Assembly (NCBI RefSeq): GCF_958301595.1 | Contig: NZ_CATQJU010000001.1 | Span: 248,001 to 312,000, forward strand | Direction: 5' to 3' | From: Porphyromonas vaginalis | GTDB lineage: Bacteria; Bacteroidota; Bacteroidia; Bacteroidales; Porphyromonadaceae | DNA length: 64,000 bases | Shown: positions 1 through 64,000 of the stretch, piece by piece | Position numbering within the stretch: the first letter of the stretch is position 1 | Layout of the letters: the number at the start of each line of letters is the position of its first letter | Position numbers and translations under genes: made by a program | Notes under the pieces: model-generated | Seen by the model: only the letters and a program-made list of their open reading frames with translations | Database searches by the model: none | Told to the model about the DNA's origin: nothing

Positions 1-555
1 GACTACATACTCCAAGTTAAAGATAATCAGAAGCTAACGAAGGAAGAGGTGCAAAGTTTCTTTTGTCCCCTCTACGATGCTCACATAGTGCATCAAGAAC
101 AGAAAGACTTTGGTCATGGGCGAATAGAAACACGTACGATGAGTAGCATCGTAGACCCTTTATCTCTAGACCCAGACTCGACTTTAGACAAATGGGACGG
201 GCTCAAAAGTATCCATATGATGACAAGAGTACGGACGGACAAGAAGACAGATAAGTCCACCAGCGAGACCACCTTCTATATCTCTAGCCTGACAGACGGG
301 ACAGAAGTTTTCAAGTTGATCCGTGAGCATTGGGCTGTGGAAAACAAGCTTCACTATATGCTGGATATGCTTTTCAGAGAGGACTACTCTACCAAGAGAA
401 CCCGCAATGCCGCTCAGAACATGAACATTATAAATAAGATAAACCTGACTATCATTCAACGGCTTAAAGACAAGCTCAAAGCCACATCAACGCTGCGCCT
501 GAGGAAAAAGCTCGCACGTATGACTCCAGAGGAAATCTTCGAAATGGAATTATAA
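1..555 (+). CDS. ISAs1-family transposase, C-terminal part (5' end outside window)
   Basis: The reading frame is open from base 1 and ends with TAA at 553-555, so the N-terminal part lies outside the window. The visible 184 residues contain the HGRIETR motif and an HWAVENKLHYMLD block, which match the C-terminal half of ISAs1/H-repeat DDE transposases; the Glu in that block is the expected last catalytic residue. The reading frame ends inside the likely right terminal repeat. ileS begins 88 bp downstream on the same strand. Whether the element is intact cannot be judged because its left half is missing. Confidence 0.85.
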   Translation, partial: DYILQVKDNQKLTKEEVQSFFCPLYDAHIVHQEQKDFGHGRIETRTMSSIVDPLSLDPDSTLDKWDGLKSIHMMTRVRTDKKTDKSTSETTFYISSLTDGTEVFKLIREHWAVENKLHYMLDMLFREDYSTKRTRNAAQNMNIINKINLTIIQRLKDKLKATSTLRLRKKLARMTPEEIFEMEL

Positions 556-568
556 TGCGTCAGCCCTG
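551..568 (+). mobile_element. Right terminal end of the ISAs1 element
   Basis: The segment TATAATGCGTCAGCCCTG overlaps the transposase stop codon. Read outward-in it starts CAGGGCTGACGCAT, and CAGGG is a common start of ISAs1-family ends. The same roughly 20-bp end recurs at 28468-28486, 61085-61104 and, inverted with one base missing, at 42248-42265, in each case without a transposase gene. The target duplication cannot be tested without the left end. Confidence 0.6.
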
Positions 569-609
569 AAGGTGGACTAACGATTAGAGCGTATTTGAAC
601 AAGATTCTG

Positions 610-617
610 TATCTTTG
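610..617 (+). promoter_or_regulatory. ileS promoter -7 box
   Basis: TATCTTTG fits the Bacteroidetes sigma-ABfr consensus TAnnTTTG and lies 26 bp upstream of the ileS start. A TTTG lies about 16 bp further upstream. The box is only about 40 bp from the IS right end, so the insertion nearly abuts this essential promoter. Confidence 0.65.
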
Positions 618-643
618 CGAACATATCTTATACGAAAGCTCCA

Positions 644-3600
644 ATGAAGAAACCGTTTAAGGAATACCAGTCTGCTGACTTTGCACAGATCAATCAGGAG
701 ATGCTCGCTCTGTGGGAGAAGGAGCAGCTCTTCCACCGCTCGCTACATCAGCGTGAGGATGCGCCGCTATTTACCTTCTATGAGGGTCCTCCCTCGGCCA
801 ATGGTATGCCTGGCATTCACCACGTCATAGCGCGCTCTATCAAGGATATCATCTGTCGCTACAAGACGATGCACGGCTACCGTGTGGATCGTCGCGCTGG
901 CTGGGATACGCACGGCCTGCCTGTAGAGCTGGGGGTCGAGAAGAAGCTCGGCATCACCAAGGATGCGATCGGTAAGACGATCTCTGTCGCTGAGTACAAC
1001 CAGACTTGCCGCAAGGAGGTGATGAAGTACACCGCCGAGTGGGAGTCGCTGACGAATCAGATGGGTTACTGGGTCGATATGGAGCACCCCTACGTAACCT
1101 ACAAGAATAAGTACATCGAGACACTTTGGTACCTCCTCAAGGAGCTATACAAGAAGGGGTTACTATACAAAGGTCTATCCATACAGCCCTACAGCCCCGC
1201 GGCTGGCACGGGGCTAAGCTCTCACGAGTTGAATCAGCCAGGCTGCTATCGTGATGTCAAGGATACGGTCTGTACCGCACAGTTTCGCATCATCGATGCT
1301 CCCGAGTCTCTCCGTGGACGTGGCGAAAGCTTCTTCCTAGCGTGGACCACCACGCCGTGGACGCTTCCGTCGAACACGGCACTCTGTGTGGGCCCCTCGA
1401 TCGAGTACTGTGCCGTGGAGACGTTCAACCCCTACAGCGACATGCCGATCACGGTGGTGCTCGCCACGGCACTCCTAGGCAGCTACTTCGACGCTGAGAG
1501 CGAGGTGAGCGAACTGCCAGAGACGTGGGACAAGGAGACCTACAAGAAAGCTCCCTGGCACCGCATCTCAACCTGCAAGGGTAGCGATCTCGTGGGCATT
1601 CACTACGAGCAGCTCATCCCGTGGGTCAATCCTGGCGAGGAAGCCTTCCGAGTCATCCCCGGTGACTATGTCAGCACTGAGGATGGTACCGGTATCGTAC
1701 ACATTGCGCCGACCTTCGGTGCAGACGATGAGCGTGTCGCCAAGGCGGCAGGCATTCCTCCACTTCTGATGATCGATAATAAGGGGCAGCAGCGCCCGAT
1801 GGTCGACCTGAAGGGACGCTTCTACAAGATCGAAGCTCTCGATCATCAGTTCCTCAAGGAGTCGGTGAACGTACCGCTCTACGACACCTACGCAGGACGT
1901 TATGTCAAGAAGGATTACGACCCCAACGACACACCTGACAAGGAGACGCTAGACGTAGAGATCTGCGTCATGCTCAAGCATGAGAACCGCGTCTTCCGAG
2001 TCGAGAAGCATACGCACAACTATCCCCACTGCTGGCGCACCGACAAGCCGATCCTCTACTACCCGCTAGACAGCTGGTTCATCCGCTCTACCGCTTGCCG
2101 TGAGGAGATGATGCGTCTCAATGAGACGATCGACTGGCATCCTGCTGCGATCGGTGTAGGACGCTTCGGCAAGTGGCTGGAGAACCTCCAGGACTGGAAT
2201 CTCTCCCGCAGCCGCTACTGGGGTACTCCCCTACCTATCTGGCGCACCGAAGATGGTGACGAGGAGCTCTGCATCGGCTCTGTCGAGGAGCTATACAAAG
2301 AGTGCGAGCGCGCTGTGCAGGCTGGCGTCATGTCGGCCAATCCGCTCGCTGGCTTTACACCTGACGACTACAGCGAGGAGAACTATGACAAGATCGACCT
2401 GCACCGACCCTATGTTGACGAGATCACGCTCGTGGCGCAGGACGGCAAGCGTCCGATGCGTCGTGAGAGCGATCTGATCGATGTGTGGTTTGACTCGGGG
2501 GCTATGCCTTTTGCGCAGGTGCACTACCCCTTCGAGCATCGTGAGGAGGTCGAGAGTGGCAAGGTCTTCCCCGCCGACTTCATCGCTGAGGGCGTCGACC
2601 AGACACGTGGTTGGTTCTTTACGCTTCACGCTATCGCTACGATGACCCAGGGGAGCATAGCCTTTAGAAATGTCCTCGTCAACGGGCTCGTCCTCGACAA
2701 GGATGGCAACAAGATGAGCAAGCGACTAGGCAATGCGGTCGATCCCTTTGGTATCATCCAGCAGTACGGCTCAGACCCACTACGCTGGTACATGATCACC
2801 AATGCCAATCCGTGGGAAAACATCCGCTTCGACCCGAAGGGCGTCGAGGAGGTGAGCCGCAAATACTTCGGCACGCTCTACAATACCTACCAGTTCTTCG
2901 CACTCTATGGCAACTTGGACGGCTTCGAACCTTCCGTTGCCCAGATCCCCTATGCGGATCGTCCTGAGATCGATCGCTGGATCCTCTCGCGTCTCAACTC
3001 GCTCATCAAGGAGGTGGACGGCAAGCTGGCAAGCTACGACCCGACACCCGCAGGACGTGCTATCGAAAACTTTGTCACAGAGCATCTGAGCAACTGGTAC
3101 GTGCGTCTCTCGCGCAAGCGCTTTTGGGCAGGCTCTATGACCGACGACAAGCTCAGCGCATATCAGACACTCTACCAGTGTCTCTCGGTAGTAGCTCAGC
3201 TGATGGCACCCATTGCGCCCTTCTACGCAGATAGGCTCTACCGTGACCTGCACGATGACGCAGCATCGGTACACCTCTCTGACTACCCCGTGGCAGACGA
3301 GGCGCAGATAGACCTAGACCTAGAGCGTAGCATGGAGCTGGCTCAGATCTACTCGACGCTAGTCCTCTCACTACGTCGCAAGGTCAATATCAAGGTGCGT
3401 CAACCGCTCAGCGCGATCATGCTACCGGTCAATGACCCCGCCGACAAGATCCACATGGAGCAGGTACACGACCTACTACTCAGCGAGGTCAATGTGAAGG
3501 ATATTCGCTTCGTTGATCCCTCCGACTCCATCTGGGTACGCACGGTCAAGCCTGACTTCAAGGCTCTAGGGCCTAAGGTGGGCAAGAATATGAAAGCACT

Positions 3601-4057
3601 CGCAGCTCAGATCAATGCCCTCACACCCGAGCAGATCAATGAGTTAGAGCAGACGGAGCACCTGACCCTGACGGTCGGTGATCAGCCTATTGTGGTGGAC
3701 CTCCAGGATGTACAGATCATCGCTCAGGATATACCGGGGTGGACGGTTGCCAACGAGGGTCGTCATACGGTAGCTCTAGACATCACGCTCACGCCCGAGC
3801 TGATCGCTGAGGGTACAGCGCGTGAGTTTGTCAACCGCATACAGAACCTTCGCAAGCAGTCTGGCTACGAGGTCAACGATCATATCGAGCTACTCGTCAT
3901 GGCTCCCGATGAAGTTGTAGAGGCTCTCCGCACTCATCAGGAGTACGTCCAGACGCAAGTACAGGCCGACACAATCGATTACTCCGAGGTACTCAGCGAT
4001 GCCGAGGAGATCGACCTAGACGGCACCTTGATAGCGGTACAGATCAGCAAAGTATAA
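644..4057 (+). CDS. ileS: Isoleucyl-tRNA synthetase
   Basis: This 1137-residue cytoplasmic class I synthetase charges tRNA-Ile with isoleucine and edits misacylated valine. The N-terminal nucleotide-binding signature reads GPPSANGMPGIHH, with GIHH in place of the bacterial HIGH. The second signature is KMSKRLGN, near residue 690. The RETRG-type segment DQTRGWFFTLHA just before it is typical of the family. The length fits the long form found in Bacteroidetes and eukaryotes rather than the roughly 930-aa E. coli form. The ATG at 644 follows a good TAnnTTTG promoter. A TraR/DksA-like gene and lspA follow on the same strand. Confidence 0.97.
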   Translation: MKKPFKEYQSADFAQINQEMLALWEKEQLFHRSLHQREDAPLFTFYEGPPSANGMPGIHHVIARSIKDIICRYKTMHGYRVDRRAGWDTHGLPVELGVEKKLGITKDAIGKTISVAEYNQTCRKEVMKYTAEWESLTNQMGYWVDMEHPYVTYKNKYIETLWYLLKELYKKGLLYKGLSIQPYSPAAGTGLSSHELNQPGCYRDVKDTVCTAQFRIIDAPESLRGRGESFFLAWTTTPWTLPSNTALCVGPSIEYCAVETFNPYSDMPITVVLATALLGSYFDAESEVSELPETWDKETYKKAPWHRISTCKGSDLVGIHYEQLIPWVNPGEEAFRVIPGDYVSTEDGTGIVHIAPTFGADDERVAKAAGIPPLLMIDNKGQQRPMVDLKGRFYKIEALDHQFLKESVNVPLYDTYAGRYVKKDYDPNDTPDKETLDVEICVMLKHENRVFRVEKHTHNYPHCWRTDKPILYYPLDSWFIRSTACREEMMRLNETIDWHPAAIGVGRFGKWLENLQDWNLSRSRYWGTPLPIWRTEDGDEELCIGSVEELYKECERAVQAGVMSANPLAGFTPDDYSEENYDKIDLHRPYVDEITLVAQDGKRPMRRESDLIDVWFDSGAMPFAQVHYPFEHREEVESGKVFPADFIAEGVDQTRGWFFTLHAIATMTQGSIAFRNVLVNGLVLDKDGNKMSKRLGNAVDPFGIIQQYGSDPLRWYMITNANPWENIRFDPKGVEEVSRKYFGTLYNTYQFFALYGNLDGFEPSVAQIPYADRPEIDRWILSRLNSLIKEVDGKLASYDPTPAGRAIENFVTEHLSNWYVRLSRKRFWAGSMTDDKLSAYQTLYQCLSVVAQLMAPIAPFYADRLYRDLHDDAASVHLSDYPVADEAQIDLDLERSMELAQIYSTLVLSLRRKVNIKVRQPLSAIMLPVNDPADKIHMEQVHDLLLSEVNVKDIRFVDPSDSIWVRTVKPDFKALGPKVGKNMKALAAQINALTPEQINELEQTEHLTLTVGDQPIVVDLQDVQIIAQDIPGWTVANEGRHTVALDITLTPELIAEGTAREFVNRIQNLRKQSGYEVNDHIELLVMAPDEVVEALRTHQEYVQTQVQADTIDYSEVLSDAEEIDLDGTLIAVQISKV

Positions 4058-4070
4058 ACACCAATTCACA

Positions 4071-4121
4071 GCGTCTGTAGACGATAGGGCTTTATCATCA
4101 AAGAGACTTCGTCTACAGCGC
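4071..4121 (+). terminator. Intercistronic hairpin after ileS
   Basis: CTGTAGACGA at 4075-4084 pairs perfectly with TCGTCTACAG at 4109-4118, extended outward by GCG/CGC. There is no T-run, so it may be an attenuator or mRNA-processing hairpin between ileS and the next gene rather than a full terminator. Confidence 0.45.
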
Positions 4122-4142
4122 ACTAATAGATTCACAGATAGT

Positions 4143-4523
4143 ATGGAAGATAGCAGCAAGAAACGATACAATGCGGAGGAGCTCGAAGAGTTTCGCATAC
4201 TCATCGAGAAGAAGATCGCTCAGGCTCGTGAGGATCTCAACATGCTCCGTGCTGAGAATGCCAACGACATCAGCGACACGACGCCCACCTACAAGGATCT
4301 AGACGAGGGTGCCATCACGCAGGCTCGTCTTGAAAACGATGCACAGGCACAGCGTCTGCAGGACTTCATCGAGAAGCTCGAGGCAGCTCTCCTACGTATC
4401 CAAAACGGCACCTACGGCATCTGCTCTGTCACGGGCAAGCTCATACCCAAGGAGCGTCTCCGTGCGGTACCTCATACGACCAAGAGCATCGAGGCCAAGC
4501 TCAATCGCGACAAGCTTAAGTAA
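4143..4523 (+). CDS. TraR/DksA-family protein with degenerate zinc finger
   Basis: The 126-residue product has an N-terminal coiled-coil region (about residues 10-95) followed by GTYGICSVTGKLIPKERLRAVP, which aligns with the C-terminal zinc finger of TraR/DksA proteins. DksA binds in the RNA polymerase secondary channel and modulates initiation together with ppGpp; a similar role is inferred here. Only one cysteine exists in the whole protein, so the four-Cys zinc site is lost: the second position is Thr and the distal pair is replaced by PHTT. This degenerate form is common in Bacteroidetes. The gene sits 18 bp upstream of lspA, probably in the same operon. Confidence 0.88.
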   Translation: MEDSSKKRYNAEELEEFRILIEKKIAQAREDLNMLRAENANDISDTTPTYKDLDEGAITQARLENDAQAQRLQDFIEKLEAALLRIQNGTYGICSVTGKLIPKERLRAVPHTTKSIEAKLNRDKLK

Positions 4524-4540
4524 AGTCAGTCGTCTCCTTT

Positions 4541-5221
4541 ATGACTCGTACTAGCCAGCGCCATTGGATTGTCGCAGGGCTCATTCTGCTCCTCATTGTC
4601 ATAGATCAGGTTGTCAAGATCTGGATCAAGACACACATGTACGTCGGTCAGGAGTATCATATCTTTGACTGGTTTCGCATCTACTTTGTAGAGAACCGTG
4701 GCATGGCTTACGGTGTGGAGCTAGGCAGCAAGCTCCTCCTGACCGCCTTCCGCATCATAGCCATGGCTGGACTAGCCGTTTGGCTCACACGCTTCGTCCG
4801 GCAGTCTCGCCACTACTCGCTGAGCTTCTGCTGCATCATAGGGCTGGTGCTGGCGGGAGGCATTGGCAATCTCATCGACTCACTCCTCTACGGACAACTC
4901 TTCACCTCCTCCATCGGACAGGTGGCGCAGTTTGTCCCTACCACCGCTGGAGCTGTGGGGTACGCCCCGTGGTTTGAGGGGCATGTGGTCGATATGCTCT
5001 ACTTTCCCCTCTTCACGACAGTGCTGCCTGAGTGGTTCCCGATAGGCGGTGGGTCGGCGTATACCTTCTTCAGCCCCATCTTCAACATCGCCGACAGTTG
5101 CATCACCGTAGGCGTGCTGGCACTACTCATCTGCTATCCACGTACCACGACACGGGCTCTTGATCGCCTCTGGATCTACCTGCGTGGCAAGCGCCGGCAC
5201 GCAAGTCAGCGAGCTAAGTAA
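4541..5221 (+). CDS. lspA: Lipoprotein signal peptidase (signal peptidase II)
   Basis: This inner-membrane aspartyl peptidase cleaves the signal peptide of diacylglyceryl-modified prolipoproteins. The 226-residue product shows four hydrophobic segments and the two catalytic motifs: GGIGNLID (about residues 106-113) and FNIADSCI (about 183-190), each with its Asp. At 226 aa it is longer than the roughly 165-aa proteobacterial enzyme because of an insertion between the motifs, as is usual in Bacteroidetes. Its substrates would include the many lipoproteins encoded nearby: DUF4296, fimbrillins, PstS and META proteins. Confidence 0.95.
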   Translation: MTRTSQRHWIVAGLILLLIVIDQVVKIWIKTHMYVGQEYHIFDWFRIYFVENRGMAYGVELGSKLLLTAFRIIAMAGLAVWLTRFVRQSRHYSLSFCCIIGLVLAGGIGNLIDSLLYGQLFTSSIGQVAQFVPTTAGAVGYAPWFEGHVVDMLYFPLFTTVLPEWFPIGGGSAYTFFSPIFNIADSCITVGVLALLICYPRTTTRALDRLWIYLRGKRRHASQRAK

Positions 5222-5236
5222 GCAACCTCACAAGTT

Positions 5237-6223
5237 ATGCGGGCTTACAGCGTCAAGGTCTCTTTGCTCAAGTTTGGGCTACTAAGCATGCTGCTACTCC
5301 TACTCGGGAGTGGCTGCAAAAGACGCTCGTGGCAACGCATACCAAATGATAAGCTCGAGCAGCTACTCACGGAGCTATACACAGCTCGTGGCGTAGGTCA
5401 GACGCTCTACCTAAGCTCCGACCAGCAAGACTCGATCTACGCCTCCATACTCAAGTCGCACGGCGTATCTCAAGAGGATCTAGACAGCACCATCTACTAC
5501 CTCTCAGCTTCGAAAGCAAAGCTGCTTCAGAAGATCATCGCCCAGTCCTCCGCCAGCATACAGCGAGAGGTCGAGATACTGGAACGCACGACAGGCTTCT
5601 TCAAGGTTGGTCTGGAGGGTGACGAGGGCAACTTCTACTCACCACTACCCGACTCACTCTCGTGTCGTGTCACCCCGCTCTCGACCTATCCTATCCGCAT
5701 CAGCAAGGAGCAGAGCAGCTACCTCTGGAAGGTGGCTCTCGCAGACATTCCCAACCTCCCCGATACCATTCATCAGATAGAGATACAGGGACTCGTCAGC
5801 GGTACGCGATTACCCGAAGAGTTCCAGATGCCCTACATCGCCATATCCAAGCAGCTCGACGCCACGCCTCCGCCCCTAGCTATGGAGAGTGCGTCAATGC
5901 AGCTGCCTATCGGAGGGGTCTTCTCGCTAACCCTAGGGTCAGCTACTCCAGAGAATGCGTCAGAGCCTACGGAGGAGCCAGAGCCTACAAGCTATATGGA
6001 TAGCATCTCAAGTAGTTTGACGGATCTCATGTCGAGTGACCCGACAGGTAGTGTTGTCGGCGATCTCCCCGTGAGCAGACCACGCAAAGAGTCTGTACGC
6101 ACCGCTCCGCATTTCTCCGTGGGCGATACCATCTCGATCTCTATTTACAGCCAGCCGTCAGACTATCTGAGTACGCAGTCACTGCACTTCAGGCTACAAG
6201 AGCTGCGCATAGTCGCTCGCTAG
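5237..6223 (+). CDS. DUF4296-domain lipoprotein
   Basis: The 328-residue protein has a lipoprotein signal ending LGSGC, with the lipidated Cys near residue 27. A segment starting RIPNDKLEQLLTELYTARGV matches the DUF4296 family, which in Bacteroidetes is regularly encoded next to lspA. The C-terminal half is rich in Pro/Ser/Glu and looks poorly conserved. It starts 16 bp after lspA and is probably co-transcribed. The function is unknown; location in the envelope follows from the lipobox. Confidence 0.8.
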   Translation: MRAYSVKVSLLKFGLLSMLLLLLGSGCKRRSWQRIPNDKLEQLLTELYTARGVGQTLYLSSDQQDSIYASILKSHGVSQEDLDSTIYYLSASKAKLLQKIIAQSSASIQREVEILERTTGFFKVGLEGDEGNFYSPLPDSLSCRVTPLSTYPIRISKEQSSYLWKVALADIPNLPDTIHQIEIQGLVSGTRLPEEFQMPYIAISKQLDATPPPLAMESASMQLPIGGVFSLTLGSATPENASEPTEEPEPTSYMDSISSSLTDLMSSDPTGSVVGDLPVSRPRKESVRTAPHFSVGDTISISIYSQPSDYLSTQSLHFRLQELRIVAR

Positions 6224-6266
6224 GAGCTACGCATAGCCCCTATGTAGCAAGCTCAGCAGCAGACCG

Positions 6267-6491
6267 ATGGCACGACAGATCATCCTCCACGCAGGCGAGC
6301 GGATCGCCCTCCGACAGCTACGTTACCGTGGCGAACTGCTCCACTCCGTACTACTCACCTACCACGATCGTGAGCGAGGCGTCGAGCTAACGCCCTGGCA
6401 TCACGACGAACCGCCGCACACGCTCTACTACTCAGGCACGTGGAGCCTCATCGAGGACGAGGGGCACCACTACCTACTGCGCCACGAGTAG
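6267..6491 (+). CDS. Small hypothetical protein
   Basis: A 74-residue ORF lies 44 bp after the DUF4296 gene on the same strand, with codon use like its neighbours. It has no signal peptide or membrane segment and is rich in His, Arg and Tyr, with a HHDEPPH stretch in the middle. I do not recognise the family. It could be a real operon member; the spacing and intact frame support it, but no motif does. Confidence 0.5.
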   Translation: MARQIILHAGERIALRQLRYRGELLHSVLLTYHDRERGVELTPWHHDEPPHTLYYSGTWSLIEDEGHHYLLRHE

Positions 6492-6620
6492 CGGTTGGTG
6501 GTTGGCTATTGGCTGTTAGCTGTTGGCTATTAGCTAGAGCCACTAAAAACACTAGAGCCACTAGAAACTAGACTCTAACCTCTAACCTCTAATCTCTCCT
6601 CCCCCTAACCTCTAATTTCG
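6492..6620. repeat. Short-period spacer (period 8 then period 7) before the alaS promoter
   Basis: Degenerate TTGGCTGTTAGC-type repeats (period about 8) run from about 6495 to 6535. A CTAGAGCCACTA-type stretch follows, then CTCTAAC/CTCTAAT heptamers up to the alaS promoter box at 6621. Similar strings occur at 20935-21075, 28300-28395, 29140-29240, 42340-42480, 55870-55935 and 60570-61010. Confidence 0.7.
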
Positions 6621-6628
6621 TACCTTTG
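6621..6628 (+). promoter_or_regulatory. alaS promoter -7 box
   Basis: TACCTTTG is an exact match to TAnnTTTG and lies 38 bp upstream of the alaS start, at the end of the heptamer spacer. Confidence 0.7.
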
Positions 6629-6666
6629 TATCGTATTAAGTATTAGCATAGCATGCTCTATAGATT

Positions 6667-9285
6667 ATGATGACAGCACACGATATACGAAAAGCCTTTC
6701 TCGACTTCTTTGAGGAGCACGGGCACCGCATTGTACCCTCGGCACCGATGGTGATCAAGGACGACCCCACGCTCATGTTTACCAATGCCGGGATGAACCA
6801 ATTTAAGGATATCATCCTGGGCAATAAAGAGCCTCAGTATCGTCGTGCAGCAGACTCGCAAAAGTGTCTCCGCGTGAGCGGTAAGCACAACGACCTCGAG
6901 GAGGTAGGACGCGATACCTACCACCACACCATGTTTGAGATGCTGGGCAACTGGTCCTTTGGCGACTACTTCAAGCGCGAGGCGATCCAGTTTGCCTGGA
7001 CTTTCCTCACGGAGCGTCTCCAGCTACCCAAGGATCGGCTCTACGTGACCGTCTTCGGCGGCAGTGCCGAGGAGGGACTGAGCCGTGACGACGAGGCGGC
7101 AGGCTACTGGCTTCAGTACACCACGGAGGATCGTATCATCGACGGCTCTCGCAAGGACAACTTCTGGGAGATGGGTGACACGGGTCCTTGCGGTCCTTGC
7201 TCCGAGATACACATTGACCTGCGTAGCGAGGAGGAGCGTCAGCTCGTCTGCGGTCGTGATCTAGTCAACAAGGATCACCCACTAGTCATCGAGATCTGGA
7301 ACCTCGTCTTCATGCAGTACGACCGCAAGGCTGACGGACATCTAGAGCCTCTACCCCACAAGGTGATCGATACTGGCATGGGCTTCGAGCGTCTCTGTAT
7401 GGCTATGCAGGGCAAGAAGTCGAACTACGACACCGACCTTTTCACCCCTCTGATCCGTGCCATCGAGACACTCAGCGGGGAGCAGTATGGTCAGAACGAG
7501 CAGATGGATATCGCCATGCGTGTCGTCGCTGACCACATCCGTACGATCGCTTTTGCTATCGCCGACGGACAGCTCCCGAGCAATGCTAAGGCGGGCTACG
7601 TGATCCGTCGTATCCTACGTCGTGCCGTGCGCTACGCCTACACCTTCCTCCATGCCGATGAGCCGATGCTCTACACGCTCCTACCCACGCTCAATGAGGT
7701 GATGGGCGAAGCTTATCCCGAGATCGTGGCTCAGCGCGAACTGATCGCTTCGGTGATCAAAGAGGAGGAGGAGAGCTTCCTACGCACCCTTGCTCAGGGA
7801 CTTAAGCTTCTGGAGAGCAAAATCCAAGAGCTACCCCAGGACGCAAAAGTTCTGTCAGGTGCCGACGCTTTCGTCCTGTACGACACCTACGGCTTCCCAC
7901 TAGACCTCACGGAGTTGATCCTGTCGGAGCGTGGCATGACGCTCGATCAGGTCGCTTTTGACAAACTGATGCAGGAGCAGAAGAGTCGTGCCCGTCAGGC
8001 GGCCGCCGTTGATGCTGCCGACTGGGTGGTCCTCGATGAGGAGACCACCGAGAGCACCTTCGTAGGCTACGAGACGCTCCAGATCGAGACGCATATCCTG
8101 CGCTACCGCAAGGTGGCTGACAAGAAGCGCAGCTACTATCAGGTGGTGCTGGCTGAGACTCCCTTCTACGCTGAGATGGGTGGTCAGGTGGGCGACAAGG
8201 GCGTGCTGATCGCTCAGGACGGCACCGAGTACCCAATCCTAGACACCAAGCGGGAGAACAACCTCACCGTCCATATCCTCTCGGCCCTCCCCACAGATCC
8301 TAAGCAGCCGCTCATCGCGCGTGTCGGGGCTGAGCTGCGTCACCTCACGGAGGCAAACCATACGGCGACACACCTGATGCACCACGCACTGAGAGCCGTG
8401 CTCGGCACTCATGTAGAGCAAAAGGGTTCGCTCGTATCGGCAGACCTGCTACGCTTTGACTTCTCTCACTTCAAGAAGGTCACTCCCGAAGAGATTGCCG
8501 AGGTGGAGCGTCTGGTCAATGCGGAGATCCGTGCCGATAGGCCTCGTGATGAGCAGCGTAATGTGCCGATCGCCAAGGCTAAGGAGATGGGTGCTATGGC
8601 ACTCTTTGGCGAGAAGTATGGCGATGAGGTGCGTGTCATCAAGTATGGTGACTCGGTCGAGCTATGCGGTGGTACCCACGTGGCTAGCACGGGGCAGATA
8701 GGCTTTTTCAAGATCATCAGCGAGGGTTCTATTGCCGCCGGCATCAGACGTATCGAGGCGGTCACGGGGCCCAAGGCGGAGGAGTATGTGCACCATCTAG
8801 AGGAGCAGTTACAGCTCTTCAACGAGAGGCTCAACAATGTGCCCGATCCGCTCAAGGCGCTAGACCGACTGATTGCCGAGGGTGCCGAGCAGCGCAAGGC
8901 TATCGAGCAGTACACCAAGGCTCAGGCAGAGCAGATAGCGCTACAGGCTTTGGCCGATCAGACGAAGCATGGCGAGACAACCATCGTCACCGTCAATAAG
9001 CCAATGAGTAGCGATGTAGCTAAGGATGTCGCTGGCACCATTCGCGAGCGACTACAAGGCTCTTACCTAGCACTCATCGGTGCTGCCGAGGAGGGCAAGT
9101 GTACCCTCACAGTGATCCTCTCGCCAGACCTTGTCGACAAGGGGCTCAACGCTAGCAAGCTGATCAAGGAGGTCGCCTCCCTCATCAAGGGCGGTGGCGG
9201 TGGTCAGCCACACTTTGCGACGGCTGGCGGACGCAACCCCGAGGGGCTACAAGCTGCCATAGACCATATCGTCTCGCTGATTTAG
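6667..9285 (+). CDS. alaS: Alanyl-tRNA synthetase
   Basis: This class II synthetase of 872 residues has the usual full-length layout. The N-terminal catalytic core includes the motif-1 region [15 protein letters not shown] and [18 protein letters not shown]. An editing domain follows with the zinc-binding HxxxH ([14 protein letters not shown]) and the distal CGGTH. The C-Ala end carries [14 protein letters not shown]. It charges tRNA-Ala and clears Ser/Gly mischarging. Two consecutive ATG codons start the gene (6667 and 6670) and either could be used. aroB follows after 25 bp and may be co-transcribed. Confidence 0.97.
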
Positions 9286-9310
9286 CAGCTAGACCAAACA
9301 GCTAAACCAG

Positions 9311-10405
9311 ATGCCACCCCTAGCCTTCATCTCCACCCAGTCGAGGGTACTCGTAGGCAACCTGATGGGCGACTACCTGCGGGAGTTGCTCCGCCAAGGC
9401 AAGCCCGAGAGCTACTACCTACTGGCAGATGCGAGGGTGTGGCACCTGAGCCAAGAGCTAATAGCGAAGAGCTATCCCGAGCTGACGGAGCTACCTCGCT
9501 ATCTGATCAACGACCCTGAGGAGGCGAAGAGCCTGGAGGGCATCGCCGAGATGGCGCGCTGGCTCCTTGAGCAGGGCGCCACGCGTGGAGCTACCCTCAT
9601 CGCACTGGGCGGTGGAGCCGTGAGCGACGCCGTCGGCTTCCTCGCTCAGATCTATATGCGGGGTGTCTCGCTCGTCCTACTCCCCACGACGCTCCTCGCC
9701 ATGGCAGACGCAGCTGTGGGGGGCAAATGCGGGGTCAACTTTGCGGGTGTCAAGAATCTGCTCGGAGCTTTTGCCAATGAAGCGACCACGCTGACGCTCT
9801 GCGACACAGCTTGGCTGGAGAGCCTCCCAGAGGAGGAGCTACGCTCAGGCTGTGGCGAGCTGATCAAGTATGGCCTACTCGTTAGTCCCGACCTGTGGCG
9901 TCGGCTGCTGCAGGTGCTGCCCGAGCAACCGCTCTCCTTAGAGCAACTCACCCCGCTCATTCGTGAGGCAGTGCAGTTCAAACTCGACATCGTGGCGCAG
10001 GATCGTCTAGATCAGGGACTTCGTCACCAGCTTAACCTAGGGCACACCTTCGGACATGCCTTTGAGGCGTGGAGCCATCAGCACAGCGACACGCCTTTGC
10101 TACATGGCGAGGCGGTGGCTCTGGGACTTGTTCCCGAGCTTTACCTCTCGCACGTCAAGCTAGGCTTCCCCAAGGAGGTGCTACATCAGTTGCTCGCCGT
10201 AGTGCAGGAGCTATACCGTCCGCTCGCCATCACCTGCCGAGACTACGATGCGCTCAGGGAACTGATGCTCCACGACAAGAAGAATAGCGACGCCCAGCGC
10301 ATCACCACCGTCGCTCTCTCGGCCATCGGTCAAGTCCACGAACTACAGAACGCTCCCCTCGACATCACCGAGGCGCTCGACTACTACCAAGACACGATGC
10401 TGTAA
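9311..10405 (+). CDS. aroB: 3-dehydroquinate synthase
   Basis: This 364-residue NAD- and metal-dependent enzyme of the shikimate pathway converts DAHP to 3-dehydroquinate. Visible signatures are LIALGGGAVSDAVGFLAQIYMRG, PTTLLAMADAAVGGKCGVNF, the metal-ligand region SGCGELIKYGLL, and LNLGHTFGHAFE with its metal-binding His. The length is normal. It lies 25 bp after alaS. A gene-free repeat block of about 1.36 kb follows, and I see no clear terminator directly after the stop. Confidence 0.96.
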   Translation: MPPLAFISTQSRVLVGNLMGDYLRELLRQGKPESYYLLADARVWHLSQELIAKSYPELTELPRYLINDPEEAKSLEGIAEMARWLLEQGATRGATLIALGGGAVSDAVGFLAQIYMRGVSLVLLPTTLLAMADAAVGGKCGVNFAGVKNLLGAFANEATTLTLCDTAWLESLPEEELRSGCGELIKYGLLVSPDLWRRLLQVLPEQPLSLEQLTPLIREAVQFKLDIVAQDRLDQGLRHQLNLGHTFGHAFEAWSHQHSDTPLLHGEAVALGLVPELYLSHVKLGFPKEVLHQLLAVVQELYRPLAITCRDYDALRELMLHDKKNSDAQRITTVALSAIGQVHELQNAPLDITEALDYYQDTML

Positions 10406-10538
10406 GCAACCAGACGTGTACCCCGTTGTAGGGACGCACGGCTAGTGTCTAGCCGGAGGGCGTCCGTCCCCATCAAAGCATTACTCCGTCCCCCCACGTC
10501 GCCTAGCAGGGGACTCACGGCAAGACGACTCCCTGTAG

Positions 10539-10559
10539 GGACGCACGATCTGTGCGTCC
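10539..10559. repeat. GGACGCAC hairpin
   Basis: GGACGCAC and GTGCGTCC form a perfect 8-bp stem with a 5-nt loop, preceded by GTAG. Sister copies lie at 10956-10976, 11015-11035, 19097-19116 and 19141-19172. Related GGGCGGAC forms lie at 11398-11419 and near 11448-11470. Confidence 0.75.
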
Positions 10560-10594
10560 GTTGTCGATCTAGCCGACATATAACGATTGCAGAG

Positions 10595-10842
10595 CGACCG
10601 CTTGCGGTCGGACGAATCATAGCCCCCAGTCGAAGGAGCAAAGCTCCGAACGACTGGGGGGGACATAGGTGCGTATAAGGGGGAAACGACCTCCCCTGGC
10701 GGGAGGTCGGACTAGAGCTGTAGATTCGTTTAGTCCGACCCACAAGGGGTCGATAAATCAGGAGGCGTCTAGCGTCCGTGGGTCGTTCGGGGCTTTGCCC
10801 CTTCGACCCACGGCTATGATTCGTCGGACCTCTGCGAGGTCC
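10595..10842. repeat. Chain-of-hairpins element, copy 1
   Basis: Successive inverted repeats are visible: CGACCG/CGGTCG at 10595-10610; CCCCAGTCG...CGACTGGGG with an inner GGAGC/GCTCC; ACCTCCC/GGGAGGT; CCGTGGGTCG...CGACCCACGG at 10776-10813 with an inner GGGGC/GCCCC; and GGACCTC/GAGGTCC at 10826-10842. Copies 2 and 3 lie at 11071-11316 and 60620-60871. Confidence 0.8.
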
Positions 10843-10955
10843 TTCTGTGTGCGTCATTCTATTATGCTACTGGTGCTACAGCGTTTGATGGGTGAAGTTG
10901 TCGTGTTGATGTGGTCCGCCCCTACACATCGCTACTCGTCTCGCTTTGACACAAC

Positions 10956-10976
10956 GGACGCACAGATCGTGCGTCC
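10956..10976. repeat. GGACGCAC hairpin
   Basis: GGACGCAC and GTGCGTCC are separated by AGATC, giving a perfect 8-bp stem. It is in inverse orientation to the 10539 and 11015 copies, judging by the flanking CCCTAC. Confidence 0.7.
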
Positions 10977-11014
10977 CTACACGGCAACGTTTTGCTTTGA
11001 TACGACTTCTGTAG

Positions 11015-11035
11015 GGACGCACGATCTGTGCGTCC
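11015..11035. repeat. GGACGCAC hairpin
   Basis: It is identical to the 10539-10559 copy and begins the second unit of the 475-bp-spaced direct duplication. Confidence 0.75.
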
Positions 11036-11070
11036 GTTGTCGATCTAGCCGACATATAACGATTGCAGAG

Positions 11071-11316
11071 CGACCGCTTGCGGTCGGACGAATCATAGCC
11101 CCCAGTCGAAGGAGCAAAGCTCCGAACGACTGGGGGACACAGGGGCGTATAAATGGGGGACGACCACCCCTGGCAGGAGGTCGGACTGGAGCTGTAGATT
11201 CGTCTAGTCCGACCCACAAAGGGTCGATAAATCAGGTGACGTCTAGCGTCCGTGGGGCGTTCGGGGCTTTGCCCCTTCGACCCACGGCTATGATTCGTCG
11301 GACCTCTGCGAGGTCC
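11071..11316. repeat. Chain-of-hairpins element, copy 2
   Basis: It has the same order of inverted repeats as 10595-10842, with a few changes in stems such as ACCACCCC for ACCTCCCC. It is part of the tandem duplication. The flanking CTTCTGTGTGCGTCATTC segment and the text after it are shared with copy 1 but not with copy 3. Confidence 0.8.
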
Positions 11317-11531
11317 TTCTGTGTGCGTCATTCTATTATGCTACTGGTGCTACAGCGTTTGATGAGTGGAATTGTTGTGCTGACGTAGCTTGTGTAGGGG
11401 CGGACCTGCGTGTCCGCCCACAGAATAGACTGCGCTCAGGTGAGGACGGGCGGACACACAGGTCCACCCCTACGGTGGGAGCCCCCACCCCGACGGTGCG
11501 TTTCTCGGAGTGCGTCGCTCCCCCTTAGAGA

Positions 11532-11558
11532 GAGACTGTTGCAAAAGTCAACAGTCTC
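11532..11558. repeat. GAGACTGTTG inverted repeat
   Basis: GAGACTGTTG and CAACAGTCTC form a perfect 10-bp stem around CAAAAGT. The same hairpin forms the left end of the MITE at 50499-50675, so this is probably a solo end or relic of that family. Confidence 0.6.
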
Positions 11559-11637
11559 CTTAGGGGCTGTTGATACGCTTGCAGATTACAGAGCGACGCT
11601 GAGTGCACCTGAGCTCTGTCTCGATGAGCTGTCGTAC

Positions 11638-11735
11638 TACCTTTGCACCGTCTATCTATTTTATCGAGGCTCCCCCACCTTAGTGGCTATGATACAGCAA
11701 TCGGGGTAGCTCTCACTAGGAGGACTACCCCGATT
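11638..11735 (+). ncRNA. Possible small RNA cassette
   Basis: TACCTTTG at 11638-11645 is an exact TAnnTTTG box with no gene downstream on that strand. A strong hairpin, AATCGGGGTAG (11699-11709) with CTACCCCGATT (11725-11735), lies about 55 bp after the expected start. A transcript of roughly 85 nt is possible. The hairpin also lies just after the 3' end of the minus-strand gene at 11765 and may simply be its terminator; neither strand has a long T-run. Confidence 0.3.
11699..11735 (-). terminator. Hairpin downstream of the fimbrial operon
   Basis: An 11-bp perfect stem with a 15-nt loop lies 30 bp past the stop of the 1528-aa protein gene. It probably ends or protects the operon transcript, although it lacks a clear U-tract. 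Confidence 0.5.
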
Positions 11736-11764
11736 ACGCTATTTATATGCGACGACGAGCGTCC

Positions 11765-14700
11765 TTATCGCTGGAGCTTCTTGATCCAGCGGAGACCATC
11801 GGCGGACTGTACTTCGAGTAGTACGACGTCCGTCTCGGGCATCTCAATATCTACCTGCGTCTGACCATCGGTCGTGGCACGCTCTAGTAGATAGCCCTGT
11901 ACGCTGTATAGCTGATAGCTAGCTATGCCCTGATCGTAGGAGATACGATAGCCCGTAGCGGTGCGCTCGATGGCTAGCTCAGCCTGGTGATCCTGCTGCT
12001 CGTCGTAGCGGATGTTGCCGTACGACATACGTAGCTCGAAGCGACGTCCGTCACGCTCGCTATAGCCGTAGCTGTAGGTCGGGTTGGCGAGCAAGTTCTG
12101 CTCGGTGCCTCGCAGACGATCGTAGAGTGCCAGCTTGTCAAAAGGCTTCTCCGCCAACGTCGTGAAGTCTAGCGTGAGCATACCATCGGTCGGCGCAAAG
12201 ACTCCTAGCTCGACCACGGCACTAGGCACATTGGTCTGTACGAAGTTGCAGCTGCTATCGGTCGGGCTGATGAAGTAGACAAGCGGAGCTGTCTGCATGC
12301 CCTCCGGTGCCATCATCGCAGGGATTGACTCTTCCGTATCTTCGGGTAGCAGTACCGCAGAGGTATAGCCACCCTCGGCATCTGTGACCTTCACCGCGAC
12401 ATACCGCTCGGGTTCCTTGCTCGACCCCTCGTCCGTACTGCGTAGCTCCGCACCGCGTCCGTCTGTGCTGTTGGGATCTACAAGCACTGAGTACTTTGGT
12501 GCAGTAGGGAAGTAAACATTGGGAGTGCCATCTAACCTAAGCATAACCATAAAGGCTTGCAATGGTGGAATCGTTTTGAGTGCATCATCGCTCGTATCCC
12601 CAAATATTTGCTGACCATAGTAGCGCCAAGCACCATCGGTGAATATATAGATACTTTTTGTGATGTTATTCCTGTTCACCTCAAAGAACTGATCAGAGCT
12701 TATGGGGCTCATGAACGGGTTACCCACGATAACATACTTATAAGACTTGGAGCTGGAGGTGAGCTTCATCGTGTAGCCCTCTATCTCCTCTTCGACCCAG
12801 TCTAGGTCAGACCCTTGACCAGCAGGCTCCCCTGTCGATGCTCTAGTCCTACCTATCGCATTGGTCTTGTCATCCTCAAAGAGGAAGCGGTAGTCTAGTT
12901 TTGTATCTCTCTTGACTGAGTCCACCTTAGTAACTGGCTTTAACGTGTTTACGTCAAAGTAGGCGAAGTAGGATCTCGGCTCAGGTCGTACGGCTGTTAC
13001 CTTTCCCTCCTTCTTATCCTCATCATAGGTATACCAATACCAGTTCTTGTAATAGCGGTGTAGTGGATAGTAGGGCGCACGCTCCTTGTTCTCATAGTAG
13101 GGCAAGCGGATGATACCATCTAGCCCATCGAGGTTCTTATGGTCGTCAGCGCCTTTCTTGCCAGGGTGGTAACCCTCCACCTTGTATGCTAAAGCGTGAT
13201 TGTAAGCTACCATAGGACGTCCCAGCTTGTTCATTGGGATGTCGAAGGAAGCCTCTTTAGGTCTTTCTCCATAAAACTTTACCTTGAGGTAGCGCTGATA
13301 GGTGAGTGGGTAGCCAGCTAGAGAGAAGTCTCCAGTGTAGACATTCTTGAGTGGTGTAGAGATCATATACCAGCGATCCCGCTCTAGGAGACGATCGTAA
13401 GCACCCGGATGCTTAGGATCCTTGAGCGCTTGGATAGGTCCACCATTACCCATCTTACCAAAGTTGTAGTCGATAAAGGCTCGCGAGTACTCAGTCAGTA
13501 GCTGAGGCTGACCTAACGCAGAGCCGAAGTGGAAGTAGATATCGTTGCACACAGGCTCTCCGAGTGGCTCTCGGATCGTCTTCTTTGGGTCTAAGTTAGG
13601 ATAGAATTTGTCAACCACTGCAGGGAGGTGTACATCGGTACACTTAGCAGGGATAGCATTAGCTGGTTTACCCTCCTTGTCGGCCCAGTTATCAAAAGAG
13701 TTCCAGTCTGCAGACTTGGCATCGCTACGCCACCATAGCTCGGGTGGAGCGACAGACAAGATGAAGGGCACCTCCTGCGGTGCTGGTGTGCCATCGCACG
13801 GCACCGCTGTGACTTTGAGCTGCCACTCTCCAGAGAGCGACAAGTCCGCGACACCAACGGTGACCTTGCGACCAGGATACTCCGTTCCATCTGGCTGTGT
13901 CCAAGTGTACTCAGACTCAGGCGTAATGGGTGGGCACTCTAGCTTAATAGTATCCCCCACGCAATACTTGGTATAAGCAGCACCAATGATGAAAGAAGAG
14001 CCTCGCAGATCGTTCATCTTGATGATCTCACCACCATTGTCTAGAGGACACTTATCTGTGCCTGTCCTAATGTAGAGACTATACTCAGGCTGAATCTTAT
14101 CGCCAGTGAGCTTCAATTCAACTGAACTACCTTGCTTCGTCGCGGGGAGCGTCTCACTTGCGTAGAGCTTGTTTTTATCCTTGACATCTCTGAGCTCTAC
14201 GAGGGTAGCACCTACCGTATGGATTGGTAGTACCGATACATAGGCAGTCTCACCGCTCTTACAGATATAGGTGTAGAGGTGCTCCAGATCATAGGTAGGC
14301 GGCGTCGCCTCGACGGTGAACTTGACCCCTAATTTGTCAATACAAGGTAAAATGTCTCCCCAGCTACGCTTGTAGTTGTACTGGATCTCAATATTAGAGC
14401 TGGTCCAAGGCAACTCTACATAGCAGTCCTCAGGGCTTCGATCATACACATTGTCAGGATCAAAGTCGGTAGAGCCAGTCGCAATCGTGTTCACATATTG
14501 CATTGGATGATCCTCGGGTCTAGTCTCCTGTACGACGCGTGCATAGACTCTGATTGGCTTACCATTAAGCAGTAGTATCTTACGAGACTTCGCTCCACGG
14601 AAGGGGTAGACACGCATCGTCTTGCAGTCGACCTTCTCGAACTGCTGAGGCTTTAAGTCCTTAGCATCGTCAGCAATCTCATACTTTACTGATTGATAGT

Positions 14701-16351
14701 TGACATTAAGTTCGACGGTTTGAGTTTCCCACTCACCGCAGAGGGTGAAGAAAGATACTTCAAATTCGTATTTGCCCTCGGGTACCTTGACATCAAAGTA
14801 GGGCTTCATATAGGGATTGTGTGCTGGTGCCGAAGCGCTAGGAAATGGGAAGAACAAAGCACTCTCGTAGTCTCCCGAGACCTCAATAGTTTTTCCAACC
14901 TTCGGGAAGTAATCATTCTGAGGCTCATACGCCCGAGGCGCGGACACAAGCGTGACCTCTGCTTGAGCAAATTCAGTCTTAAAAGGCTTATCGAAATGCA
15001 CCTCCTGTAGCGACAAGGCGGGGACCATCCGCACCTCTCCAGTACAATAATCTCTCACGCCAGGGCCATCCGCCTCGGGATCATCACGCCATCCAGACTC
15101 CTCATCCCACATCCGCTCAGGCTTTGAATCGGAGTAGTACCAATGCCCCTGGAGGAACTTCTCTGCGAAACCAGTTGCAGGCTTACCAGGTCTGAAGCCC
15201 ATAGAGGATTCCTTACCACTTGCATCCCTCATATAGATCCTGTTGTCGCTATTGTAGTATAAGACACCGAGATCTTTGGGAGTTGTGTCGTTCCTATCGG
15301 TAAAGGTTATTTCAGTACGACGACTCTTCACCTTGACAGGAAATTGCAAGTTCATTTCCTCAACAACATCTTTCTTTAGAGCGAAGGTCGGTTTATACTC
15401 ACAGGGTTCGTCTTTACCATCTCCAACCATTTCAATCCAAGGATTTGGATCGGCTGACTCTTTTGTATCAAAAAGGTATTGTGCATTAGAATAGTCCGAG
15501 TTTTTGGGGTCCGTTGATCCTTTCACACGAATAGCTATACCTATCTTTACTTTATCACCGAGAGGTAAAGCAAACTGAGCGTTGTAATAGAGCTCATCAG
15601 GAGAGGGCGAGTCGTCTGGCACTTTGACAAATAGATGTGACCTCTCGACTGTCTGTCCAGTTGGCTTGCCATTATTATCATAAACAGGATCCTGAACGAG
15701 CCAACAGCCATAGGTACCTTCAAATGTGGGAGCCTTTTTAGCTTCTTTTAAGTCCAGCCAGTTGAGATTATCCTGACCCTTCATATAGCCATAGTAGTAG
15801 TCATAAGAGACACATATGGCAATATCAAAGTACTTAGCTATAGAGTCTATCTCAGAAGAGTAGTAGCGTGGGACTATTCCTTTATCACGGTCAAAAATTC
15901 TTGTGGAGAGCCAACGCGACGGATTTGCCTGAGAGGTGTGTAGCTGAGACCATTTCGCATTAACGTGGAACTCATTAAGACCTACCCCTACCTCACGGAC
16001 AGAGCTGCTTACTGTCTCCACAGAGCCATTGGCATCTGAGACCTGCAGCGTGTAGCGTCCTTTAGGGAGATTGTAGATAATGGTCTCTTCCTTCTGACTT
16101 GTAAACAAGGTCTGCTGACCTTCGTACTCTGCAGGGTATGCTGTCAACTTGACTGTGTAAGGAGCTTTACCTCTAGAGAGGGTTAGCCTTACTTGACCAG
16201 TTCCTCCACGGAATCCCTTAATAGTGGCGCGAGTTGTGGAGCGAACACTAAGCTGCGCCTCTGCCGTGGTAGGTATCAGGCAGAGCGCAGAGATGACGAG
16301 GAGGAGACTCCATATAGTGCGCACTAGTGTCGTGCTGTTGTATTGCTTCAT
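11765..16351 (-). CDS. Large T9SS-secreted surface protein of the fimbrial operon
   Basis: The 1528-residue protein has a Sec signal peptide ending AEA (cleavage near residue 32). The last 80-100 residues form a typical Por/T9SS C-terminal sorting domain: ...YRISYDQGIASYQLYSVQGYLLERA... ending IKKLQR. The export route is therefore inner membrane by Sec, then outer membrane by T9SS. The middle has PKD/Ig-like beta stretches, such as one starting CVGDTIKLECPP near residue 790, and a segment with NWADKEGKPANAIPAKCTDVHLP. I see no von Willebrand A domain. It is last in an operon with fimbrillin-type genes, a place occupied in P. gingivalis by the T9SS-type accessory fimbrial protein Mfa5. A role at the fimbrial tip or in adhesion is inferred from that context only. 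Confidence 0.8.
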   Translation of the reverse strand: MKQYNSTTLVRTIWSLLLVISALCLIPTTAEAQLSVRSTTRATIKGFRGGTGQVRLTLSRGKAPYTVKLTAYPAEYEGQQTLFTSQKEETIIYNLPKGRYTLQVSDANGSVETVSSSVREVGVGLNEFHVNAKWSQLHTSQANPSRWLSTRIFDRDKGIVPRYYSSEIDSIAKYFDIAICVSYDYYYGYMKGQDNLNWLDLKEAKKAPTFEGTYGCWLVQDPVYDNNGKPTGQTVERSHLFVKVPDDSPSPDELYYNAQFALPLGDKVKIGIAIRVKGSTDPKNSDYSNAQYLFDTKESADPNPWIEMVGDGKDEPCEYKPTFALKKDVVEEMNLQFPVKVKSRRTEITFTDRNDTTPKDLGVLYYNSDNRIYMRDASGKESSMGFRPGKPATGFAEKFLQGHWYYSDSKPERMWDEESGWRDDPEADGPGVRDYCTGEVRMVPALSLQEVHFDKPFKTEFAQAEVTLVSAPRAYEPQNDYFPKVGKTIEVSGDYESALFFPFPSASAPAHNPYMKPYFDVKVPEGKYEFEVSFFTLCGEWETQTVELNVNYQSVKYEIADDAKDLKPQQFEKVDCKTMRVYPFRGAKSRKILLLNGKPIRVYARVVQETRPEDHPMQYVNTIATGSTDFDPDNVYDRSPEDCYVELPWTSSNIEIQYNYKRSWGDILPCIDKLGVKFTVEATPPTYDLEHLYTYICKSGETAYVSVLPIHTVGATLVELRDVKDKNKLYASETLPATKQGSSVELKLTGDKIQPEYSLYIRTGTDKCPLDNGGEIIKMNDLRGSSFIIGAAYTKYCVGDTIKLECPPITPESEYTWTQPDGTEYPGRKVTVGVADLSLSGEWQLKVTAVPCDGTPAPQEVPFILSVAPPELWWRSDAKSADWNSFDNWADKEGKPANAIPAKCTDVHLPAVVDKFYPNLDPKKTIREPLGEPVCNDIYFHFGSALGQPQLLTEYSRAFIDYNFGKMGNGGPIQALKDPKHPGAYDRLLERDRWYMISTPLKNVYTGDFSLAGYPLTYQRYLKVKFYGERPKEASFDIPMNKLGRPMVAYNHALAYKVEGYHPGKKGADDHKNLDGLDGIIRLPYYENKERAPYYPLHRYYKNWYWYTYDEDKKEGKVTAVRPEPRSYFAYFDVNTLKPVTKVDSVKRDTKLDYRFLFEDDKTNAIGRTRASTGEPAGQGSDLDWVEEEIEGYTMKLTSSSKSYKYVIVGNPFMSPISSDQFFEVNRNNITKSIYIFTDGAWRYYGQQIFGDTSDDALKTIPPLQAFMVMLRLDGTPNVYFPTAPKYSVLVDPNSTDGRGAELRSTDEGSSKEPERYVAVKVTDAEGGYTSAVLLPEDTEESIPAMMAPEGMQTAPLVYFISPTDSSCNFVQTNVPSAVVELGVFAPTDGMLTLDFTTLAEKPFDKLALYDRLRGTEQNLLANPTYSYGYSERDGRRFELRMSYGNIRYDEQQDHQAELAIERTATGYRISYDQGIASYQLYSVQGYLLERATTDGQTQVDIEMPETDVVLLEVQSADGLRWIKKLQR

Positions 16352-16427
16352 AGCCTATATCTGTTTATAGGTGAGGTTTCTTGATAGTGAGTGTATCTGT
16401 ATAGATGCGATAGTTGCGAGCTTGCCT

Positions 16428-17897
16428 CTACTCATCAAAGGCTTCGCCATTGCCTGCGGGTGGTTGTACATCCTGTGGGGTCAGCGTTATCTTGTAGAGA
16501 CGATTGCGGTAGACACTCTTGTCTGATGGATCAAACGAGCCTGGAATACGCTTTACGTAGTCTTCGCCCCTGTCCTTATTGTTCTCACGATTCTTGATAT
16601 TTAGGACATCAAAGTAGCATTTTGTCTCGGCTCGTAACTGATGATTGTTCGAAGCTATATCCAACCACGGACGGAAGCCACTATAATGATACCATATAAA
16701 CCATAGGTAAAGAGGCTTCACAGTCTCATCAGGTCCCTCGGGCACGAGCTTCTCGGGGATATAGAAGTACATCCTATAGTCCAGCAGGTAGCCACCACCC
16801 ATAGGTACACCCTCTTTCCGAACCTTTTCAGCTATTTTGTCATAGCCAATGATAAAGCGTTTCTGTGGACCTGTACGTGCCATATATTGATCAGACTCTC
16901 TACCGAGGAAGCTAGACACGGTATCCTGAGCACTAGAGTAGTCCTGTATAGGGAAGAGACTGACATCCTTAGGCATATCATAAATATGAGGTCCATAGGG
17001 GTGCTGAAATCTCCAAGGGCCTATCCATTTCAGTTCCTCTTTTCCATTTTCATCCCAAGAGAGCCATATACACTTCTTGTAGATTAACTCGACCTTGGCA
17101 AAGGTGCGCAAGAGTTCAATACCTGTCGTACGACCATAAGGATTAGGGAGCTGGATCTGGCGCGGATGGTCCTTGGTACCCCCCTCGGTGAAGTCTACAT
17201 GCTCATACTCAGCAGTCATCGGAGAGATGACATCTATATATGGATTGCTCTGATTATAGCGTCTTCCTTGATGCGTATCACAGTAACGTCTCGTGACGGG
17301 GATGCGAATCTTCTTGAGGTCATCTAGCGTCTGTGCCTCTCTTAGTGCTTTCCTAAGTGCAGCGTCAGCCTCCTCCTCTCTTTCAAACTCTCTGTCGTAA
17401 GGCTTCTGCTCTGGGGGAATTGGGCCTGGGTTAAGGGACTGACGATTCATATAAGCTCCCTCATTGGCTACGACAACGAGGTCGTAGTAGCCTAGCTCCG
17501 AATCTGTGAGTCGGAAGGTGATCTGAGCCTTGCCACTTTTATAGTTATAGCTGATACCTTCATCTTCTGAACCTGTGCTATAATCGTATGCGGGTCTCGG
17601 AGCTAGATTGGTAAAGAAGACGTTCTTCTTGATTATTCCGTCTTGGATCAGGAAGATGCGCAGATCGTTCACATAGTCCTCACGATTCGTCTTGTCGGAG
17701 TTGATGCTATAGTCATCGCCTTGCATACGTAGCTCATCGTTGCCACTAGGAGCTAGCGAGAACGTCAGTGAGAGGTACTTGTTACCGTCATCCTCCTCCC
17801 CGAGACTGTTGTAGTCCCGCACACAGCTAGCGCAGGTGAGGAGCGCCCCCAAGACGAGGAGGAACGTATATATATGGGTGTGTCGTAGTCTATTCAT
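16428..17897 (-). CDS. Fimbrillin-like accessory lipoprotein
   Basis: The 489-residue protein has a lipoprotein signal (LLTCASC, lipid Cys at 22 or 25). An N-terminal segment of the form YLSLTFSLAPSG...NREDYVNDLRIFLIQDG fits the beta-sandwich start of Mfa/FimA-superfamily fimbrillins. It lies between the anchor-like gene and the large T9SS protein, so a minor or tip fimbrial subunit is the likely role. Unlike the major subunit gene upstream, its C-terminus lacks the V..PW donor-strand motif and ends with an acidic, Pro/Gly-rich tail. Assignment to a particular Mfa or Fim protein is not possible from sequence alone. Confidence 0.7.
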   Translation of the reverse strand: MNRLRHTHIYTFLLVLGALLTCASCVRDYNSLGEEDDGNKYLSLTFSLAPSGNDELRMQGDDYSINSDKTNREDYVNDLRIFLIQDGIIKKNVFFTNLAPRPAYDYSTGSEDEGISYNYKSGKAQITFRLTDSELGYYDLVVVANEGAYMNRQSLNPGPIPPEQKPYDREFEREEEADAALRKALREAQTLDDLKKIRIPVTRRYCDTHQGRRYNQSNPYIDVISPMTAEYEHVDFTEGGTKDHPRQIQLPNPYGRTTGIELLRTFAKVELIYKKCIWLSWDENGKEELKWIGPWRFQHPYGPHIYDMPKDVSLFPIQDYSSAQDTVSSFLGRESDQYMARTGPQKRFIIGYDKIAEKVRKEGVPMGGGYLLDYRMYFYIPEKLVPEGPDETVKPLYLWFIWYHYSGFRPWLDIASNNHQLRAETKCYFDVLNIKNRENNKDRGEDYVKRIPGSFDPSDKSVYRNRLYKITLTPQDVQPPAGNGEAFDE

Positions 17898-17933
17898 AGT
17901 GATGTGACAACGTTGGTGTGTAGTATAGTGAAC

Positions 17934-18893
17934 TTAGAGGACTATCTCGTAGGAGTGTACCATCCAGCCATTGATGAGAATCTCCACACCGTAGTGCGTG
18001 TTATCGGGCAGGCTCTTGAGGCGTATCTCTATGTCGTACTCAAACTGACACTCGGGGCGGAAGTCGTTCGTCTTGGCGAGCAGCTTCTTGAGATCGTAGG
18101 TAAAGATCTTAGCACCCGTATCGGAGCGCACGAGACTCAGCTGGGGCTTTGTCTTCGGGTCATCTAGTCGTAGCGTGCTCAGGCGGGTGCTGCGCGTCGT
18201 ACCCTCGTTGGGTAGTGGCGCCTGATAGATGACATGCTTGGTGGGATTGGTCAGCTGACCCATGAAGTCGTAAGCAGCGTTGTTGTCCTCGATCTCTATA
18301 TGGAGCGGATAGATGATTTTGCTGGGTAGCTCGGTAAGAGATATATCAAAGTCGTTGCTGTAGCGCGTTAAGTTTGGCGCAACGGGAATTCTTGTCGTGA
18401 TACCACCTCGAGGCTTAGGACATACGACAGTGTCTGTGGCAAAGTAGAGTGGCTCGGGCAGTAATCCCATGTGTCTATCTTGCTCGTTGAGCTGAAGTGC
18501 TAGGCGGCAGTCGGGATGCTTATTGCCCGAGGCTGGTGCTAGGTCACTCATGGTGTAGTGCTGGGGAGTAGCACCCACCCAGATGGTGTAGCGATAGGTC
18601 TCCGTGCACTCGTTCGGTACAGGGATCTCTATGGCTGTGGCAGCCGTCAGGTCGGCTGGCTCTAGATGCTTGTATGCGATGATCTCTCCAGATGAGGGGA
18701 TACTGATGACGATGTCCATATAGCCCGCCTTGCCTATGTAAGCTGAGTCAGACATACAGGGTGTCTGCATATAGGGTGTGAAGACCAGTATCGTGGGGCA
18801 CTCGCCTCGATCATATACGAGCTTATCACAACTGACGAGTGATAAGACGAGGAGAGGCAGCAGGAGTATACTATATATAGTGTGTCGCTTCAT
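17934..18893 (-). CDS. FimB/Mfa2-family fimbrial anchor lipoprotein
   Basis: The 319-residue protein has a lipobox LSLVSC (Cys 22) followed by DKLVYDRGECPTILVFTPY, the usual start of FimB/Mfa2 anchors (CD...Y.....CP....F.Y). The C-terminus, YGVEILINGWMVHSYEIVL, carries the W..hs..I.L pattern of the family. In P. gingivalis Mfa2 anchors the Mfa1 fimbria to the outer membrane and limits its length; the same role is inferred here. It lies directly downstream of the major fimbrillin gene, separated by a 298-bp spacer with strong hairpins. Confidence 0.75.
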   Translation of the reverse strand: MKRHTIYSILLLPLLVLSLVSCDKLVYDRGECPTILVFTPYMQTPCMSDSAYIGKAGYMDIVISIPSSGEIIAYKHLEPADLTAATAIEIPVPNECTETYRYTIWVGATPQHYTMSDLAPASGNKHPDCRLALQLNEQDRHMGLLPEPLYFATDTVVCPKPRGGITTRIPVAPNLTRYSNDFDISLTELPSKIIYPLHIEIEDNNAAYDFMGQLTNPTKHVIYQAPLPNEGTTRSTRLSTLRLDDPKTKPQLSLVRSDTGAKIFTYDLKKLLAKTNDFRPECQFEYDIEIRLKSLPDNTHYGVEILINGWMVHSYEIVL

Positions 18894-19191
18894 AAGATGT
18901 AGCAGTGATTGAGAGATCAGGTGTGTCGGTGTAGGGGGAAAAGGGTCGGATCGTAAGGTTAACGATAATGGGGGGGAGACGTGTAACGATTTGTAGGGAC
19001 GCTCGGAAGCGTCTAGCGGGAGGGCGTCCGTAGGTCAAACAACGATACGTATAGCCCGTTGTCTTTACGCTTTAACGCTGTAGCCTTTGATACAACGGAC
19101 GCACGACCGTGCGTCCATACAAAAAGTTACTCGTCTGTCAAGTATGGACGCACGAGCGTGTGCGTCCATACTTACAGATAGAGTCTTCTGA
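18894..19191. repeat. Hairpin-rich spacer between the major fimbrillin and anchor genes
   Basis: There is no gene here. It holds a diverged GTAGGGACGCTCGG...GGGCGTCCGTAG unit near 18993-19035, a GGACGCAC hairpin at 19097-19116 and a perfect 13-bp stem at 19141-19172. These sit within the probable operon, so they may shape transcript ends. Confidence 0.65.
19141..19172 (-). terminator. Perfect hairpin just after the major fimbrillin gene
   Basis: AGTATGGACGCAC (19141-19153) pairs perfectly with GTGCGTCCATACT (19160-19172) around a 6-nt loop, 20 bp past the fimbrillin stop. It belongs to the GGACGCAC family. It could act as a partial terminator or 3' stabiliser that gives more fimbrillin mRNA than anchor mRNA. 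No T-run is present. Confidence 0.45.
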
Positions 19192-20760
19192 TTAGAGACC
19201 TAGCTCTATATCATAGGAGTGTACATTCCAAGGAATGACATTGACCTCTACAGCCATATAGGTTTCCTTAGGCGTGTTGAAGTCTCCAGGTACGTAAGGA
19301 GGCGTGTTGGGATCATCCTTTGGCTTAGGATCTGGGTTCTGTTGATCGGGTGTATCAGGATCCTCTGGATAGAGCGGGTTCCAGTTGAGACCGAGAGTCT
19401 TGAAGCCTGTGACACTGATATGGTAGATGTTGTTGCGATAGGCAGGTGCATCTAGCGTCTTAACGACATTATCAGGGTTGACAAAGACATGGTAAAGCAC
19501 CTTACCACCCTCAAACTTGGTGTACTTCTGATTTGGCACAATCCTATCCTTAATCTTACCACCACCAACAGTTCTATTCGTGGCGTAGAAGAGACCATCC
19601 TCTCCTCTGTAGAAAGTTCCATTGCCTTTTTTGAACTGGGTTTTCTGATACTCGTTGTAGAACGCATTGTCATCAGGCGTAAACTTCGTACGAACGAGTA
19701 CATAAGGAGTATTACCACGACGGAACCCTCCCGTGTAGTCAGCAACCGTCTGTCCATTTTCCCCAAACGGATGGCTAGCCTCAAAGATGAAAGCGCTGCT
19801 CTCGAGGCTCTTCTTACCGATCTCTAGAGCTGCGGTAAGATTCTCAGCGACAAGAGCTACACGAGGAGTCGTGACAGTCGCATGTAGATCACTATAGTCG
19901 TAAGTATTAGCCTGAGCCTCATAGTTGGTCAGCTTGCTCTTATCAGCAGGATCAACCAGTGGCAGGAAGCTATATCCAGGAGTGGTGATGCTACCAGCCT
20001 TATTCTTCTGCTGGCTAATGTAGAAAGCCTTCTCACCCTGAGCTACTGCGTAGGTGATGTTTTCGATTTTACCTAGCACAGTACCATCTTGGAGTTTGAT
20101 CTCATAGCTAGGCTTTGTTGTCGTTAGGATCACACGTGCTACAACACGCTTGACATTCACCTTGGCGAGGTTCTTAGGACCTTGTTTAGCCTCCTCCTTG
20201 GTGACACCATCCTCGATCGTGATATTACACTCAGCAGAGTTAGACATCATGATGACATCCTCCTTCTTTCCGTTTGCACGAGCTACCTGAGCCGTTGTCA
20301 TACCCTCGACAGCCTTAGCATAAGCCTCGTTGAAGTGAGCTGGCATAGACTTCTCAAGAGTCGTGGTGATTGCCTCAGGAGCATTGATGAGGGCATAAAC
20401 CTTCTTTGCGCCTGGGGTGGTAAGGATAGCGTTCTTAGGCTTGATGGAAATGTTTGCATCATCTGTAGCCTTGACAATATCAAAGTCAGCCATCGTGTAT
20501 TGACCATAGGAGACCTCGCCGTTACCAACGACATAGACGGCAATAGTCTCGATGGCATCCTTGCCATTCCAAGTGCCCTTAAGGTTAAACTCATCATCAG
20601 TATCGCCCGTACCAGCGCGCAGGCTAGACTGTAGGTTGATCGCTACGCTTACGTAGGTCGAACCTTCGTTCTGAGGCTTCTCTGGCTCCTTTTTGCAGGA
20701 AGTTAGAGCTACTAGACCGATCGTTAGTAGGCCTAGCAGTGTTCTTACTGTTCTGTTCAT
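19192..20760 (-). CDS. Mfa1-like major fimbrillin (lipoprotein precursor)
   Basis: The 522-residue precursor has a lipoprotein signal (VALTSC, Cys 22) followed by KKEPEKPQNEGSTYVSVAINL. The N-terminal domain WNGKDAIETIAVYVV and the C-terminal MAVEVNVIPWNVHSYDIELGL fit the Mfa1/FimA superfamily, in which subunits are lipidated, proteolytically trimmed at an Arg and polymerised by donor-strand exchange. SLRAGTGDTDDE near residue 52 is a possible Arg-X trimming site; this is inference. It is first in the operon, with a good promoter at 20839-20846 and 21-bp direct repeats upstream. It is not clear whether it corresponds to Mfa1 or to another fimbrillin. Confidence 0.8.
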   Translation of the reverse strand: MNRTVRTLLGLLTIGLVALTSCKKEPEKPQNEGSTYVSVAINLQSSLRAGTGDTDDEFNLKGTWNGKDAIETIAVYVVGNGEVSYGQYTMADFDIVKATDDANISIKPKNAILTTPGAKKVYALINAPEAITTTLEKSMPAHFNEAYAKAVEGMTTAQVARANGKKEDVIMMSNSAECNITIEDGVTKEEAKQGPKNLAKVNVKRVVARVILTTTKPSYEIKLQDGTVLGKIENITYAVAQGEKAFYISQQKNKAGSITTPGYSFLPLVDPADKSKLTNYEAQANTYDYSDLHATVTTPRVALVAENLTAALEIGKKSLESSAFIFEASHPFGENGQTVADYTGGFRRGNTPYVLVRTKFTPDDNAFYNEYQKTQFKKGNGTFYRGEDGLFYATNRTVGGGKIKDRIVPNQKYTKFEGGKVLYHVFVNPDNVVKTLDAPAYRNNIYHISVTGFKTLGLNWNPLYPEDPDTPDQQNPDPKPKDDPNTPPYVPGDFNTPKETYMAVEVNVIPWNVHSYDIELGL

Positions 20761-20838
20761 TGTTTGTTTGTTATTTGATTGATATAAAGATTCTTCGATG
20801 TGTCACCGAAATAGATTCGTTTAAGGGAATACCCGATG

Positions 20839-20846
20839 CAAAGGTA
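20839..20846 (-). promoter_or_regulatory. Fimbrial operon promoter -7 box
   Basis: On the minus strand the sequence reads TACCTTTG, followed by C. It lies 78 bp upstream of the fimbrillin start. Confidence 0.65.
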
Positions 20847-20878
20847 GGCATAATATATCGAATACTCCTTTTAGCGAC

Positions 20879-20918
20879 TTGACATATTCGGTATTTCTTT
20901 TGACATATTCGGTATTTC
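20879..20918. promoter_or_regulatory. Two 21-bp direct repeats upstream of the fimbrial promoter
   Basis: TTGACATATTCGGTATTTC occurs at 20879-20897 and, identical, at 20900-20918, a period of 21 bp or two helical turns. A weaker related ATATTCGAT-like copy lies nearer the promoter. The placement 30-70 bp upstream of the -7 box suggests a binding site for an activator or repressor of the fimbrial operon. Confidence 0.55.
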
Positions 20919-20924
20919 CTCGTA

Positions 20925-21079
20925 GAAATAGAGATTAGAGGCTAGAGATTAGAAGTTAGAGAGCGGAGTGATCGGAGCCATCGGAGCTATCAGAGCTATC
21001 AGAACCATCGGAACTCTAACTTCTAACCTCTAAGCTCTAATCTCTAACCTCTAATCTCTAACCTCTAATCTCTAATTTC
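20925..21079. repeat. Short-period spacer between the fimbrial operon and dgt
   Basis: Heptamers of the GATTAGAGGCTAGA type flank a period-9 run (GGAGCCATC, GGAGCTATC, AGAGCTATC and similar) at about 20958-21015. A second heptamer run reaches almost to the dgt stop. There is no gene. Confidence 0.65.
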
Positions 21080-22426
21080 TCAGATCGCTGGGAGGCTCAT
21101 GCCGGTGATGCGTCGGTAGAGGTCTAGCGCGTAGGGATCGGTCATGCCGGAGATGTAGTCGAGCGTGCACTGGAGCTTGCCGTAGATCGACTCTTCGTGC
21201 AGGTTGTACTGACTACTCACCAGCGAGAGGAGCGTACGACTATACGCATCATCAGGATGTAGGAGCGATTGCATCAGTTTGTCGATCAGCTCAGAGAAGA
21301 TCCGATGCCCCGCCAGCTCTACGTCTATCACCGCTCGCGCCGTGTAGATCTCACTCTGCGCCACCTCGCTATTGGCTCGGTAAGCTGCATAGAGCCTCTC
21401 GGGCATTCGACTAACCAGCGTCCCCGCAAAAGCACCACACAGTATCTCCTCCTCATGCTCTATGAAGACCTCGGCACACGCCTCCACGAGGATATTGATC
21501 GCCTTGGCTCTCAGGTAAGCGATCCGCTCGTTGCGGTCGCCGATAGTCTCCAGCGTTGCCAGCGCATGGTCGTGACCATCTGCGGGGAAGTAGCGCAGGA
21601 GCAGATCCACCGTACGCTCGTAGCTCAAGATACGCAGCTTATATGCATCCTCCACATCCATCACCTGATAGCATATATCGTCGGCGGCCTCCACGAGGTA
21701 GACCAGCGGGTGACGCACGTAGTGCCCCGTGGCGGGATCTACGGGCAGGATGCCTAGGTAGTTCGCCACATCGAGGTAGGCTGCCTGCTCCGACTGGAAA
21801 TAGCCGAACTTTCCGCTCTCAGGCGCCCTAGCCGACGACCAGGGGTACTTGACAATAGCTGCCAGTGTGGTGTAGGTTAAAGCAAAGCCCCCAGGGCGGC
21901 GCCCCTCAAACTGATGGGTCAGCAGGCGAAAGCCATTGGCATTACCCTCGAAATAAGCGAAGTCCTCCCACGAGTGCCCCTCCCCTACTACGGCATCATA
22001 CCATTGGCGACCGTTGCCCTCGGTAAAGTAAGCCCGGATCGCCCGCTCGCCACTGTGCCCGAAGGGAGGATTGCCCATATCGTGTGCCAGACAGGCCGCC
22101 GAGACGACCGTAGCGATGCTCCCCCGATGAGGCGTATCCTGGTTGTCCGTCAGGCGGCTCGCTATATAGTTGCCCAGACTACGCCCCACGCAGCTCACCT
22201 CCAGACTATGCGTCAGACGGTTGTGCACGAAGATACTCTTCGGCAGCGGGAAGATCTGCGCTTTGTTTTGTAGCCTGCGAAATGGTGCCGAGAAGATCAG
22301 ACGATCGTAGTCCCGGTCAAACTCCGTACGCATCTCCATGCCCCCACCTAGTGCGCCAGCTCGCACAGGCTCTGGCGCTCCAAAGCGTCGGTTAGAGATC
22401 AGCTGATCCCAATTCATCCTACTCAT
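21080..22426 (-). CDS. dgt: Deoxyguanosinetriphosphate triphosphohydrolase (dGTPase)
   Basis: This 448-residue HD-domain enzyme hydrolyses dGTP to deoxyguanosine and triphosphate, so it adjusts dNTP pools. The substrate and metal-site region is visible as FSAPFRRLQNKAQIFPL, VHNRLTHSLEVS and HDMGNPPFGHSGE. It starts 17 bp after radA and is the last gene of an amidinotransferase-radA-dgt run. The pairing with radA suggests a shared link to DNA maintenance, but that is inference. Confidence 0.92.
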   Translation of the reverse strand: MSRMNWDQLISNRRFGAPEPVRAGALGGGMEMRTEFDRDYDRLIFSAPFRRLQNKAQIFPLPKSIFVHNRLTHSLEVSCVGRSLGNYIASRLTDNQDTPHRGSIATVVSAACLAHDMGNPPFGHSGERAIRAYFTEGNGRQWYDAVVGEGHSWEDFAYFEGNANGFRLLTHQFEGRRPGGFALTYTTLAAIVKYPWSSARAPESGKFGYFQSEQAAYLDVANYLGILPVDPATGHYVRHPLVYLVEAADDICYQVMDVEDAYKLRILSYERTVDLLLRYFPADGHDHALATLETIGDRNERIAYLRAKAINILVEACAEVFIEHEEEILCGAFAGTLVSRMPERLYAAYRANSEVAQSEIYTARAVIDVELAGHRIFSELIDKLMQSLLHPDDAYSRTLLSLVSSQYNLHEESIYGKLQCTLDYISGMTDPYALDLYRRITGMSLPAI

Positions 22427-22443
22427 TATTATATATAGTGTAT

Positions 22444-23868
22444 CTATTGTCTTTGAGAGAAGAGTGTTCTGAAGGCGTGATCCACCCGATCACACGGCAC
22501 GATCTCTATGTCGTAGTTTCGCTGTTGCAGGCTCTTAGCATTCGCCTTGGGGATCAGTATCCGCGTGAAGCCCAGTCGGTGCGCCTCCGCTATGCGTCGC
22601 TCTATGCGACTCACGGCACGTATCTCGCCCGCCAGTCCCACCTCGCCCGTCATGCAGGTCTTCGAGGGCACGGCTATGTCCAGATTGGAGGAGAGTACGG
22701 CACAGAGCACCGCCAGATCCACGGCGGTATCGTTGATCTTGATACCGCCCGTGATATTGAGGAAAACGTCTTTCTGTATGAGCTTGAAGCCGGCCCGCTT
22801 CTCCAAAACGGCCAACAGCATGTTGAGTCGCCTCAGGTCAAAGCCCGTAGTGGACCGCTGCGGGTTATTGTAAATAGCCGAACTAACCAAAGCTTGCGTC
22901 TCGATCATGATCGGGCGGATACCCTCCACGGCACAGGCGACCACGACCCCACTGAGCCCCTCCGTATTGCCCGAGATAAGGTGCTCCGAGGGATTGCTCA
23001 CAGCGACCAGTCCCGAGCTATTCATCTCGTAGATGCCAAGATCGTCGGTAGAGCCAAAGCGGTTCTTATGGCTACGCAAGATGCGGTAGAGATGCTGCTT
23101 GTCGCCCTCAAACTGCAAGACCGTGTCTACCGTATGCTCCAAGATCTTCGGGCCCGCTATGGAGCCCTCTTTGTTGATATGCCCAATGACAATCACGAGG
23201 ATGCCGCTGCTCTTGGCAAAGTGCAGGAGCAGGTTGGCGCACTCCTTAATCTGACTGATGGATCCAGGCGAAGAGTCGGAGCGTGCAGTCGTGACGGTCT
23301 GAATACTGTCGATGACCAGCAGGTCGGGTACTATCTGCAGAGCCTTCAGGAGTATGTTGTCCAGGTCGGTGTCGCAGTAGATGAGGCACTGCTCCGAGTG
23401 TATGCCGATGCGGTCGGCACGCAGCTTGAGCTGCTGGGCACTCTCCTCGCCCGATACGTAGAGCGTCTTGAGCTCTGGGCAGCGCAGCACGGTCTGAAAG
23501 ATCAACGTAGACTTACCAATACCCGGCTCGCCACCCAGCAAGGTAAAGGAGCCTTGCACCAGGCCGCCACCGAGAAGGCGGTTTAGCTCCTCGTCGTGCA
23601 GATCTACTCGACTCTCCTCGCTTCCCTCGATCAGTTGTATGGGACGCACCTCCTCCGAGTGGAGCCCATCCCACGTAGCACCCTCATGGATCTGCTTGAG
23701 CTTGCGCTGTATCTCCTGCGCTGGTGTCGAGCGCCCTGAGGTCGTCTCCGGCTGCGCCAGCTCCTCCTCGATCGTGTTCCACTCTTGGCACTCGTTGCAC
23801 TGGCCTTGCCAGCGACTGTAGGTAGCACCACAGGCACTACACTTATATATAGTCTTAACCTTTGCCAT
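22444..23868 (-). CDS. radA: DNA repair protein RadA (Sms)
   Basis: This 474-residue RecA-like ATPase acts in recombination intermediate processing. An N-terminal four-Cys zinc finger (CSACGATYSRWQGQCNECQEW, about residues 10-30) is followed by Walker A GGEPGIGKST (about 113-122), the RadA signature KNRFGS, and a C-terminal Lon-like domain with ending PKANAKSL. The length matches the family. Its start lies 3 bp from the stop of the upstream amidinotransferase gene, so it is translationally close-coupled. Confidence 0.96.
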   Translation of the reverse strand: MAKVKTIYKCSACGATYSRWQGQCNECQEWNTIEEELAQPETTSGRSTPAQEIQRKLKQIHEGATWDGLHSEEVRPIQLIEGSEESRVDLHDEELNRLLGGGLVQGSFTLLGGEPGIGKSTLIFQTVLRCPELKTLYVSGEESAQQLKLRADRIGIHSEQCLIYCDTDLDNILLKALQIVPDLLVIDSIQTVTTARSDSSPGSISQIKECANLLLHFAKSSGILVIVIGHINKEGSIAGPKILEHTVDTVLQFEGDKQHLYRILRSHKNRFGSTDDLGIYEMNSSGLVAVSNPSEHLISGNTEGLSGVVVACAVEGIRPIMIETQALVSSAIYNNPQRSTTGFDLRRLNMLLAVLEKRAGFKLIQKDVFLNITGGIKINDTAVDLAVLCAVLSSNLDIAVPSKTCMTGEVGLAGEIRAVSRIERRIAEAHRLGFTRILIPKANAKSLQQRNYDIEIVPCDRVDHAFRTLFSQRQ

Positions 23869-23871
23869 CTG

Positions 23872-24810
23872 CTATGCTCGCTCTAGAGGACATGTGGAGC
23901 AGCGCAGCAAGCCACCCTGCTTAGAGATCTCACTATAAGGCACCTCCTCAACGGTCATGCCAGCCACCTCACGGAGGTAACGCTGCAGACGCTCGGCACC
24001 CGCCTCAACACAGACCACTTCGGGAGAGAGGGAGAAGAAGTTCGTATGCATCTCGACAGCCTCCTCAGCGGTGATGGTCAGTAGCTTGTCCTGTCCAAAA
24101 ACCTCGCCAATGATCCCGCGAGCCTCTCTGGAAGCGACTCCCTCGGGATAAAAGACGGCGAAGCCACGCCCCACGGGCTGAAAGGCGCAGTCTAGGTGCA
24201 GCACACCACGCAGAGGATCCTGGTCATGCTTGTATAGTGGTACGGGTACGATGCGCTTGTGCGGGAAGAACTCACGGAAGAAGTCCACCGCGCGATCATT
24301 GGTCCTCGTAGTCTTGAACTGCCCAAAAGCTCCTGGCTCGCAACAGCCCACGAAGAGGATGTCATCATAGAGGATCACGTCGCCCCCCTCGACACGTACC
24401 TCGGCGGGCAGATGTAGCACGCTACTCGGCTCGAAGAGATCGTAGATCGATGCAAACGCATCTACCTCTCGTCTCCTGTCGGGGATCATGTGTGCCACAA
24501 AAAGGTGCTCATCGATCACGAAAGAGACATCTCGCGCGAAGATCTGATTGCACGCCTCTATTGGCTCAGGACGATACACCTCCACGCCGTGGCGCTGTAG
24601 GATAGCGAGGAATCCCTCCATCTCACGTACCACCGCCTGCTCCGTGGGGTAGTCTCCCCGCAACACCGCTTGGTAGCTCTTAGCGTCGTAGGTCTCCTCA
24701 AGTGTCGGTGGCGTACCGAGCGCATGAGGCAGCCCGAGTACGACTTTGCGGAGCTGGTTCGTTTCGTTGGTTACGTGAGGGGTGAGTCGTTTATGTTGTT
24801 TGTCCATCAT
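23872..24810 (-). CDS. Amidinotransferase / DDAH-like guanidino-group hydrolase
   Basis: The 312-residue protein belongs to the pentein superfamily, which acts on guanidino groups such as arginine or methylarginines. Supporting motifs are NQIFARDVSFVI, EGGDVILYDD, LHLDCAFQPVGRG with the likely catalytic His, and a C-terminal GGLLRCSTCPL with the likely catalytic Cys. There is no signal peptide, so it is cytoplasmic and distinct from the secreted PPAD of P. gingivalis. The exact substrate is not clear. It starts the operon with radA and dgt from a TATATTTG promoter at 24871. Confidence 0.75.
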   Translation of the reverse strand: MMDKQHKRLTPHVTNETNQLRKVVLGLPHALGTPPTLEETYDAKSYQAVLRGDYPTEQAVVREMEGFLAILQRHGVEVYRPEPIEACNQIFARDVSFVIDEHLFVAHMIPDRRREVDAFASIYDLFEPSSVLHLPAEVRVEGGDVILYDDILFVGCCEPGAFGQFKTTRTNDRAVDFFREFFPHKRIVPVPLYKHDQDPLRGVLHLDCAFQPVGRGFAVFYPEGVASREARGIIGEVFGQDKLLTITAEEAVEMHTNFFSLSPEVVCVEAGAERLQRYLREVAGMTVEEVPYSEISKQGGLLRCSTCPLERA

Positions 24811-24870
24811 ATCAGTTGCTTAGTGGCTCCCTGCGCAGCAGATGTGCGGGGAGCTCTATTCTTTCTCTGA

Positions 24871-24878
24871 CAAATATA
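24871..24878 (-). promoter_or_regulatory. Promoter -7 box of the amidinotransferase-radA-dgt operon
   Basis: The minus strand reads TATATTTG, fitting TAnnTTTG, about 60 bp upstream of the amidinotransferase start. Confidence 0.5.
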
Positions 24879-24980
24879 GGGAAAAGTGAGAAGTTAGAGA
24901 TCAGAGCGATCGGAGAGTTGTCGTGAGATGTGCGCAAGCGGATAAGTTGCAGGAGCATGCGCTATCTCTTGATTTTGTAT

Positions 24981-24988
24981 TACCTTTG
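24981..24988 (+). promoter_or_regulatory. Promoter -7 box before the small membrane protein gene
   Basis: TACCTTTG is followed by C. It lies inside the long open frame that begins at 24930 and thus argues that the true start is the ATG at 25074. Confidence 0.6.
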
Positions 24989-25073
24989 CGGTACGAGGGT
25001 GTGTCGTCCCTATGGGGGTGACTTCTCCGACCCTTCGTTGTCAAGTATCACCTTAGATAGTAATCATAAGTAT

Positions 25074-25253
25074 ATGAAAGGTTTCAATCCCATAGGTAGT
25101 CTGGTAGTCCTCATTGGGGCTCTTGTACTCATCATCCCCGCTCTGCTAGATAAGGGAGGAAATATGTTCAATCTCATTGGCTGTGTCGTGATGATTGCTG
25201 GATTTCTCCTACACATCTTCCTAAATAAGCGGATTACAACTATCAAGGAGTAA
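25074..25253 (+). CDS. Small two-helix membrane protein
   Basis: The frame is open from 24930, but a promoter box at 24981 makes the ATG at 25074 the likely start, giving 59 residues. Two hydrophobic segments (about residues 7-25 and 33-51) are joined by a short DKGGN turn, with a basic tail KRITTIKE. I do not recognise the family. It looks like a small inner-membrane protein. ssb lies 146 bp downstream and may be a separate unit. Confidence 0.55.
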   Translation: MKGFNPIGSLVVLIGALVLIIPALLDKGGNMFNLIGCVVMIAGFLLHIFLNKRITTIKE

Positions 25254-25399
25254 CCTCTCCAAGTGCCTGACTTGGCACGGACTCCTGCCCTAGTATACAG
25301 CCCCATGGCTATCGTCGAGGGCTTGCCTTGCTCATACGTAAGACAAGTCTCTCTCGTTCGTATATAAGGTCACCCTTAGTCATCCACCCCGCTCAGTCT

Positions 25400-25834
25400 A
25401 TGTACTACAATAAGGCGATCCTAATAGGCTTCGTAGGCGCAGACCCCAACGTACACTATTCGCGTCGGGGAAGCTGCCAGGCTACGCTACGCCTTGCGAC
25501 CTCTGTATCGGGCTACACGAAGCGTGATGGCACGCAGATACCAGAGCGTACAGAGTGGCACACGGTGGTGATCTTCGGCACGCTGGCGCAGTTTGTCGAG
25601 CGATGGGTGCGCAAGGGGTCGCATCTTCTCGTGGAGGGCGAGATACGCTACAACAACTACACCGATCGCCAGGGACAAGCACAGGCTCGTACAGAGATTT
25701 GGGCGGACAAGGTCACCTTTGTAGATCGTCCCAAGCAGGGCGGTAGTCAGGAGGGAGCCTCTGCTCGCTCCACAGCCGAGCCTCCAGCATCAAAGCCCGA
25801 CACGCAAGGAGCGAGCGCACATGGTCAGCAATAG
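25400..25834 (+). CDS. ssb: Single-stranded DNA-binding protein
   Basis: I chose the ATG at 25400 (144 residues, MYYNKAILIGFVGADPNV) over an upstream in-frame start at 25328, because this is where the OB-fold normally begins. The fold follows with the family segments RTEWHTVVIFG and GSHLLVEGEIRYNNYTDRQG. The tail is low-complexity Ser/Ala/Pro/Gln and lacks the acidic DDDIPF-type tip of E. coli SSB, ending ASAHGQQ instead. That may alter how partner proteins dock. gldE follows after 23 bp, the usual Bacteroidetes ssb-gldE order. Confidence 0.92.
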   Translation: MYYNKAILIGFVGADPNVHYSRRGSCQATLRLATSVSGYTKRDGTQIPERTEWHTVVIFGTLAQFVERWVRKGSHLLVEGEIRYNNYTDRQGQAQARTEIWADKVTFVDRPKQGGSQEGASARSTAEPPASKPDTQGASAHGQQ

Positions 25835-25857
25835 CATAAGTCACAACAATAGTAGCA

Positions 25858-27216
25858 ATGGGTGATGCCTTCTTATTAAGTCTTTTCGGGGGAATTGTGT
25901 ACAGCAATCCAATCGTTTGGATAGATGCTATACCGCTCTTGATCATCCTCGTCTTACTGCTTTGTTCCGCCTTTATGTCGAGCAATGAGGTGGCTTTCTT
26001 TTCGCTCACCCCACAAGAGGTGCAGCAGATCAAAGAGCAGGAGCACCCCAACGACCCGCGCTTACTACGACTCCTATCGCACTCGGAGCAACTGCTGGCG
26101 ACCATCTTGATCGGCAATAATGCGGTCAACGTGGCGATCACGATCCTCTGCGCGTGGTTTGTGGGAGAGCACTGGGACTTCTCGGCCAATCGTGTTGCTG
26201 GCTTTATCATCCAGACGGTCCTGATCACCTTCCTGCTCCTACTCTTTGGCGAAATCATCCCTAAGATCTACGCTCAGCGTCACCCGCTCTCCTTCATACG
26301 GATGACGGCTCCAGCCGTGTCTGCCCTTTACAAAGGGATCGCTTGGTGCTCCAAGGGCTTGATCAAAACCTCTAAGCTCCTCGGATCTAATGCGAAGAAG
26401 GGGCACGAACTCTCTGTCGATGATCTTTCGGAGGCTGTCGCACTCACGACCGAGGGGGACAATAAGGAGACGGAGATGATCCATGAGATTGTCAAGTTTT
26501 ACCACAAGACGGCCGACGAGATCATGGTGCCGCGTGTCGATATGGTTGGCGTCAACTACCACTGGGCTTATCATCAGACGCTGAACTATGCGGTCGACAC
26601 GGGCTACTCACGACTACCTGTCTATGACGGGTCGCAGGACACAATCCGAGGGGTGCTCTATGTCAAGGACCTCCTGCCTCACATGCACGAGGAGGACACC
26701 TTCCCCTGGCAAAAGATCATCCGGCAAGCTTACTTCGTACCTGAGAATAAGAAGATCGACACCCTGCTGGAGGAGTTGCAACAGGAGCGTATTCACATGG
26801 CGATCGTGATCGACGAGTTTGGCGGGACCTCAGGACTGATCACGCTCGAGGACATCCTCGAGGAGATCGTCGGTGAGATCGTCGACGAATACGATGATGA
26901 GGATCCGCCTTACGTACGGCTTGCCGAGGGGGTCTATCTGATCGATGGCGGTATGTCGCTGATCGATCTCTGCAAGCTGCTAGATGTAGAGCCTGAGTAC
27001 TTTGCACCACACTACGAGGAGGTTGATACGGTTGGGGGCTTGTACCTAGAGGTGCTCCAAGAGATTCCTCAGGTGGGTCAGCAGATAACGATCTCAGACA
27101 TTGACTTCACCGTAACGCGCATGGACCGCCACCGTATCATGCAGCTCAAGATGCGTCTGCATCCCAAAGAGCAGGACGAGACGCAGAGCAATAGTCCTAC
27201 AGAGCCTCAGGCGTGA
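25858..27216 (+). CDS. gldE: GldE-like CNNM/CBS transmembrane protein
   Basis: The 452-residue protein has an N-terminal CNNM (DUF21) membrane domain with about three to four helices and the segment SSNEVAFFSLTPQEVQ. A pair of CBS motifs follows (about residues 215-335, including FGGTSGLITLEDILEEIVGEI), then a CorC/HlyC-type C-terminal domain. Position after ssb is diagnostic of gldE in Bacteroidetes. In gliding species GldE works beside GldD. gldD is absent here: the next gene is a phosphopantetheinyl transferase whose start overlaps the gldE stop. Confidence 0.85.
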   Translation: MGDAFLLSLFGGIVYSNPIVWIDAIPLLIILVLLLCSAFMSSNEVAFFSLTPQEVQQIKEQEHPNDPRLLRLLSHSEQLLATILIGNNAVNVAITILCAWFVGEHWDFSANRVAGFIIQTVLITFLLLLFGEIIPKIYAQRHPLSFIRMTAPAVSALYKGIAWCSKGLIKTSKLLGSNAKKGHELSVDDLSEAVALTTEGDNKETEMIHEIVKFYHKTADEIMVPRVDMVGVNYHWAYHQTLNYAVDTGYSRLPVYDGSQDTIRGVLYVKDLLPHMHEEDTFPWQKIIRQAYFVPENKKIDTLLEELQQERIHMAIVIDEFGGTSGLITLEDILEEIVGEIVDEYDDEDPPYVRLAEGVYLIDGGMSLIDLCKLLDVEPEYFAPHYEEVDTVGGLYLEVLQEIPQVGQQITISDIDFTVTRMDRHRIMQLKMRLHPKEQDETQSNSPTEPQA

Positions 27217-27893
27217 TCTACTCACAGCTAGACCTCCCGCTAGGAGGGACACTCTACGTCGCAGAGCTACCCTCTAGCATCGTCCCCAGCCTATCTAACT
27301 ACCGCTCGCTGACGCAGCAGCTCCTCGACGAGATCGCCCCGAGAGAGACTTCCTGGCGATTGACGCACCTCCCCACGGGTGCTCCCCGCCTTGATGCGCC
27401 TGACCGTGATTATAGTATCTCCCTATCCCACAGCGGGAGCTACGTTGCCCTCGTCCTCTGCGAGGGGCAGCACGGTATCGGTGTAGATCTACAGATCGCC
27501 AGTGATAAGTTGCCACAGATAGCTCCGAGGTTTATGTCTCCCGCTGAGCTGGCTCACTATCATCACCTGCTCACAGCTGAGGAGCCTCAAGCCGCTCGCG
27601 AATGGCTCTACACGGTGTGGGGACTCAAGGAGGCTGCCTACAAAGCCTACCCACCAAAGGTCCAGCGACACCTAGCAACCAACTACATTGTCTCGCCACC
27701 CGACTACTCCGTCTCTGCTAGCCGGAGTAGTGACAAAGGGAGCGACTCGATCACCCGTTACACCATCTGTGCCGACGAAGGGGATGACCGCCCCACCCTC
27801 CTCACGGGCTACCGCCTTCGTAGCATCACGACAGCTCCATACCACCTCACCTATGTGCTAGACTCAGGAGGTGCCGTCCTACCGGCTGAGTAA
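27213..27893 (+). CDS. 4'-phosphopantetheinyl transferase superfamily protein
   Basis: The 226-residue protein has the Sfp/AcpS-type motifs GIGVDLQ (about residue 90) and WLYTVWGLKEAAYKAYPP, which hold the Mg and coenzyme-A binding residues. It transfers phosphopantetheine to a carrier protein. The start is a GTG overlapping the gldE stop by 4 bp (GTGA), indicating translational coupling. No carrier protein or synthase gene lies nearby, so the target is unknown. Confidence 0.82.
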   Translation: MIYSQLDLPLGGTLYVAELPSSIVPSLSNYRSLTQQLLDEIAPRETSWRLTHLPTGAPRLDAPDRDYSISLSHSGSYVALVLCEGQHGIGVDLQIASDKLPQIAPRFMSPAELAHYHHLLTAEEPQAAREWLYTVWGLKEAAYKAYPPKVQRHLATNYIVSPPDYSVSASRSSDKGSDSITRYTICADEGDDRPTLLTGYRLRSITTAPYHLTYVLDSGGAVLPAE

Positions 27894-28027
27894 CTGGAAC
27901 TGCTCGCTTTCCTCCCGTCAAAAGCTCGTCACCCGTACAAGAGCTCGCCAAGCGCATCTCTAGCAACCACCATTTGTCCCAACATTTCGAGAGCTCCGAG
28001 GTCGGGCAAATCCAACGCTAGCTCATT

Positions 28028-28486
28028 ACAATAATTTAGAGCAGACTACATATCGATACAACGCTATGTCGGGGAAAACTGATTTCCACGTGGATATTTC
28101 GAAATCTCCACGTGGAGAATAAAAAATTCTTCGGAGGAATGAAATGAAACTTCGGAAGAATCAAATGAAACTTCGGAGGAATCAAAACGCCCCCACGTGG
28201 AAAATAAAAAATATCCATGTGGAGATTTGAGACTTTCCACGTGGATATTCGAGAAAGGAGGGGATCGGACGAATTTCCCCGTAAAGATATGTAAATAGAG
28301 ATTAGAGGTTAGAAGTTAGAGATCCGATCACTCTGATAGCTCCGATGGTTCCGATAGCTAACAGCCAATAGCTAACAGCCAACAGCCAATCCATGGTTGA
28401 CACATTATATATAGTGACCTCATTGATGCCTCGATTGTCGCTCATGTGTAGCTTCTGACAGAGCGATTATAGTGCGTCAGCCCTGA
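28028..28486 (+). mobile_element. Composite repeat, copy 1 (array class A + short-period spacers + ISAs1-like end)
   Basis: It begins near ACAATAATTTAGAGC and runs through the 173-bp palindromic array (28086-28258), a conserved GATCGGACGAATTTCCCCGT segment, period-7, -9 and -8 repeats, a CCATGGTTGACACATTATATATAGTG segment (in parts), and ends in TGCGTCAGCCCTGA. Copies 2 and 3 lie at 42248-42750 (inverted) and 60304-61104. It carries no gene. Non-autonomous mobilisation by an ISAs1-type transposase is inferred from the right end. Confidence 0.7.
28086..28258 (+). repeat. Palindromic-unit array, class A, copy 1
   Basis: Eight tandem units of 22 or 21 bp are visible. Units 1, 2 and 6-8 start CCACGTGG (one is CCATGTGG); units 3-5 start TTCGGAGGAA or TTCGGAAGAA. 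The order is A A B B B A A A and the total length exactly 173 bp. Confidence 0.9.
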
Positions 28487-28526
28487 GATGCGAGGTCGGG
28501 CTGCTTGTTTATTCAATTAAATGTTG

Positions 28527-28534
28527 TATCTTTG
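28527..28534 (+). promoter_or_regulatory. tRNA-Pro promoter
   Basis: TATCTTTG is preceded by TTG at 28505-28507, with a 19-bp spacer, close to the Bacteroidetes consensus. It lies about 57 bp upstream of the tRNA. Confidence 0.65.
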
Positions 28535-28590
28535 CACCACGAACGGCACGAAGGGGGCATTCTTCCCTACGATGTACCGTTCGGAAGCTT

Positions 28591-28665
28591 CGGGGTGTAG
28601 CGCAGTCCGGTTAGCGCACCTGCTTTGGGAGCAGGGGGTCCCAGGTTCGAATCCTGGTACCCCGA
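28591..28665 (+). tRNA. tRNA-Pro (anticodon TGG)
   Basis: This 75-nt cloverleaf has the acceptor stem CGGGGTG pairing with TACCCCG (one G-T pair), D-arm AGCGCAGTCCGGTTAGCGC, anticodon loop CTTTGGG with TGG, and T-arm CCAGGTTCGAATCCTGG. The discriminator is A and CCA is not encoded. A hairpin terminator follows at 28685. Confidence 0.95.
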
Positions 28666-28684
28666 CTAAAAAGCTAAAACATTT

Positions 28685-28714
28685 ACAGAGTGGCACTTGT
28701 CACTCTGTTTTTGT
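28685..28714 (+). terminator. Terminator after tRNA-Pro
   Basis: ACAGAGTG (28685-28692) pairs with CACTCTGT (28701-28708) and is followed by TTTTTGTTT, a classical intrinsic terminator. Confidence 0.85.
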
Positions 28715-28766
28715 TTATAGAGGGTACGACAAGGTGGATTGTCTAACTATCTAACCGCTTTGAGAC

Positions 28767-29138
28767 ATGTATACAGGAAAACAATATAGATACGCTCTAG
28801 CTCGTGTGGAGACACTTCTACCTCGTATGGAGGATGAGACAATAAGTGAGCCCGAAGAGCAGGAGTTGGCGATTATGAGTGATGTGGTCGCTTCTTACGA
28901 GGAGGAGCATTATCCGCTAGAGAGCCTAACGCTGGGCGAACTAATCAGCTATGCCCTCAAGGAGCAGGGCAAGTCTCAGGCAGAGCTAGCCCGCGAACTG
29001 GGTGTCTCTCCATCTCGTGTGAGTGACTTCGTCAATGACAAGAGCGAGCCATCGCTCTCGCTAACGGGGCGCATCTGCCAGGTGCTAGGACTCTCCGCCG
29101 AGCTGGTTCTAGGCTGTGTCACACCTGCCTATGCGTAG
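28767..29138 (+). CDS. XRE-family (HigA-like) DNA-binding protein
   Basis: The 123-residue protein has a helical N-terminal region and a C-terminal helix-turn-helix of the XRE type (QAELARELGVSPSRVSDFVNDKSEPSLSLTGRICQVLGL, in parts, about residues 74-112). The layout resembles HigA/antitoxin regulators, including an EEQELAIMSDVVASYEEEHYP segment. No HigB-type toxin gene is present on either side, so it is either an orphan antitoxin or a plain regulator. It lies 52 bp after the tRNA-Pro terminator. Confidence 0.8.
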   Translation: MYTGKQYRYALARVETLLPRMEDETISEPEEQELAIMSDVVASYEEEHYPLESLTLGELISYALKEQGKSQAELARELGVSPSRVSDFVNDKSEPSLSLTGRICQVLGLSAELVLGCVTPAYA

Positions 29139-29244
29139 CTGGTTGGCTGTTAGCCATTAGCTAGGGACACTAGTGCTACTAGGATCTAACTTCTAACCTC
29201 TAATCTCTAACCTCTATCTCCCTCCCCCTCTAATCTCTTTTTCG

Positions 29245-29252
29245 TACCTTTG
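29245..29252 (+). promoter_or_regulatory. hbd promoter -7 box
   Basis: TACCTTTG lies 25 bp upstream of the hbd start, at the end of a TTGGCTGTTAGC / CTAACCTCTAATCT short-period spacer (29140-29240). Confidence 0.7.
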
Positions 29253-29277
29253 ATCCTACAAGAGAGACTATAAAGAA

Positions 29278-30186
29278 ATGACAAACGATACTTCTACCCA
29301 GCGTGATACTGCGGCGGTCGGCTACGACAAGAAGGTAGCCGTCGTAGGTGCCGGCTCCATGGGGCGCAGCATAGCCATCTGCCTGGCCATGCACCATATA
29401 CCTACCGTCATACAAGCACGATCTCTGGATCGTCAGAAGCGGGCTATCCCACTTCTCGAGCAGTCACTGGCGGAGTGTGGCGAACTCTTCGACTGGAGCA
29501 AAGAGCAGCAGCAGGAGTTGCTCAGTCGCATCAAGGTGACTGTGGACAATGCCGACATTGTCTCGGCCAACCTCGTCATAGAGGCGACCAGTGGTACCCT
29601 AGAGGAGCACAAAGACCTCTACCGCGACCTCGATGCTGTCCTCAGCGAGGGGACGATCATAGCTTCGATCACTTCGTCGATCAGCATCACGGAGCTAGGC
29701 AACGCTACACAGCGTCCGTCGCTGGTGGCGGGGATGCACTTCTTCAACCCCGTGCCGCTCATCGACCTTGTCGAGATCGTCTCGTCACAGCACACTTCGC
29801 AAGAGACACTTGAGCAGATCCAAGAGCTGTGCGATGCGATGGGCAAAGAGACAGTCTACGTCGAGGACTCGCCCGGCTACATCGTCAATCGTATGCTCAT
29901 CCCGATGATCAACGAGGCGATCACCGAGCTGGCTCAAGGTATCGGCTCTATCGAAGACATAGACCGTGCGATGCGCATCGGCGCTAGTCACCCGATGGGT
30001 CCGCTAGAGCTGGCAGACTGGATCGGGCTAGACACTTGTCTGGAGATCTTGGAGGGGCTCTTTGCGGAGTTTATGGACAGCAAGTATCGTCCGCACCCGC
30101 TACTACGCCGGAAGGTTCGCGCCGGACAGCTCGGTCGCAAGGTCGGCGTGGGCTTCTACCGCTACTCCCCAGAGGAAGAGGAATAG
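29278..30186 (+). CDS. hbd: 3-hydroxybutyryl-CoA dehydrogenase
   Basis: The 302-residue NAD(P)-dependent enzyme interconverts acetoacetyl-CoA and 3-hydroxybutyryl-CoA in the butyrate pathway, consistent with an amino-acid-fermenting anaerobe. The Rossmann motif VAVVGAGSMGRSIA (about residues 21-34), the signature HFFNPVPLIDLVEIV with the catalytic His, and DSPGYIVNRMLIPMINEA are all visible. The N-terminus is about 18 residues longer than in clostridial Hbd. rnz follows closely on the same strand. Confidence 0.92.
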   Translation: MTNDTSTQRDTAAVGYDKKVAVVGAGSMGRSIAICLAMHHIPTVIQARSLDRQKRAIPLLEQSLAECGELFDWSKEQQQELLSRIKVTVDNADIVSANLVIEATSGTLEEHKDLYRDLDAVLSEGTIIASITSSISITELGNATQRPSLVAGMHFFNPVPLIDLVEIVSSQHTSQETLEQIQELCDAMGKETVYVEDSPGYIVNRMLIPMINEAITELAQGIGSIEDIDRAMRIGASHPMGPLELADWIGLDTCLEILEGLFAEFMDSKYRPHPLLRRKVRAGQLGRKVGVGFYRYSPEEEE

Positions 30187-30224
30187 TCGTAATAGTAGAT
30201 CCGTTTTTTTGCACTAAGCTTGAG

Positions 30225-31136
30225 ATGCAAGTCAAGATCCTCGGCTGTGGCTCTGCACGTCCCACACGGCATCATCTCCCCTCGGCACAAGTACTGACCG
30301 TCGCAGGGCATCACTACCTGATAGATGCTGGCGAAGGGGCTCAGCACTCGCTCATCCTGGCGGGCTATAAGATCACGCAGCTGGAGGCACTCTTTATCTC
30401 GCACGCTCATGGGGATCATTGCTTCGGACTGCCAGGGCTGCTCACCTCGATGGCACACGTAGGGCGCACGAAACCGCTCACCATCGTGACGACAGCCGAG
30501 GTGGCTGAGTACATACGCTACATCGAGGAGCATCACATCGAGGAGAGTCCCTACGAACTTTCCGTAGTCGTAGCTCCGAGCGACGAGGTATCCCGCACTA
30601 TCTACTCCGACCCTTGGCTGCAGGTCGACACGTTGCCGCTGCGGCACCGCACGAGCGCCATCGGCTTCCTCTGCCGTGAGCACTGTATGCCGAGGAGGAT
30701 AGACCCTGCGGCTACCGACTTTTATCAAATCCCCCACACCGCTATGCATGCCCTGCAAATGGGGCTAGACTACGTACCTCAAGGTGGCGGGCGCATCATC
30801 CCCAATCGTGAGCTGACGAAGCCGGGGCGCCCATCTCGCGCCTACGCTTATCTCTCAGACACGCTCCCAGCATGGCATCTGGTAGAGCAGATACGAGGCG
30901 TGGACCTCCTCTACCATGAGAGCACTTACAGCGATGAGTTTTGTGACCGTGCGGAGGCTTACGGGCACTCGACAGCACGACAAGCTGCTGAGGTGGCCGA
31001 GGCGGCCGAGGTGGGTCAACTGCTCTTAGGGCACTACTCAGGTCGCTATGACGACCTGTCCACATTGCTTAGTGAGGCTCAAGAGGTCTTTCCCAATAGC
31101 TATGCAACCCAAGAGGGAGATCTATACGAAGTATAA
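30225..31136 (+). CDS. rnz: Ribonuclease Z
   Basis: The frame is open from 30036 inside hbd, but the conserved N-terminus MQVKILGCGSARPT sets the start at the ATG at 30225, giving 303 residues. This metallo-beta-lactamase-fold endonuclease matures tRNA 3' ends lacking CCA. The metal motif is SHAHGDHCFGLPGL (about residues 61-74), and later His residues occur in PLRHRTSAIGF and LLLGHYSGRY. The encoded tRNA-Pro in this window lacks CCA, in keeping with this processing route. Confidence 0.94.
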   Translation: MQVKILGCGSARPTRHHLPSAQVLTVAGHHYLIDAGEGAQHSLILAGYKITQLEALFISHAHGDHCFGLPGLLTSMAHVGRTKPLTIVTTAEVAEYIRYIEEHHIEESPYELSVVVAPSDEVSRTIYSDPWLQVDTLPLRHRTSAIGFLCREHCMPRRIDPAATDFYQIPHTAMHALQMGLDYVPQGGGRIIPNRELTKPGRPSRAYAYLSDTLPAWHLVEQIRGVDLLYHESTYSDEFCDRAEAYGHSTARQAAEVAEAAEVGQLLLGHYSGRYDDLSTLLSEAQEVFPNSYATQEGDLYEV

Positions 31137-31166
31137 TGCTTTGCTCGAAACACAATTGACAGAACC

Positions 31167-32714
31167 ATGAGTAGCCGCATCAAAAGTCTCTTTAAGGATA
31201 CCGTCATCTACGGAGCAACGACCATGCTTAGTCGTTTCCTCGGCTGGGCACTCTTCCCACTCTATGTGTATCAGCTGCCCTCGCCTGCCGACTACGGTAT
31301 CGTGACCAATCTGTATGCGTGGGTAGCCCTGCTCCTGATCCTCCTAACGTATGGAATGGAGACGGGCTTCTTCCGCTTTAGCCGTGAGGGTGACGGGCGC
31401 AAGGTGTATGCCAATAGTTTGCGTACGCTAGGCACCAGTTCGCTGCTCTTCCTCGTCTTGGGCTTGCTCTTCGTCAAGCCGATCGGAGCAGCTCTCGGAT
31501 ATGCGGACATGCTGCGCCCCGTGGCGATGCTCATTGTGATCGTGGCGATCGATGCCTTCACCAGTATCCCCTTTGCTTATCTGCGCTACACCAATCAAGC
31601 CTTGCGCTATGGCTTGATCAAGATCGGCTACGTACTCCTGACGGTGGCGCTCAACCTCTTCTTCCTATTGGTCTGCCCTTGGCTCCAGAGGGTGGCTCCC
31701 GGAGCGGTCAACTGGTGGTACGAACCTGGGCTAGGTGTCGAGTATATCTTCCTCTCGAACATGATCGCCAATATCATCCTCCTACTGGTCTTGATCCCCA
31801 TTATGAAGCAGGCGCGTGGCGGAGGTCGCTTCGACTGGGGGCTACTTCGCCGCATGCTCCACTACTCGCTGCCGATGGTCTTGCTCGGCATCGCGGGCAA
31901 CTTCAACAAGATGGCGGACAAGATCATCTTCCCCTTGCTCTTTGAGGATCAAACCTTTGCCAATACACAGCTTGGCATCTATAGTGCGGGGTACAAGATA
32001 GCGGTCGTCATCGTCATGTTTACACAAGCCTTCCGCTTTGCTTACGAGCCCTTTATCTTCCAGCGAGGCAAGGAGGGCGAACTCACGGCAGACGAAGAGG
32101 CAGCCGCAGAGCGCGAGCGACGCATCACCTATGCGAAAGCAATGCACTACTACCTGCTCTCGGCGATCTTTATCTACGTCGCCGTGATGTGCTACCTCGA
32201 CCTGCTCAAGGTGCTGATCAGTCCCGCCTACTACGACGGGCTACAGGTCGTACCCTACGTGATGCTCGGGGAGGTACTCTTCGGCATCTACTACAATCTA
32301 TCGCTCTGGTACAAGCTGACCGACCGCACCTACTGGGGTGGCATCATCTCCACGGCCGGCTGTCTGCTCACGGTGGCGATCATCGTGTGGGGCGCACCGC
32401 ACTGGGGCTTTATGGCGTGTGCCTATGCTTCGGTCGTGAGCAACCTCCTACTGGTCCTCGTCTCCTACTTCCTCGGCCGCAAGTACTACCCCGTACCGTA
32501 CCAACTGGGAGCGACGGCTGGTTATTTCGTCGTGGGTGCCATCGCCGTGGGGCTAGTCTTGTGGATCTATGGTGCAATGCCTGCGATGTGGCTGCGCCTG
32601 CTACTCAGCACCGTGGTCTTAGTCGCACTCACTGGGTATATCGTCTGGCGCGAGCAGCTGGTCAAGGCATTTGCCCCGATCTTACGCCGTCTGCGCCACA
32701 AAGCGGATCGATAA
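31167..32714 (+). CDS. Oligosaccharide/lipopolysaccharide flippase (Wzx/MATE-like)
   Basis: The 515-residue integral membrane protein has about 12-14 hydrophobic segments and the start LFKDTVIYGATTMLSRFLGWALFPLYV (in parts), as in polysaccharide biosynthesis/flippase proteins of the MOP superfamily. It probably flips a lipid-linked glycan across the inner membrane. There are no glycosyltransferase genes next to it, so the glycan is unknown; it stands alone between rnz and a strong terminator, as a housekeeping copy does in related genomes. Confidence 0.82.
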   Translation: MSSRIKSLFKDTVIYGATTMLSRFLGWALFPLYVYQLPSPADYGIVTNLYAWVALLLILLTYGMETGFFRFSREGDGRKVYANSLRTLGTSSLLFLVLGLLFVKPIGAALGYADMLRPVAMLIVIVAIDAFTSIPFAYLRYTNQALRYGLIKIGYVLLTVALNLFFLLVCPWLQRVAPGAVNWWYEPGLGVEYIFLSNMIANIILLLVLIPIMKQARGGGRFDWGLLRRMLHYSLPMVLLGIAGNFNKMADKIIFPLLFEDQTFANTQLGIYSAGYKIAVVIVMFTQAFRFAYEPFIFQRGKEGELTADEEAAAERERRITYAKAMHYYLLSAIFIYVAVMCYLDLLKVLISPAYYDGLQVVPYVMLGEVLFGIYYNLSLWYKLTDRTYWGGIISTAGCLLTVAIIVWGAPHWGFMACAYASVVSNLLLVLVSYFLGRKYYPVPYQLGATAGYFVVGAIAVGLVLWIYGAMPAMWLRLLLSTVVLVALTGYIVWREQLVKAFAPILRRLRHKADR

Positions 32715-32732
32715 AAGCCCGTAAGGTCATAG

Positions 32733-32780
32733 AGAGAAGGCTCAATCGCTACACAAAAGCGGTTGAGCCTTCTCTTTTTT
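32733..32780 (+). terminator. Terminator after the flippase gene
   Basis: AGAGAAGGCTCAATCGCT pairs with AGCGGTTGAGCCTTCTCT (one mismatch region), followed by TTTTTT. It is a strong intrinsic terminator. Confidence 0.9.
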
Positions 32781-32904
32781 GCAGTCTAAGCTCCTTTCAC
32801 TACAAAGGCATCTGTAGCTTATGTCGCAAGCCACAGCGGAGCTAAGACCGTTTGAAGCGGATTACCGAAACATTCGTATCGCACTGAACTTATGTCACAT
32901 ACGA

Positions 32905-33026
32905 GTTCCAAAACTTGTTCCACTCTTGGAACTTTTTAGTTCCAAGGGGGGAACTCTTCAGTTCCAACGGAGGAACTTTTTAGTTCCAAGGGAGGAACTT
33001 TTCGGTTCCAAGGGAGGAATCCGAGA
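32905..33026 (+). repeat. Palindromic-unit array, class B
   Basis: A 12-bp partial unit is followed by five perfectly phased 22-bp units starting at 32917, 32939, 32961, 32983 and 33005. Each has an inverted repeat GTTCC...GGAAC (for example GTTCCAAGGGAGGAAC) and a T-rich 6-bp linker. It lies upstream of the promoter at 33066. The remaining spacer 32781-32904 shows nothing I recognise. Confidence 0.9.
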
Positions 33027-33065
33027 GAATGTGGCTCAATATTGCCAAGGAGTCAAAGAATTCAC

Positions 33066-33073
33066 TATCTTTG
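33066..33073 (+). promoter_or_regulatory. Promoter -7 box of the gene at 33166
   Basis: TATCTTTG fits TAnnTTTG and implies a leader of about 85 nt. This supports the start at 33166 rather than translation through the palindromic array. Confidence 0.6.
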
Positions 33074-33165
33074 TGTATCCACACGGGAGGAGTGTCGCAA
33101 CAAGCTACGAGCTTGGCAGGCCGCCCGTAACATACAGTTTACATACCTATATAGACAGATTGATT

Positions 33166-34080
33166 ATGATTAATGATTTCGCAAGTTGGCTGACACCAGG
33201 CCAGAGTGTTCTTATCGTATCGAAGGATAGATCCTTCAGAGGCACCTTCCAAGCAGTTTGTGGCGACTACATAGTCCTCGAGAGTCGTCGTGGTGACCAG
33301 CACTTCATCCGTGAGGAGCTGATCGAGTCCTTTACGGTTTACAACAGGAGAGAGAGGACTGCTAACAGAGAGACAGAGGCTATCGACGAAGAGATGCCAC
33401 TGACCGAAGCAAGTAGCGAGACGACGCAGTCAGACGAGGAGGCGATAGAGAGCTTGCTCGCCCCGCTCGAAGGCGCGATAGACAAGGACAAGCCCTACAT
33501 GTACAAGCCTGGCGATCGCATCCCGCTACCTAATAAAAATCAGCTCAAGTCGCATGCCTCTAGACAACAGAAGTCGGGGCCTAATCGATACCCGCGCAAC
33601 TCTGCCGACAAACCTACCCTAAGCGAAATCCTAGACGAGATAGAGGCTAATGAGGATCGCAGTGTGATACCTGCCGAAGACCTCCTCTTAGTACGTCCCG
33701 CAGGAACGATCAAGATGCGGGAAAACATGAAGAAATACGGCTTTATCGAGGCTTTTGATGAGGAGAAGACAAACTACTGGTTCCCCTTTAATACACTGAC
33801 CGACGAAGACCTCAGCGTGACGGACGAGGTGGTCTTTTGCAAAGGGTCAAACGAGAAGGGCTTCACCGCCAGCGGTATCGCTTCGCCAGGCACCATACAC
33901 CGTCTGCTACTCCTCGTGGATCATATCTTGACGACGAGATACTACAACTTCCCGATCGTGCTACCGCTCCTCGAGGCAATGCTGGAGCAGTACCCAGAAA
34001 ACAAGAGCATCCAGGATAAGTATCAGGAGGTCAAGGAGAGACAGGAGAGCTACAGCAAGCGCAAGGGCAGTGCTGAGTGA
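33166..34080 (+). CDS. Putative nucleic-acid-binding protein (Sm-like plus cold-shock-like regions)
   Basis: The frame is open from 32821, but the first part is repeat DNA upstream of a promoter, so I start at the ATG at 33166 (304 residues). An N-terminal part (residues 1-50) GQSVLIVSKDRSFRGTFQAV...DYIVLESRRG...IREELIESFTVY has the beta-strand rhythm of an Sm/Tudor-like barrel. A middle acidic, low-complexity linker follows. The segment GTIKMRENMKKYGFIEAFD...YWFPFNTL...TDEVVFCKG...KGFTASGI (about 185-245) resembles a cold-shock domain. A helical, charged tail closes the protein. RNA binding is inference only; I do not know a named family. Confidence 0.6.
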   Translation: MINDFASWLTPGQSVLIVSKDRSFRGTFQAVCGDYIVLESRRGDQHFIREELIESFTVYNRRERTANRETEAIDEEMPLTEASSETTQSDEEAIESLLAPLEGAIDKDKPYMYKPGDRIPLPNKNQLKSHASRQQKSGPNRYPRNSADKPTLSEILDEIEANEDRSVIPAEDLLLVRPAGTIKMRENMKKYGFIEAFDEEKTNYWFPFNTLTDEDLSVTDEVVFCKGSNEKGFTASGIASPGTIHRLLLLVDHILTTRYYNFPIVLPLLEAMLEQYPENKSIQDKYQEVKERQESYSKRKGSAE

Positions 34081-34106
34081 TCTACTCGCTATAACGCTAC
34101 AGACTT

Positions 34107-35159
34107 ATGAGACCCTTATATCAGCTTACAGCACTACTTGTGGCACTACTCGCTGTGTGTAGTTGCTCGGGCGGTGGTGGTAGCACCTTTACTCAGGCTA
34201 GTGGCAAGCCAAACGAGGTGATGCTCGTCATGGATCGTGACTACCTAGCAGACTCTGTCGGCACGGCTGTCAAGGATATGCTGCGAAGCTATGTACCCGC
34301 CATGCCTCAGGTCGAGGAGCAGATGGACGTGACGACGGTTGATCCGAAAGACTTTGACACCTTCCTCCGCTACGTGCGCAACATACTGATCGTCGACATC
34401 GATGCGGGACGATATACGCAGAACAGTGTCAAGTTCGCTTACGACCAGTGGGCGCACGGGCAGATCGTGGTGACGATACAGAGTCCCTCGCCTGACTCGG
34501 TCTGCTACCTCATGGCAGATCGTGGACGTGCTGTGCTCAACCTATTCGTACGCCACGAGCTGGCAGTACAAGCGAGCAACTTGGTGAAGAACTTTAGCCG
34601 CACGGCTGACCAGCTAGCCGTAAAGCATCTCGGCTACCATCTCAATGCGCCCGAAGACATCGTCTCCTACAAGGTAGGCAAGAATTGTCTCTGGCTCTCT
34701 AACAATGCGATGCGTCGGCGCACCGACATGCTGCTCTACAAGGTGCCTTACCATGGCGAGGCACTGACAGCACCTTACCTTGTGGCTCTACGCGACTCGG
34801 TCCTCGCAGTCAATGTGCCTGGCCCTATCGAAGGGAGCCATGCGGTCACTGCGCCTCATATCTTGATGACACGACAAGTCGCCATCGAGGGGCAGCCGAT
34901 GCGTACAGAGCTACGTGGACTATGGGAGCTGCGTGGCGGAGGAGCTATGGGCGGACCATTCGTACAGCACGCTTTCGTCACGCCTAGCGGAGACGAGTTG
35001 GTCGTCGCAGAGGCTTTTGTCTACCACCCCAATGAGGCTAAGCGTGATGTGATGCAGCAGGTCGAGGCGGCACTCTTCTCCGTAAGAGCTGACACGGTCG
35101 AGCAGTGGGATGCTGATCAAGTAGCACAGGCGCGCTGGACGGCCTATACAACCTATTGA
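34107..35159 (+). CDS. DUF4837-family lipoprotein
   Basis: The 350-residue protein has a lipoprotein signal (LAVCSC, Cys at 18 or 20) followed by a Gly/Ser stretch and ASGKPNEVMLVMDRDYL, the typical start of DUF4837 proteins of Bacteroidetes. The role is unknown; anchoring in the envelope is expected. It ends 8 bp before the preferred pdxA ATG and probably shares a transcript with the gene at 33166 and with pdxA. Confidence 0.82.
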   Translation: MRPLYQLTALLVALLAVCSCSGGGGSTFTQASGKPNEVMLVMDRDYLADSVGTAVKDMLRSYVPAMPQVEEQMDVTTVDPKDFDTFLRYVRNILIVDIDAGRYTQNSVKFAYDQWAHGQIVVTIQSPSPDSVCYLMADRGRAVLNLFVRHELAVQASNLVKNFSRTADQLAVKHLGYHLNAPEDIVSYKVGKNCLWLSNNAMRRRTDMLLYKVPYHGEALTAPYLVALRDSVLAVNVPGPIEGSHAVTAPHILMTRQVAIEGQPMRTELRGLWELRGGGAMGGPFVQHAFVTPSGDELVVAEAFVYHPNEAKRDVMQQVEAALFSVRADTVEQWDADQVAQARWTAYTTY

Positions 35160-35167
35160 ACGATTTT

Positions 35168-36241
35168 ATGACTGACAGAAGAATTGTAGTCGGGATAACC
35201 CACGGCGATATCAACGGAACGAGCTATGAGCTACTGCTCAAGCTCTTCAATCGCCATGGCGTGACCGACCTCTTTACACCTATTATATATGGATCTCCAC
35301 GTATCGCCGCTTACTACAGCAAGACACTACAGATGGAGCGCGTCTCGTGGCATCTGATCACTGACGCTGAGGAGGCTGAGCCCAACGTGGTCAACGTAAT
35401 CGACGTGGTGGGCGACGAGATCGACGTGACGCCTGGCAAAGTGACCGAGGCGGCGGGAGTAGCCGCTCTAGCTGCCTTAGAGCGAGCCACGAGCGACATC
35501 AACCGTGGCGCTATCGATGTGCTGGTCACCTGTCCGATCAATAAGGCAGCTATGCCACAAGACCGCTTCCCCTACAAGGGGCACACCGCCTATCTGGGCG
35601 TGGCTTGCGGACAGGGCAAAGAGCCGCTGATGATCCTCGCAGCGCCTTCGGGTTTGCGGGTCGCTTTGGTTTCGACGCATGATCCAATCAGCCAAGTGTC
35701 TAAGGTCATCACGCAGCGAAAGGTACTCAAGACTTTGGAGATACTAGACGAAGCGTTGCGCCGTGACTTCTTGATCTCTTCGCCACGCATAGCAGTCCTC
35801 GGACTCAATCCACACGCTGGTGACAATGGTCTGATCGGCTCTGAGGAGCTTGAGGTCATCGCACCGTCTATCGCCATTGCGCAGCGGGAGATGGGGATCT
35901 ATGCGTTTGGTCCTTTCTCGGCCGATGGCTTTTGGGGTTCGGGAGCTTATCAGCAGTATGATGCGGTCTTGGCTATGTACCACGATCAGGGGTTAGCCCC
36001 CTTCAAGCTCCTACACCTACACGACGGGGTCAACGTGACGGCGGGACTACCCATCATACGCACCTCGCCAGACCACGGCACGGGCTACGACATCGTGATG
36101 CAGGGTGTCGCCAACGAGCAGGCACTCATGGAGTCTATCTATATGGCTATCGACCTCTACCGCCACCGCATGGCCGACGACGAGGCGCGTAGCAATGTGC
36201 TGCCTAAGCTCTACAAGAACAAACGAGGAGATAACGAGTAA
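35168..36241 (+). CDS. pdxA: 4-hydroxythreonine-4-phosphate dehydrogenase
   Basis: This NAD-dependent enzyme of DXP-dependent pyridoxal phosphate synthesis has 357 residues from the ATG at 35168. A TTG at 35156 overlapping the previous stop is an alternative start. Visible metal and substrate motifs are KGHTAYLG, GLNPHAGDNG, MYHDQGLAPFKLLHLHDGVNVTAGLP (in parts) and RTSPDHGTGYDI. The length is slightly above the 330-residue E. coli enzyme. The next gene starts immediately after the stop codon. Confidence 0.94.
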   Translation: MTDRRIVVGITHGDINGTSYELLLKLFNRHGVTDLFTPIIYGSPRIAAYYSKTLQMERVSWHLITDAEEAEPNVVNVIDVVGDEIDVTPGKVTEAAGVAALAALERATSDINRGAIDVLVTCPINKAAMPQDRFPYKGHTAYLGVACGQGKEPLMILAAPSGLRVALVSTHDPISQVSKVITQRKVLKTLEILDEALRRDFLISSPRIAVLGLNPHAGDNGLIGSEELEVIAPSIAIAQREMGIYAFGPFSADGFWGSGAYQQYDAVLAMYHDQGLAPFKLLHLHDGVNVTAGLPIIRTSPDHGTGYDIVMQGVANEQALMESIYMAIDLYRHRMADDEARSNVLPKLYKNKRGDNE

Positions 36242-37228
36242 ATGCAAAGAGCGACAAAGGATATGGAACGCATCAACGGACTCATAGCTCGCAAAGGGAT
36301 CAGACCTATGACAGATCGCATAGCCCATGAAGTGCTGGTGCGTACAGACTTTGCCGAGACTCACTACATGTCTATGCTGGCGATGCTTATGGGCATCGTC
36401 GCAGCCTTCACACTGATCGACCCGATCTCCCTATGGAGTAGTATCGTCGGCTCGGTAGTCATACTGCTGGCTCTGATCCTCAACGAGACCGCCTGGTCCA
36501 TAGAGCGGCAACGTGTCACGAGACAGACGATCCCGACGCCCGGTAAGCAGACCGTCGTATGGTACACAGCGACCCCAATCGTCATACAGTTGGCACTCCT
36601 CGTCTCCTTGCCGATACGTATCAGCACCTACCCGCCACAAGAGGCTGGAGCTGCGGGCGTGTCGGGCTGGTGGTATGTAGCGCTGGCACTTATCGTTGTC
36701 GTACTCTACCTCTATCAGCTACTCATCGAGTACTTCGTCAGGTACTACCAGCGCAGCATGTCTGCACAGGTGGAGGCACAGCACTACGCTCCGCTCTTCG
36801 CCTACCGATACCAGCGGGGATATCAGGCGAATAGTCCTAAGGAGCCAGAGAGTGTACGGACCAGGCGTGCGCTCCGTCGCTTGCTCACGCTTTGGGAACT
36901 CTTACTCCCATGGCATTATCGTCTACAGTCGCTACTTTATCGACATGCCCATCAGAGTGGCGTGCCGGCTCAGTTTGTCCAGCAGATGCCTCAGTACAAG
37001 CGTGGCGTCGGCATCACGCTAGGTCTGCTCAGCAACTACAACCGCTGGATATTGCTCGTCCTGACCCTAGCCTTCCGTTGGGAGCTTTGGTATCTGGTGG
37101 TGACAGGCGTCGTCATGACGCTGATGACCCTAGGGGCGCAGCTGTACCTAGAGTCGGAGTACCGCAAGCTCTACGAGGGACTCCTCAGCAACCTACACCG
37201 CGAGGAGCAACAAGAGTCTCCACAATAG
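36242..37228 (+). CDS. Multi-pass membrane protein of unknown function
   Basis: The 328-residue protein begins at the base after the pdxA stop. About six hydrophobic segments are visible: two near residues 40-85, one near 108-125, one near 143-165, and two in the last 70 residues. The long middle stretch (170-255) is hydrophilic and basic. I do not recognise a family; a resemblance of the C-terminal part to lipid-type synthases is too weak to use. addA starts 4 bp downstream, so it belongs to the same operon. Confidence 0.65.
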   Translation: MQRATKDMERINGLIARKGIRPMTDRIAHEVLVRTDFAETHYMSMLAMLMGIVAAFTLIDPISLWSSIVGSVVILLALILNETAWSIERQRVTRQTIPTPGKQTVVWYTATPIVIQLALLVSLPIRISTYPPQEAGAAGVSGWWYVALALIVVVLYLYQLLIEYFVRYYQRSMSAQVEAQHYAPLFAYRYQRGYQANSPKEPESVRTRRALRRLLTLWELLLPWHYRLQSLLYRHAHQSGVPAQFVQQMPQYKRGVGITLGLLSNYNRWILLVLTLAFRWELWYLVVTGVVMTLMTLGAQLYLESEYRKLYEGLLSNLHREEQQESPQ

Positions 37229-37232
37229 TGCT

Positions 37233-40200
37233 ATGAGGACAAAAGACGAAACCGCAAAGCGACTAAATGTCTACAAAGCTTCGGCAGGGGCAGGCAAGAC
37301 CCACACCATGACGGAATCTTTCCTGCGCCATGTCCTAAAGAAGCCTAAGAGTAGCTACCAGGAGGTGCAGGCGGTCACCTTTACCAACCTAGCGACCCGA
37401 GAGCTCAAGGAGCGATTCTTCAAGGAGCTCCACACATTGGCGGAAAAGCCTCAAGAGTCGCCTTTCTACGATAGCTTTAAGGGTGACGCTGAGCTAACCA
37501 AAAATGCACGTACGGCACTCCAGTCCATACTCTTCGACTATGGCGGGCTACGCGTCAAGACGATCGACTCCTTCTTTCAAGACATCATCCATGCGCTAGC
37601 GATCGAGCTCAAGCAGCGTCCCTCGACGCGCATCGAGCTCTCCACCGATCAGATACTCAGTCTGGCCGTAGAGCGACTCTTTGAGCAGCCCTCCGCCACC
37701 GCTCAAAAAGCTATCCAGAGCTTTCTGGTCAATCGCCAGGATAAGACTATCTACGCCCTGCGAATGAGCTTGAAGTCCTTTGCCAAGCAGCTATACAATG
37801 AGCAGGTGCAGGAGCAAGCCTTTGAGGGGAAGACGCTCTTTGATCCTCAGACTTACAACGACTTCGTCCGTGCTGTCGAGAAGCAGATCGATGTGGTGCA
37901 GGATCAGATCAGAGAGCAGGTGGAAAAAGCCCGAACGCTCGTCGATGAGGATGTCAAGCTCCCAGGTGGCAAGAACTCGCCACTGACGAGGCTCACGGAT
38001 AGGACAAAGAATGAGCCGACGGTCGGTGCTACAAACTCCTATATAACCGCTACACCCTGGAATAAGTACCTGCAAAACCTCAATGTCACCGAAGCTCTCG
38101 ACGAGCGCTACACCAAAGGACTCGAAATTCCCCAGCTGATCGGTATCTTCCAGACGATACTCCGCCTCTACACAGAGCTCTTTACCCTACGTACGGCGAT
38201 CAAAAACGGATACGAGCTACAGCTCCTCGCAGAGATACAGACGAATGTCGACAAAGTCTCCGAAGAGCTAGGCATCACGCTCCTAGACAACGCCAAGCGA
38301 CTCATCCGAACCCTCGTGAGCGGCGAGGGTAGCACCGCTTTTATCTATGAGCGGCTAGGCACCAAGCTGACGCATCACATGATCGATGAGTTTCAGGATA
38401 CCAGTCGCTTTCAGTACAAAAACTTCGTTCCACTCCTTGAGGAGGCGCTGAGTAGTTCTGGCGAGGTCTTCATCGTGGGAGATGTCAAGCAGAGCATCTA
38501 CCGCTTTCGCTATAGCGACCCGATGCTTCTGCAGGAAGATCTTGGCAAAGACTTCGGCGATAACCTGAATGCAGAAAACCTACCGAAGAACTGGCGTAGT
38601 GCCCCAGCGATTGTCTCCTTCAACAATCGCTTCTTCTCGCTCCTACCCTACGCCTCCGAACTCAAGCTAGAGGATTCTAAGGAGAACCCCGACGAGAGCC
38701 CCGATGAGGACCTCAACCTGATCCAAAAGGTCTACAAGCCTAAAGAGGTACACCAAGATGTGCCCGAGTCAAACATGACCAAGGTCGGCGGCGTCTTCAT
38801 ACATCAATGGGAGAAGATGCCCGAGACACCGCCACCAACAGCAGCAGAAGAGGACGACACCGCCAAGACGCCCCCACCAGATCCGCTCCAGACGAAGATC
38901 AACTACCTCCTCTACCATATCATCCCCTCCATACGAGCGCGCGGCTATAAGCTCTCGGACATCGCTATCCTAACGCCAAACAACGACACGCTCCAGCGCA
39001 TCGCTCAGACTATCATCCAGTACAACAAAAAGCGCGAAAAGGAGGGAAACGAGCACCTGCAGCCACTCGCCTTCGTATCCCGTGAGATGCTCTCACTAGA
39101 TGCCAACCCGCTCTACCGTCTCATCGTTGAGATCATGCAGAGCGTCCTAGTCAACGCGGGAGCCAGCGAGGAGCTTTACAGCAAGAGCTTCGAGCACCGA
39201 CTAGCCGTAACACACTATGGCGAGCTAGCTCGTGGCCTCAGTGACTCACCCGCCCTAGACCTCGCACGCTGCTACCAAGAGGGGCTGAGTGCCTCGCTCT
39301 ACGAGCTAACCTTACTGATCGTCGAGGAGCTCCGTCCCCTCATCACCTCCGCTGACCAGCCCTACATAGACGCACTCCTAGACACTGTCCAGGACTACAG
39401 CCAGGACAACTACGTAGACCCGCAGGGCTTCCTCGAGTGGCTAGAGACCCACACACCCAGACTAAGCTTAGAGACACAAGATGCCCTGCAGCTCCTCACC
39501 ATACACTCGGCCAAGGGGCTCGGCTTTCCCGTCGTTTGCCTCCTTGAGTACCAGTGGAGGCTACTAGAGCATACGGATACCATCTGGTGTCGCGATGAGG
39601 AGACAATGGCTAAACTACACAAGCTCCTAGGCGAAAGCGTCGAGATCCCCGCTTTACTCCCTATCTCTCCCACCAAAGAGGCGCGAAGCACCCTCTTTCG
39701 CGAGAAGATTATTGACGAGGAGCAGCTTGCTCTCCTAGACCGCATCAATACGATCTACGTAGCGATGACACGCGCCAAGAACGAGATGCACCTCATACTC
39801 AGTGAAGACAAGGGGAAGTCGGGTACGAGTATCAACTTCGAGCGACTCATCTCTGAACTAGTCAATGAGGTCCAAAAGCCTGCCCCTGAAAAACTTAATT
39901 TATTGTCACGGGAGACGATCGATCTCCAATGCTCGGAGGACAAGGTCTTGCCGTCAGAAGATGAGGAGATCAATCAAAGGATCTTTTACTATCAGACCGA
40001 TCCTACCACCACACCGCCTAAGCCTACGACAGACTCTAGCGACGCCTCACGGCTCGTCCATATACCAGGCAGAGCGCAGACAGGTGCGCTAGCCCAGCTA
40101 CGCGTACATCGCTCCCAGAGCGTCGCCTATCAGACGCAAGATGCCGTGCGCAATGGTCTCTTCCTCCACGCCTTGCTGAGTGAGATCGACTATCTAGAGC

Positions 40201-40628
40201 ACGACGAGCTACTGAAGCTACTCGATATGAAATGCCTGCAGGGACTCATCCCGCAAGAGCAGCGTGACGCTCTCGCTAAGCTACTAGAGCAGGCACTCAC
40301 AGATCCCATGATAGCCGAATACTACGATCGAAGTAGTGGGTGGCAGGTGATCAATGAGCGAAGCATCGTCCGCCTCTCACAAGACGCCGAGAGCGAGGCC
40401 AGACAAGCCCGCATAGAGCGTCCCGATCGTATCCTGTACGACGACGAGGAGCAGCAAGCCGTCATCATAGACTACAAGAGTGGCGACGAGGCGCAGCAGT
40501 ATACGAGTCGCCACAAGCGCCAGCTGCGTAGCTACCGCAAGGCACTCCTCGAGAGTGGCTTCCAGACAGTACGTGCCTACCTCCTCTACCTCTCTGCCGA
40601 GGGGCACCAGGTCGTCGAGGTAGACTAG
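37233..40628 (+). CDS. addA: AddA-like UvrD helicase/nuclease
   Basis: This 1131-residue helicase-nuclease acts in double-strand break resection (AddAB/RecBCD type). The Walker A is ASAGAGKT at residues 16-23, and the UvrD motif GDVKQSIYRFRYSDP lies near 415. The motif V-VI region includes LLTIHSAKGLGFPVVCLLE and TIYVAMTRAKNEMHLI. The C-terminal PD-(D/E)XK nuclease shows D1065 and D1080-Y-K1082 (IIDYKSG). A Pro/Thr-rich insert occurs near residue 525. The partner addB is not in this window. A bidirectional-looking terminator lies at 40832-40868. Confidence 0.85.
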   Translation: MRTKDETAKRLNVYKASAGAGKTHTMTESFLRHVLKKPKSSYQEVQAVTFTNLATRELKERFFKELHTLAEKPQESPFYDSFKGDAELTKNARTALQSILFDYGGLRVKTIDSFFQDIIHALAIELKQRPSTRIELSTDQILSLAVERLFEQPSATAQKAIQSFLVNRQDKTIYALRMSLKSFAKQLYNEQVQEQAFEGKTLFDPQTYNDFVRAVEKQIDVVQDQIREQVEKARTLVDEDVKLPGGKNSPLTRLTDRTKNEPTVGATNSYITATPWNKYLQNLNVTEALDERYTKGLEIPQLIGIFQTILRLYTELFTLRTAIKNGYELQLLAEIQTNVDKVSEELGITLLDNAKRLIRTLVSGEGSTAFIYERLGTKLTHHMIDEFQDTSRFQYKNFVPLLEEALSSSGEVFIVGDVKQSIYRFRYSDPMLLQEDLGKDFGDNLNAENLPKNWRSAPAIVSFNNRFFSLLPYASELKLEDSKENPDESPDEDLNLIQKVYKPKEVHQDVPESNMTKVGGVFIHQWEKMPETPPPTAAEEDDTAKTPPPDPLQTKINYLLYHIIPSIRARGYKLSDIAILTPNNDTLQRIAQTIIQYNKKREKEGNEHLQPLAFVSREMLSLDANPLYRLIVEIMQSVLVNAGASEELYSKSFEHRLAVTHYGELARGLSDSPALDLARCYQEGLSASLYELTLLIVEELRPLITSADQPYIDALLDTVQDYSQDNYVDPQGFLEWLETHTPRLSLETQDALQLLTIHSAKGLGFPVVCLLEYQWRLLEHTDTIWCRDEETMAKLHKLLGESVEIPALLPISPTKEARSTLFREKIIDEEQLALLDRINTIYVAMTRAKNEMHLILSEDKGKSGTSINFERLISELVNEVQKPAPEKLNLLSRETIDLQCSEDKVLPSEDEEINQRIFYYQTDPTTTPPKPTTDSSDASRLVHIPGRAQTGALAQLRVHRSQSVAYQTQDAVRNGLFLHALLSEIDYLEHDELLKLLDMKCLQGLIPQEQRDALAKLLEQALTDPMIAEYYDRSSGWQVINERSIVRLSQDAESEARQARIERPDRILYDDEEQQAVIIDYKSGDEAQQYTSRHKRQLRSYRKALLESGFQTVRAYLLYLSAEGHQVVEVD

Positions 40629-40630
40629 CC

Positions 40631-40784
40631 GGAGACTGTTGCATAAAGGCGAATCGCTGTGTTGCTTTCGGGATTCGGCTTCGGTCACATACGGAGGTAT
40701 GTGAGCTTCAGACCTCACCCTCAGCGCCTTGCGCTTCATCCTTTCTGCAAAGCCTAGACAATCTTGCAAGCAAGATTGTGAGAC
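40631..40784 (-). mobile_element. MITE-like element, inverted and truncated copy
   Basis: It is a near-identical inverse of 50499-50675 over about 150 bp, including the GAGACTGTTGCA end, the CCGAATCCCGAAAGCAACACAG segment (in parts) and the ACAATCTTGC/GCAAGATTGT stem. It lacks the other outer GAGACTGTTGCAAAAGTCAAC end. It lies between addA and its terminator. Confidence 0.75.
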
Positions 40785-40831
40785 CGCATCAAGCCACCGT
40801 CCTACCCTAGCGGCAGACAATAGTTTATAGC

Positions 40832-40868
40832 AAAAGGTCGCCACGTATATACTACGTGACGACCTTTT
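40832..40868 (+). terminator. Hairpin terminator between convergent addA and rplI
   Basis: AAAAGGTCG and ACGTA pair with TACGT and CGACCTTTT across small internal loops, followed by GTTTTGTT. The A-run and T-run on opposite arms allow it to serve both strands. Confidence 0.8.
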
Positions 40869-40921
40869 GTTTTGTTATGATTGTAGTGCTCTAGAGCAAG
40901 CTCTTAGAGCATACGCTTGAC

Positions 40922-41497
40922 TTACTCGGCAGCTGTAGCTGTCTCCTCAGCCTGAGCCTCTGGAGCCTCAGCCGTCTCAGCGCCCTCCTCAGCAGGAGCC
41001 TCAGCAGCGGGTGCTGGTGCAGGAGCAGGAGTCTCAGACTCGATGACGGCGTGATTCTCTGAGATGACGGTAAAGGTGATCGGAACGATCACATCGCGGT
41101 GCAGACGTACCTGCGCCTCGTAGTCGCCTACCTCCTTGACAGCCTTCTTGATCTGGATGATCTTGCGATCGATCTCGAAGCCCTTCTCAGCGAGAGCCTC
41201 AGCGAGCTGTATATTCGTTACAGAGCCAAAGATGACACCATACTTAGATGTCTTAGCCTTGATCTCTAGGTGTAGACCATCGATCTTCTCGCCCAGAGCT
41301 TGCGCCTCCTGCTTGATGGCTTCGAGCTTGTGAGCTCTCTGGCGTAGCTCCTCAGCAAGCATCTTCTTAGCGCTCTCGCTAGCGATGACAGCCTTCTTCT
41401 GAGGGATCAGGTAGTTGCGTCCGTAGCCGTCCTTGACGGTTACGATATCATCCTTAAAGCCTAGGTTGATAATGTCTTCTTTCAGTATTACTTCCAT
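40922..41497 (-). CDS. rplI: 50S ribosomal protein L9
   Basis: The 191-residue protein begins MEVILKEDIINLGFKDDIVTVKDGYGRNYLIPQKKA, the L9 N-terminal domain in full, followed by the central helix and a C-terminal rRNA-binding domain. The last about 40 residues are an added Ala/Glu/Pro tail (PAPAPAAEAPAEEGAETAEA), making it longer than the usual 147-150 residues; such tails are frequent in Porphyromonadaceae ribosomal proteins. It is the last gene of the rpsF-rpsR-rplI operon. Confidence 0.96.
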   Translation of the reverse strand: MEVILKEDIINLGFKDDIVTVKDGYGRNYLIPQKKAVIASESAKKMLAEELRQRAHKLEAIKQEAQALGEKIDGLHLEIKAKTSKYGVIFGSVTNIQLAEALAEKGFEIDRKIIQIKKAVKEVGDYEAQVRLHRDVIVPITFTVISENHAVIESETPAPAPAPAAEAPAEEGAETAEAPEAQAEETATAAE

Positions 41498-41522
41498 TGT
41501 CTTATCGGTCTCTAGGTGATGA

Positions 41523-41789
41523 TTACTTCATAAGGTCCGTTACGAAGGGTAGCAGAGCTAGGTGACGAGCACGCTTGACAGCCTGAGCTACACGACGCTG
41601 GAACTTAAGGCTATTGCCTGTGATACGACGTGGGAGGATCTTACCCTGATCGTTGAGGAACTTCTTGAGGAACTCGGGGTCCTTGTAGTCCACATACTTG
41701 ATGCCAGCCTTCTTAAAGCGGCAGTACTTCTTCTGCTGTACCTCTCCTGGGAGTGGTCTGCTATAGCGACCTCTTCTTGTTCTTGCCAT
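41523..41789 (-). CDS. rpsR: 30S ribosomal protein S18
   Basis: The 88-residue protein has the conserved [39 protein letters not shown] core (quoted only as a landmark in parts: [22 protein letters not shown]). It lies between rpsF and rplI and is normal in length. Confidence 0.96.
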
Positions 41790-41791
41790 GA

Positions 41792-42139
41792 TTACTTCTC
41801 TGCTACAGGGTTACTTTTCAGTGAGCGACGCTTCTCAGCATACGCATGGTGGAACTTGTCCTGAGCGATCGTTAGGTAGCGCAGGACCGTCTCGTCACGT
41901 CTCAAGAGTGTCTCAAAGGGCTTGATCACTGAGGGCTCAGCGTCAAACTCTATGAAGTGATAAAATCCGGTAGACTTCTTCTCGATGGGATAGGCGAGCT
42001 TCTTGAGCCCCCAGTGCTCATCGTTCACAATCGTGGCACCTGCAGAGGTGAGATGTGAGGTGAACTTATCTACCGCTTCCTTCATCTGAGCATCAGACAA
42101 AACGGGAGTTAAAATGAAAACGGTTTCGTAGTGGTTCAT
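41792..42139 (-). CDS. rpsF: 30S ribosomal protein S6
   Basis: The 115-residue protein begins [16 protein letters not shown] and has the S6 signature [21 protein letters not shown]. It heads the operon rpsF-rpsR-rplI behind a strong promoter at 42168-42175. It lies 2 bp from rpsR. Confidence 0.95.
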
Positions 42140-42167
42140 ATATAGTTAGTAAAAACGCTATTGCTTG

Positions 42168-42175
42168 CAAAGGTA
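42168..42175 (-). promoter_or_regulatory. rpsF operon promoter
   Basis: The minus strand reads TACCTTTG followed by C, with TTG about 19-21 bp upstream (in CTTGTTTATCC). It is a near-perfect Bacteroidetes housekeeping promoter. Confidence 0.75.
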
Positions 42176-42247
42176 CACATATTTATTGGATAAACAAGCG
42201 ACCCACCCTGCCGACCCTCCGAAAAACGCAATTTGGAGTGGGAAATA

Positions 42248-42750
42248 CAGGCTGACGCATGATAATCACTCTGTCAGGAGCTTCACATAAGGACGATCGA
42301 TGCATCAATGAGGTCACTATATATATAATGTGTCAACCATGGATTGGCTGTTGGCTGTTAGCTGTTGGCTGTTAGCTGTTGGCTGTTAGCTATTGGCTGT
42401 TAGCTATCGGAACCATCGGAGCTATCAGAGTGATCGGATCTCTAACCTCTAATCTCTAACTTCTAACCTCTAATCTCTATTTACATATCTTTACGGGGAA
42501 ATTCGTCTGATCCCCTCCTTTCTCGAATATCCACGTGGGAAATCTCAAATCTCCACGTGGATATTTTTCTTTTTCCACGTGGGGGCGTTTTGATTCCTCC
42601 GAAGTTTCATTTCATTCCTCCGAAGTTTCATTTGATTCCTCCGAAGAATTTTTTATTCTCCACGTGGGCATTTCGAAATATCCACGTGGAAATCACTTTT
42701 CCACGACACGATTCCGTTTCGATATATAGTCGGCTCTAAATTATTGTTGC
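42248..42750 (-). mobile_element. Composite repeat, copy 2 (inverted)
   Basis: The same module order as 28028-28486 is seen on the minus strand: ISAs1-like end at 42248-42265, ATATATATAGTG segment, a longer period-8 run (42340-42410), period-9, heptamers, the GGAAATTCGTCTGATCCCC segment, and the 173-bp array at 42517-42689. It lies between divergent rpsF and pstS. Confidence 0.7.
42517..42689 (-). repeat. Palindromic-unit array, class A, copy 2
   Basis: Eight units of 22/21 bp, read on the minus strand in the order A A B B B A A A as in copy 1, again exactly 173 bp. Five CCACGTGG cores and three TTCGGAGGAA cores are present. The rest of the spacer, 42751-42990, holds GCCGTAA repeats near 42865 and 42900 of unclear meaning and the pstS upstream region. 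Confidence 0.9.
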
Positions 42751-42990
42751 GAGCCAACCTCCAGTCGGAGGCACCCGACTCAAGCAACTCTTATGCGACA
42801 TCCAGGTAGGGAGTCGACCTTTTCTAATGCAAAAGCACCCGACAGCTTAACATCTTCACCGCGCCGTAACATTTTCGTCACAGGGGTATAACCCATTGGC
42901 CGTAATATTGCAAACGAAAAGGAAGGCCTACCCCGACACGATCGGAGAGAGCCTCCCATTAAGATCGACAACTAACTTACTAATAGAACT

Positions 42991-44064
42991 ATGAATAAGA
43001 GTACACTCAAGGCTTTAGTCCTCATCGCCATCGCCCTTATGACTGCTAGCTGTGCCGGCAAAGGTGGTCGGGTGACCGAGCTAGATGCAGCCGGAGCAAC
43101 CTTTCCACTACCCTTCTATACCGAGGCTTTCAAAGCTTATGAGGCGCAGTCGGGTATACATGTTAATTATGGAGCCGTAGGCAGCGGTGGTGGTATCCGT
43201 AGCCTCAAGGACGAAGTGGTGCACTTTGCCGCTACCGATGCTTTTCTATCTGATGCGGAGATGGCCGAGATGCCGCGTCCGGTGGTTCACATACCGACCT
43301 GCATGGGAGCTGTCGTCATCGCTTACAACTGTCCTGAGATCTCGCAGCTAAACCTCACGGGAGAGATCATCGCCAACATTTATCTAGGCAAGATAACGCG
43401 CTGGAACGATCCGGCTATCGCTGCGATCAACCCCGACCAGAAGCTCCCCGACAAGGAGATCTCACCCGTCTATCGCTCCGATGGTAGTGGCACGACGAAT
43501 GTCTTCAGCGACTATCTGACGAAGGTGAGCACCGACTGGGCTACGCAGGTGGGTACGGGCAAGTCGCTCAAGTGGCCTACCGGTATGGCTGCCAAGGGCA
43601 ATCCAGGCGTCGCTGGCGTGATCGCACAGACCGATGGCGCGCTCGGATATGTAGGTAGCGAGTACAGCTTCTCCCTAGACATACCGACAGCCATGGTACA
43701 GAATCAGGCTGGCAACTTCGTCCTCCCCTCGCTCGAGTCTATCTCTGCAGCGGCGGCTGGCGAGGTGGCACCCGACACCCGTCAGATGATCACCAACTCG
43801 TCACACCCAGACGCTTATCCTATCAGCTGTCTCACCTGGCTCATCGCCTACCAAGAGATGCAGTACGACAACCACTCAGAGGCAGAAGCTGTCGAGACGG
43901 CTCGTCTACTCAACTGGATGCTGAGCGATGAGGCGCAGGCGATCACTTCGCAGATCCACTTCGCACCGCTATCCGCTGAGATGGTCGCAGCAGCCAAGGC
44001 GCAGCTGGCTAAGCTGACCTATGGCGGTAAGCCAATAGACCTAACTAGCTCTCCTAAGGAGTAG
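42991..44064 (+). CDS. pstS: Phosphate ABC transporter substrate-binding lipoprotein
   Basis: The 357-residue PstS-type periplasmic binding protein has a lipoprotein signal (LMTASC, Cys 21). The phosphate-binding core shows AAGATFPLPFYTEAF, VGSGGGIR and SPVYRSDGSGTTNVFSDYLTKV (in parts). It captures inorganic phosphate for the PstCAB permease encoded just downstream. TAATATTG at about 42905 is a possible, imperfect -7 box. I cannot identify a Pho box with confidence. Confidence 0.95.
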   Translation: MNKSTLKALVLIAIALMTASCAGKGGRVTELDAAGATFPLPFYTEAFKAYEAQSGIHVNYGAVGSGGGIRSLKDEVVHFAATDAFLSDAEMAEMPRPVVHIPTCMGAVVIAYNCPEISQLNLTGEIIANIYLGKITRWNDPAIAAINPDQKLPDKEISPVYRSDGSGTTNVFSDYLTKVSTDWATQVGTGKSLKWPTGMAAKGNPGVAGVIAQTDGALGYVGSEYSFSLDIPTAMVQNQAGNFVLPSLESISAAAAGEVAPDTRQMITNSSHPDAYPISCLTWLIAYQEMQYDNHSEAEAVETARLLNWMLSDEAQAITSQIHFAPLSAEMVAAAKAQLAKLTYGGKPIDLTSSPKE

Positions 44065-44093
44065 CCCCCTTATTACACCTGAAAAACAAAAAA

Positions 44094-44124
44094 GGAGACT
44101 GCTACGGTCTCTGTAGCAATCTCC
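44094..44124 (+). terminator. Hairpin between pstS and pstC
   Basis: GGAGACTGCTAC and GTAGCAATCTCC pair with one mismatch, in a 225-bp gap. There is an A-run before it and none of T after it, so it is more likely an attenuator or 3' stabiliser giving excess PstS. Its arms resemble the GGAGACTGTTGC hairpin family. The rest of the gap shows no gene. Confidence 0.5.
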
Positions 44125-44289
44125 TCACACCAAAAAAAGAACGTCTCTCCTCCCCTCTCAACAGTAGTGCCGTCTGGATAGCTCCGATTAGTTAGTGAGT
44201 CGCATCCGACCTGTACCGCTCTCTATTCGGAGGAGAGATGTCTCTTTTACCCTCCCCACCTACTCCTCATAATATAAGCTCTGCCTATA

Positions 44290-45180
44290 ATGTCTACCCT
44301 CGTCCGTAAAGCGTCACGCCCTATCGGCGACAAGATCTTCCGCAGTCTACTCACTAGCTCTGGGCTCCTCGTGCTACTGATCTGCCTAGCGATGCTGATC
44401 AGTCTGATTAGTAACAGCACGGAGGCCTTTAGTGAGTTTGGCTTCTTTCGCTTCATCTGCTCCTCCGAGTGGGACCCCACGGCTGGGCGGGAGCAGTATG
44501 GAGCGTTGCCCTTTATCGTAGGGACCGTGGTCACCTCGATACTAGCCTTGATCCTGTGCATCCCCTTCTCGCTACCGGTGGCGCTCTTCATCGGGGAGTA
44601 CTTCAAGGGTAAGCGCATCGCCGGCGTCATACGTTCGCTGACAGACCTACTGGCAGGCATCCCCTCGATCGTGTATGGTCTGTGGGGCTTCTACACACTG
44701 CGTCCGCTCATTGACATGATCGATGGGCCACAGGGCAATGGCTACGGGATCCTCACTTCGGTGCTGATACTGACCGTCATGATCATCCCCTATGCCTCGT
44801 CGCTCACGGCAGAGTTTGTCATGCTCACCCCTAAGTCGCTCAAGGAGGCTGCCTACAGTCTTGGCGCCACCCGCACGGAGGTGATCGGATCGGTCATCCT
44901 GCCTAACGCACGGAGTGGTATCGTCGCAGCTTATATCCTCGCGCTGGGACGAGCTCTCGGTGAGACGATGGCGGTAACGATGCTGATCGGTAACACGGAC
45001 AAGATACCCACATCGCTCTTTGACACGGGACAGAGTATGGCCTCGCTGATCGCTAACCAGTTCAACGAGGCGCACGGACTCAAGCTCAGTTCGCTCATAG
45101 CGATCGCTCTCGTCCTCTTCCTCATCACAGCCATCATCAACGGCATTGTGAAGATTATCCTAAACAAGCAACGAGCCTAA
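44290..45180 (+). CDS. pstC: Phosphate ABC transporter permease PstC
   Basis: The 296-residue inner-membrane permease has six hydrophobic segments and the coupling motif EAAYSLGATRTEVIGSVILPNARSGI (in parts: EAAYSLGATR, PNARSGI) near residue 200. DLLAGIPSIVYGLWGF is a family hallmark. With PstA it forms the channel. pstA follows after 9 bp. Confidence 0.95.
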   Translation: MSTLVRKASRPIGDKIFRSLLTSSGLLVLLICLAMLISLISNSTEAFSEFGFFRFICSSEWDPTAGREQYGALPFIVGTVVTSILALILCIPFSLPVALFIGEYFKGKRIAGVIRSLTDLLAGIPSIVYGLWGFYTLRPLIDMIDGPQGNGYGILTSVLILTVMIIPYASSLTAEFVMLTPKSLKEAAYSLGATRTEVIGSVILPNARSGIVAAYILALGRALGETMAVTMLIGNTDKIPTSLFDTGQSMASLIANQFNEAHGLKLSSLIAIALVLFLITAIINGIVKIILNKQRA

Positions 45181-45189
45181 CCTGAGACC

Positions 45190-46068
45190 ATGGCATCACT
45201 CAAAGTAAGACAGGGCTGGGACCGCACGGTCTATCTAGTCAATATCGTACTCGCCTGCATTACCGTCATACCGCTCTTTCTCATCATCGGTAAGATCGTC
45301 CTAGAGGGGTACCAGCAGATCAACTGGGACTTCTTTACCAAGACGGCACCGACAGCTGTCGAGGCGATGATGGCTAAGCGCGCCAACACGATCGAAGGCT
45401 CTCGCACGATACTCCCAGGCGGTATCGCTAATGGTATCGTCGGCACCCTCCTCATGACCCTCGTAGCCTCTATCATCGCTATCCCCATAGGGCTCCTAGG
45501 CGGTATCTATCTCTCGGAGAATAGATCCACACGCCTCGCCAATGTAGTACGCTTCGTCACGGACCTGCTACAAGGCACCCCCTCGATCGTCATCGGTATC
45601 ATCGTATACGCGTGGGTGGTACTGCCGATGCGAGGCTACTCGGCTCTAGCCGGTGCTGTGGCTCTGGCGATCATGATGCTACCGCTCATCATACGCTCTA
45701 CCGAGGAGACGCTGGCGAGACTGCCTAAGTCCTTCAAAGAGTCGGCACTTGCTCTCGGATGCTCCTACCGCAAGATGGTGCTCAAGATCCTCCTCCCCTC
45801 TGCTATGGGTGGTCTGCTGACAGGCATCCTGCTAGCGGTGAGTCGTATCATCGGCGAGACGGCACCGCTCATCATGACCGCTCTAGGCAGTGCCCGCATA
45901 TCGTGGACGCTCGACACGCCTTCGTCGGCCGTGCCGCTACTCATCTGGGAGTTTTACAGTGACCCCAACCTTCAGGAGATGATCTGGAGCTCTTCGCTCT
46001 TTCTCCTACTCCTAGTGCTCCTTCTAAACTTTATCGCCAAGCGTATCTCCGATCGGACACGCTACTAG
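45190..46068 (+). CDS. pstA: Phosphate ABC transporter permease PstA
   Basis: The 292-residue permease has six hydrophobic segments and the family segments DLLQGTPSIVIGIIVYAW and ESALALGCSYRKMVLKI, with PSAMGG following. It is the partner of PstC in the membrane channel. pstB follows after 22 bp. Confidence 0.95.
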   Translation: MASLKVRQGWDRTVYLVNIVLACITVIPLFLIIGKIVLEGYQQINWDFFTKTAPTAVEAMMAKRANTIEGSRTILPGGIANGIVGTLLMTLVASIIAIPIGLLGGIYLSENRSTRLANVVRFVTDLLQGTPSIVIGIIVYAWVVLPMRGYSALAGAVALAIMMLPLIIRSTEETLARLPKSFKESALALGCSYRKMVLKILLPSAMGGLLTGILLAVSRIIGETAPLIMTALGSARISWTLDTPSSAVPLLIWEFYSDPNLQEMIWSSSLFLLLLVLLLNFIAKRISDRTRY

Positions 46069-46090
46069 TAACTTCTTTTTTGTCCAAAGC

Positions 46091-46879
46091 ATGACTCCAA
46101 ACTCTATACAGACGACAACGCCCGAAGTGGTCCTCCAACTAGACAACGTAAGCATCTGGTACACTCCTGAGAAGAGTGCCGTGACCAACGTATCTGCGGA
46201 GATCTACGACCACGAGATCACCGCCATCATGGGCCCTAGTGGTTGTGGCAAGAGTACCCTGCTACGTGCCATAAACCGTATGCACGAGCTTTACCCCGGC
46301 ATACGTACCGATGGGCGCATCCTCCTACAGGGAGAGAATATCTTAGAGAAAGACCCGATGGTCGTCCGTCGTATGGCGGGGATGGTCTTCCAGCAGCCGA
46401 ACCCCTTCCCGACGATGAGCATCGCCGACAATGTGATGGCGGGCTACAAGCTCAACGGCATCAAGGTCTCCAAGGAGCAGCGCGAAGAGATCCTTACCAC
46501 CTCTCTGCAGTCGGTCGGACTCTGGGAGGAGGTCAAGGACAGACTAGACAAGCGTGGCTCCTTCCTCTCGGGGGGACAGCAACAGCGTCTATGCATCGCT
46601 CGTGCCTTAGCACTGCGTCCTCGGCTACTCCTGATGGACGAGCCGACCTCCGCACTAGACCCGATAGCGACCAATCGCATCGAGGAGCTGATCCTAGAGC
46701 TCAAGAAGGAGATAGCCATCCTCATCGTCACACACAATATGGGGCAGGCGGCACGCATATCCGACCGCTCGATGTTTATGTATCTCGGTGAGCTGGTCGA
46801 GTATGACCGCACCGACAAGATGTTTACCAACCCCAGCGATCAGCGCACCGAGGACTACCTACAGGGCAACTTCGGATAA
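46091..46879 (+). CDS. pstB: Phosphate ABC transporter ATP-binding protein
   Basis: The 262-residue ATPase drives phosphate import. Walker A GPSGCGKST lies near residues 49-57, the signature LSGGQQQRLCIARAL near 158-172, Walker B LLLMDEP near 180, and the H-loop in VTHNMGQA. The length and C-terminal end (TEDYLQGNFG) are those of PstB. Confidence 0.97.
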   Translation: MTPNSIQTTTPEVVLQLDNVSIWYTPEKSAVTNVSAEIYDHEITAIMGPSGCGKSTLLRAINRMHELYPGIRTDGRILLQGENILEKDPMVVRRMAGMVFQQPNPFPTMSIADNVMAGYKLNGIKVSKEQREEILTTSLQSVGLWEEVKDRLDKRGSFLSGGQQQRLCIARALALRPRLLLMDEPTSALDPIATNRIEELILELKKEIAILIVTHNMGQAARISDRSMFMYLGELVEYDRTDKMFTNPSDQRTEDYLQGNFG

Positions 46880-46952
46880 AACATCGTACCTTAGATCTGC
46901 CATACAGACAGACACTCACACGATCAAGTAAAAAACGTAACTGTCACAGCCT

Positions 46953-47690
46953 ATGTCACCCAATATGGATCACCACGTCGTCCTGATCAAGGAAGACTTC
47001 AACGTACTCAACAAAGTGATCGCTCGCCAAGTAGAGATCATACAGCAGCTCCTCAGCGGGATCGTCGAGCCTGACGACTACGAGCACATCGAGATGAATG
47101 AGACGATCATAGATAGCCTAGAGGTCAAGATAAGGAGCGAGGTCATCAACGGGATCGTACTCTACACCCCTCGCGCCTCTGAGGCTAGGCGTATGTTTGC
47201 CCTGCACGATATGACCAGCTATCTAGAGCGCATCGGTGATCTGCTGCTCAATGTAGCCAACTTCACCCGTACGATCGACTCTAGCAATGGACTCTACCTC
47301 CAGTACGCTGGTACGCTACACGAGATGCTCTCGGAGACTTATCAGATGGTCACCGACGCGGTCACTTCGTTCTTTGCCGGAGACTCTGACCTCTCGCGAC
47401 GAGTCATCCGTCGAGACACCCATGTAGACGATCTACACTATCAGATCAACGACTCGCTGCCCCAGGCACTCCTAGATGCGGAGCAGACTCCCGACGTAGA
47501 CTCCATACAGGCTTCACTGGCAATCAGTAGCATAGCCTACAATCTGGAGCGCATCGGCGACAATGCGACAAACATCGCCGAGGCGGCTATCTTCCATTCA
47601 GAAGGCAAGAACCTACTACACGCTAAGAGTCAAAAAGTAGAGATCCCCACCGAACAAGAGCTAGATAACTATGGACAAGAAGAAGTTTAG
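46953..47690 (+). CDS. phoU: Phosphate-signalling protein PhoU
   Basis: The 245-residue all-helical protein has the two PhoU repeats, visible in the two copies of E-R-I-G-D (YLERIGDLLLNVAN and NLERIGDNATNIAEA), which bind metal ions. PhoU links transporter state to the PhoR kinase and keeps the Pho response off in high phosphate. Its 3' end overlaps the response-regulator start by 20 bp. Confidence 0.93.
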   Translation: MSPNMDHHVVLIKEDFNVLNKVIARQVEIIQQLLSGIVEPDDYEHIEMNETIIDSLEVKIRSEVINGIVLYTPRASEARRMFALHDMTSYLERIGDLLLNVANFTRTIDSSNGLYLQYAGTLHEMLSETYQMVTDAVTSFFAGDSDLSRRVIRRDTHVDDLHYQINDSLPQALLDAEQTPDVDSIQASLAISSIAYNLERIGDNATNIAEAAIFHSEGKNLLHAKSQKVEIPTEQELDNYGQEEV

Positions 47691-48372
47691 ACTACTCCTC
47701 GTTGATGATGAGGAGGACCTCCGAGAGATACTCACCTTCAACCTCGCTGGCGAGGGATACCAAGTCTCCACAGCCGCCAACGCTGAGGAGGCACTCAAGA
47801 TGCCACTCGAGGAGTATCACCTACTCATCCTCGACGTGATGATGCCTGGCATGAGCGGCTTCAAGCTCGCTGAGGTCATACGACGAGACAAAAAGCTCAC
47901 CACACCCATCATCTTCCTCACTGCCAAGGATACTGAAAACGATCTCCTCACGGGCTTTAACATCGGAGCCGACGACTATATGGCGAAGCCTTTCTCTATC
48001 AAAGAGCTACAGGCGCGTGTCCAAGCGGTTCTCATGCGCTCCCTGCAGGGCGGACTAGACTTCGAAGAGAGTCAGATAGAGATCGGCACGCTCCTCATTG
48101 ACCTAGATACCAAGCAGGTCTTCGTTGATGGCGAGCCTATAGATCTAACCAAGAAAGAGCTCGAGATACTCATCTTACTGGCACGCGACCCCAGCAAGGT
48201 CTTCTCACGTGAGGAGATCCTCGACCGCGTGTGGCGAGAGGATGTATTCGTTATGGAGCGCACTATCGACGTACATATCACCCGCATACGCAAGAAGCTA
48301 CGTGGTAGCGGAGTCAAGATCATCAACCGCTCAGGCTTCGGCTATTGCCTCGTCGAGGAGGAGGCGCAGTAG
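47671..48372 (+). CDS. PhoB-like response regulator
   Basis: The 233-residue OmpR/PhoB-family regulator has a receiver domain with DDEED near residue 12, the phosphoacceptor Asp in LLILDVMMPG (about residue 55), and Lys in DYMAKPFSIKE. The C-terminal winged helix includes VWREDVFVMERTIDVHITRIRKKL (in parts). It starts inside phoU, 20 bp before its stop, and precedes the kinase gene. Regulation of the upstream pst genes is the likely job. Confidence 0.92.
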   Translation: MDKKKFRLLLVDDEEDLREILTFNLAGEGYQVSTAANAEEALKMPLEEYHLLILDVMMPGMSGFKLAEVIRRDKKLTTPIIFLTAKDTENDLLTGFNIGADDYMAKPFSIKELQARVQAVLMRSLQGGLDFEESQIEIGTLLIDLDTKQVFVDGEPIDLTKKELEILILLARDPSKVFSREEILDRVWREDVFVMERTIDVHITRIRKKLRGSGVKIINRSGFGYCLVEEEAQ

Positions 48373-48414
48373 TTCCCATTTACCTAACACACCCCTATCG
48401 TTACCGTCCTAACT

Positions 48415-50235
48415 ATGAGTCAGTACAACTATAAGTCCAAAGTCCTTATCTCCGCAGCCCTACTCTTTATCCTCTTTGGCGGGATCATCTACTTCGTACA
48501 GCGCGCCTCCGAAAAGGAGATCAAGACCAAAGCACTCGTATCATACCTCGAGCAGGCCGCCGACTGTGTCGATAGTTACATAGCGGACTACGAAGCTCAC
48601 CCGCAGGTGCCAGGGCGTGACTCGCTCTCAGCCTTTAGCAACTGGCCTGATCAGAAGAATCTAGGGCACTTCTTATCCTACCTCCCGGACAATCTACGCT
48701 TTACGATCATCAACCTAAAGGGCGACGTCTACTTTGACAACGTCACCCAAGGGCCAATCCCTGAGAACCACCTCTCACGCGTAGAGCTACAGCAGGCCAA
48801 CCTCAATGGCACAGGCACCTCCAAGCGGTATAGCGAGACGCTCCGTGAGGACTTCTACTACTTTGCCAAGCAGTACAAAGATCAGGGGTACTACATCCGT
48901 GTAGCTATACCCTACCATATAGACTATGTCAATTACTTTCGCTCCAATCACTTCTTCCTCCTCCTCATCGTTGGCATCTTCAGCCTAGCACTGCTGGCGG
49001 TGGTCTTCTTTACCGACCAATTCTCTCGCTCGGTGCGTAAGCTTCACGACTTTGTAGCGAAGGCGCAGGCTGGTGAGGAGTACGAGTCTGTCACTTTTCC
49101 CAAGAGTGAGATCGGAGAGCTAGGAGAGCAGCTCAAGAAGATCTTTAAGATGCTCGAAGAGAGCAATACCCGCTACGAGATCGAGCGCGAGAAGCTCATA
49201 CAGCACTTCGCTAGCTCCGACGCTGGCATCTCTTTCTTTAGTGCGGAGAGCAAGTTTATCTATGCCAATAGCCACTTCATACAGAATCTCAACACCCTCG
49301 TCGACACCCCTACCTTTATCATCGACGAGCGCATCCTCGACTACCCTGAGCTTTACCAGGTCAAGACGCTTCTAGCCGACCAAGAGGCTCGCCCAGGTGC
49401 CGCTCCTCGCTCCACACGATACATCATCGACAAGGATGGGTCGCACATAGAGGTGCGCGCCCAGTTCTTCCCGGACAATAGCTTTGAGATCGTCCTGACC
49501 AATGTGACTAAGAAGGAAAACGATCGTCGCCTCAAGCACGACATGACCAATAGCATCGCCCACGAGCTACGCACGCCGGTCACTTGCGCCCGTGGTTACC
49601 TCGAGACAATACTCAACCAGCCACTCCCTGAGGAGAAGCAGCGCTACTTCATCGAGCGGACGTACAATCAGATGATCCGTCTCTCACAGCTCATCAGCGA
49701 CGTCTCTATGATCACCAAGCTGGAGGAGGCGAGCGACCTCTACGCCCTGCAGGAGCTAACCCCGTACAGTGTCGTCGAGGAGGTCAAAGCAGCCCTAGAG
49801 ATCAAGCTACAAGAGGCGCAGATGACCGTCTGCAATCGAATACCCGAGCAGACCACCGTACAGGCCAATCACTCGCTACTCTATGCTGTCTTTGCCAATC
49901 TAACGGAGAATAGCATCCGCTACGCTGGCTCTGGCACCACTATAGAGATCGATCAGACGATGGAGGACGAGCACTACTACTACTTCACCTTTGCCGACAA
50001 CGGACCTGGCATCCCCGAGAGCGAGAGCCTGGCTAAGATCTTCGACCGCTTCTACCGCATCGATGAGGGTCGCAGTCGGGAGATGGGCGGATCAGGACTG
50101 GGCCTCTCCATCGTACGCAATGCTATCCGCTTCCACGGTGGCGAAATCTCAGCAAAGAACAGACCCACGGGAGGTCTCGAGTTCTTCTTCTCGCTAGCCA
50201 AGAGCACCCCCGACAAGACAGCCCAAGCGCACTAG
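48415..50235 (+). CDS. PhoR-like sensor histidine kinase
   Basis: The 606-residue kinase has an N-terminal membrane segment (about residues 10-28), a periplasmic domain, a second segment (about 178-200), a HAMP/PAS-like region (200-370), and a HisKA box with the phospho-His in SIAHELRTPVT. The ATPase domain shows NSIRYAGSG, DNGPGIPES, FDRFYRIDEGRSREMGGSGLGLSIV (in parts). It follows the response regulator by 42 bp. With a large extracellular domain it may sense more than the PstSCAB state, but that is inference. Confidence 0.9.
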   Translation: MSQYNYKSKVLISAALLFILFGGIIYFVQRASEKEIKTKALVSYLEQAADCVDSYIADYEAHPQVPGRDSLSAFSNWPDQKNLGHFLSYLPDNLRFTIINLKGDVYFDNVTQGPIPENHLSRVELQQANLNGTGTSKRYSETLREDFYYFAKQYKDQGYYIRVAIPYHIDYVNYFRSNHFFLLLIVGIFSLALLAVVFFTDQFSRSVRKLHDFVAKAQAGEEYESVTFPKSEIGELGEQLKKIFKMLEESNTRYEIEREKLIQHFASSDAGISFFSAESKFIYANSHFIQNLNTLVDTPTFIIDERILDYPELYQVKTLLADQEARPGAAPRSTRYIIDKDGSHIEVRAQFFPDNSFEIVLTNVTKKENDRRLKHDMTNSIAHELRTPVTCARGYLETILNQPLPEEKQRYFIERTYNQMIRLSQLISDVSMITKLEEASDLYALQELTPYSVVEEVKAALEIKLQEAQMTVCNRIPEQTTVQANHSLLYAVFANLTENSIRYAGSGTTIEIDQTMEDEHYYYFTFADNGPGIPESESLAKIFDRFYRIDEGRSREMGGSGLGLSIVRNAIRFHGGEISAKNRPTGGLEFFFSLAKSTPDKTAQAH

Positions 50236-50291
50236 TTCAGGCCGATCGTTGCGGTCGGCTCTAAGCGACACTCCTCTAGACGAAGGATAGC

Positions 50292-50423
50292 TTTCCAACC
50301 TTGGAAAACAAAGTTTCCAGCGTTGGAAAGGAAAGTTTCCAACCTTGGAAAAAGATATTTCCTCCCTTGGAAAAAGAAGTTTCCTCCCTTGGAAAACTAT
50401 TTTTCCAAGGGAGGAGACGTTTT
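50292..50423 (+). repeat. Palindromic-unit array, class C
   Basis: Six perfectly phased 22-bp units start at 50292, 50314, 50336, 50358, 50380 and 50402. Cores are TTTCCAACCTTGGAAA, TTTCCAGCGTTGGAAA, TTTCCTCCCTTGGAAA and, last, TTTCCAAGGGAGGA. A GATCCGAC segment follows, similar to the GATCGGAC that follows the class A arrays. It lies between phoR and the MITE. Confidence 0.9.
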
Positions 50424-50498
50424 GGAAACTTTACAAAACGATCCGACCCCTCCGCTTCTGACTCCTATCAGATAGCGGAGAGGTCGGAACAGCTTAGT

Positions 50499-50675
50499 GG
50501 AGACTGTTGCAAAAGTCAACAGTCTCACAATCTTGCTCGCAAGATTGTCTAGACTTTGCAGAAAGGATGAAGCGCAAGGCGCTAAGGGTGAGGTCTGAAG
50601 GGAGCATACCTCCGTATGTGACCGAGGCCGAATCCCGAAAGCAACACAGCGATTCGCCTTTATGCAACAGTCTCT
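50499..50675 (+). mobile_element. MITE-like element with GAGACTGTTGCA ends
   Basis: It is about 177 bp with terminal inverted repeats GAGACTGTTGCA (50500-50511) and TGCAACAGTCTC (50663-50674). It holds no gene, has an internal perfect stem ACAATCTTGC/GCAAGATTGT (50527-50548) and a left-end hairpin. An inverted, one-end-less copy lies at 40631-40784; solo ends lie at 11532-11558 and about 59131-59145. Confidence 0.75.
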
Positions 50676-50710
50676 AGTGGGAAGTGAGTCGCCCTCTAGA
50701 AGCGACAACG

Positions 50711-51562
50711 CTAGAGCAGGTGACGCTCAGCGTGGTAAGAGGAGCGCACCAGAGGACCGCTCTCCACATGGCGGAAGCCTTTGTCTAGAGCTATCTCCCG
50801 TAGCTCGGCAAAGCGGTCAGGATGCACATACTCCTGCACGGGATAGTGGCGACGAGTGGGCTGGAGATATTGACCGAGCGTGAGGATGCTACAGTCCACC
50901 TGACGCAGATCGTCCATCGTCTCGAGGATCTCCTCCTGCGTCTCGCCTAGACCGAGCATCAGCCCCGTCTTAGCGGGTAGCCCCGCCTCAGCAATCTGTG
51001 CCAAGACGGAGAGACTGCAGTCATAAGTAGCTCGGCTGCGTACCACAGGCGTGAGCCGTCGCACGGTCTCCATATTGTGCGCCACCACCTCGGGGCGCTC
51101 CTCTAGGATCGGCGCAATGAGCTCTGCCTGCCCGTCGAAGTCGGGTATCAGCACCTCGATCGTAACGCCAGGGCACAGCTCACGTATCTGTCGTATTGTC
51201 TCGACCCAATGGGCACTGCCCTTGTCGGGCAGGTCGTCACGATCCACACTGGTGACCACCGCATGCTTGAGTCCGAGGGCGCGGACACTCTCAGCGACGT
51301 GACGAGGCTCCGCTGGATCTAGCGGTAGCGGGCGACCCGTCTCTGTATTGCAAAACTTACAAGCTCGCGTACAGACCGCACCTCCGATCATAAAGGTGGC
51401 GGTGCCTCGTGACCAGCACTCGCCTTGATTAGGACAGCGACCGCTCGTGCAGATGGTGTGCAGGCAATGCTTCTGCAGCACCGCACGCGTCTCGTCGTAG
51501 GTTACATCGCTACCAAGCTTGATCTTGAGCCACTCAGGCTTACGTATGTGGGGTTGCTTCAT
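50711..51562 (-). CDS. lipA: Lipoyl synthase
   Basis: This 283-residue radical-SAM enzyme inserts sulfur into octanoyl groups of lipoyl-dependent complexes. The auxiliary cluster motif CTSGRCPNQGEC (about residues 38-49) and the radical-SAM motif CTRACKFC (about 64-71) are both intact, and the C-terminal RSSYHAE supplies the Ser ligand. It starts 8 bp after the DPP IV gene and may be co-transcribed with it. Confidence 0.96.
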   Translation of the reverse strand: MKQPHIRKPEWLKIKLGSDVTYDETRAVLQKHCLHTICTSGRCPNQGECWSRGTATFMIGGAVCTRACKFCNTETGRPLPLDPAEPRHVAESVRALGLKHAVVTSVDRDDLPDKGSAHWVETIRQIRELCPGVTIEVLIPDFDGQAELIAPILEERPEVVAHNMETVRRLTPVVRSRATYDCSLSVLAQIAEAGLPAKTGLMLGLGETQEEILETMDDLRQVDCSILTLGQYLQPTRRHYPVQEYVHPDRFAELREIALDKGFRHVESGPLVRSSYHAERHLL

Positions 51563-51570
51563 CAGCCTTT

Positions 51571-53736
51571 TTACTTCAGCTTACGATCGAGGAACTCAAT
51601 GATGCGACTGTAGAGATGCTGCCTATTGTTGCCTCCATAGATGCTGTGATCCTTGTCGGTGTAGGTCGCCATCTCAAAGGGTATGTCCGCCTTGACCAGC
51701 TCGGTGGCTAGACGCATCGTGTTTTGCAGATGCACATTGTCATCAGCCGTGCCGTGGATGACAAGTAAATCGCCATGTAGATTGTGAGCGATAGACAGGA
51801 CTGAGGAAGCCTCGTAGCCCTTGTTATTGACTTGTGGCGTCGCCATAAAACGCTCTGTGTAAACCGTGTCATAAAAGCGCCAATCGGTCACAGGAGCTAC
51901 AGCTACACCAGCACGAAAGACCTTGCCACGGCAGAGCGACATGAGCGTATTGTACCCACCGAAACTCCAGCCAAAGATAGCAATGCGCTCTCCGTCGATA
52001 TAGCTAAACTGCTTGGGCAGTGCCTCAGCAGCTGCGATCTGGTCGCTACTCTCGCGCAGACCTAGCTCACGATAGGTGCACTTGCGCCACTCGGTGCCAC
52101 GGCCACCTGTACCACGTCCGTCCACACAGACGACTACATAGCCAGCCTGAGCGAGCGCATACTCCCAGCCGATGTAAAACTGATCCAGCACCTCCTGCGA
52201 ATCGGGGCCACTGTACTGATGCATCACCGTGGGGTAACGCTTGCTCGCGTCAAAGTGTGGCGGGCGGATCATCCAGCCATGGAGCGTGCGTCCTGGAGCC
52301 ACCTCAATGGTAAAGAACTCCTTGTCGTTGTAGTCATATCCCTTGAGTTTAGCAACCAGCTGGGCGTTGTCTTCGAGCGTACGGATCACCTTGCCCTCCT
52401 TTGCCGTGCGGATTGTCGTGATAGTAGGCGTCTTAGCATTGCTATAGCTATTGATGAAGTAACTATAGTCTTGCGTGAAGCTAGCGCGATTGATGCCAGC
52501 CTCTCCCGCTAAGACGGTCGTCTTGCCCCGTGGAGTCGTCTTGAGGACTCGTCTCTGGGTAGGCGTCTCGTCGGCAGCCTGGTAGTAGACGTTGCCCTCG
52601 CTGTCGCAGCCGTAGAAGCTGATGATGTCCCAGTTGCCCTGCGTCAGGCGCTTCTGGAGTGCTCCATTCGTACCATACTTATAGAGCTGCGTAGAGCCAT
52701 CGCGCTCGCTCAGCATGACTATGCCATCGGGTACGAAGCGCATGGAGTTGATAAACTCATTGTTGATGTATCGCGGATCTTGCTCACGAAGGGTCAGACG
52801 AGGCGTACGGCTCTTCGGATTGATGCGGTACACCTTGAGGTCGTTCTGCAGACGATTGAGCGTGACGGCTGCTAGATCGCTGCCCCAACCGGTGAAGACG
52901 ATGCGAGGTATGTAGCCGTCCGCATCCAGCGGTAGCTCCACACGGTCGATGCGCTTGAGCTCGAGGTTGTAGAGATGTAGTGAGACGGTAGAGTTTTCCT
53001 CGCCCACCTTGGGGTACTTGTAGACATAGTCCGTGGGATAGAGATCGTCTCCGTAGATCGGCATCGAGTAAGCCTTGACGTGACTCTCATCACTGCGTAC
53101 GAAGGCTAGGAAGTCGCTCTGGGGGCTCCACTCCATCAGGCGTGTCGTGCTAAACTCCTCTTCGTACACCCAGTCGGTCGATCCGTTGATCACTTCATTG
53201 CGCTTACCATCTGTGGTGACCTGCACCTCTGAGTTGAAGTCAAACTTCTTGATGTATATATTATTGTCTCTGACGAAAGCGACCATCCGCCCGTCAGGAC
53301 TGAAGGTAGGGATCATGATATCTCCCTCAGTAAGCGGCTCACAAAGGTTGCGACGCACATCGTAGTGGGTAGCGCGCATCGTGTAGGAGCGTCGATAGAT
53401 CGGCTTGATGTCGGTGTAGATCAGGATGTGATGTCCCGAAGGGGCTATGTCGTAGTCCCAAATCGCCTGGAGATCGCACTCACGAGCCTTGGCAATGTCA
53501 AAGAGCGTATCGACAGCCCGTCCCGTAGCGTACTCATACTTGACGATACGCTGGTAGTCATCGCTGATGAGCGTGTAGTGCTTGCCATCGGGTAGTGAGC
53601 GAAAGCCGTTGCCAGCACCACGAGCAGCAAATGCGCCCGAGGTAACCTCAGGAAGTGTTATCTCCCTCTGCTGCTGGGCAACGAGCGTGAGTGAACAGAG
53701 GAGTATGAGGGTGGTAAAGAGAGTGCGAGTACGCAT
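51571..53736 (-). CDS. dpp4: Dipeptidyl peptidase IV (S9B family)
   Basis: The 721-residue serine exopeptidase removes X-Pro (and X-Ala) dipeptides from peptides, a key step in peptide use by asaccharolytic Porphyromonas. There is a Sec signal peptide (ends VAQQQ), then a beta-propeller with the substrate-binding double Glu in DWVYEEEF. The alpha/beta-hydrolase domain has catalytic Ser about 591 in GWSFGGY, Asp about 666 in GTADDNVH and His about 697 in DKDHS. Length and residue positions are nearly those of P. gingivalis DPP IV. I use the symbol dpp4 descriptively. Confidence 0.93.
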   Translation of the reverse strand: MRTRTLFTTLILLCSLTLVAQQQREITLPEVTSGAFAARGAGNGFRSLPDGKHYTLISDDYQRIVKYEYATGRAVDTLFDIAKARECDLQAIWDYDIAPSGHHILIYTDIKPIYRRSYTMRATHYDVRRNLCEPLTEGDIMIPTFSPDGRMVAFVRDNNIYIKKFDFNSEVQVTTDGKRNEVINGSTDWVYEEEFSTTRLMEWSPQSDFLAFVRSDESHVKAYSMPIYGDDLYPTDYVYKYPKVGEENSTVSLHLYNLELKRIDRVELPLDADGYIPRIVFTGWGSDLAAVTLNRLQNDLKVYRINPKSRTPRLTLREQDPRYINNEFINSMRFVPDGIVMLSERDGSTQLYKYGTNGALQKRLTQGNWDIISFYGCDSEGNVYYQAADETPTQRRVLKTTPRGKTTVLAGEAGINRASFTQDYSYFINSYSNAKTPTITTIRTAKEGKVIRTLEDNAQLVAKLKGYDYNDKEFFTIEVAPGRTLHGWMIRPPHFDASKRYPTVMHQYSGPDSQEVLDQFYIGWEYALAQAGYVVVCVDGRGTGGRGTEWRKCTYRELGLRESSDQIAAAEALPKQFSYIDGERIAIFGWSFGGYNTLMSLCRGKVFRAGVAVAPVTDWRFYDTVYTERFMATPQVNNKGYEASSVLSIAHNLHGDLLVIHGTADDNVHLQNTMRLATELVKADIPFEMATYTDKDHSIYGGNNRQHLYSRIIEFLDRKLK

Positions 53737-53780
53737 GGATTAGAGATTAGAAGTTAGAGATTAGAGATTCGAGGCAAGAC

Positions 53781-53820
53781 CATAGCGTAGACCCCGAGAG
53801 AGAGCCTACGCTATGGTGCT
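53781..53820 (-). terminator. Hairpin after META lipoprotein copy 1
   Basis: CATAGCGTAG pairs with CTACGCTATG around 17-18 bases, 16 bp after the gene stop. The same hairpin recurs after copy 2 at about 54428-54460. Confidence 0.65.
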
Positions 53821-53835
53821 ATGTAAGGGGGGGGA

Positions 53836-54273
53836 TTACTTGCGCTTGAAGGTTAGGCTAGGCTGCCCCGAAGCGTCGTGTGTAGAGTAAAGCTTGAGCG
53901 TGTTCGCTCCATCCATACGAAAGGCTTTAGCCTCCTGTAGAGCTGCTAGGAAGATACGCTCGTACATCATATTGGAGCATGCCATGCGAGTAGCCATCAT
54001 GTCTCCGACCTTGATGCGACCGTCAGAGTAGACAAAGCACTCACCACCATAGCTATTGCAAGCAGCTTGACCAGAGATACTTGCTCCGCTGATGCTGATA
54101 GTAGCTGTCTGAAGCGCATCCTTATTGATCTTGATGCCATCCATGTGCGTAAGCTCCCAAGAGCTACCGTCGAGTGAGGCCAGATTGATCTTGCTACCGT
54201 TCTTACTAGAGCCGCAGCTGACGCAGAGTAGCGTAGTCAGCATGAGTAGTGCTACAAGATAGATTCTCTTCAT
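53836..54273 (-). CDS. META-domain (HslJ-like) lipoprotein, copy 1
   Basis: The 145-residue protein has a lipobox LLCVSC (Cys 20) and a META/HslJ domain: LDGSSWELTHMDG, AACNSYGGE, then VGDMMATRMACSNMMYERIFLAAL and a beta-strand end. HslJ-type proteins are linked to heat or stress tolerance; the function here is unknown. It is 94% identical to the copy at 54485: all nine differences fall in residues 80-106 and none elsewhere. This copy keeps the more usual ATRMAC form and follows a murI 3'-end remnant. Confidence 0.85.
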   Translation of the reverse strand: MKRIYLVALLMLTTLLCVSCGSSKNGSKINLASLDGSSWELTHMDGIKINKDALQTATISISGASISGQAACNSYGGECFVYSDGRIKVGDMMATRMACSNMMYERIFLAALQEAKAFRMDGANTLKLYSTHDASGQPSLTFKRK

Positions 54274-54300
54274 AGTGATTCGTTTGCTATTGGTTATTCA

Positions 54301-54429
54301 TTAGTATTGTGATAGAGACAGATGCTCTACCGATATGGGTGTGTCAAAGAATATGGATGCCGTACGGGAGAAGCGCTCCGTCTGCTCCGTCGTGTAGTAA
54401 CGTGTCGTGCCACTATGCGTGAGCTGAGC
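54301..54429 (-). pseudogene. Duplicated 3'-end remnant of murI
   Basis: It is nearly identical to the last about 43 codons of murI (54950-55078), including the stop codon, but has no start and joins directly to the hairpin that follows META copy 2. A GCC-ACTATGCG stretch replaces GCC-TCCACGCG. It marks one end of the 649-bp duplication. Confidence 0.85.
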
Positions 54430-54484
54430 GTAGACCCAGCGAGAGGATCTACGCTATGGCTATATGTCGTGACGGGCGTGGAGA

Positions 54485-54922
54485 TTACTTGCGCTTGAAG
54501 GTTAGGCTAGGCTGCCCCGAAGCATCGTGCGTCGAGTAGAGCTTGAGTGTGTTCGCACCATCCATACGAAAGGCCTTAGCCTCCTGCAGAGCTGCTAGGA
54601 AGATACTTTCGTACATCATATTGTGACAATCCATCAGGGTAGACATCATATCTCCGATCTTGATGCGCCCGTCAGAGTGCATTATACACTCACCGCCATA
54701 GCTATTGCAAGCAGCTTGGCCAGAGATACTTGCTCCGCTGATGCTGATAGTAGCTGTCTGAAGCGCATCCTTATTGATCTTGATGCCATCCATGTGCGTA
54801 AGCTCCCAAGAGCTACCGTCGAGTGAGGCCAGATTGATCTTGCTACCGTTCTTACTAGAGCCGCAGCTGACGCAGAGTAGCGTAGTCAACATGAGTAGTG
54901 CTACAAGATAGATTCTCTTCAT
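54485..54922 (-). CDS. META-domain (HslJ-like) lipoprotein, copy 2
   Basis: This 145-residue paralogue of the 53836-54273 protein is identical in residues 1-79 and 107-145. It differs only at residues 80-82 (IMH for FVY), 89, 94, 96, 98, 100 and 106. It lies 27 bp after murI with the same intergenic sequence that precedes copy 1 (54274-54300), so this is probably the original arrangement. The lipobox and META motifs are intact. Confidence 0.85.
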   Translation of the reverse strand: MKRIYLVALLMLTTLLCVSCGSSKNGSKINLASLDGSSWELTHMDGIKINKDALQTATISISGASISGQAACNSYGGECIMHSDGRIKIGDMMSTLMDCHNMMYESIFLAALQEAKAFRMDGANTLKLYSTHDASGQPSLTFKRK

Positions 54923-54949
54923 AGTGATTCGTTTGCTATTGGTTATTCA

Positions 54950-55795
54950 TTAGTATTGTGATAGAGACAGATGCTCTACCGATATGGGTGTGTCAAAGAA
55001 TATGGATGCCGTACGGGAGAAGCGCTCCGTCTGCTCCGTCGTGTAGTAACGTGTCGTGCCTCCACGCGTGAGCTGAGCCGCCATCTCGGGGTGACGTACG
55101 AGGTACTCCTCGAGAGACTTAGCGACCAGTTCGCCCTGGGCCACCACCTTGATCGATGGAGTCAGCAGACGCTGTATCTTAGGCATTAGTATCGGGTAGT
55201 GGGTACAGCCGAGGATGATCGTATCAATCTTCTCATCCTTTGCCAAGAGTCGCTCTAGATGCTTGCGCACGAAGAAGTCGGTCCCCGGGCTATCGCTCTC
55301 ACCCGTCTCCACGATAGGCACCCACAGCGGGCAAGCCTCCTGCACGACCGTCACGTCGGGGTAGAGCTTGTGTATCTCAGCCACATAGCTCTCACTAGAG
55401 ACGGTACCCTCAGTGGCGAGGATGCCCACATGCTTGGTACCCGTGAGCGTGTCGATGCACTCGACCGTCGGGCGGATGATCCCCAGCACACGACGACGCA
55501 TCGAGCCTCCGTCGAGCTTGGGCAGATCCTCTTGCTGTATCTGTCGGAGTGCCTTCGCCGAGGCTGTATTGCAGGCCAAGATGACCAGCGGACAGCCTAG
55601 GTCAAAAAGCCGCTCGACCGCCTCTCGCGTAAACTGATAGACGACACGCATCGACCGCGAGCCATAAGGCGAGCGCGCATTGTCACCAAGATAAACGAAG
55701 TCGTACTGAGGCAGTTGCTCCTGCAGTTTACGCAGGATCGTCAATCCTCCGTACCCTGAGTCAAAAACCCCGATCGGACCCTCTATCTGCTGCAT
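54950..55795 (-). CDS. murI: Glutamate racemase
   Basis: This 281-residue cofactor-independent racemase makes D-glutamate for peptidoglycan. The catalytic Cys regions are visible: FDSGYGGLTIL near residue 10, LACNTASAKALR near 75, and GCTHYPIL near 190. The length is normal. The 3' end is duplicated downstream (54301-54429). Confidence 0.95.
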   Translation of the reverse strand: MQQIEGPIGVFDSGYGGLTILRKLQEQLPQYDFVYLGDNARSPYGSRSMRVVYQFTREAVERLFDLGCPLVILACNTASAKALRQIQQEDLPKLDGGSMRRRVLGIIRPTVECIDTLTGTKHVGILATEGTVSSESYVAEIHKLYPDVTVVQEACPLWVPIVETGESDSPGTDFFVRKHLERLLAKDEKIDTIILGCTHYPILMPKIQRLLTPSIKVVAQGELVAKSLEEYLVRHPEMAAQLTRGGTTRYYTTEQTERFSRTASIFFDTPISVEHLSLSQY

Positions 55796-55859
55796 CTGTG
55801 TATACTATATATTATAGTGTCTAGCTCGAAAAACGGAAGTCGCGCTCGCAACTCCACTC

Positions 55860-55867
55860 CAAAGGTA
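55860..55867 (-). promoter_or_regulatory. murI promoter -7 box
   Basis: The minus strand reads TACCTTTG, 64 bp upstream of murI, with TTAGAGG-type heptamers (55870-55935) lying just upstream, the usual arrangement in this window. Confidence 0.65.
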
Positions 55868-55939
55868 CGAAAAAGAAGTTAGAGGTCAGAAACTAGAGGT
55901 TAGAGGCTGCCCCTAGTGACACTAGTGTATCTGACACGT

Positions 55940-58900
55940 CTAGTGCGCCACGACTACCCGCCGGCTCCCCAGTACTGTGGTGAGGATGTATGTGCCACTA
56001 GGTAGATGTGCCAAGCTGAGCTGGAGCTGACCACTAGCTGGTGTGACTGCCTGTAGCAGTCGCTCCCCCTGCAACGTGTAGAGCGTCACGGGACTTGCGG
56101 TAGGTAGCCCTACCACTGTGAGCTGATCACGTACAGGCATAGGATAGATTGCCCAGTCACTTTGCATTGCCTCCGCAGGCGTATCGATAGCCGTATAAGC
56201 GTTTCCCTGCTGATCAGTGACCGTCCAGCCACGCTGTGCTGCTAGCTTTACCTGCTCTGCTGTACAGACGTTGCCCTCTAGATCAGGTCTAGAGGTGTCG
56301 ATGAGTGCTATGGTACCAGGAGTGGTAGCGGAGCGATCTGGGAGGGACTGAAGCATCTCAGTCATCGCCTCGCCTTTTATCATGCTGTGGCATATAGATA
56401 TATGCTGTAGGAGCGGGGAGGCGTGTGAGAAGTCGGCCTCGACGATTCTCGTGGAGTCGTACTTCTGATCGAAGTCTAGTGCAGTGAAAGCTCCGATGAT
56501 AGCGGTTCTTCCCTGATCGACAGCTCCGTAGATATTATAGACTCCATTTTCGTGCGACAGGCCCATCAGTGTGATACCATAGAGGCGGATCATCTCGGGA
56601 GCCGCTACATCTACCATAAGAGAGTATGAGTAGTCAGATACCTTCTCGAAGGAGACATAGTGCTCCTCGTCAATAGCTGGTGAGAGTTGGTCTACAGCAA
56701 CTAGGGGTAGGGTTAACTCAGACTCTTGCTTTCCGCGGTAAAACTTACCACCACGCTCTAGGACATCAGATAGGCGGATGTGGAGGGAGTAGCCTTGTCC
56801 TTTGGACATTTGCATTGGTCCCCAAGAAGAGGGGTCTATACTATACTTATCCGACCCTTTAGCCTTTAGATCCCGAATAAAATCCCGACCTTTATGCTGC
56901 ACATAGACCTCTCCATTCGCATGATGTAAGAGTTCCCAGTCCAGCACGAGATAACTTCTCGCCCGATCACCTGGATTGGTTACCTCAAAGTCTATAGCAG
57001 TCATCCCTGGGAGATACTCTATAGCCCCCATCATGGATCGCCTAGCGAGGCACTTGAGCGTGGATACCTTGTACACGGGGGTTGTCGATGGGAGGACCTC
57101 CAGACGCTTCGAAGAGCGTAAAGCGTAGCCACTATTGGAGCCGTCGACATCGAGATAGGTTCCCTTGAGGATGATATTGCCCTTGGTGCCAGCGGGAAGC
57201 AGTAGCTTGGAGATCTCTAGCGGCACCTGTTGCCGCTCCTGCGGGTTCATCAGAGCTGAAAGGGCACCGATAGGGGTAAGATCGCCCTTCATATCCTCAA
57301 AGTAGCAGGTCCATGTGGAGTAGTACTCCTCCTTGCTAAGGTTGTCGATGCCGAGCGTGAGCGAACTCTTGCTATAGCCTCGCAAGTTAGGATCTATAAC
57401 ATCTGTCAAAGCAAGCTGTGGCTCCAAGTTTGGCAATGGATAGCTAGCCTTGCCCTCAGCATCAAAGGTGACGAGCACCTCGGAGATACCTCCGTTGCAG
57501 TGCCGTACAGGGATCATCTTGCCGTCATTGCCTGCGTAAGCAAGGGTCACGACGTAGCTCGCACTCCGTGTAGGGAGTCCCAGGTCAGGTAGGTTAACGG
57601 AGGGAATCTTGGATATATTCTTTTGAGAGTAGTCATAAGAGCCCTGAAACTCTAGCTCTTGCTCATCACTAGCAGCCCCGTAGTAAGTCTCTGCGCCCTC
57701 CTTTGCAGGCGTTATGGAGAGACAAAACTTCGTCTTGTACCTCACGGCTGAGGTTAGCTCGAGGACCACGTTTCGGAGCTCGATCGTTGCATTGTCCTCA
57801 CACGACACCTCTAGGGAGATGGCCGATACATCCTCACTGACGGTGCGCTTAGAGGAGCCATCACGGTCTGGCTCTATACCGACCATGATCTCCTGATAGT
57901 CATTGTACCCATCGTAGGAAGATCCGCCACCAGTACCTAGCGCATCAGGATTGATCGCATAGAGGAGGAAGTAGTTATCGGCCATGCCGTTCCATCCTAG
58001 ATTAATATGGAAGTAGCCGTCCTGCTTATAGCCATCGCAGACGAAGGCGTGACCGACCGTGCTACTGGCTCCTGCGTAGTAGACGGGGCGCCCCTCGTTG
58101 AGTTCCTTGGCGATGATGTCCATCCAGTCCGCAATCTTGTAGTTCATACGACTGAGTAGCTGGATATTCTTCTTGTACTTAAAGTACTTCTGCAGGCCCT
58201 CCTTGGGATACTGAGAGAAGGCACCACTCCCCTCAGGGCTATACTGCATCTCTGAGATGACTCCTACATGATAGCACAGCGTAGAGAGCGCATCGGTCAC
58301 ATCTTGTGGCTCATACCGCGGATTAGGACGTTTAGGCATTTTTGCCCAGTTGTAGGAAGTCTGTGAGAAGTCTACACGATGCTCAGTGCCATCCTTCTCC
58401 TTATACTCGCAGATCCCCACACCCTTGTCAGGCCATCGATGATAGCGGAGGATCTGCGAGAGAGCCGTTGCGACACAGCCCACCACAGAGCGACCGTTCT
58501 TATCGGGACAAAGCGTATTGAAGGGGTAACCCTGCCCCCATTGAATATCGCCAAGTAGCGGAGGCACCCCCTCAGGGCGTAGCTGTGAGGTGCGTGGCAT
58601 CTCTACGGGCTCGCCACGCTCTACTAAGTATTGTAGAGAGGCTCGCACCTGAGCGAGAAAGGAGGCGATGTGCTCTGGTTGCTCTTCATCAGGAAGGAAG
58701 GCTCCTGCGTCAGCATAGGCGATCACCTCAGGCAGTAGATCATCGCCCGAGATCATCACATAGCCTCGCTCGCCACCTATATTATATACGTAATAGGCGG
58801 AGGCTAGCGTCTGCACAGCTGGAGCCGCTGTCTGGCGACGTGCAGACACACCGCCAGCGTCAGCGGCTGGAGCTGACACAAGAGTCAGCAAGGGCGTGGC

Positions 58901-59059
58901 TGCTGAGCGTAGTGCAGCTAGCTCTCTATGGCTCAGGTGCTGTGTGGTGTATTGCTCGGCTATGAGGCGAGCCTGCTGCTCTGTGCGGGGCTTAGCCCAT
59001 AGTGTACTCACACTGAGTATTAGCGCTAAGGCTAGGAAGGAGAAAAAGCGTTGGGTCAT
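55940..59059 (-). CDS. C10-family cysteine protease with T9SS sorting domain
   Basis: The 1039-residue protein is of the streptopain/PrtT type. A Sec signal peptide ends TLWA (about residue 22). An inhibitory Spi-like propeptide region follows (to about 160), then the protease domain with catalytic Cys195 in VVGCVATALSQ and His337 in VGHAFVCDGY, followed by INLGWNGMADNYF. The long middle is beta-rich with Ig-like stretches. The last 75-80 residues (IYPMPVRDQLTVVGL...VTLYTLQGERLL...GTYILTTV) are a T9SS sorting domain. It is expected to be secreted or attached to the surface and to degrade host proteins. Its promoter is at 59087-59094. Confidence 0.9.
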   Translation of the reverse strand: MTQRFFSFLALALILSVSTLWAKPRTEQQARLIAEQYTTQHLSHRELAALRSAATPLLTLVSAPAADAGGVSARRQTAAPAVQTLASAYYVYNIGGERGYVMISGDDLLPEVIAYADAGAFLPDEEQPEHIASFLAQVRASLQYLVERGEPVEMPRTSQLRPEGVPPLLGDIQWGQGYPFNTLCPDKNGRSVVGCVATALSQILRYHRWPDKGVGICEYKEKDGTEHRVDFSQTSYNWAKMPKRPNPRYEPQDVTDALSTLCYHVGVISEMQYSPEGSGAFSQYPKEGLQKYFKYKKNIQLLSRMNYKIADWMDIIAKELNEGRPVYYAGASSTVGHAFVCDGYKQDGYFHINLGWNGMADNYFLLYAINPDALGTGGGSSYDGYNDYQEIMVGIEPDRDGSSKRTVSEDVSAISLEVSCEDNATIELRNVVLELTSAVRYKTKFCLSITPAKEGAETYYGAASDEQELEFQGSYDYSQKNISKIPSVNLPDLGLPTRSASYVVTLAYAGNDGKMIPVRHCNGGISEVLVTFDAEGKASYPLPNLEPQLALTDVIDPNLRGYSKSSLTLGIDNLSKEEYYSTWTCYFEDMKGDLTPIGALSALMNPQERQQVPLEISKLLLPAGTKGNIILKGTYLDVDGSNSGYALRSSKRLEVLPSTTPVYKVSTLKCLARRSMMGAIEYLPGMTAIDFEVTNPGDRARSYLVLDWELLHHANGEVYVQHKGRDFIRDLKAKGSDKYSIDPSSWGPMQMSKGQGYSLHIRLSDVLERGGKFYRGKQESELTLPLVAVDQLSPAIDEEHYVSFEKVSDYSYSLMVDVAAPEMIRLYGITLMGLSHENGVYNIYGAVDQGRTAIIGAFTALDFDQKYDSTRIVEADFSHASPLLQHISICHSMIKGEAMTEMLQSLPDRSATTPGTIALIDTSRPDLEGNVCTAEQVKLAAQRGWTVTDQQGNAYTAIDTPAEAMQSDWAIYPMPVRDQLTVVGLPTASPVTLYTLQGERLLQAVTPASGQLQLSLAHLPSGTYILTTVLGSRRVVVAH

Positions 59060-59086
59060 ATCATTGCGACGTTTTTATCTGGGGAG

Positions 59087-59094
59087 CAAAAGTA
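59087..59094 (-). promoter_or_regulatory. C10 protease promoter -7 box
   Basis: The minus strand reads TACTTTTG followed by C, 28 bp upstream of the start. The rest of the 350-bp gap to rpmB (59060-59409) contains a solo TGCAACAGTCTC MITE end near 59134 and the rpmB promoter region; otherwise I see nothing. Confidence 0.6.
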
Positions 59095-59305
59095 ATACAA
59101 TTTTGCTACGTAGAGCGTGTTGTCTTTTGCAACAGTCTCACGTAGTAACGCTTTAGGTCTTATCTAGAGCCTCAGCACAACGCTCACGTACATCCTGTGG
59201 CAAATAGCTCAAAGAGCTTTATCAGAGTAGCTTTTCAGCCCTTCACAGAGATGCCAATTGCCCAAGCCTAAGCCAGGAGCATTTGTTTTTGTCAAAATAA
59301 TTGCG

Positions 59306-59313
59306 TTACTTTG
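59306..59313 (+). promoter_or_regulatory. rpmB operon promoter -7 box
   Basis: TTACTTTG followed by C is one base off the TAnnTTTG consensus. TTG (59289-59291) lies upstream. The leader to rpmB is about 90 nt. Confidence 0.45.
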
Positions 59314-59409
59314 CAGTCTGATTGCAGACCCACACCAGATGATGCTAATGGATGGGGCTGTGTCGATCTCAGAAACATCGTAGAAGTATAAAAGAAATAC
59401 CACACCGTC

Positions 59410-59658
59410 ATGTCTAAGATATGTCAGATTACCGGTAAGAAGGCTATGGTGGGCAACAATGTATCCCACTCAAAGCGTCGCACGAAGCGCACCTTTGACG
59501 TTAACCTCTTCCGCAAGAAGTTTTACTGGCCCGAGGAGGATCGCTGGATCTCCCTCAAGGTCTCAGCAGCTGGGCTCAGGCTCATCAACCGCGTAGGACT
59601 CAACGAGGCTCTGCGCCGTGCTAGCGATGCGGGCTACCTAAGCATCAAGAGCAAGTAA
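59410..59658 (+). CDS. rpmB: 50S ribosomal protein L28
   Basis: The 82-residue protein begins [27 protein letters not shown] (in parts), typical of L28, with RLINRVGL in the C-terminal half. It forms an operon with rpmG and the DUF4295 gene. Confidence 0.96.
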
Positions 59659-59689
59659 ACCACTCACTCCTTAATCACACTCATTTACT

Positions 59690-59878
59690 ATGGCTAAGAA
59701 AGGTAAAGGCGATCGAGTACAGGTAATACTCGAGTGCACAGAGCACAAAGAGAGTGGCATGCCAGGCACCTCTCGCTACGTCACGACTAAGAATAGAAAG
59801 AATACCACACAGCGCCTAGAGCTCAAGAAGTACAATCCGATACTCAAGCGCTACACGCTACACCGTGAGATTAAGTAA
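59690..59878 (+). CDS. rpmG: 50S ribosomal protein L33
   Basis: The 62-residue protein has the L33 fold signature [11 protein letters not shown]...[11 protein letters not shown]...[18 protein letters not shown] (in parts). It lacks the CxxC pairs, a zinc-free (C-) form. It lies 31 bp after rpmB. Confidence 0.95.
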
Positions 59879-59920
59879 TCATCTCTCCCCTTCCAACTAA
59901 CAAAATAAGAACTAAGTACA

Positions 59921-60073
59921 ATGGCTAAGAAATCGGTCGCAACCTTTAGAACGGGCGATGGTCGCTCATACTCGAAGGTTATCAAGATGGTCAAGTCGCC
60001 TAAGACTGGTGCTTATACCTTCCAAGAGGAGATGGTACCAAATGACCACGTACAGGACTTCCTCAAGAAGTAA
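59921..60073 (+). CDS. DUF4295-domain small ribosome-linked protein
   Basis: The ATG at 59921 opens a 50-residue frame ending TAA at 60071-60073. The product starts MAKKSVATFRTGDGRSYSKV and continues with KMVKSPKTGAYTFQEEMV. This is DUF4295, which in Bacteroidetes nearly always follows rpmB-rpmG and is thought to be ribosome associated. The start codon lies 42 bp after the rpmG stop. Confidence 0.9.
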   Translation: MAKKSVATFRTGDGRSYSKVIKMVKSPKTGAYTFQEEMVPNDHVQDFLKK

Positions 60074-60362
60074 CCTGAACAAGCTTATCATAGAGACGCT
60101 ACCATAGAGGCGGGACTACACACGCACCCGCTCTACTCGGTGAGCGCACATCATACGGAGAGCATAGATACAAGATGTCGTATCTATGCTCTCTTGCTGT
60201 ATAGATCGAAAGCTTGCGCCACTCGTACGGCCTCCCCCACCACCTAGACTCCGCTGATCGCTTTGTCGAGAAGAGCATCTAGGCAAACACTGCGCCAGAT
60301 CGCAACAACATTTTAGAACCAACTACACATCGAAACAGAGCTGTGTCGGGAAAAAGTGATTT

Positions 60363-60535
60363 CCACGTGGATGTTTCGAAATACCCACGTGGAAAAAGAA
60401 AATTCTCCACGTGGGCGCGAAATAAAACTTCGGAAGAATGAAATGAAACTTCGGAGGAATCAAATGAAACTTCGGAGGAATTTTTTGACGCCCACGTGGA
60501 GATTTGAGATTCCCCACGTGGATATTCGAGAAAGG
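60363..60535 (+). repeat. Palindromic-unit array, class A, copy 3 (permuted)
   Basis: Eight units, total 173 bp, but in the order A A A B B B A A instead of A A B B B A A A. Cores are CCACGTGG (five) and TTCGGAAGAA/TTCGGAGGAA (three). Confidence 0.9.
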
Positions 60536-60619
60536 AGGGAATCGGACGAATTTCCCCGTAAAGATATGTAAATAGAGATCGGAGGTTAGAGTCCAAAGAT
60601 TAGAGGTATCGGAGCGATA

Positions 60620-60871
60620 CGACCGCAAGCGGTCGGACGAATCATACCCCCCAGTCGGAGGGGCTACGCCCCGAACGACTGGGGGTAGGAGTGCCATGTG
60701 AAGTAAGCGACCTCCCCATTGTGGGAGGTCGGACTGGAGCTGTAACTATAAGCTGCGTCTAGTCCGACCCACAAGGGGTCGATAAGCTGCTATCGTCTTG
60801 TCCCCGTGGGTCGTTCGGGGCTTTGCCCCTCCGACCCACGGCTATGATTCGTCGGACCTCTTGCGAGGTCC
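60620..60871. repeat. Chain-of-hairpins element, copy 3 (nested)
   Basis: It has the same five inverted repeats as at 10595 and 11071. The inner stem of the second hairpin is GGGGC/GCCCC here but GGAGC/GCTCC in the other two, a compensatory pair of changes. The first loop is CAAG instead of CTTG. It interrupts composite repeat copy 3. Confidence 0.8.
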
Positions 60872-61144
60872 TATCCATCAGGGCGGATCGGAGGGTAGAT
60901 TAGAGATTAGAGGTTAGAAGTTAGAGATCGGAGTCCCGATAGCTCCGATGGCTCTGATGACTCCGATAGCTCTGATGACTCCGATCACTCCAGCTAACAG
61001 CCAATCCATGGCTGACACATTATTATATATAGTGAGCTCATCTCTGCCTCGCTTGTCGCTTATATCTAGCTTCTGACAGGACGATTACAATGCGTCTGCC
61101 CTGAGAGGAGCACCCAAAGTCTAGGAGATGTGACGGAGTTTTTG

Positions 61145-61152
61145 TATTTTTG
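61145..61152 (+). promoter_or_regulatory. Nucleoside phosphorylase promoter -7 box
   Basis: TATTTTTG fits TAnnTTTG and lies 34 bp upstream of the ATG at 61187. It lies inside the longer open frame that begins at 61130, so the shorter start is preferred. Confidence 0.55.
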
Positions 61153-61186
61153 GAGAGTCATCATTTACTACAAACGAAATACAACT

Positions 61187-62074
61187 ATGAGTACACAGAA
61201 TCGCATCATACCTCCCAGCGAACTGATCGTCAATGACGATGGTTCGATCTTTCACCTTCATCTGAAGCCTGAGCAACTGGCTGACAAGATCATCCTCTGT
61301 GGCGATCCGTCTCGTGTGGACTTGATCGCATCACACTTTGACTCTCACGAGTGCTCGGTGAGCAATCGTGAGTTTCACACCATCACAGGGACTTATCGTG
61401 GCAAGCGAATCACGGTACAGAGCCACGGCATAGGCTGTGACAACATCGAGATCGTCATCAACGAGCTAGATGCGCTCGCCAATATCGACTTAGAGACTCG
61501 CCAAGTACGTCCTAACCACCGCAAGCTGACCATGGTACGTGTGGGTACCAGTGGCGGTCTGCAGCCTGAGACGCCAATAGGCACTTACGTCGCAGCACAC
61601 AAGGCGATCGGCTTCGAGGGGTCGCTCTTTTTCTATGCCAATACGGAGGCGATACGCGACCTACCTTTTGAGGCTGCGCTCAAGGAGCAGCTACAGTGGC
61701 CAATCAAGGGACTCGATCCCTACGTAGTCAACTGTAGTGAGTCGCTCTACCAGCAGATCGTCGGCGACTACGGAGACATCGTGCGTGGCTGTACGATCGC
61801 TGCCAACGGATTTTACGCACCTCAGGGACGACAGCTACGCCTGCCACTTGCTGACCCGACGCTAAATCAGAAGATCGAGGCCTTTGAGTATCAAGGACAG
61901 CACATCACCAACTTTGAGATGGAGTCGGCTGCCCTCAGTGGTATCGGTAGCCTCCTCGGACACGACACGCTGACTGTCTGCTACATCATCGCAGGGCGTC
62001 AGAACCTGAATATGAATACCAACTACAAGCAAGGCATTGACGGACTCATCGAGCTAGTCCTAGAGCGTATCTAA
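61187..62074 (+). CDS. Nucleoside phosphorylase (uridine phosphorylase-like)
   Basis: I start at the ATG at 61187 (295 residues), because the frame upstream covers the promoter. This is a PNP/UDP-family enzyme with the phosphate-binding GDPSRV (about residue 42), MVRVGTSGGLQPETPIGT near 115, and the nucleoside-binding NFEMESAALSGIGSLLGH (in parts) near 240. It splits a nucleoside to base and ribose-1-phosphate. Uridine is the likeliest substrate, but the family is hard to separate by eye. Confidence 0.85.
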   Translation: MSTQNRIIPPSELIVNDDGSIFHLHLKPEQLADKIILCGDPSRVDLIASHFDSHECSVSNREFHTITGTYRGKRITVQSHGIGCDNIEIVINELDALANIDLETRQVRPNHRKLTMVRVGTSGGLQPETPIGTYVAAHKAIGFEGSLFFYANTEAIRDLPFEAALKEQLQWPIKGLDPYVVNCSESLYQQIVGDYGDIVRGCTIAANGFYAPQGRQLRLPLADPTLNQKIEAFEYQGQHITNFEMESAALSGIGSLLGHDTLTVCYIIAGRQNLNMNTNYKQGIDGLIELVLERI

Positions 62075-62143
62075 CAACAAGTAGAAGTAGCGTTTAACTG
62101 AAAGTTAATCGGTCCTTCGGCTTGTCGTATGACTATTTTTTTG

Positions 62144-62151
62144 TACCTTTA
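62144..62151 (+). promoter_or_regulatory. YtxH-gene promoter -7 box
   Basis: TACCTTTA differs from the consensus only in the last base. TTG at 62122-62124 lies 19 bp upstream, the optimal spacing. The leader to the gene is about 140 nt. Confidence 0.55.
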
Positions 62152-62223
62152 GAGTGTCAAGGTGATTTCTCCTACTTTTACCCTTATATAGTAAATAGGA
62201 GTAAGGGAGTACATCGAGACACT

Positions 62224-62250
62224 CTCTAGATCGTCAGATGCGATCTAGAG
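62224..62250 (+). promoter_or_regulatory. Leader hairpin before the YtxH gene
   Basis: CTCTAGATCG (62224-62233) pairs perfectly with CGATCTAGAG (62241-62250) around a 7-nt loop. It lies in the long 5' leader about 50 nt before the start codon. Confidence 0.5.
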
Positions 62251-62301
62251 AATGCATAAGCAAGGATAAATTATATTCACAAATCAAACAACAGAACAGA
62301 T

Positions 62302-62625
62302 ATGAATAACACAGGACGTATCGCATTAGGCATTGCCCTCGGTGCTGCTATCGGTGCAGCCATCACTTACCTCTCTGACCGTGACAAGCGTGATCGTCTC
62401 TATGACGACCTCAGCACCACGGCAGACCGCACACGCGACTCGCTCGTAGAGGGATACTATGAGGCTAAGGATCGTTTTGAGACCTATCGCGACAAGCTAC
62501 AAAAGCGTGGCGCGAAGTTTGCCGAGGAGGTTGAGGAGCAGTTCGATGAGACTGTGGACAAGGCTAAGGAGACAGCCAGCAAAGCTAAAGAGACTGTCGA
62601 GGAAGCTAAAAAGGCAGTCAAGTAA
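62302..62625 (+). CDS. YtxH-domain envelope stress-type protein
   Basis: The 107-residue protein has an N-terminal Gly/Ala-rich hydrophobic segment (ALGIALGAAIGAAITYL, about residues 8-24) and a long, charged, helical tail rich in Lys, Glu and Ala, as in YtxH/apolipoprotein-like proteins. In other bacteria such genes are stress-induced. It heads a set with a holin-like and a basic protein, though a strong terminator lies between it and the next gene. Confidence 0.78.
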   Translation: MNNTGRIALGIALGAAIGAAITYLSDRDKRDRLYDDLSTTADRTRDSLVEGYYEAKDRFETYRDKLQKRGAKFAEEVEEQFDETVDKAKETASKAKETVEEAKKAVK

Positions 62626-62675
62626 GCTCTCAAACTGAGACAATCTCCATTGAGCAATACAGACTCAAGAGAACT

Positions 62676-62755
62676 AAAAGGGTAGCACGCTCATCCGCAC
62701 AAGGGGACCACGGGTCACCGACGACAGATGAGTACGCTACCCTTTTGTTTTTGCT
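62676..62755 (+). terminator. Strong terminator after the YtxH gene
   Basis: AAAAGGGTAGC and GCTCATC arms pair with GATGAG and GCTACCCTTTT across a large GC-rich loop, followed by GTTTTTGC. The stem is about 19 bp with one mismatch. Confidence 0.85.
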
Positions 62756-62795
62756 TTCTATCCTCTGATCTCTAACATCTAACTTCTAACACCCT

Positions 62796-63263
62796 ATGGA
62801 AGACTTCAAGATATCTCGCTTTATCCATCACACCAAGGAGTACCTCAAGGCGTACGCTCGCCGAGCAATCTACTCGAGCACCGACGCGGGCATGAAGCTC
62901 GCTGGTAATCTCCTCACGATACTTCTAGTATTGTCGCTCATGCCGTTTGTGATCATACTCCTACTCTTCGCTGGAGTAGCTGGGATCAACACTTGGCTGG
63001 AGCTGGGCTGGGGATGGAGCTTCCTCATAGGTGCTGGAGTCTTACTACTACTGGTAGTCATCACGCTATTACTGCGCAAAGTCATCGTACGCACCATCAG
63101 CACCAGCATCTATCGCAAGATATACGACTCGCTAAGCAAGCTCGACGACAAGCTACGTCCACAGCCTATGCCATCAGACGTGGAGGACTCGAGCTACACA
63201 GCTAATGAAGGCAAAGAAGCCATCACACCCACCGACGAAGGACCCACCACGCTAACCCGCTAA
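62796..63263 (+). CDS. Phage holin family-like membrane protein
   Basis: The 155-residue protein has two strong transmembrane segments (about residues 34-60 and 69-92) flanked by charged helices, matching the holin-superfamily (DUF1469-like) proteins that follow YtxH genes in Bacteroidetes. There is no lysis cassette or phage gene nearby, so a cell-envelope role is more likely than phage lysis. The next gene starts 14 bp downstream. Confidence 0.7.
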   Translation: MEDFKISRFIHHTKEYLKAYARRAIYSSTDAGMKLAGNLLTILLVLSLMPFVIILLLFAGVAGINTWLELGWGWSFLIGAGVLLLLVVITLLLRKVIVRTISTSIYRKIYDSLSKLDDKLRPQPMPSDVEDSSYTANEGKEAITPTDEGPTTLTR

Positions 63264-63277
63264 CCTGACCATCTAAC

Positions 63278-63718
63278 ATGAAGAAAAGAGTATCATATCA
63301 AGACTTCCAGAGACGTCAGAAACTTGCCGAGGCTGATCTAGTGATCGCTGAGCGCACCTGGCAGAGAGAGCTGGGCTATATCAAAGGGCTGGGCATCAAA
63401 AAGACAATTATCAATGAGGTAAAAGAACAGATAGCTCCTCGAGGCTCTCTGCTCAGTCGTCTGCTCACGCCATCCACACGTAAGCAGCGACGCAAGGGGA
63501 GCTCACTACTCTCCAAGCTGACGGGTGGCCCTAAGCAATCGACCTACAGCTCTCTGACGCAGGGCGAGCAAGAGGGAGCGACGACTCACGGAGCGACACG
63601 GCGAATCCTCGACACCGCTATGTCTCTCGCCAAGCCAATATTATGGACCGTAGGAATCGGTATGGCAAAAGGGTTTCTTCGCAGGAAGTTTAAGCCTCTT
63701 CGCTTTATCCTCCGCTAA
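63278..63718 (+). CDS. Basic hypothetical protein of the YtxH-holin cluster
   Basis: The 146-residue protein is rich in Lys and Arg, with an N-terminal helical stretch (residues 1-55) and a basic Ser-rich middle. A weak hydrophobic patch lies near residues 123-135 (LAKPILWTVGIGMAKGF). I do not know the family. Position 14 bp after the holin-like gene indicates one operon. Confidence 0.6.
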   Translation: MKKRVSYQDFQRRQKLAEADLVIAERTWQRELGYIKGLGIKKTIINEVKEQIAPRGSLLSRLLTPSTRKQRRKGSSLLSKLTGGPKQSTYSSLTQGEQEGATTHGATRRILDTAMSLAKPILWTVGIGMAKGFLRRKFKPLRFILR

Positions 63719-63836
63719 GAAGCTCTCTAAACATCGTTATTCCCTTCATCTGACTTCCAGCTTCGCGCCTGTCAGCCTTAGACGTTTCTGACTGAGAGAC
63801 GCCAGTGCCACGAGAGGCACCAATTGCTTATTTCAT

Positions 63837-63844
63837 TATCTTTG
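63837..63844 (+). promoter_or_regulatory. Promoter -7 box before the last gene
   Basis: TATCTTTG followed by C fits TAnnTTTG. The next likely start codon is about 97 bp downstream, leaving a structured leader of about 90 nt. The stretch 63719-63836 shows no gene. Confidence 0.6.
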
Positions 63845-63851
63845 CGGGGCG

Positions 63852-63930
63852 TAGCGAGAGGAGCGACATCCCACCGGGAGCGTGCAGTCGTCCCGCCTTG
63901 GGGTAGGCCTCTCTCAGCGCGGTATTTTTT
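63852..63930 (+). promoter_or_regulatory. Structured 5' leader, possible riboswitch
   Basis: AGCGAC (63862-63867) can pair with GTCGT around a TCCCACCGGGA hairpin, followed by CCCGCCTTGGGGTAGG. The CACCGGGAGCG...CCGCC(T)TGGG pieces recall the 3' part of the ZTP (pfl) riboswitch, but the upstream GUGG arm is not seen and the downstream gene is not a purine or folate enzyme. Treat the class as unknown. Confidence 0.3.
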
Positions 63931-63940
63931 CTGAAGCTTT

Positions 63941-64000
63941 ATGCACTTCAACTGTAGATATCTCCTTATTCTCTTGCTGCTCTTCGCTTATCGTCCGCTC
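63941..64000 (+). CDS. Start of an exported protein (3' end outside window)
   Basis: The ATG at 63941 opens a frame to the window end, MHFNCRYLLILLLLFAYRPL. Basic and then strongly hydrophobic residues look like a signal peptide. It follows a promoter and structured leader. Only 20 codons are visible, so no product can be named. Confidence 0.4.
   Translation, partial: MHFNCRYLLILLLLFAYRPL

Follow-up and report, generated by a model that had tools for sequence, protein, structure and literature searches.

Bidirectional intrinsic terminators are normally single hairpins, plasmid iterons and ParR/parC sites are direct repeats that form one replication or partition site and are served by a known protein, and the palindromes of REP/BIME elements are used by mobile elements as targets. 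In the available passages of one account, REP/BIME elements are described as short extragenic palindromes present in many copies, with proposed roles in termination and mRNA stability (PMC3733652). The BrickBuilt element of Porphyromonas gingivalis is a MITE that, according to the accessible part of its description, consists of a leader, tandem short repeats and a tail, is intergenic and is predicted to form stem loops; its 23-nt unit, AGAYCATARTATCCTCTCRTRTG, belongs to an element with 19 copies in ATCC 33277, the unit number varies while the loci are largely common to strains, and the same part of the text reports no BLASTn match beyond P. gingivalis (PMC4596501). A further study, as far as its available text goes, left short repeats (3 to 31 bp) unannotated (PMC5771137). 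A literature search that reached few subscription journals found no earlier description of the arrays reported below.

Here we describe such arrays, starting from a 64-kb stretch (hereafter the window; positions 248001-312000 of contig C1) of the 2.52-Mb genome of Porphyromonas vaginalis. The two-unit pattern TTCC-N6-GGAA-N8-TTCC-N6-GGAA has eight matches in the window vs none in 100 dinucleotide shuffles, and TRF assigns period 22 to both of the arrays listed below, which bears out the preliminary description of these arrays as real.

32874..32916, + strand: B-type end of array B, with leader TCGTATCG..CTG....ATACGAG followed by half-site GTTCCAAAA
32917..33018, no strand assigned: class B array, five 22-bp dyad units GTTCC-N6-GGAAC, the last ending in GGAAT
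50292..50423, no strand assigned: class C array, six 22-bp dyad units TTTCC-N6-GGAAA
50382..50429, no strand assigned: C-type end of array C (right side), units 5-6 forming a 15-pair hairpin

The earlier counts of six phased 22-bp units in class C and five in class B both hold, with the qualification that the sixth unit of array C is imperfect (TTTCC-AAGGGA-GGAGA) and that the class B units occupy 32917-33018, the last with the variant ending given above. Array C is flanked by convergent genes, namely a histidine kinase gene (+ strand, 48415-50235) and a radical SAM gene (- strand, 50711-51562). Array B sits between two + strand genes (31167-32714 and 33166-34080); an ORF at 32821-34080 crosses the array, and from the sequence we take its true start to be 33166. 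Set beside the 24 other B-type ends of the genome and their consensus, array B has a B-end (leader at 32874-32905) and lacks a C-end. Close to array C there is also a 175-bp insert (50500-50674) whose ends are GAGACTGTTGCA/TGCAACAGTCTC, with TAGTG as 5-bp direct repeats. It is missing at the equivalent position in P. uenonis (L060), which leaves a clean empty site, and is thus a MITE-like insertion; 40632-40784 holds an inverted relative (95%).

Across the whole genome the two-unit pattern occurs 160 times and its reversed control not at all. The DNA examined here comprises the window and 60 stretches of 20 kb (1.264 Mb, about half of the genome), of which 22 were picked for a listed pattern match and 38 form a contiguous 760-kb block. 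It holds 45 arrays with 235 units; 187 of the 190 steps between units measure 22 bp and the other three 21 bp. When inverted-repeat centres were paired irrespective of arm sequence over ~1.26 Mb, the sole peaks stood at 11, 22, 33, 44 and 55 bp (397, 341, 273, 229 and 189 pairs), against 14-38 pairs at the other distances from 8 to 60 bp and 10-32 in local shuffles. Each unit is built of inverted TTCC...GGAA arms, extended by a fifth pair, around a 6-base loop, and is completed by a linker. The fifth, outer pair is T-A in 104 and G-C in 99 of the 235 units, and is complementary in 205 of them vs 103 expected; the loops, conversely, avoid pairing (33 pairs at the second position from the centre vs 94 expected), and 56 different loops occur among the 212 exact units. 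The arrays are real, dispersed, constrained and unusually regular.

Two kinds of end delimit the arrays. B-ends carry the leader TCGTATCG..CTG..T..GTAGTA.ATACGAG, the half-site GTTCCAAAA and, in 15 of 25, the first loop CCTCTT; C-ends carry the half-site TTTTCCAAAA and, in 11 of 15, the first loop AGCCTT. When the 45 arrays were scored with end patterns somewhat looser than those defining these 25 B- and 15 C-ends, 18 had only a B-end, 14 only a C-end, six both and seven neither, and none had two alike. All six two-ended arrays carry one B and one C end, so that classes B and C represent the two unlike ends of a single bipartite family. The element is a chain of 22-bp units with inverted 4-5 bp arms, a variable 6-base loop and A/T-rich linkers, and runs from the B-leader and B-end through B-type and then C-type units to the C-end.

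The same genome contains arrays with other arms, GTTTC-N8-GAAAC and TAGAC-N4-GTCTA, also at 22 bp. Together with the centre peaks at 11-bp multiples, they agree with the earlier remark that different cores share one period. In the class D arrays (C1:1833313, 1864135, 2335050 and 2352440) AGTTTC and AGTGCC half-sites are mixed, and the hybrid unit at 1833313, with one half of each, suggests that 11-bp half-units may behave as modules. The class E array (C1:2068789-2068905, L165:8789-8905) comprises five 22-bp dyads, TAGAC-N4-GTCTA and variants, and lies between an ERF gene and a PD-(D/E)XK gene in an apparent prophage.

The regular repeat spacing, along with the insertion sequences nearby, could bring to mind a CRISPR remnant or a decayed IS, an outcome that had been named in advance as fatal to the idea of a distinct family. 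None of the 45 arrays looks like either. Their alternating parts are 6-base loops of limited alphabet and 8-base linkers that recur at many loci, rather than spacers of ~30 bp, and Rfam at gathering thresholds reports nothing but a tRNA in the window. With respect to a decayed IS, an integrase module (see below) splits an array whose phase returns once the module is removed; mobile elements lie instead in or beside the arrays. We regard the chance that either origin is correct as negligible.

The preliminary description had placed beside these arrays a third class, A, with copies as follows.

28086..28244, + strand: class A copy 1, eight phased cores, in the order CCACGTGG twice, TTC-N4-GAA three times, CCACGTGG-type three times
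42531..42689, - strand: class A copy 2, 8 cores
60363..60521, + strand: class A copy 3, 8 cores, grouped 3 + 3 + 2

Each copy has five CCACGTGG-type and three TTC-N4-GAA cores. The three copies stand as reported; they have eight cores each, with core starts 19-24 bp apart, a looser step than that of B and C. The segment GATCSGAC, said to follow classes A and C, occurs six times in the window vs 5.4 expected and exactly follows just one of the three class A copies; we therefore reject it as a feature common to the classes, its frequency in the window being that of chance. Intergenic heptamer tandem repeats of the CTCTAAC type were also seen (6571-6597, 21012-21080, 29185-29216, 42440-42479 and 53738-53773).

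Class A and the heptamers provide a contrast to the position of the B/C arrays relative to genes, for which crude, longest-ORF gene calls were used. With the 10 of 45 arrays that overlap ORFs dropped, 19 of 35 B/C arrays lie between convergent, 13 between tandem and three between divergent genes; the convergent fraction is 55/288 among all intergenic regions that reach 150 bp or more (p 2e-5 for the B/C excess), 2/29 for class A clusters (11 more that overlap ORFs dropped) and 3/38 for heptamer clusters in the fetched DNA. Compared with class A and heptamers together, the difference gives a Fisher p of 3e-7. The convergent counts of 19/35 vs 2/29 imply that A does not form a single functional set with B/C: class A makes up a dispersed family of its own, with other cores and another genomic position, and the common process formerly suggested for A, B and C finds no support here. 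Partition-type sites, also suggested, are a poor fit with dozens of scattered loci.

In the contiguous 760-kb block, every one of the 15 non-overlapping arrays has a gene 3' end facing it (null 72%); for 60% of them there are two such 3' ends (null 17%), and for 7% a start is found no more than 100 bp away (null 30%). Moreover, of the 16 single-ended arrays between tandem genes, counted by hand, 13 point their defined end at the 3' end of the upstream gene. A different rule applied to all 45 arrays gives 17 convergent, 22 tandem and 6 divergent, which counts against a role in termination. In the loci of other genomes the position test yielded no clear excess; those loci were fetched for their arrays and the null was drawn from the same loci, so that this test is uninformative.

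Folding of the ends points in the same direction as their position. The first two units reach -21.8/-22.1 kcal/mol at B-ends (n=25) vs -5.9 for shuffled sequence and -17.7/-19.0 kcal/mol at C-ends (n=15) vs -4.7, and inner neighbouring unit pairs (n=40) reach -13.4/-14.3 vs -4.6 kcal/mol. B-ends combine a hairpin with a T-tract in both directions, and C-ends have a T-tract outward only, with none reading inward. Terminator-like sites were found at 84% of the 44 gene 3' ends that face arrays and at 50% once the arrays were masked; in controls without arrays the share is 36% for convergent ends (n=90), 27% for tandem ends (n=214) and 5% for shuffles (n=187). The scanned length was 400 bases where arrays were present and 220 where they were absent, a difference that inflates the masked 50% relative to the 36%. 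These percentages indicate that arrays add terminator-like sites and do not replace missing ones; genes facing arrays are no poorer in other terminators, which counts against a role in termination. The earlier suggestion of terminator-like hairpins fits both the array ends, with their strong hairpins beside T-tracts, and the convergent position.

The two arrays of the window illustrate this unevenly. On the + strand of array C the hairpin of units 5-6 is followed by ACG-TTTT-GGAAAC (the half-site), and on the - strand the same hairpin is followed by a T-rich tail; the region has two terminator-like sites vs 0.9 expected in shuffles, and the sole site called for array C is on the - strand, the + strand tail with its four Ts being too weak for a call. 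Inside array B there are three + strand terminator-like sites, with a region total of four vs 0.5 expected. Against termination as the role of array B, its upstream gene has a good terminator of its own (32732-32781, seen in the sequence, with a 9-base loop that exceeds the limits of the terminator scan), and the array lies beyond it.

Taken together with the anatomy, dispersal and arm conservation of the family and with the module junctions considered below, we propose that the B/C arrays are BIME/BrickBuilt-like bidirectional terminator arrays whose units are used as attachment sites by a recombinase module, a reading based on sequence to which we give a probability of roughly 0.42. The outermost two units of each end would fold into one long hairpin beside a T-tract and so halt RNA polymerase coming from either a convergent gene or one upstream; inner units would contribute weaker hairpins, and the arrays would serve as two-way transcription stops at gene ends, with termination as the putative selected function. 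Two further observations count against this proposal. Terminators can do without a strict 22-bp step, and mismatches within units show no G-U strand bias (30 G-T vs 39 A-C, p 0.34), so that no selection on a one-strand RNA hairpin is seen and RNA-level selection, as gauged by this bias, is rejected. In the B-end stems G-T dominates one position and A-C another; these mismatches are largely fixed and hence uninformative on RNA-level selection.

Comparison with relatives reveals constraint on the arms together with turnover of the units. Where P. uenonis records and G001 match the window genome, identity is ~85-95% over much of the DNA, which makes them close relatives of the window species. To compare array ends between this genome and its relatives, we matched them through their aligned outer flanks, and in the first two units of 26 same-type pairs, some of them low-scoring and perhaps paralogous and with one own end able to recur in several pairs, differences amount to 54/312 in loops and 73/384 in linkers, with a flank median of 10%. 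Arms differ at 8/416 positions, a count lowered by unit detection that allowed at most two arm mismatches and that includes one 1-bp deletion, counted in two pairs, as four of the eight differences. For the arrays on the G001 and P. uenonis stretches, a script found syntenic matches in the fetched half of the genome for 8 of 25, all eight from G001, and none for the other 17; in each of the eight syntenic stretches (four of which fall in the unselected 760-kb block) an array is present here with a different number of units. Similarly, array C has six units vs three in its P. uenonis ortholog (L060). The window is without an array at 55889-55936, where P. uenonis (L063) has one, and the empty site is not clean. 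At locus 1302983 a C-type array here corresponds to B-type and hybrid arrays in P. uenonis (L104) and a Porphyromonas MAG (L077), from which it follows that array ends are exchanged. Unit number would shift via recombination or slippage, while selection would keep the arms.

The same data bear on an alternative in which the arrays, like BrickBuilt, are MITE-like elements, selfish or neutral, that contain a minisatellite, and gather between convergent genes simply as a result of survival away from promoters. It draws on the defined leader and ends at scattered loci, on inverted terminal repeats AACAATACCTT around arrays in G360, on the BrickBuilt layout of leader, repeats and tail, as given in the accessible part of its description (PMC4596501), and on the finding, in the available passages, that REPs lie mainly between convergent and unidirectional ORFs (PMC3733652). 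Arm differences that are about nine times fewer than loop differences speak against neutrality, as does the failure of class A and heptamers of the same DNA to gather between convergent genes. Also against it, no recent movement is seen, since 8/8 syntenic G001 arrays were matched here (17 unmatched; 22 of the 60 stretches chosen for arrays). As to terminal repeats, B- and C-ends differ from each other, the inverted repeats being those seen in G360. We consider this origin rather unlikely, although it deserves attention. A RAYT/REP origin was rejected: the Y1 (RAYT-type) transposase PF01797 has no match in the window genome, and 3 of 26 congeneric genomes are positive. REP hairpins have a GTAG or CGTC tag beside them; among the 15 C-ends, inspected by eye, two have GTAG no more than three bases from the half-site.

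Mobile elements meet the arrays at recurrent junctions. The principal one is a module encoding two tyrosine recombinases (int1, 409 aa, and int2, 389 aa), each with Arm-DNA-bind_5 and Phage_integrase domains. In the DNA searched, from four genomes, its left end abuts an array in all 9 copies that have one, three further pieces without a left end being left out: five of five in the window genome (one copy decayed), P. uenonis L046 (the same place as L274) and L124 (a further piece), the decayed G001 copy (L265) and a copy in G078 (L275) at an array with arms of the TTTCCC type. A pattern scan found two right ends, both of which meet array units; when the host flanks are joined through their common GGAA, the 22-bp phase returns, the second having an imperfect next unit. 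The two right-end copies are identical over 3.46 kb, including three left array units, and have different right flanks, their identity indicating one recent duplication. As the units are symmetric and harmlessly placed, we propose that the module uses an array unit as its attachment site. Prevotella brunnea has an int1 piece, 81% identical across 118 residues, at a distance of 193 bp from an array; the left end of the module is unrecognisable there, and the piece is not counted above. An IS-like element with an rve-type transposase (477 aa; the ORF lies beside three of four ends checked) and end GAAGAGGACA also abuts a TTCC-type, class D or class A unit at five of seven ends, counted by hand.

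C1:374629, 1694139, 1892455, 2241191 and 2390761, no strand given: GAAGAGGACA ends at units
1941720 and 2130994, no strand given: GAAGAGGACA ends without an abutting unit

Conceivably, tyrosine recombinases could make and keep the arrays as tandem recombination sites, with the arms as half-sites and the 6-base loop as the exchanged core. The 9/9 module junctions would agree with this, and in an order sample of 393 genomes int1 at ≥75% identity occurs only in G000, G024 and G078, all of which bear arrays, G078 being the only genome outside the genus with more than one TTCC match in the overlapping sample of 392. However, G001 has 71 pattern matches and no int1 match at 1e-60, just the decayed piece; int1 relatives of at most 51% identity have a TTCC array in none of 27 fetched loci (L276-L302); the junctions would put the exchange in the arm GGAAC rather than in the loop; and the module appears to be inserted into older arrays. 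We judge this reading to be very improbable.

The preliminary description would have been undermined by an absence of 22-bp phasing in relatives, and this is not what was seen: 12 of 26 congeneric genomes retain the TTCC pattern at 22 bp, the reversed control being positive in one. Across the order, the pattern is present in 6 of 392 genomes, four of them in the genus, and is thus not order-wide. In the order sample the reversed control gave 44 matches in G360, which represent 22-bp arrays of AAAGG-N6-CCTTT. Of the four examined (C15, C96, C322 and C328), three are flanked by the inverted terminal repeats AACAATACCTT on both sides and the fourth on one side; these arrays look like a MITE built of phased dyads. 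Further 22-bp dyad classes in other Bacteroidales are TGTCC-N8-GGACA and AATAGT-N4-ACTATT. In a GTDB scan, the three-unit pattern was found, among at least 118 stretches, mostly in Porphyromonas, Bacteroides pyogenes, Parabacteroides, Prevotella and rumen Bacteroidales, and, among the matches listed, also at a few alphaproteobacterial, streptomycete, clostridial and other loci. No 22-bp peak was found in 289 kb from five other Bacteroidales (G031, G050, G077, G097 and G099) or in small samples of the congeners G010, G012 and G017.

This recurrence of one step with unrelated arms, for which we know of no mechanism, is one argument for arrays that bind protein, with dimers on dyads two helical turns apart forming a filament that would insulate or compact gene ends, and with arm classes reflecting different or diverged proteins. 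The inverted-repeat centres at 11-bp multiples over 1.26 Mb are consistent with such binding, as are the 22-bp step shared by GTTCC, GTTTC, TAGAC, CCACGTGG (class A, where it is looser), AATAGT (G006), TGTCC (G009, one short array) and AAAGG (G360), the concerted change of both arm halves with no G-U bias, and an array directly upstream of an HU-HIG gene in G006. On the other side, a period of exactly 22 rather than 21 bp would let the helical phase drift over 6-14 units, and duplication of 22-bp units would likewise preserve the step; the window genome, moreover, has one strong and two weak HU-HIG matches with an array chain at none of the three loci, and HU-HIG paralogs are rejected as array partners here for that reason. 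Protein binding is possible, although we lean against it. The dyads of the G006 array (L229:19005-19110), 22 bp apart and with AATAGT...ACTATT arms, stop immediately short of the HU-HIG gene, and autoregulation is possible. The more general notion that one 22-bp-measuring machinery, such as a filament-forming family of DNA-binding proteins or a recombinase system, both builds such arrays at gene ends and maintains them, even as the sequence it recognises drifts, appears doubtful to us.

Returning to the terminator proposal, the window contains two members, B and C, of a scattered family of elements, often placed between convergent genes, that probably act as two-way stops and double as landing sites for a mobile element. 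If so, many convergent gene ends carry multi-unit stops of a kind absent from the literature searched. The arrays would also explain the landing places of a tyrosine-recombinase element and are likely trouble spots for assembly. Furthermore, they offer a testable case of symmetric DNA held at a fixed phase while loops and copy number turn over.

With respect to the known systems, the arrays resemble plasmid iterons and ParR/parC sites in their spacing of ~11 or 22 bp and in arms common to all units, and differ in being inverted units at dozens of loci. They resemble bidirectional terminators in the A-tract, hairpin and T-tract of B-ends, the hairpin and outward T-tract of C-ends and the convergent excess, and differ in that as many as 14 units stand in phase within one array (in G360). 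With REP/BIME elements, as characterized in the passages available, they share short extragenic palindromes mainly in convergent and unidirectional gene gaps; the strict 22-bp step and the defined ends set them apart. BrickBuilt, in the accessible part of its description, is similar in having a leader, tandem repeats and a tail in intergenic DNA (here 35 of 45 arrays are clear of called ORFs, with 25 B- and 15 C-ends), in predicted stem loops and in unit numbers that vary while loci are largely shared. In contrast to AGAYCATARTATCCTCTCRTRTG, in which we saw no dyad, the units described here are TTCC-N6-GGAA dyads at 22 bp, in arrays that have two different ends, favor convergent genes and extend to other species.
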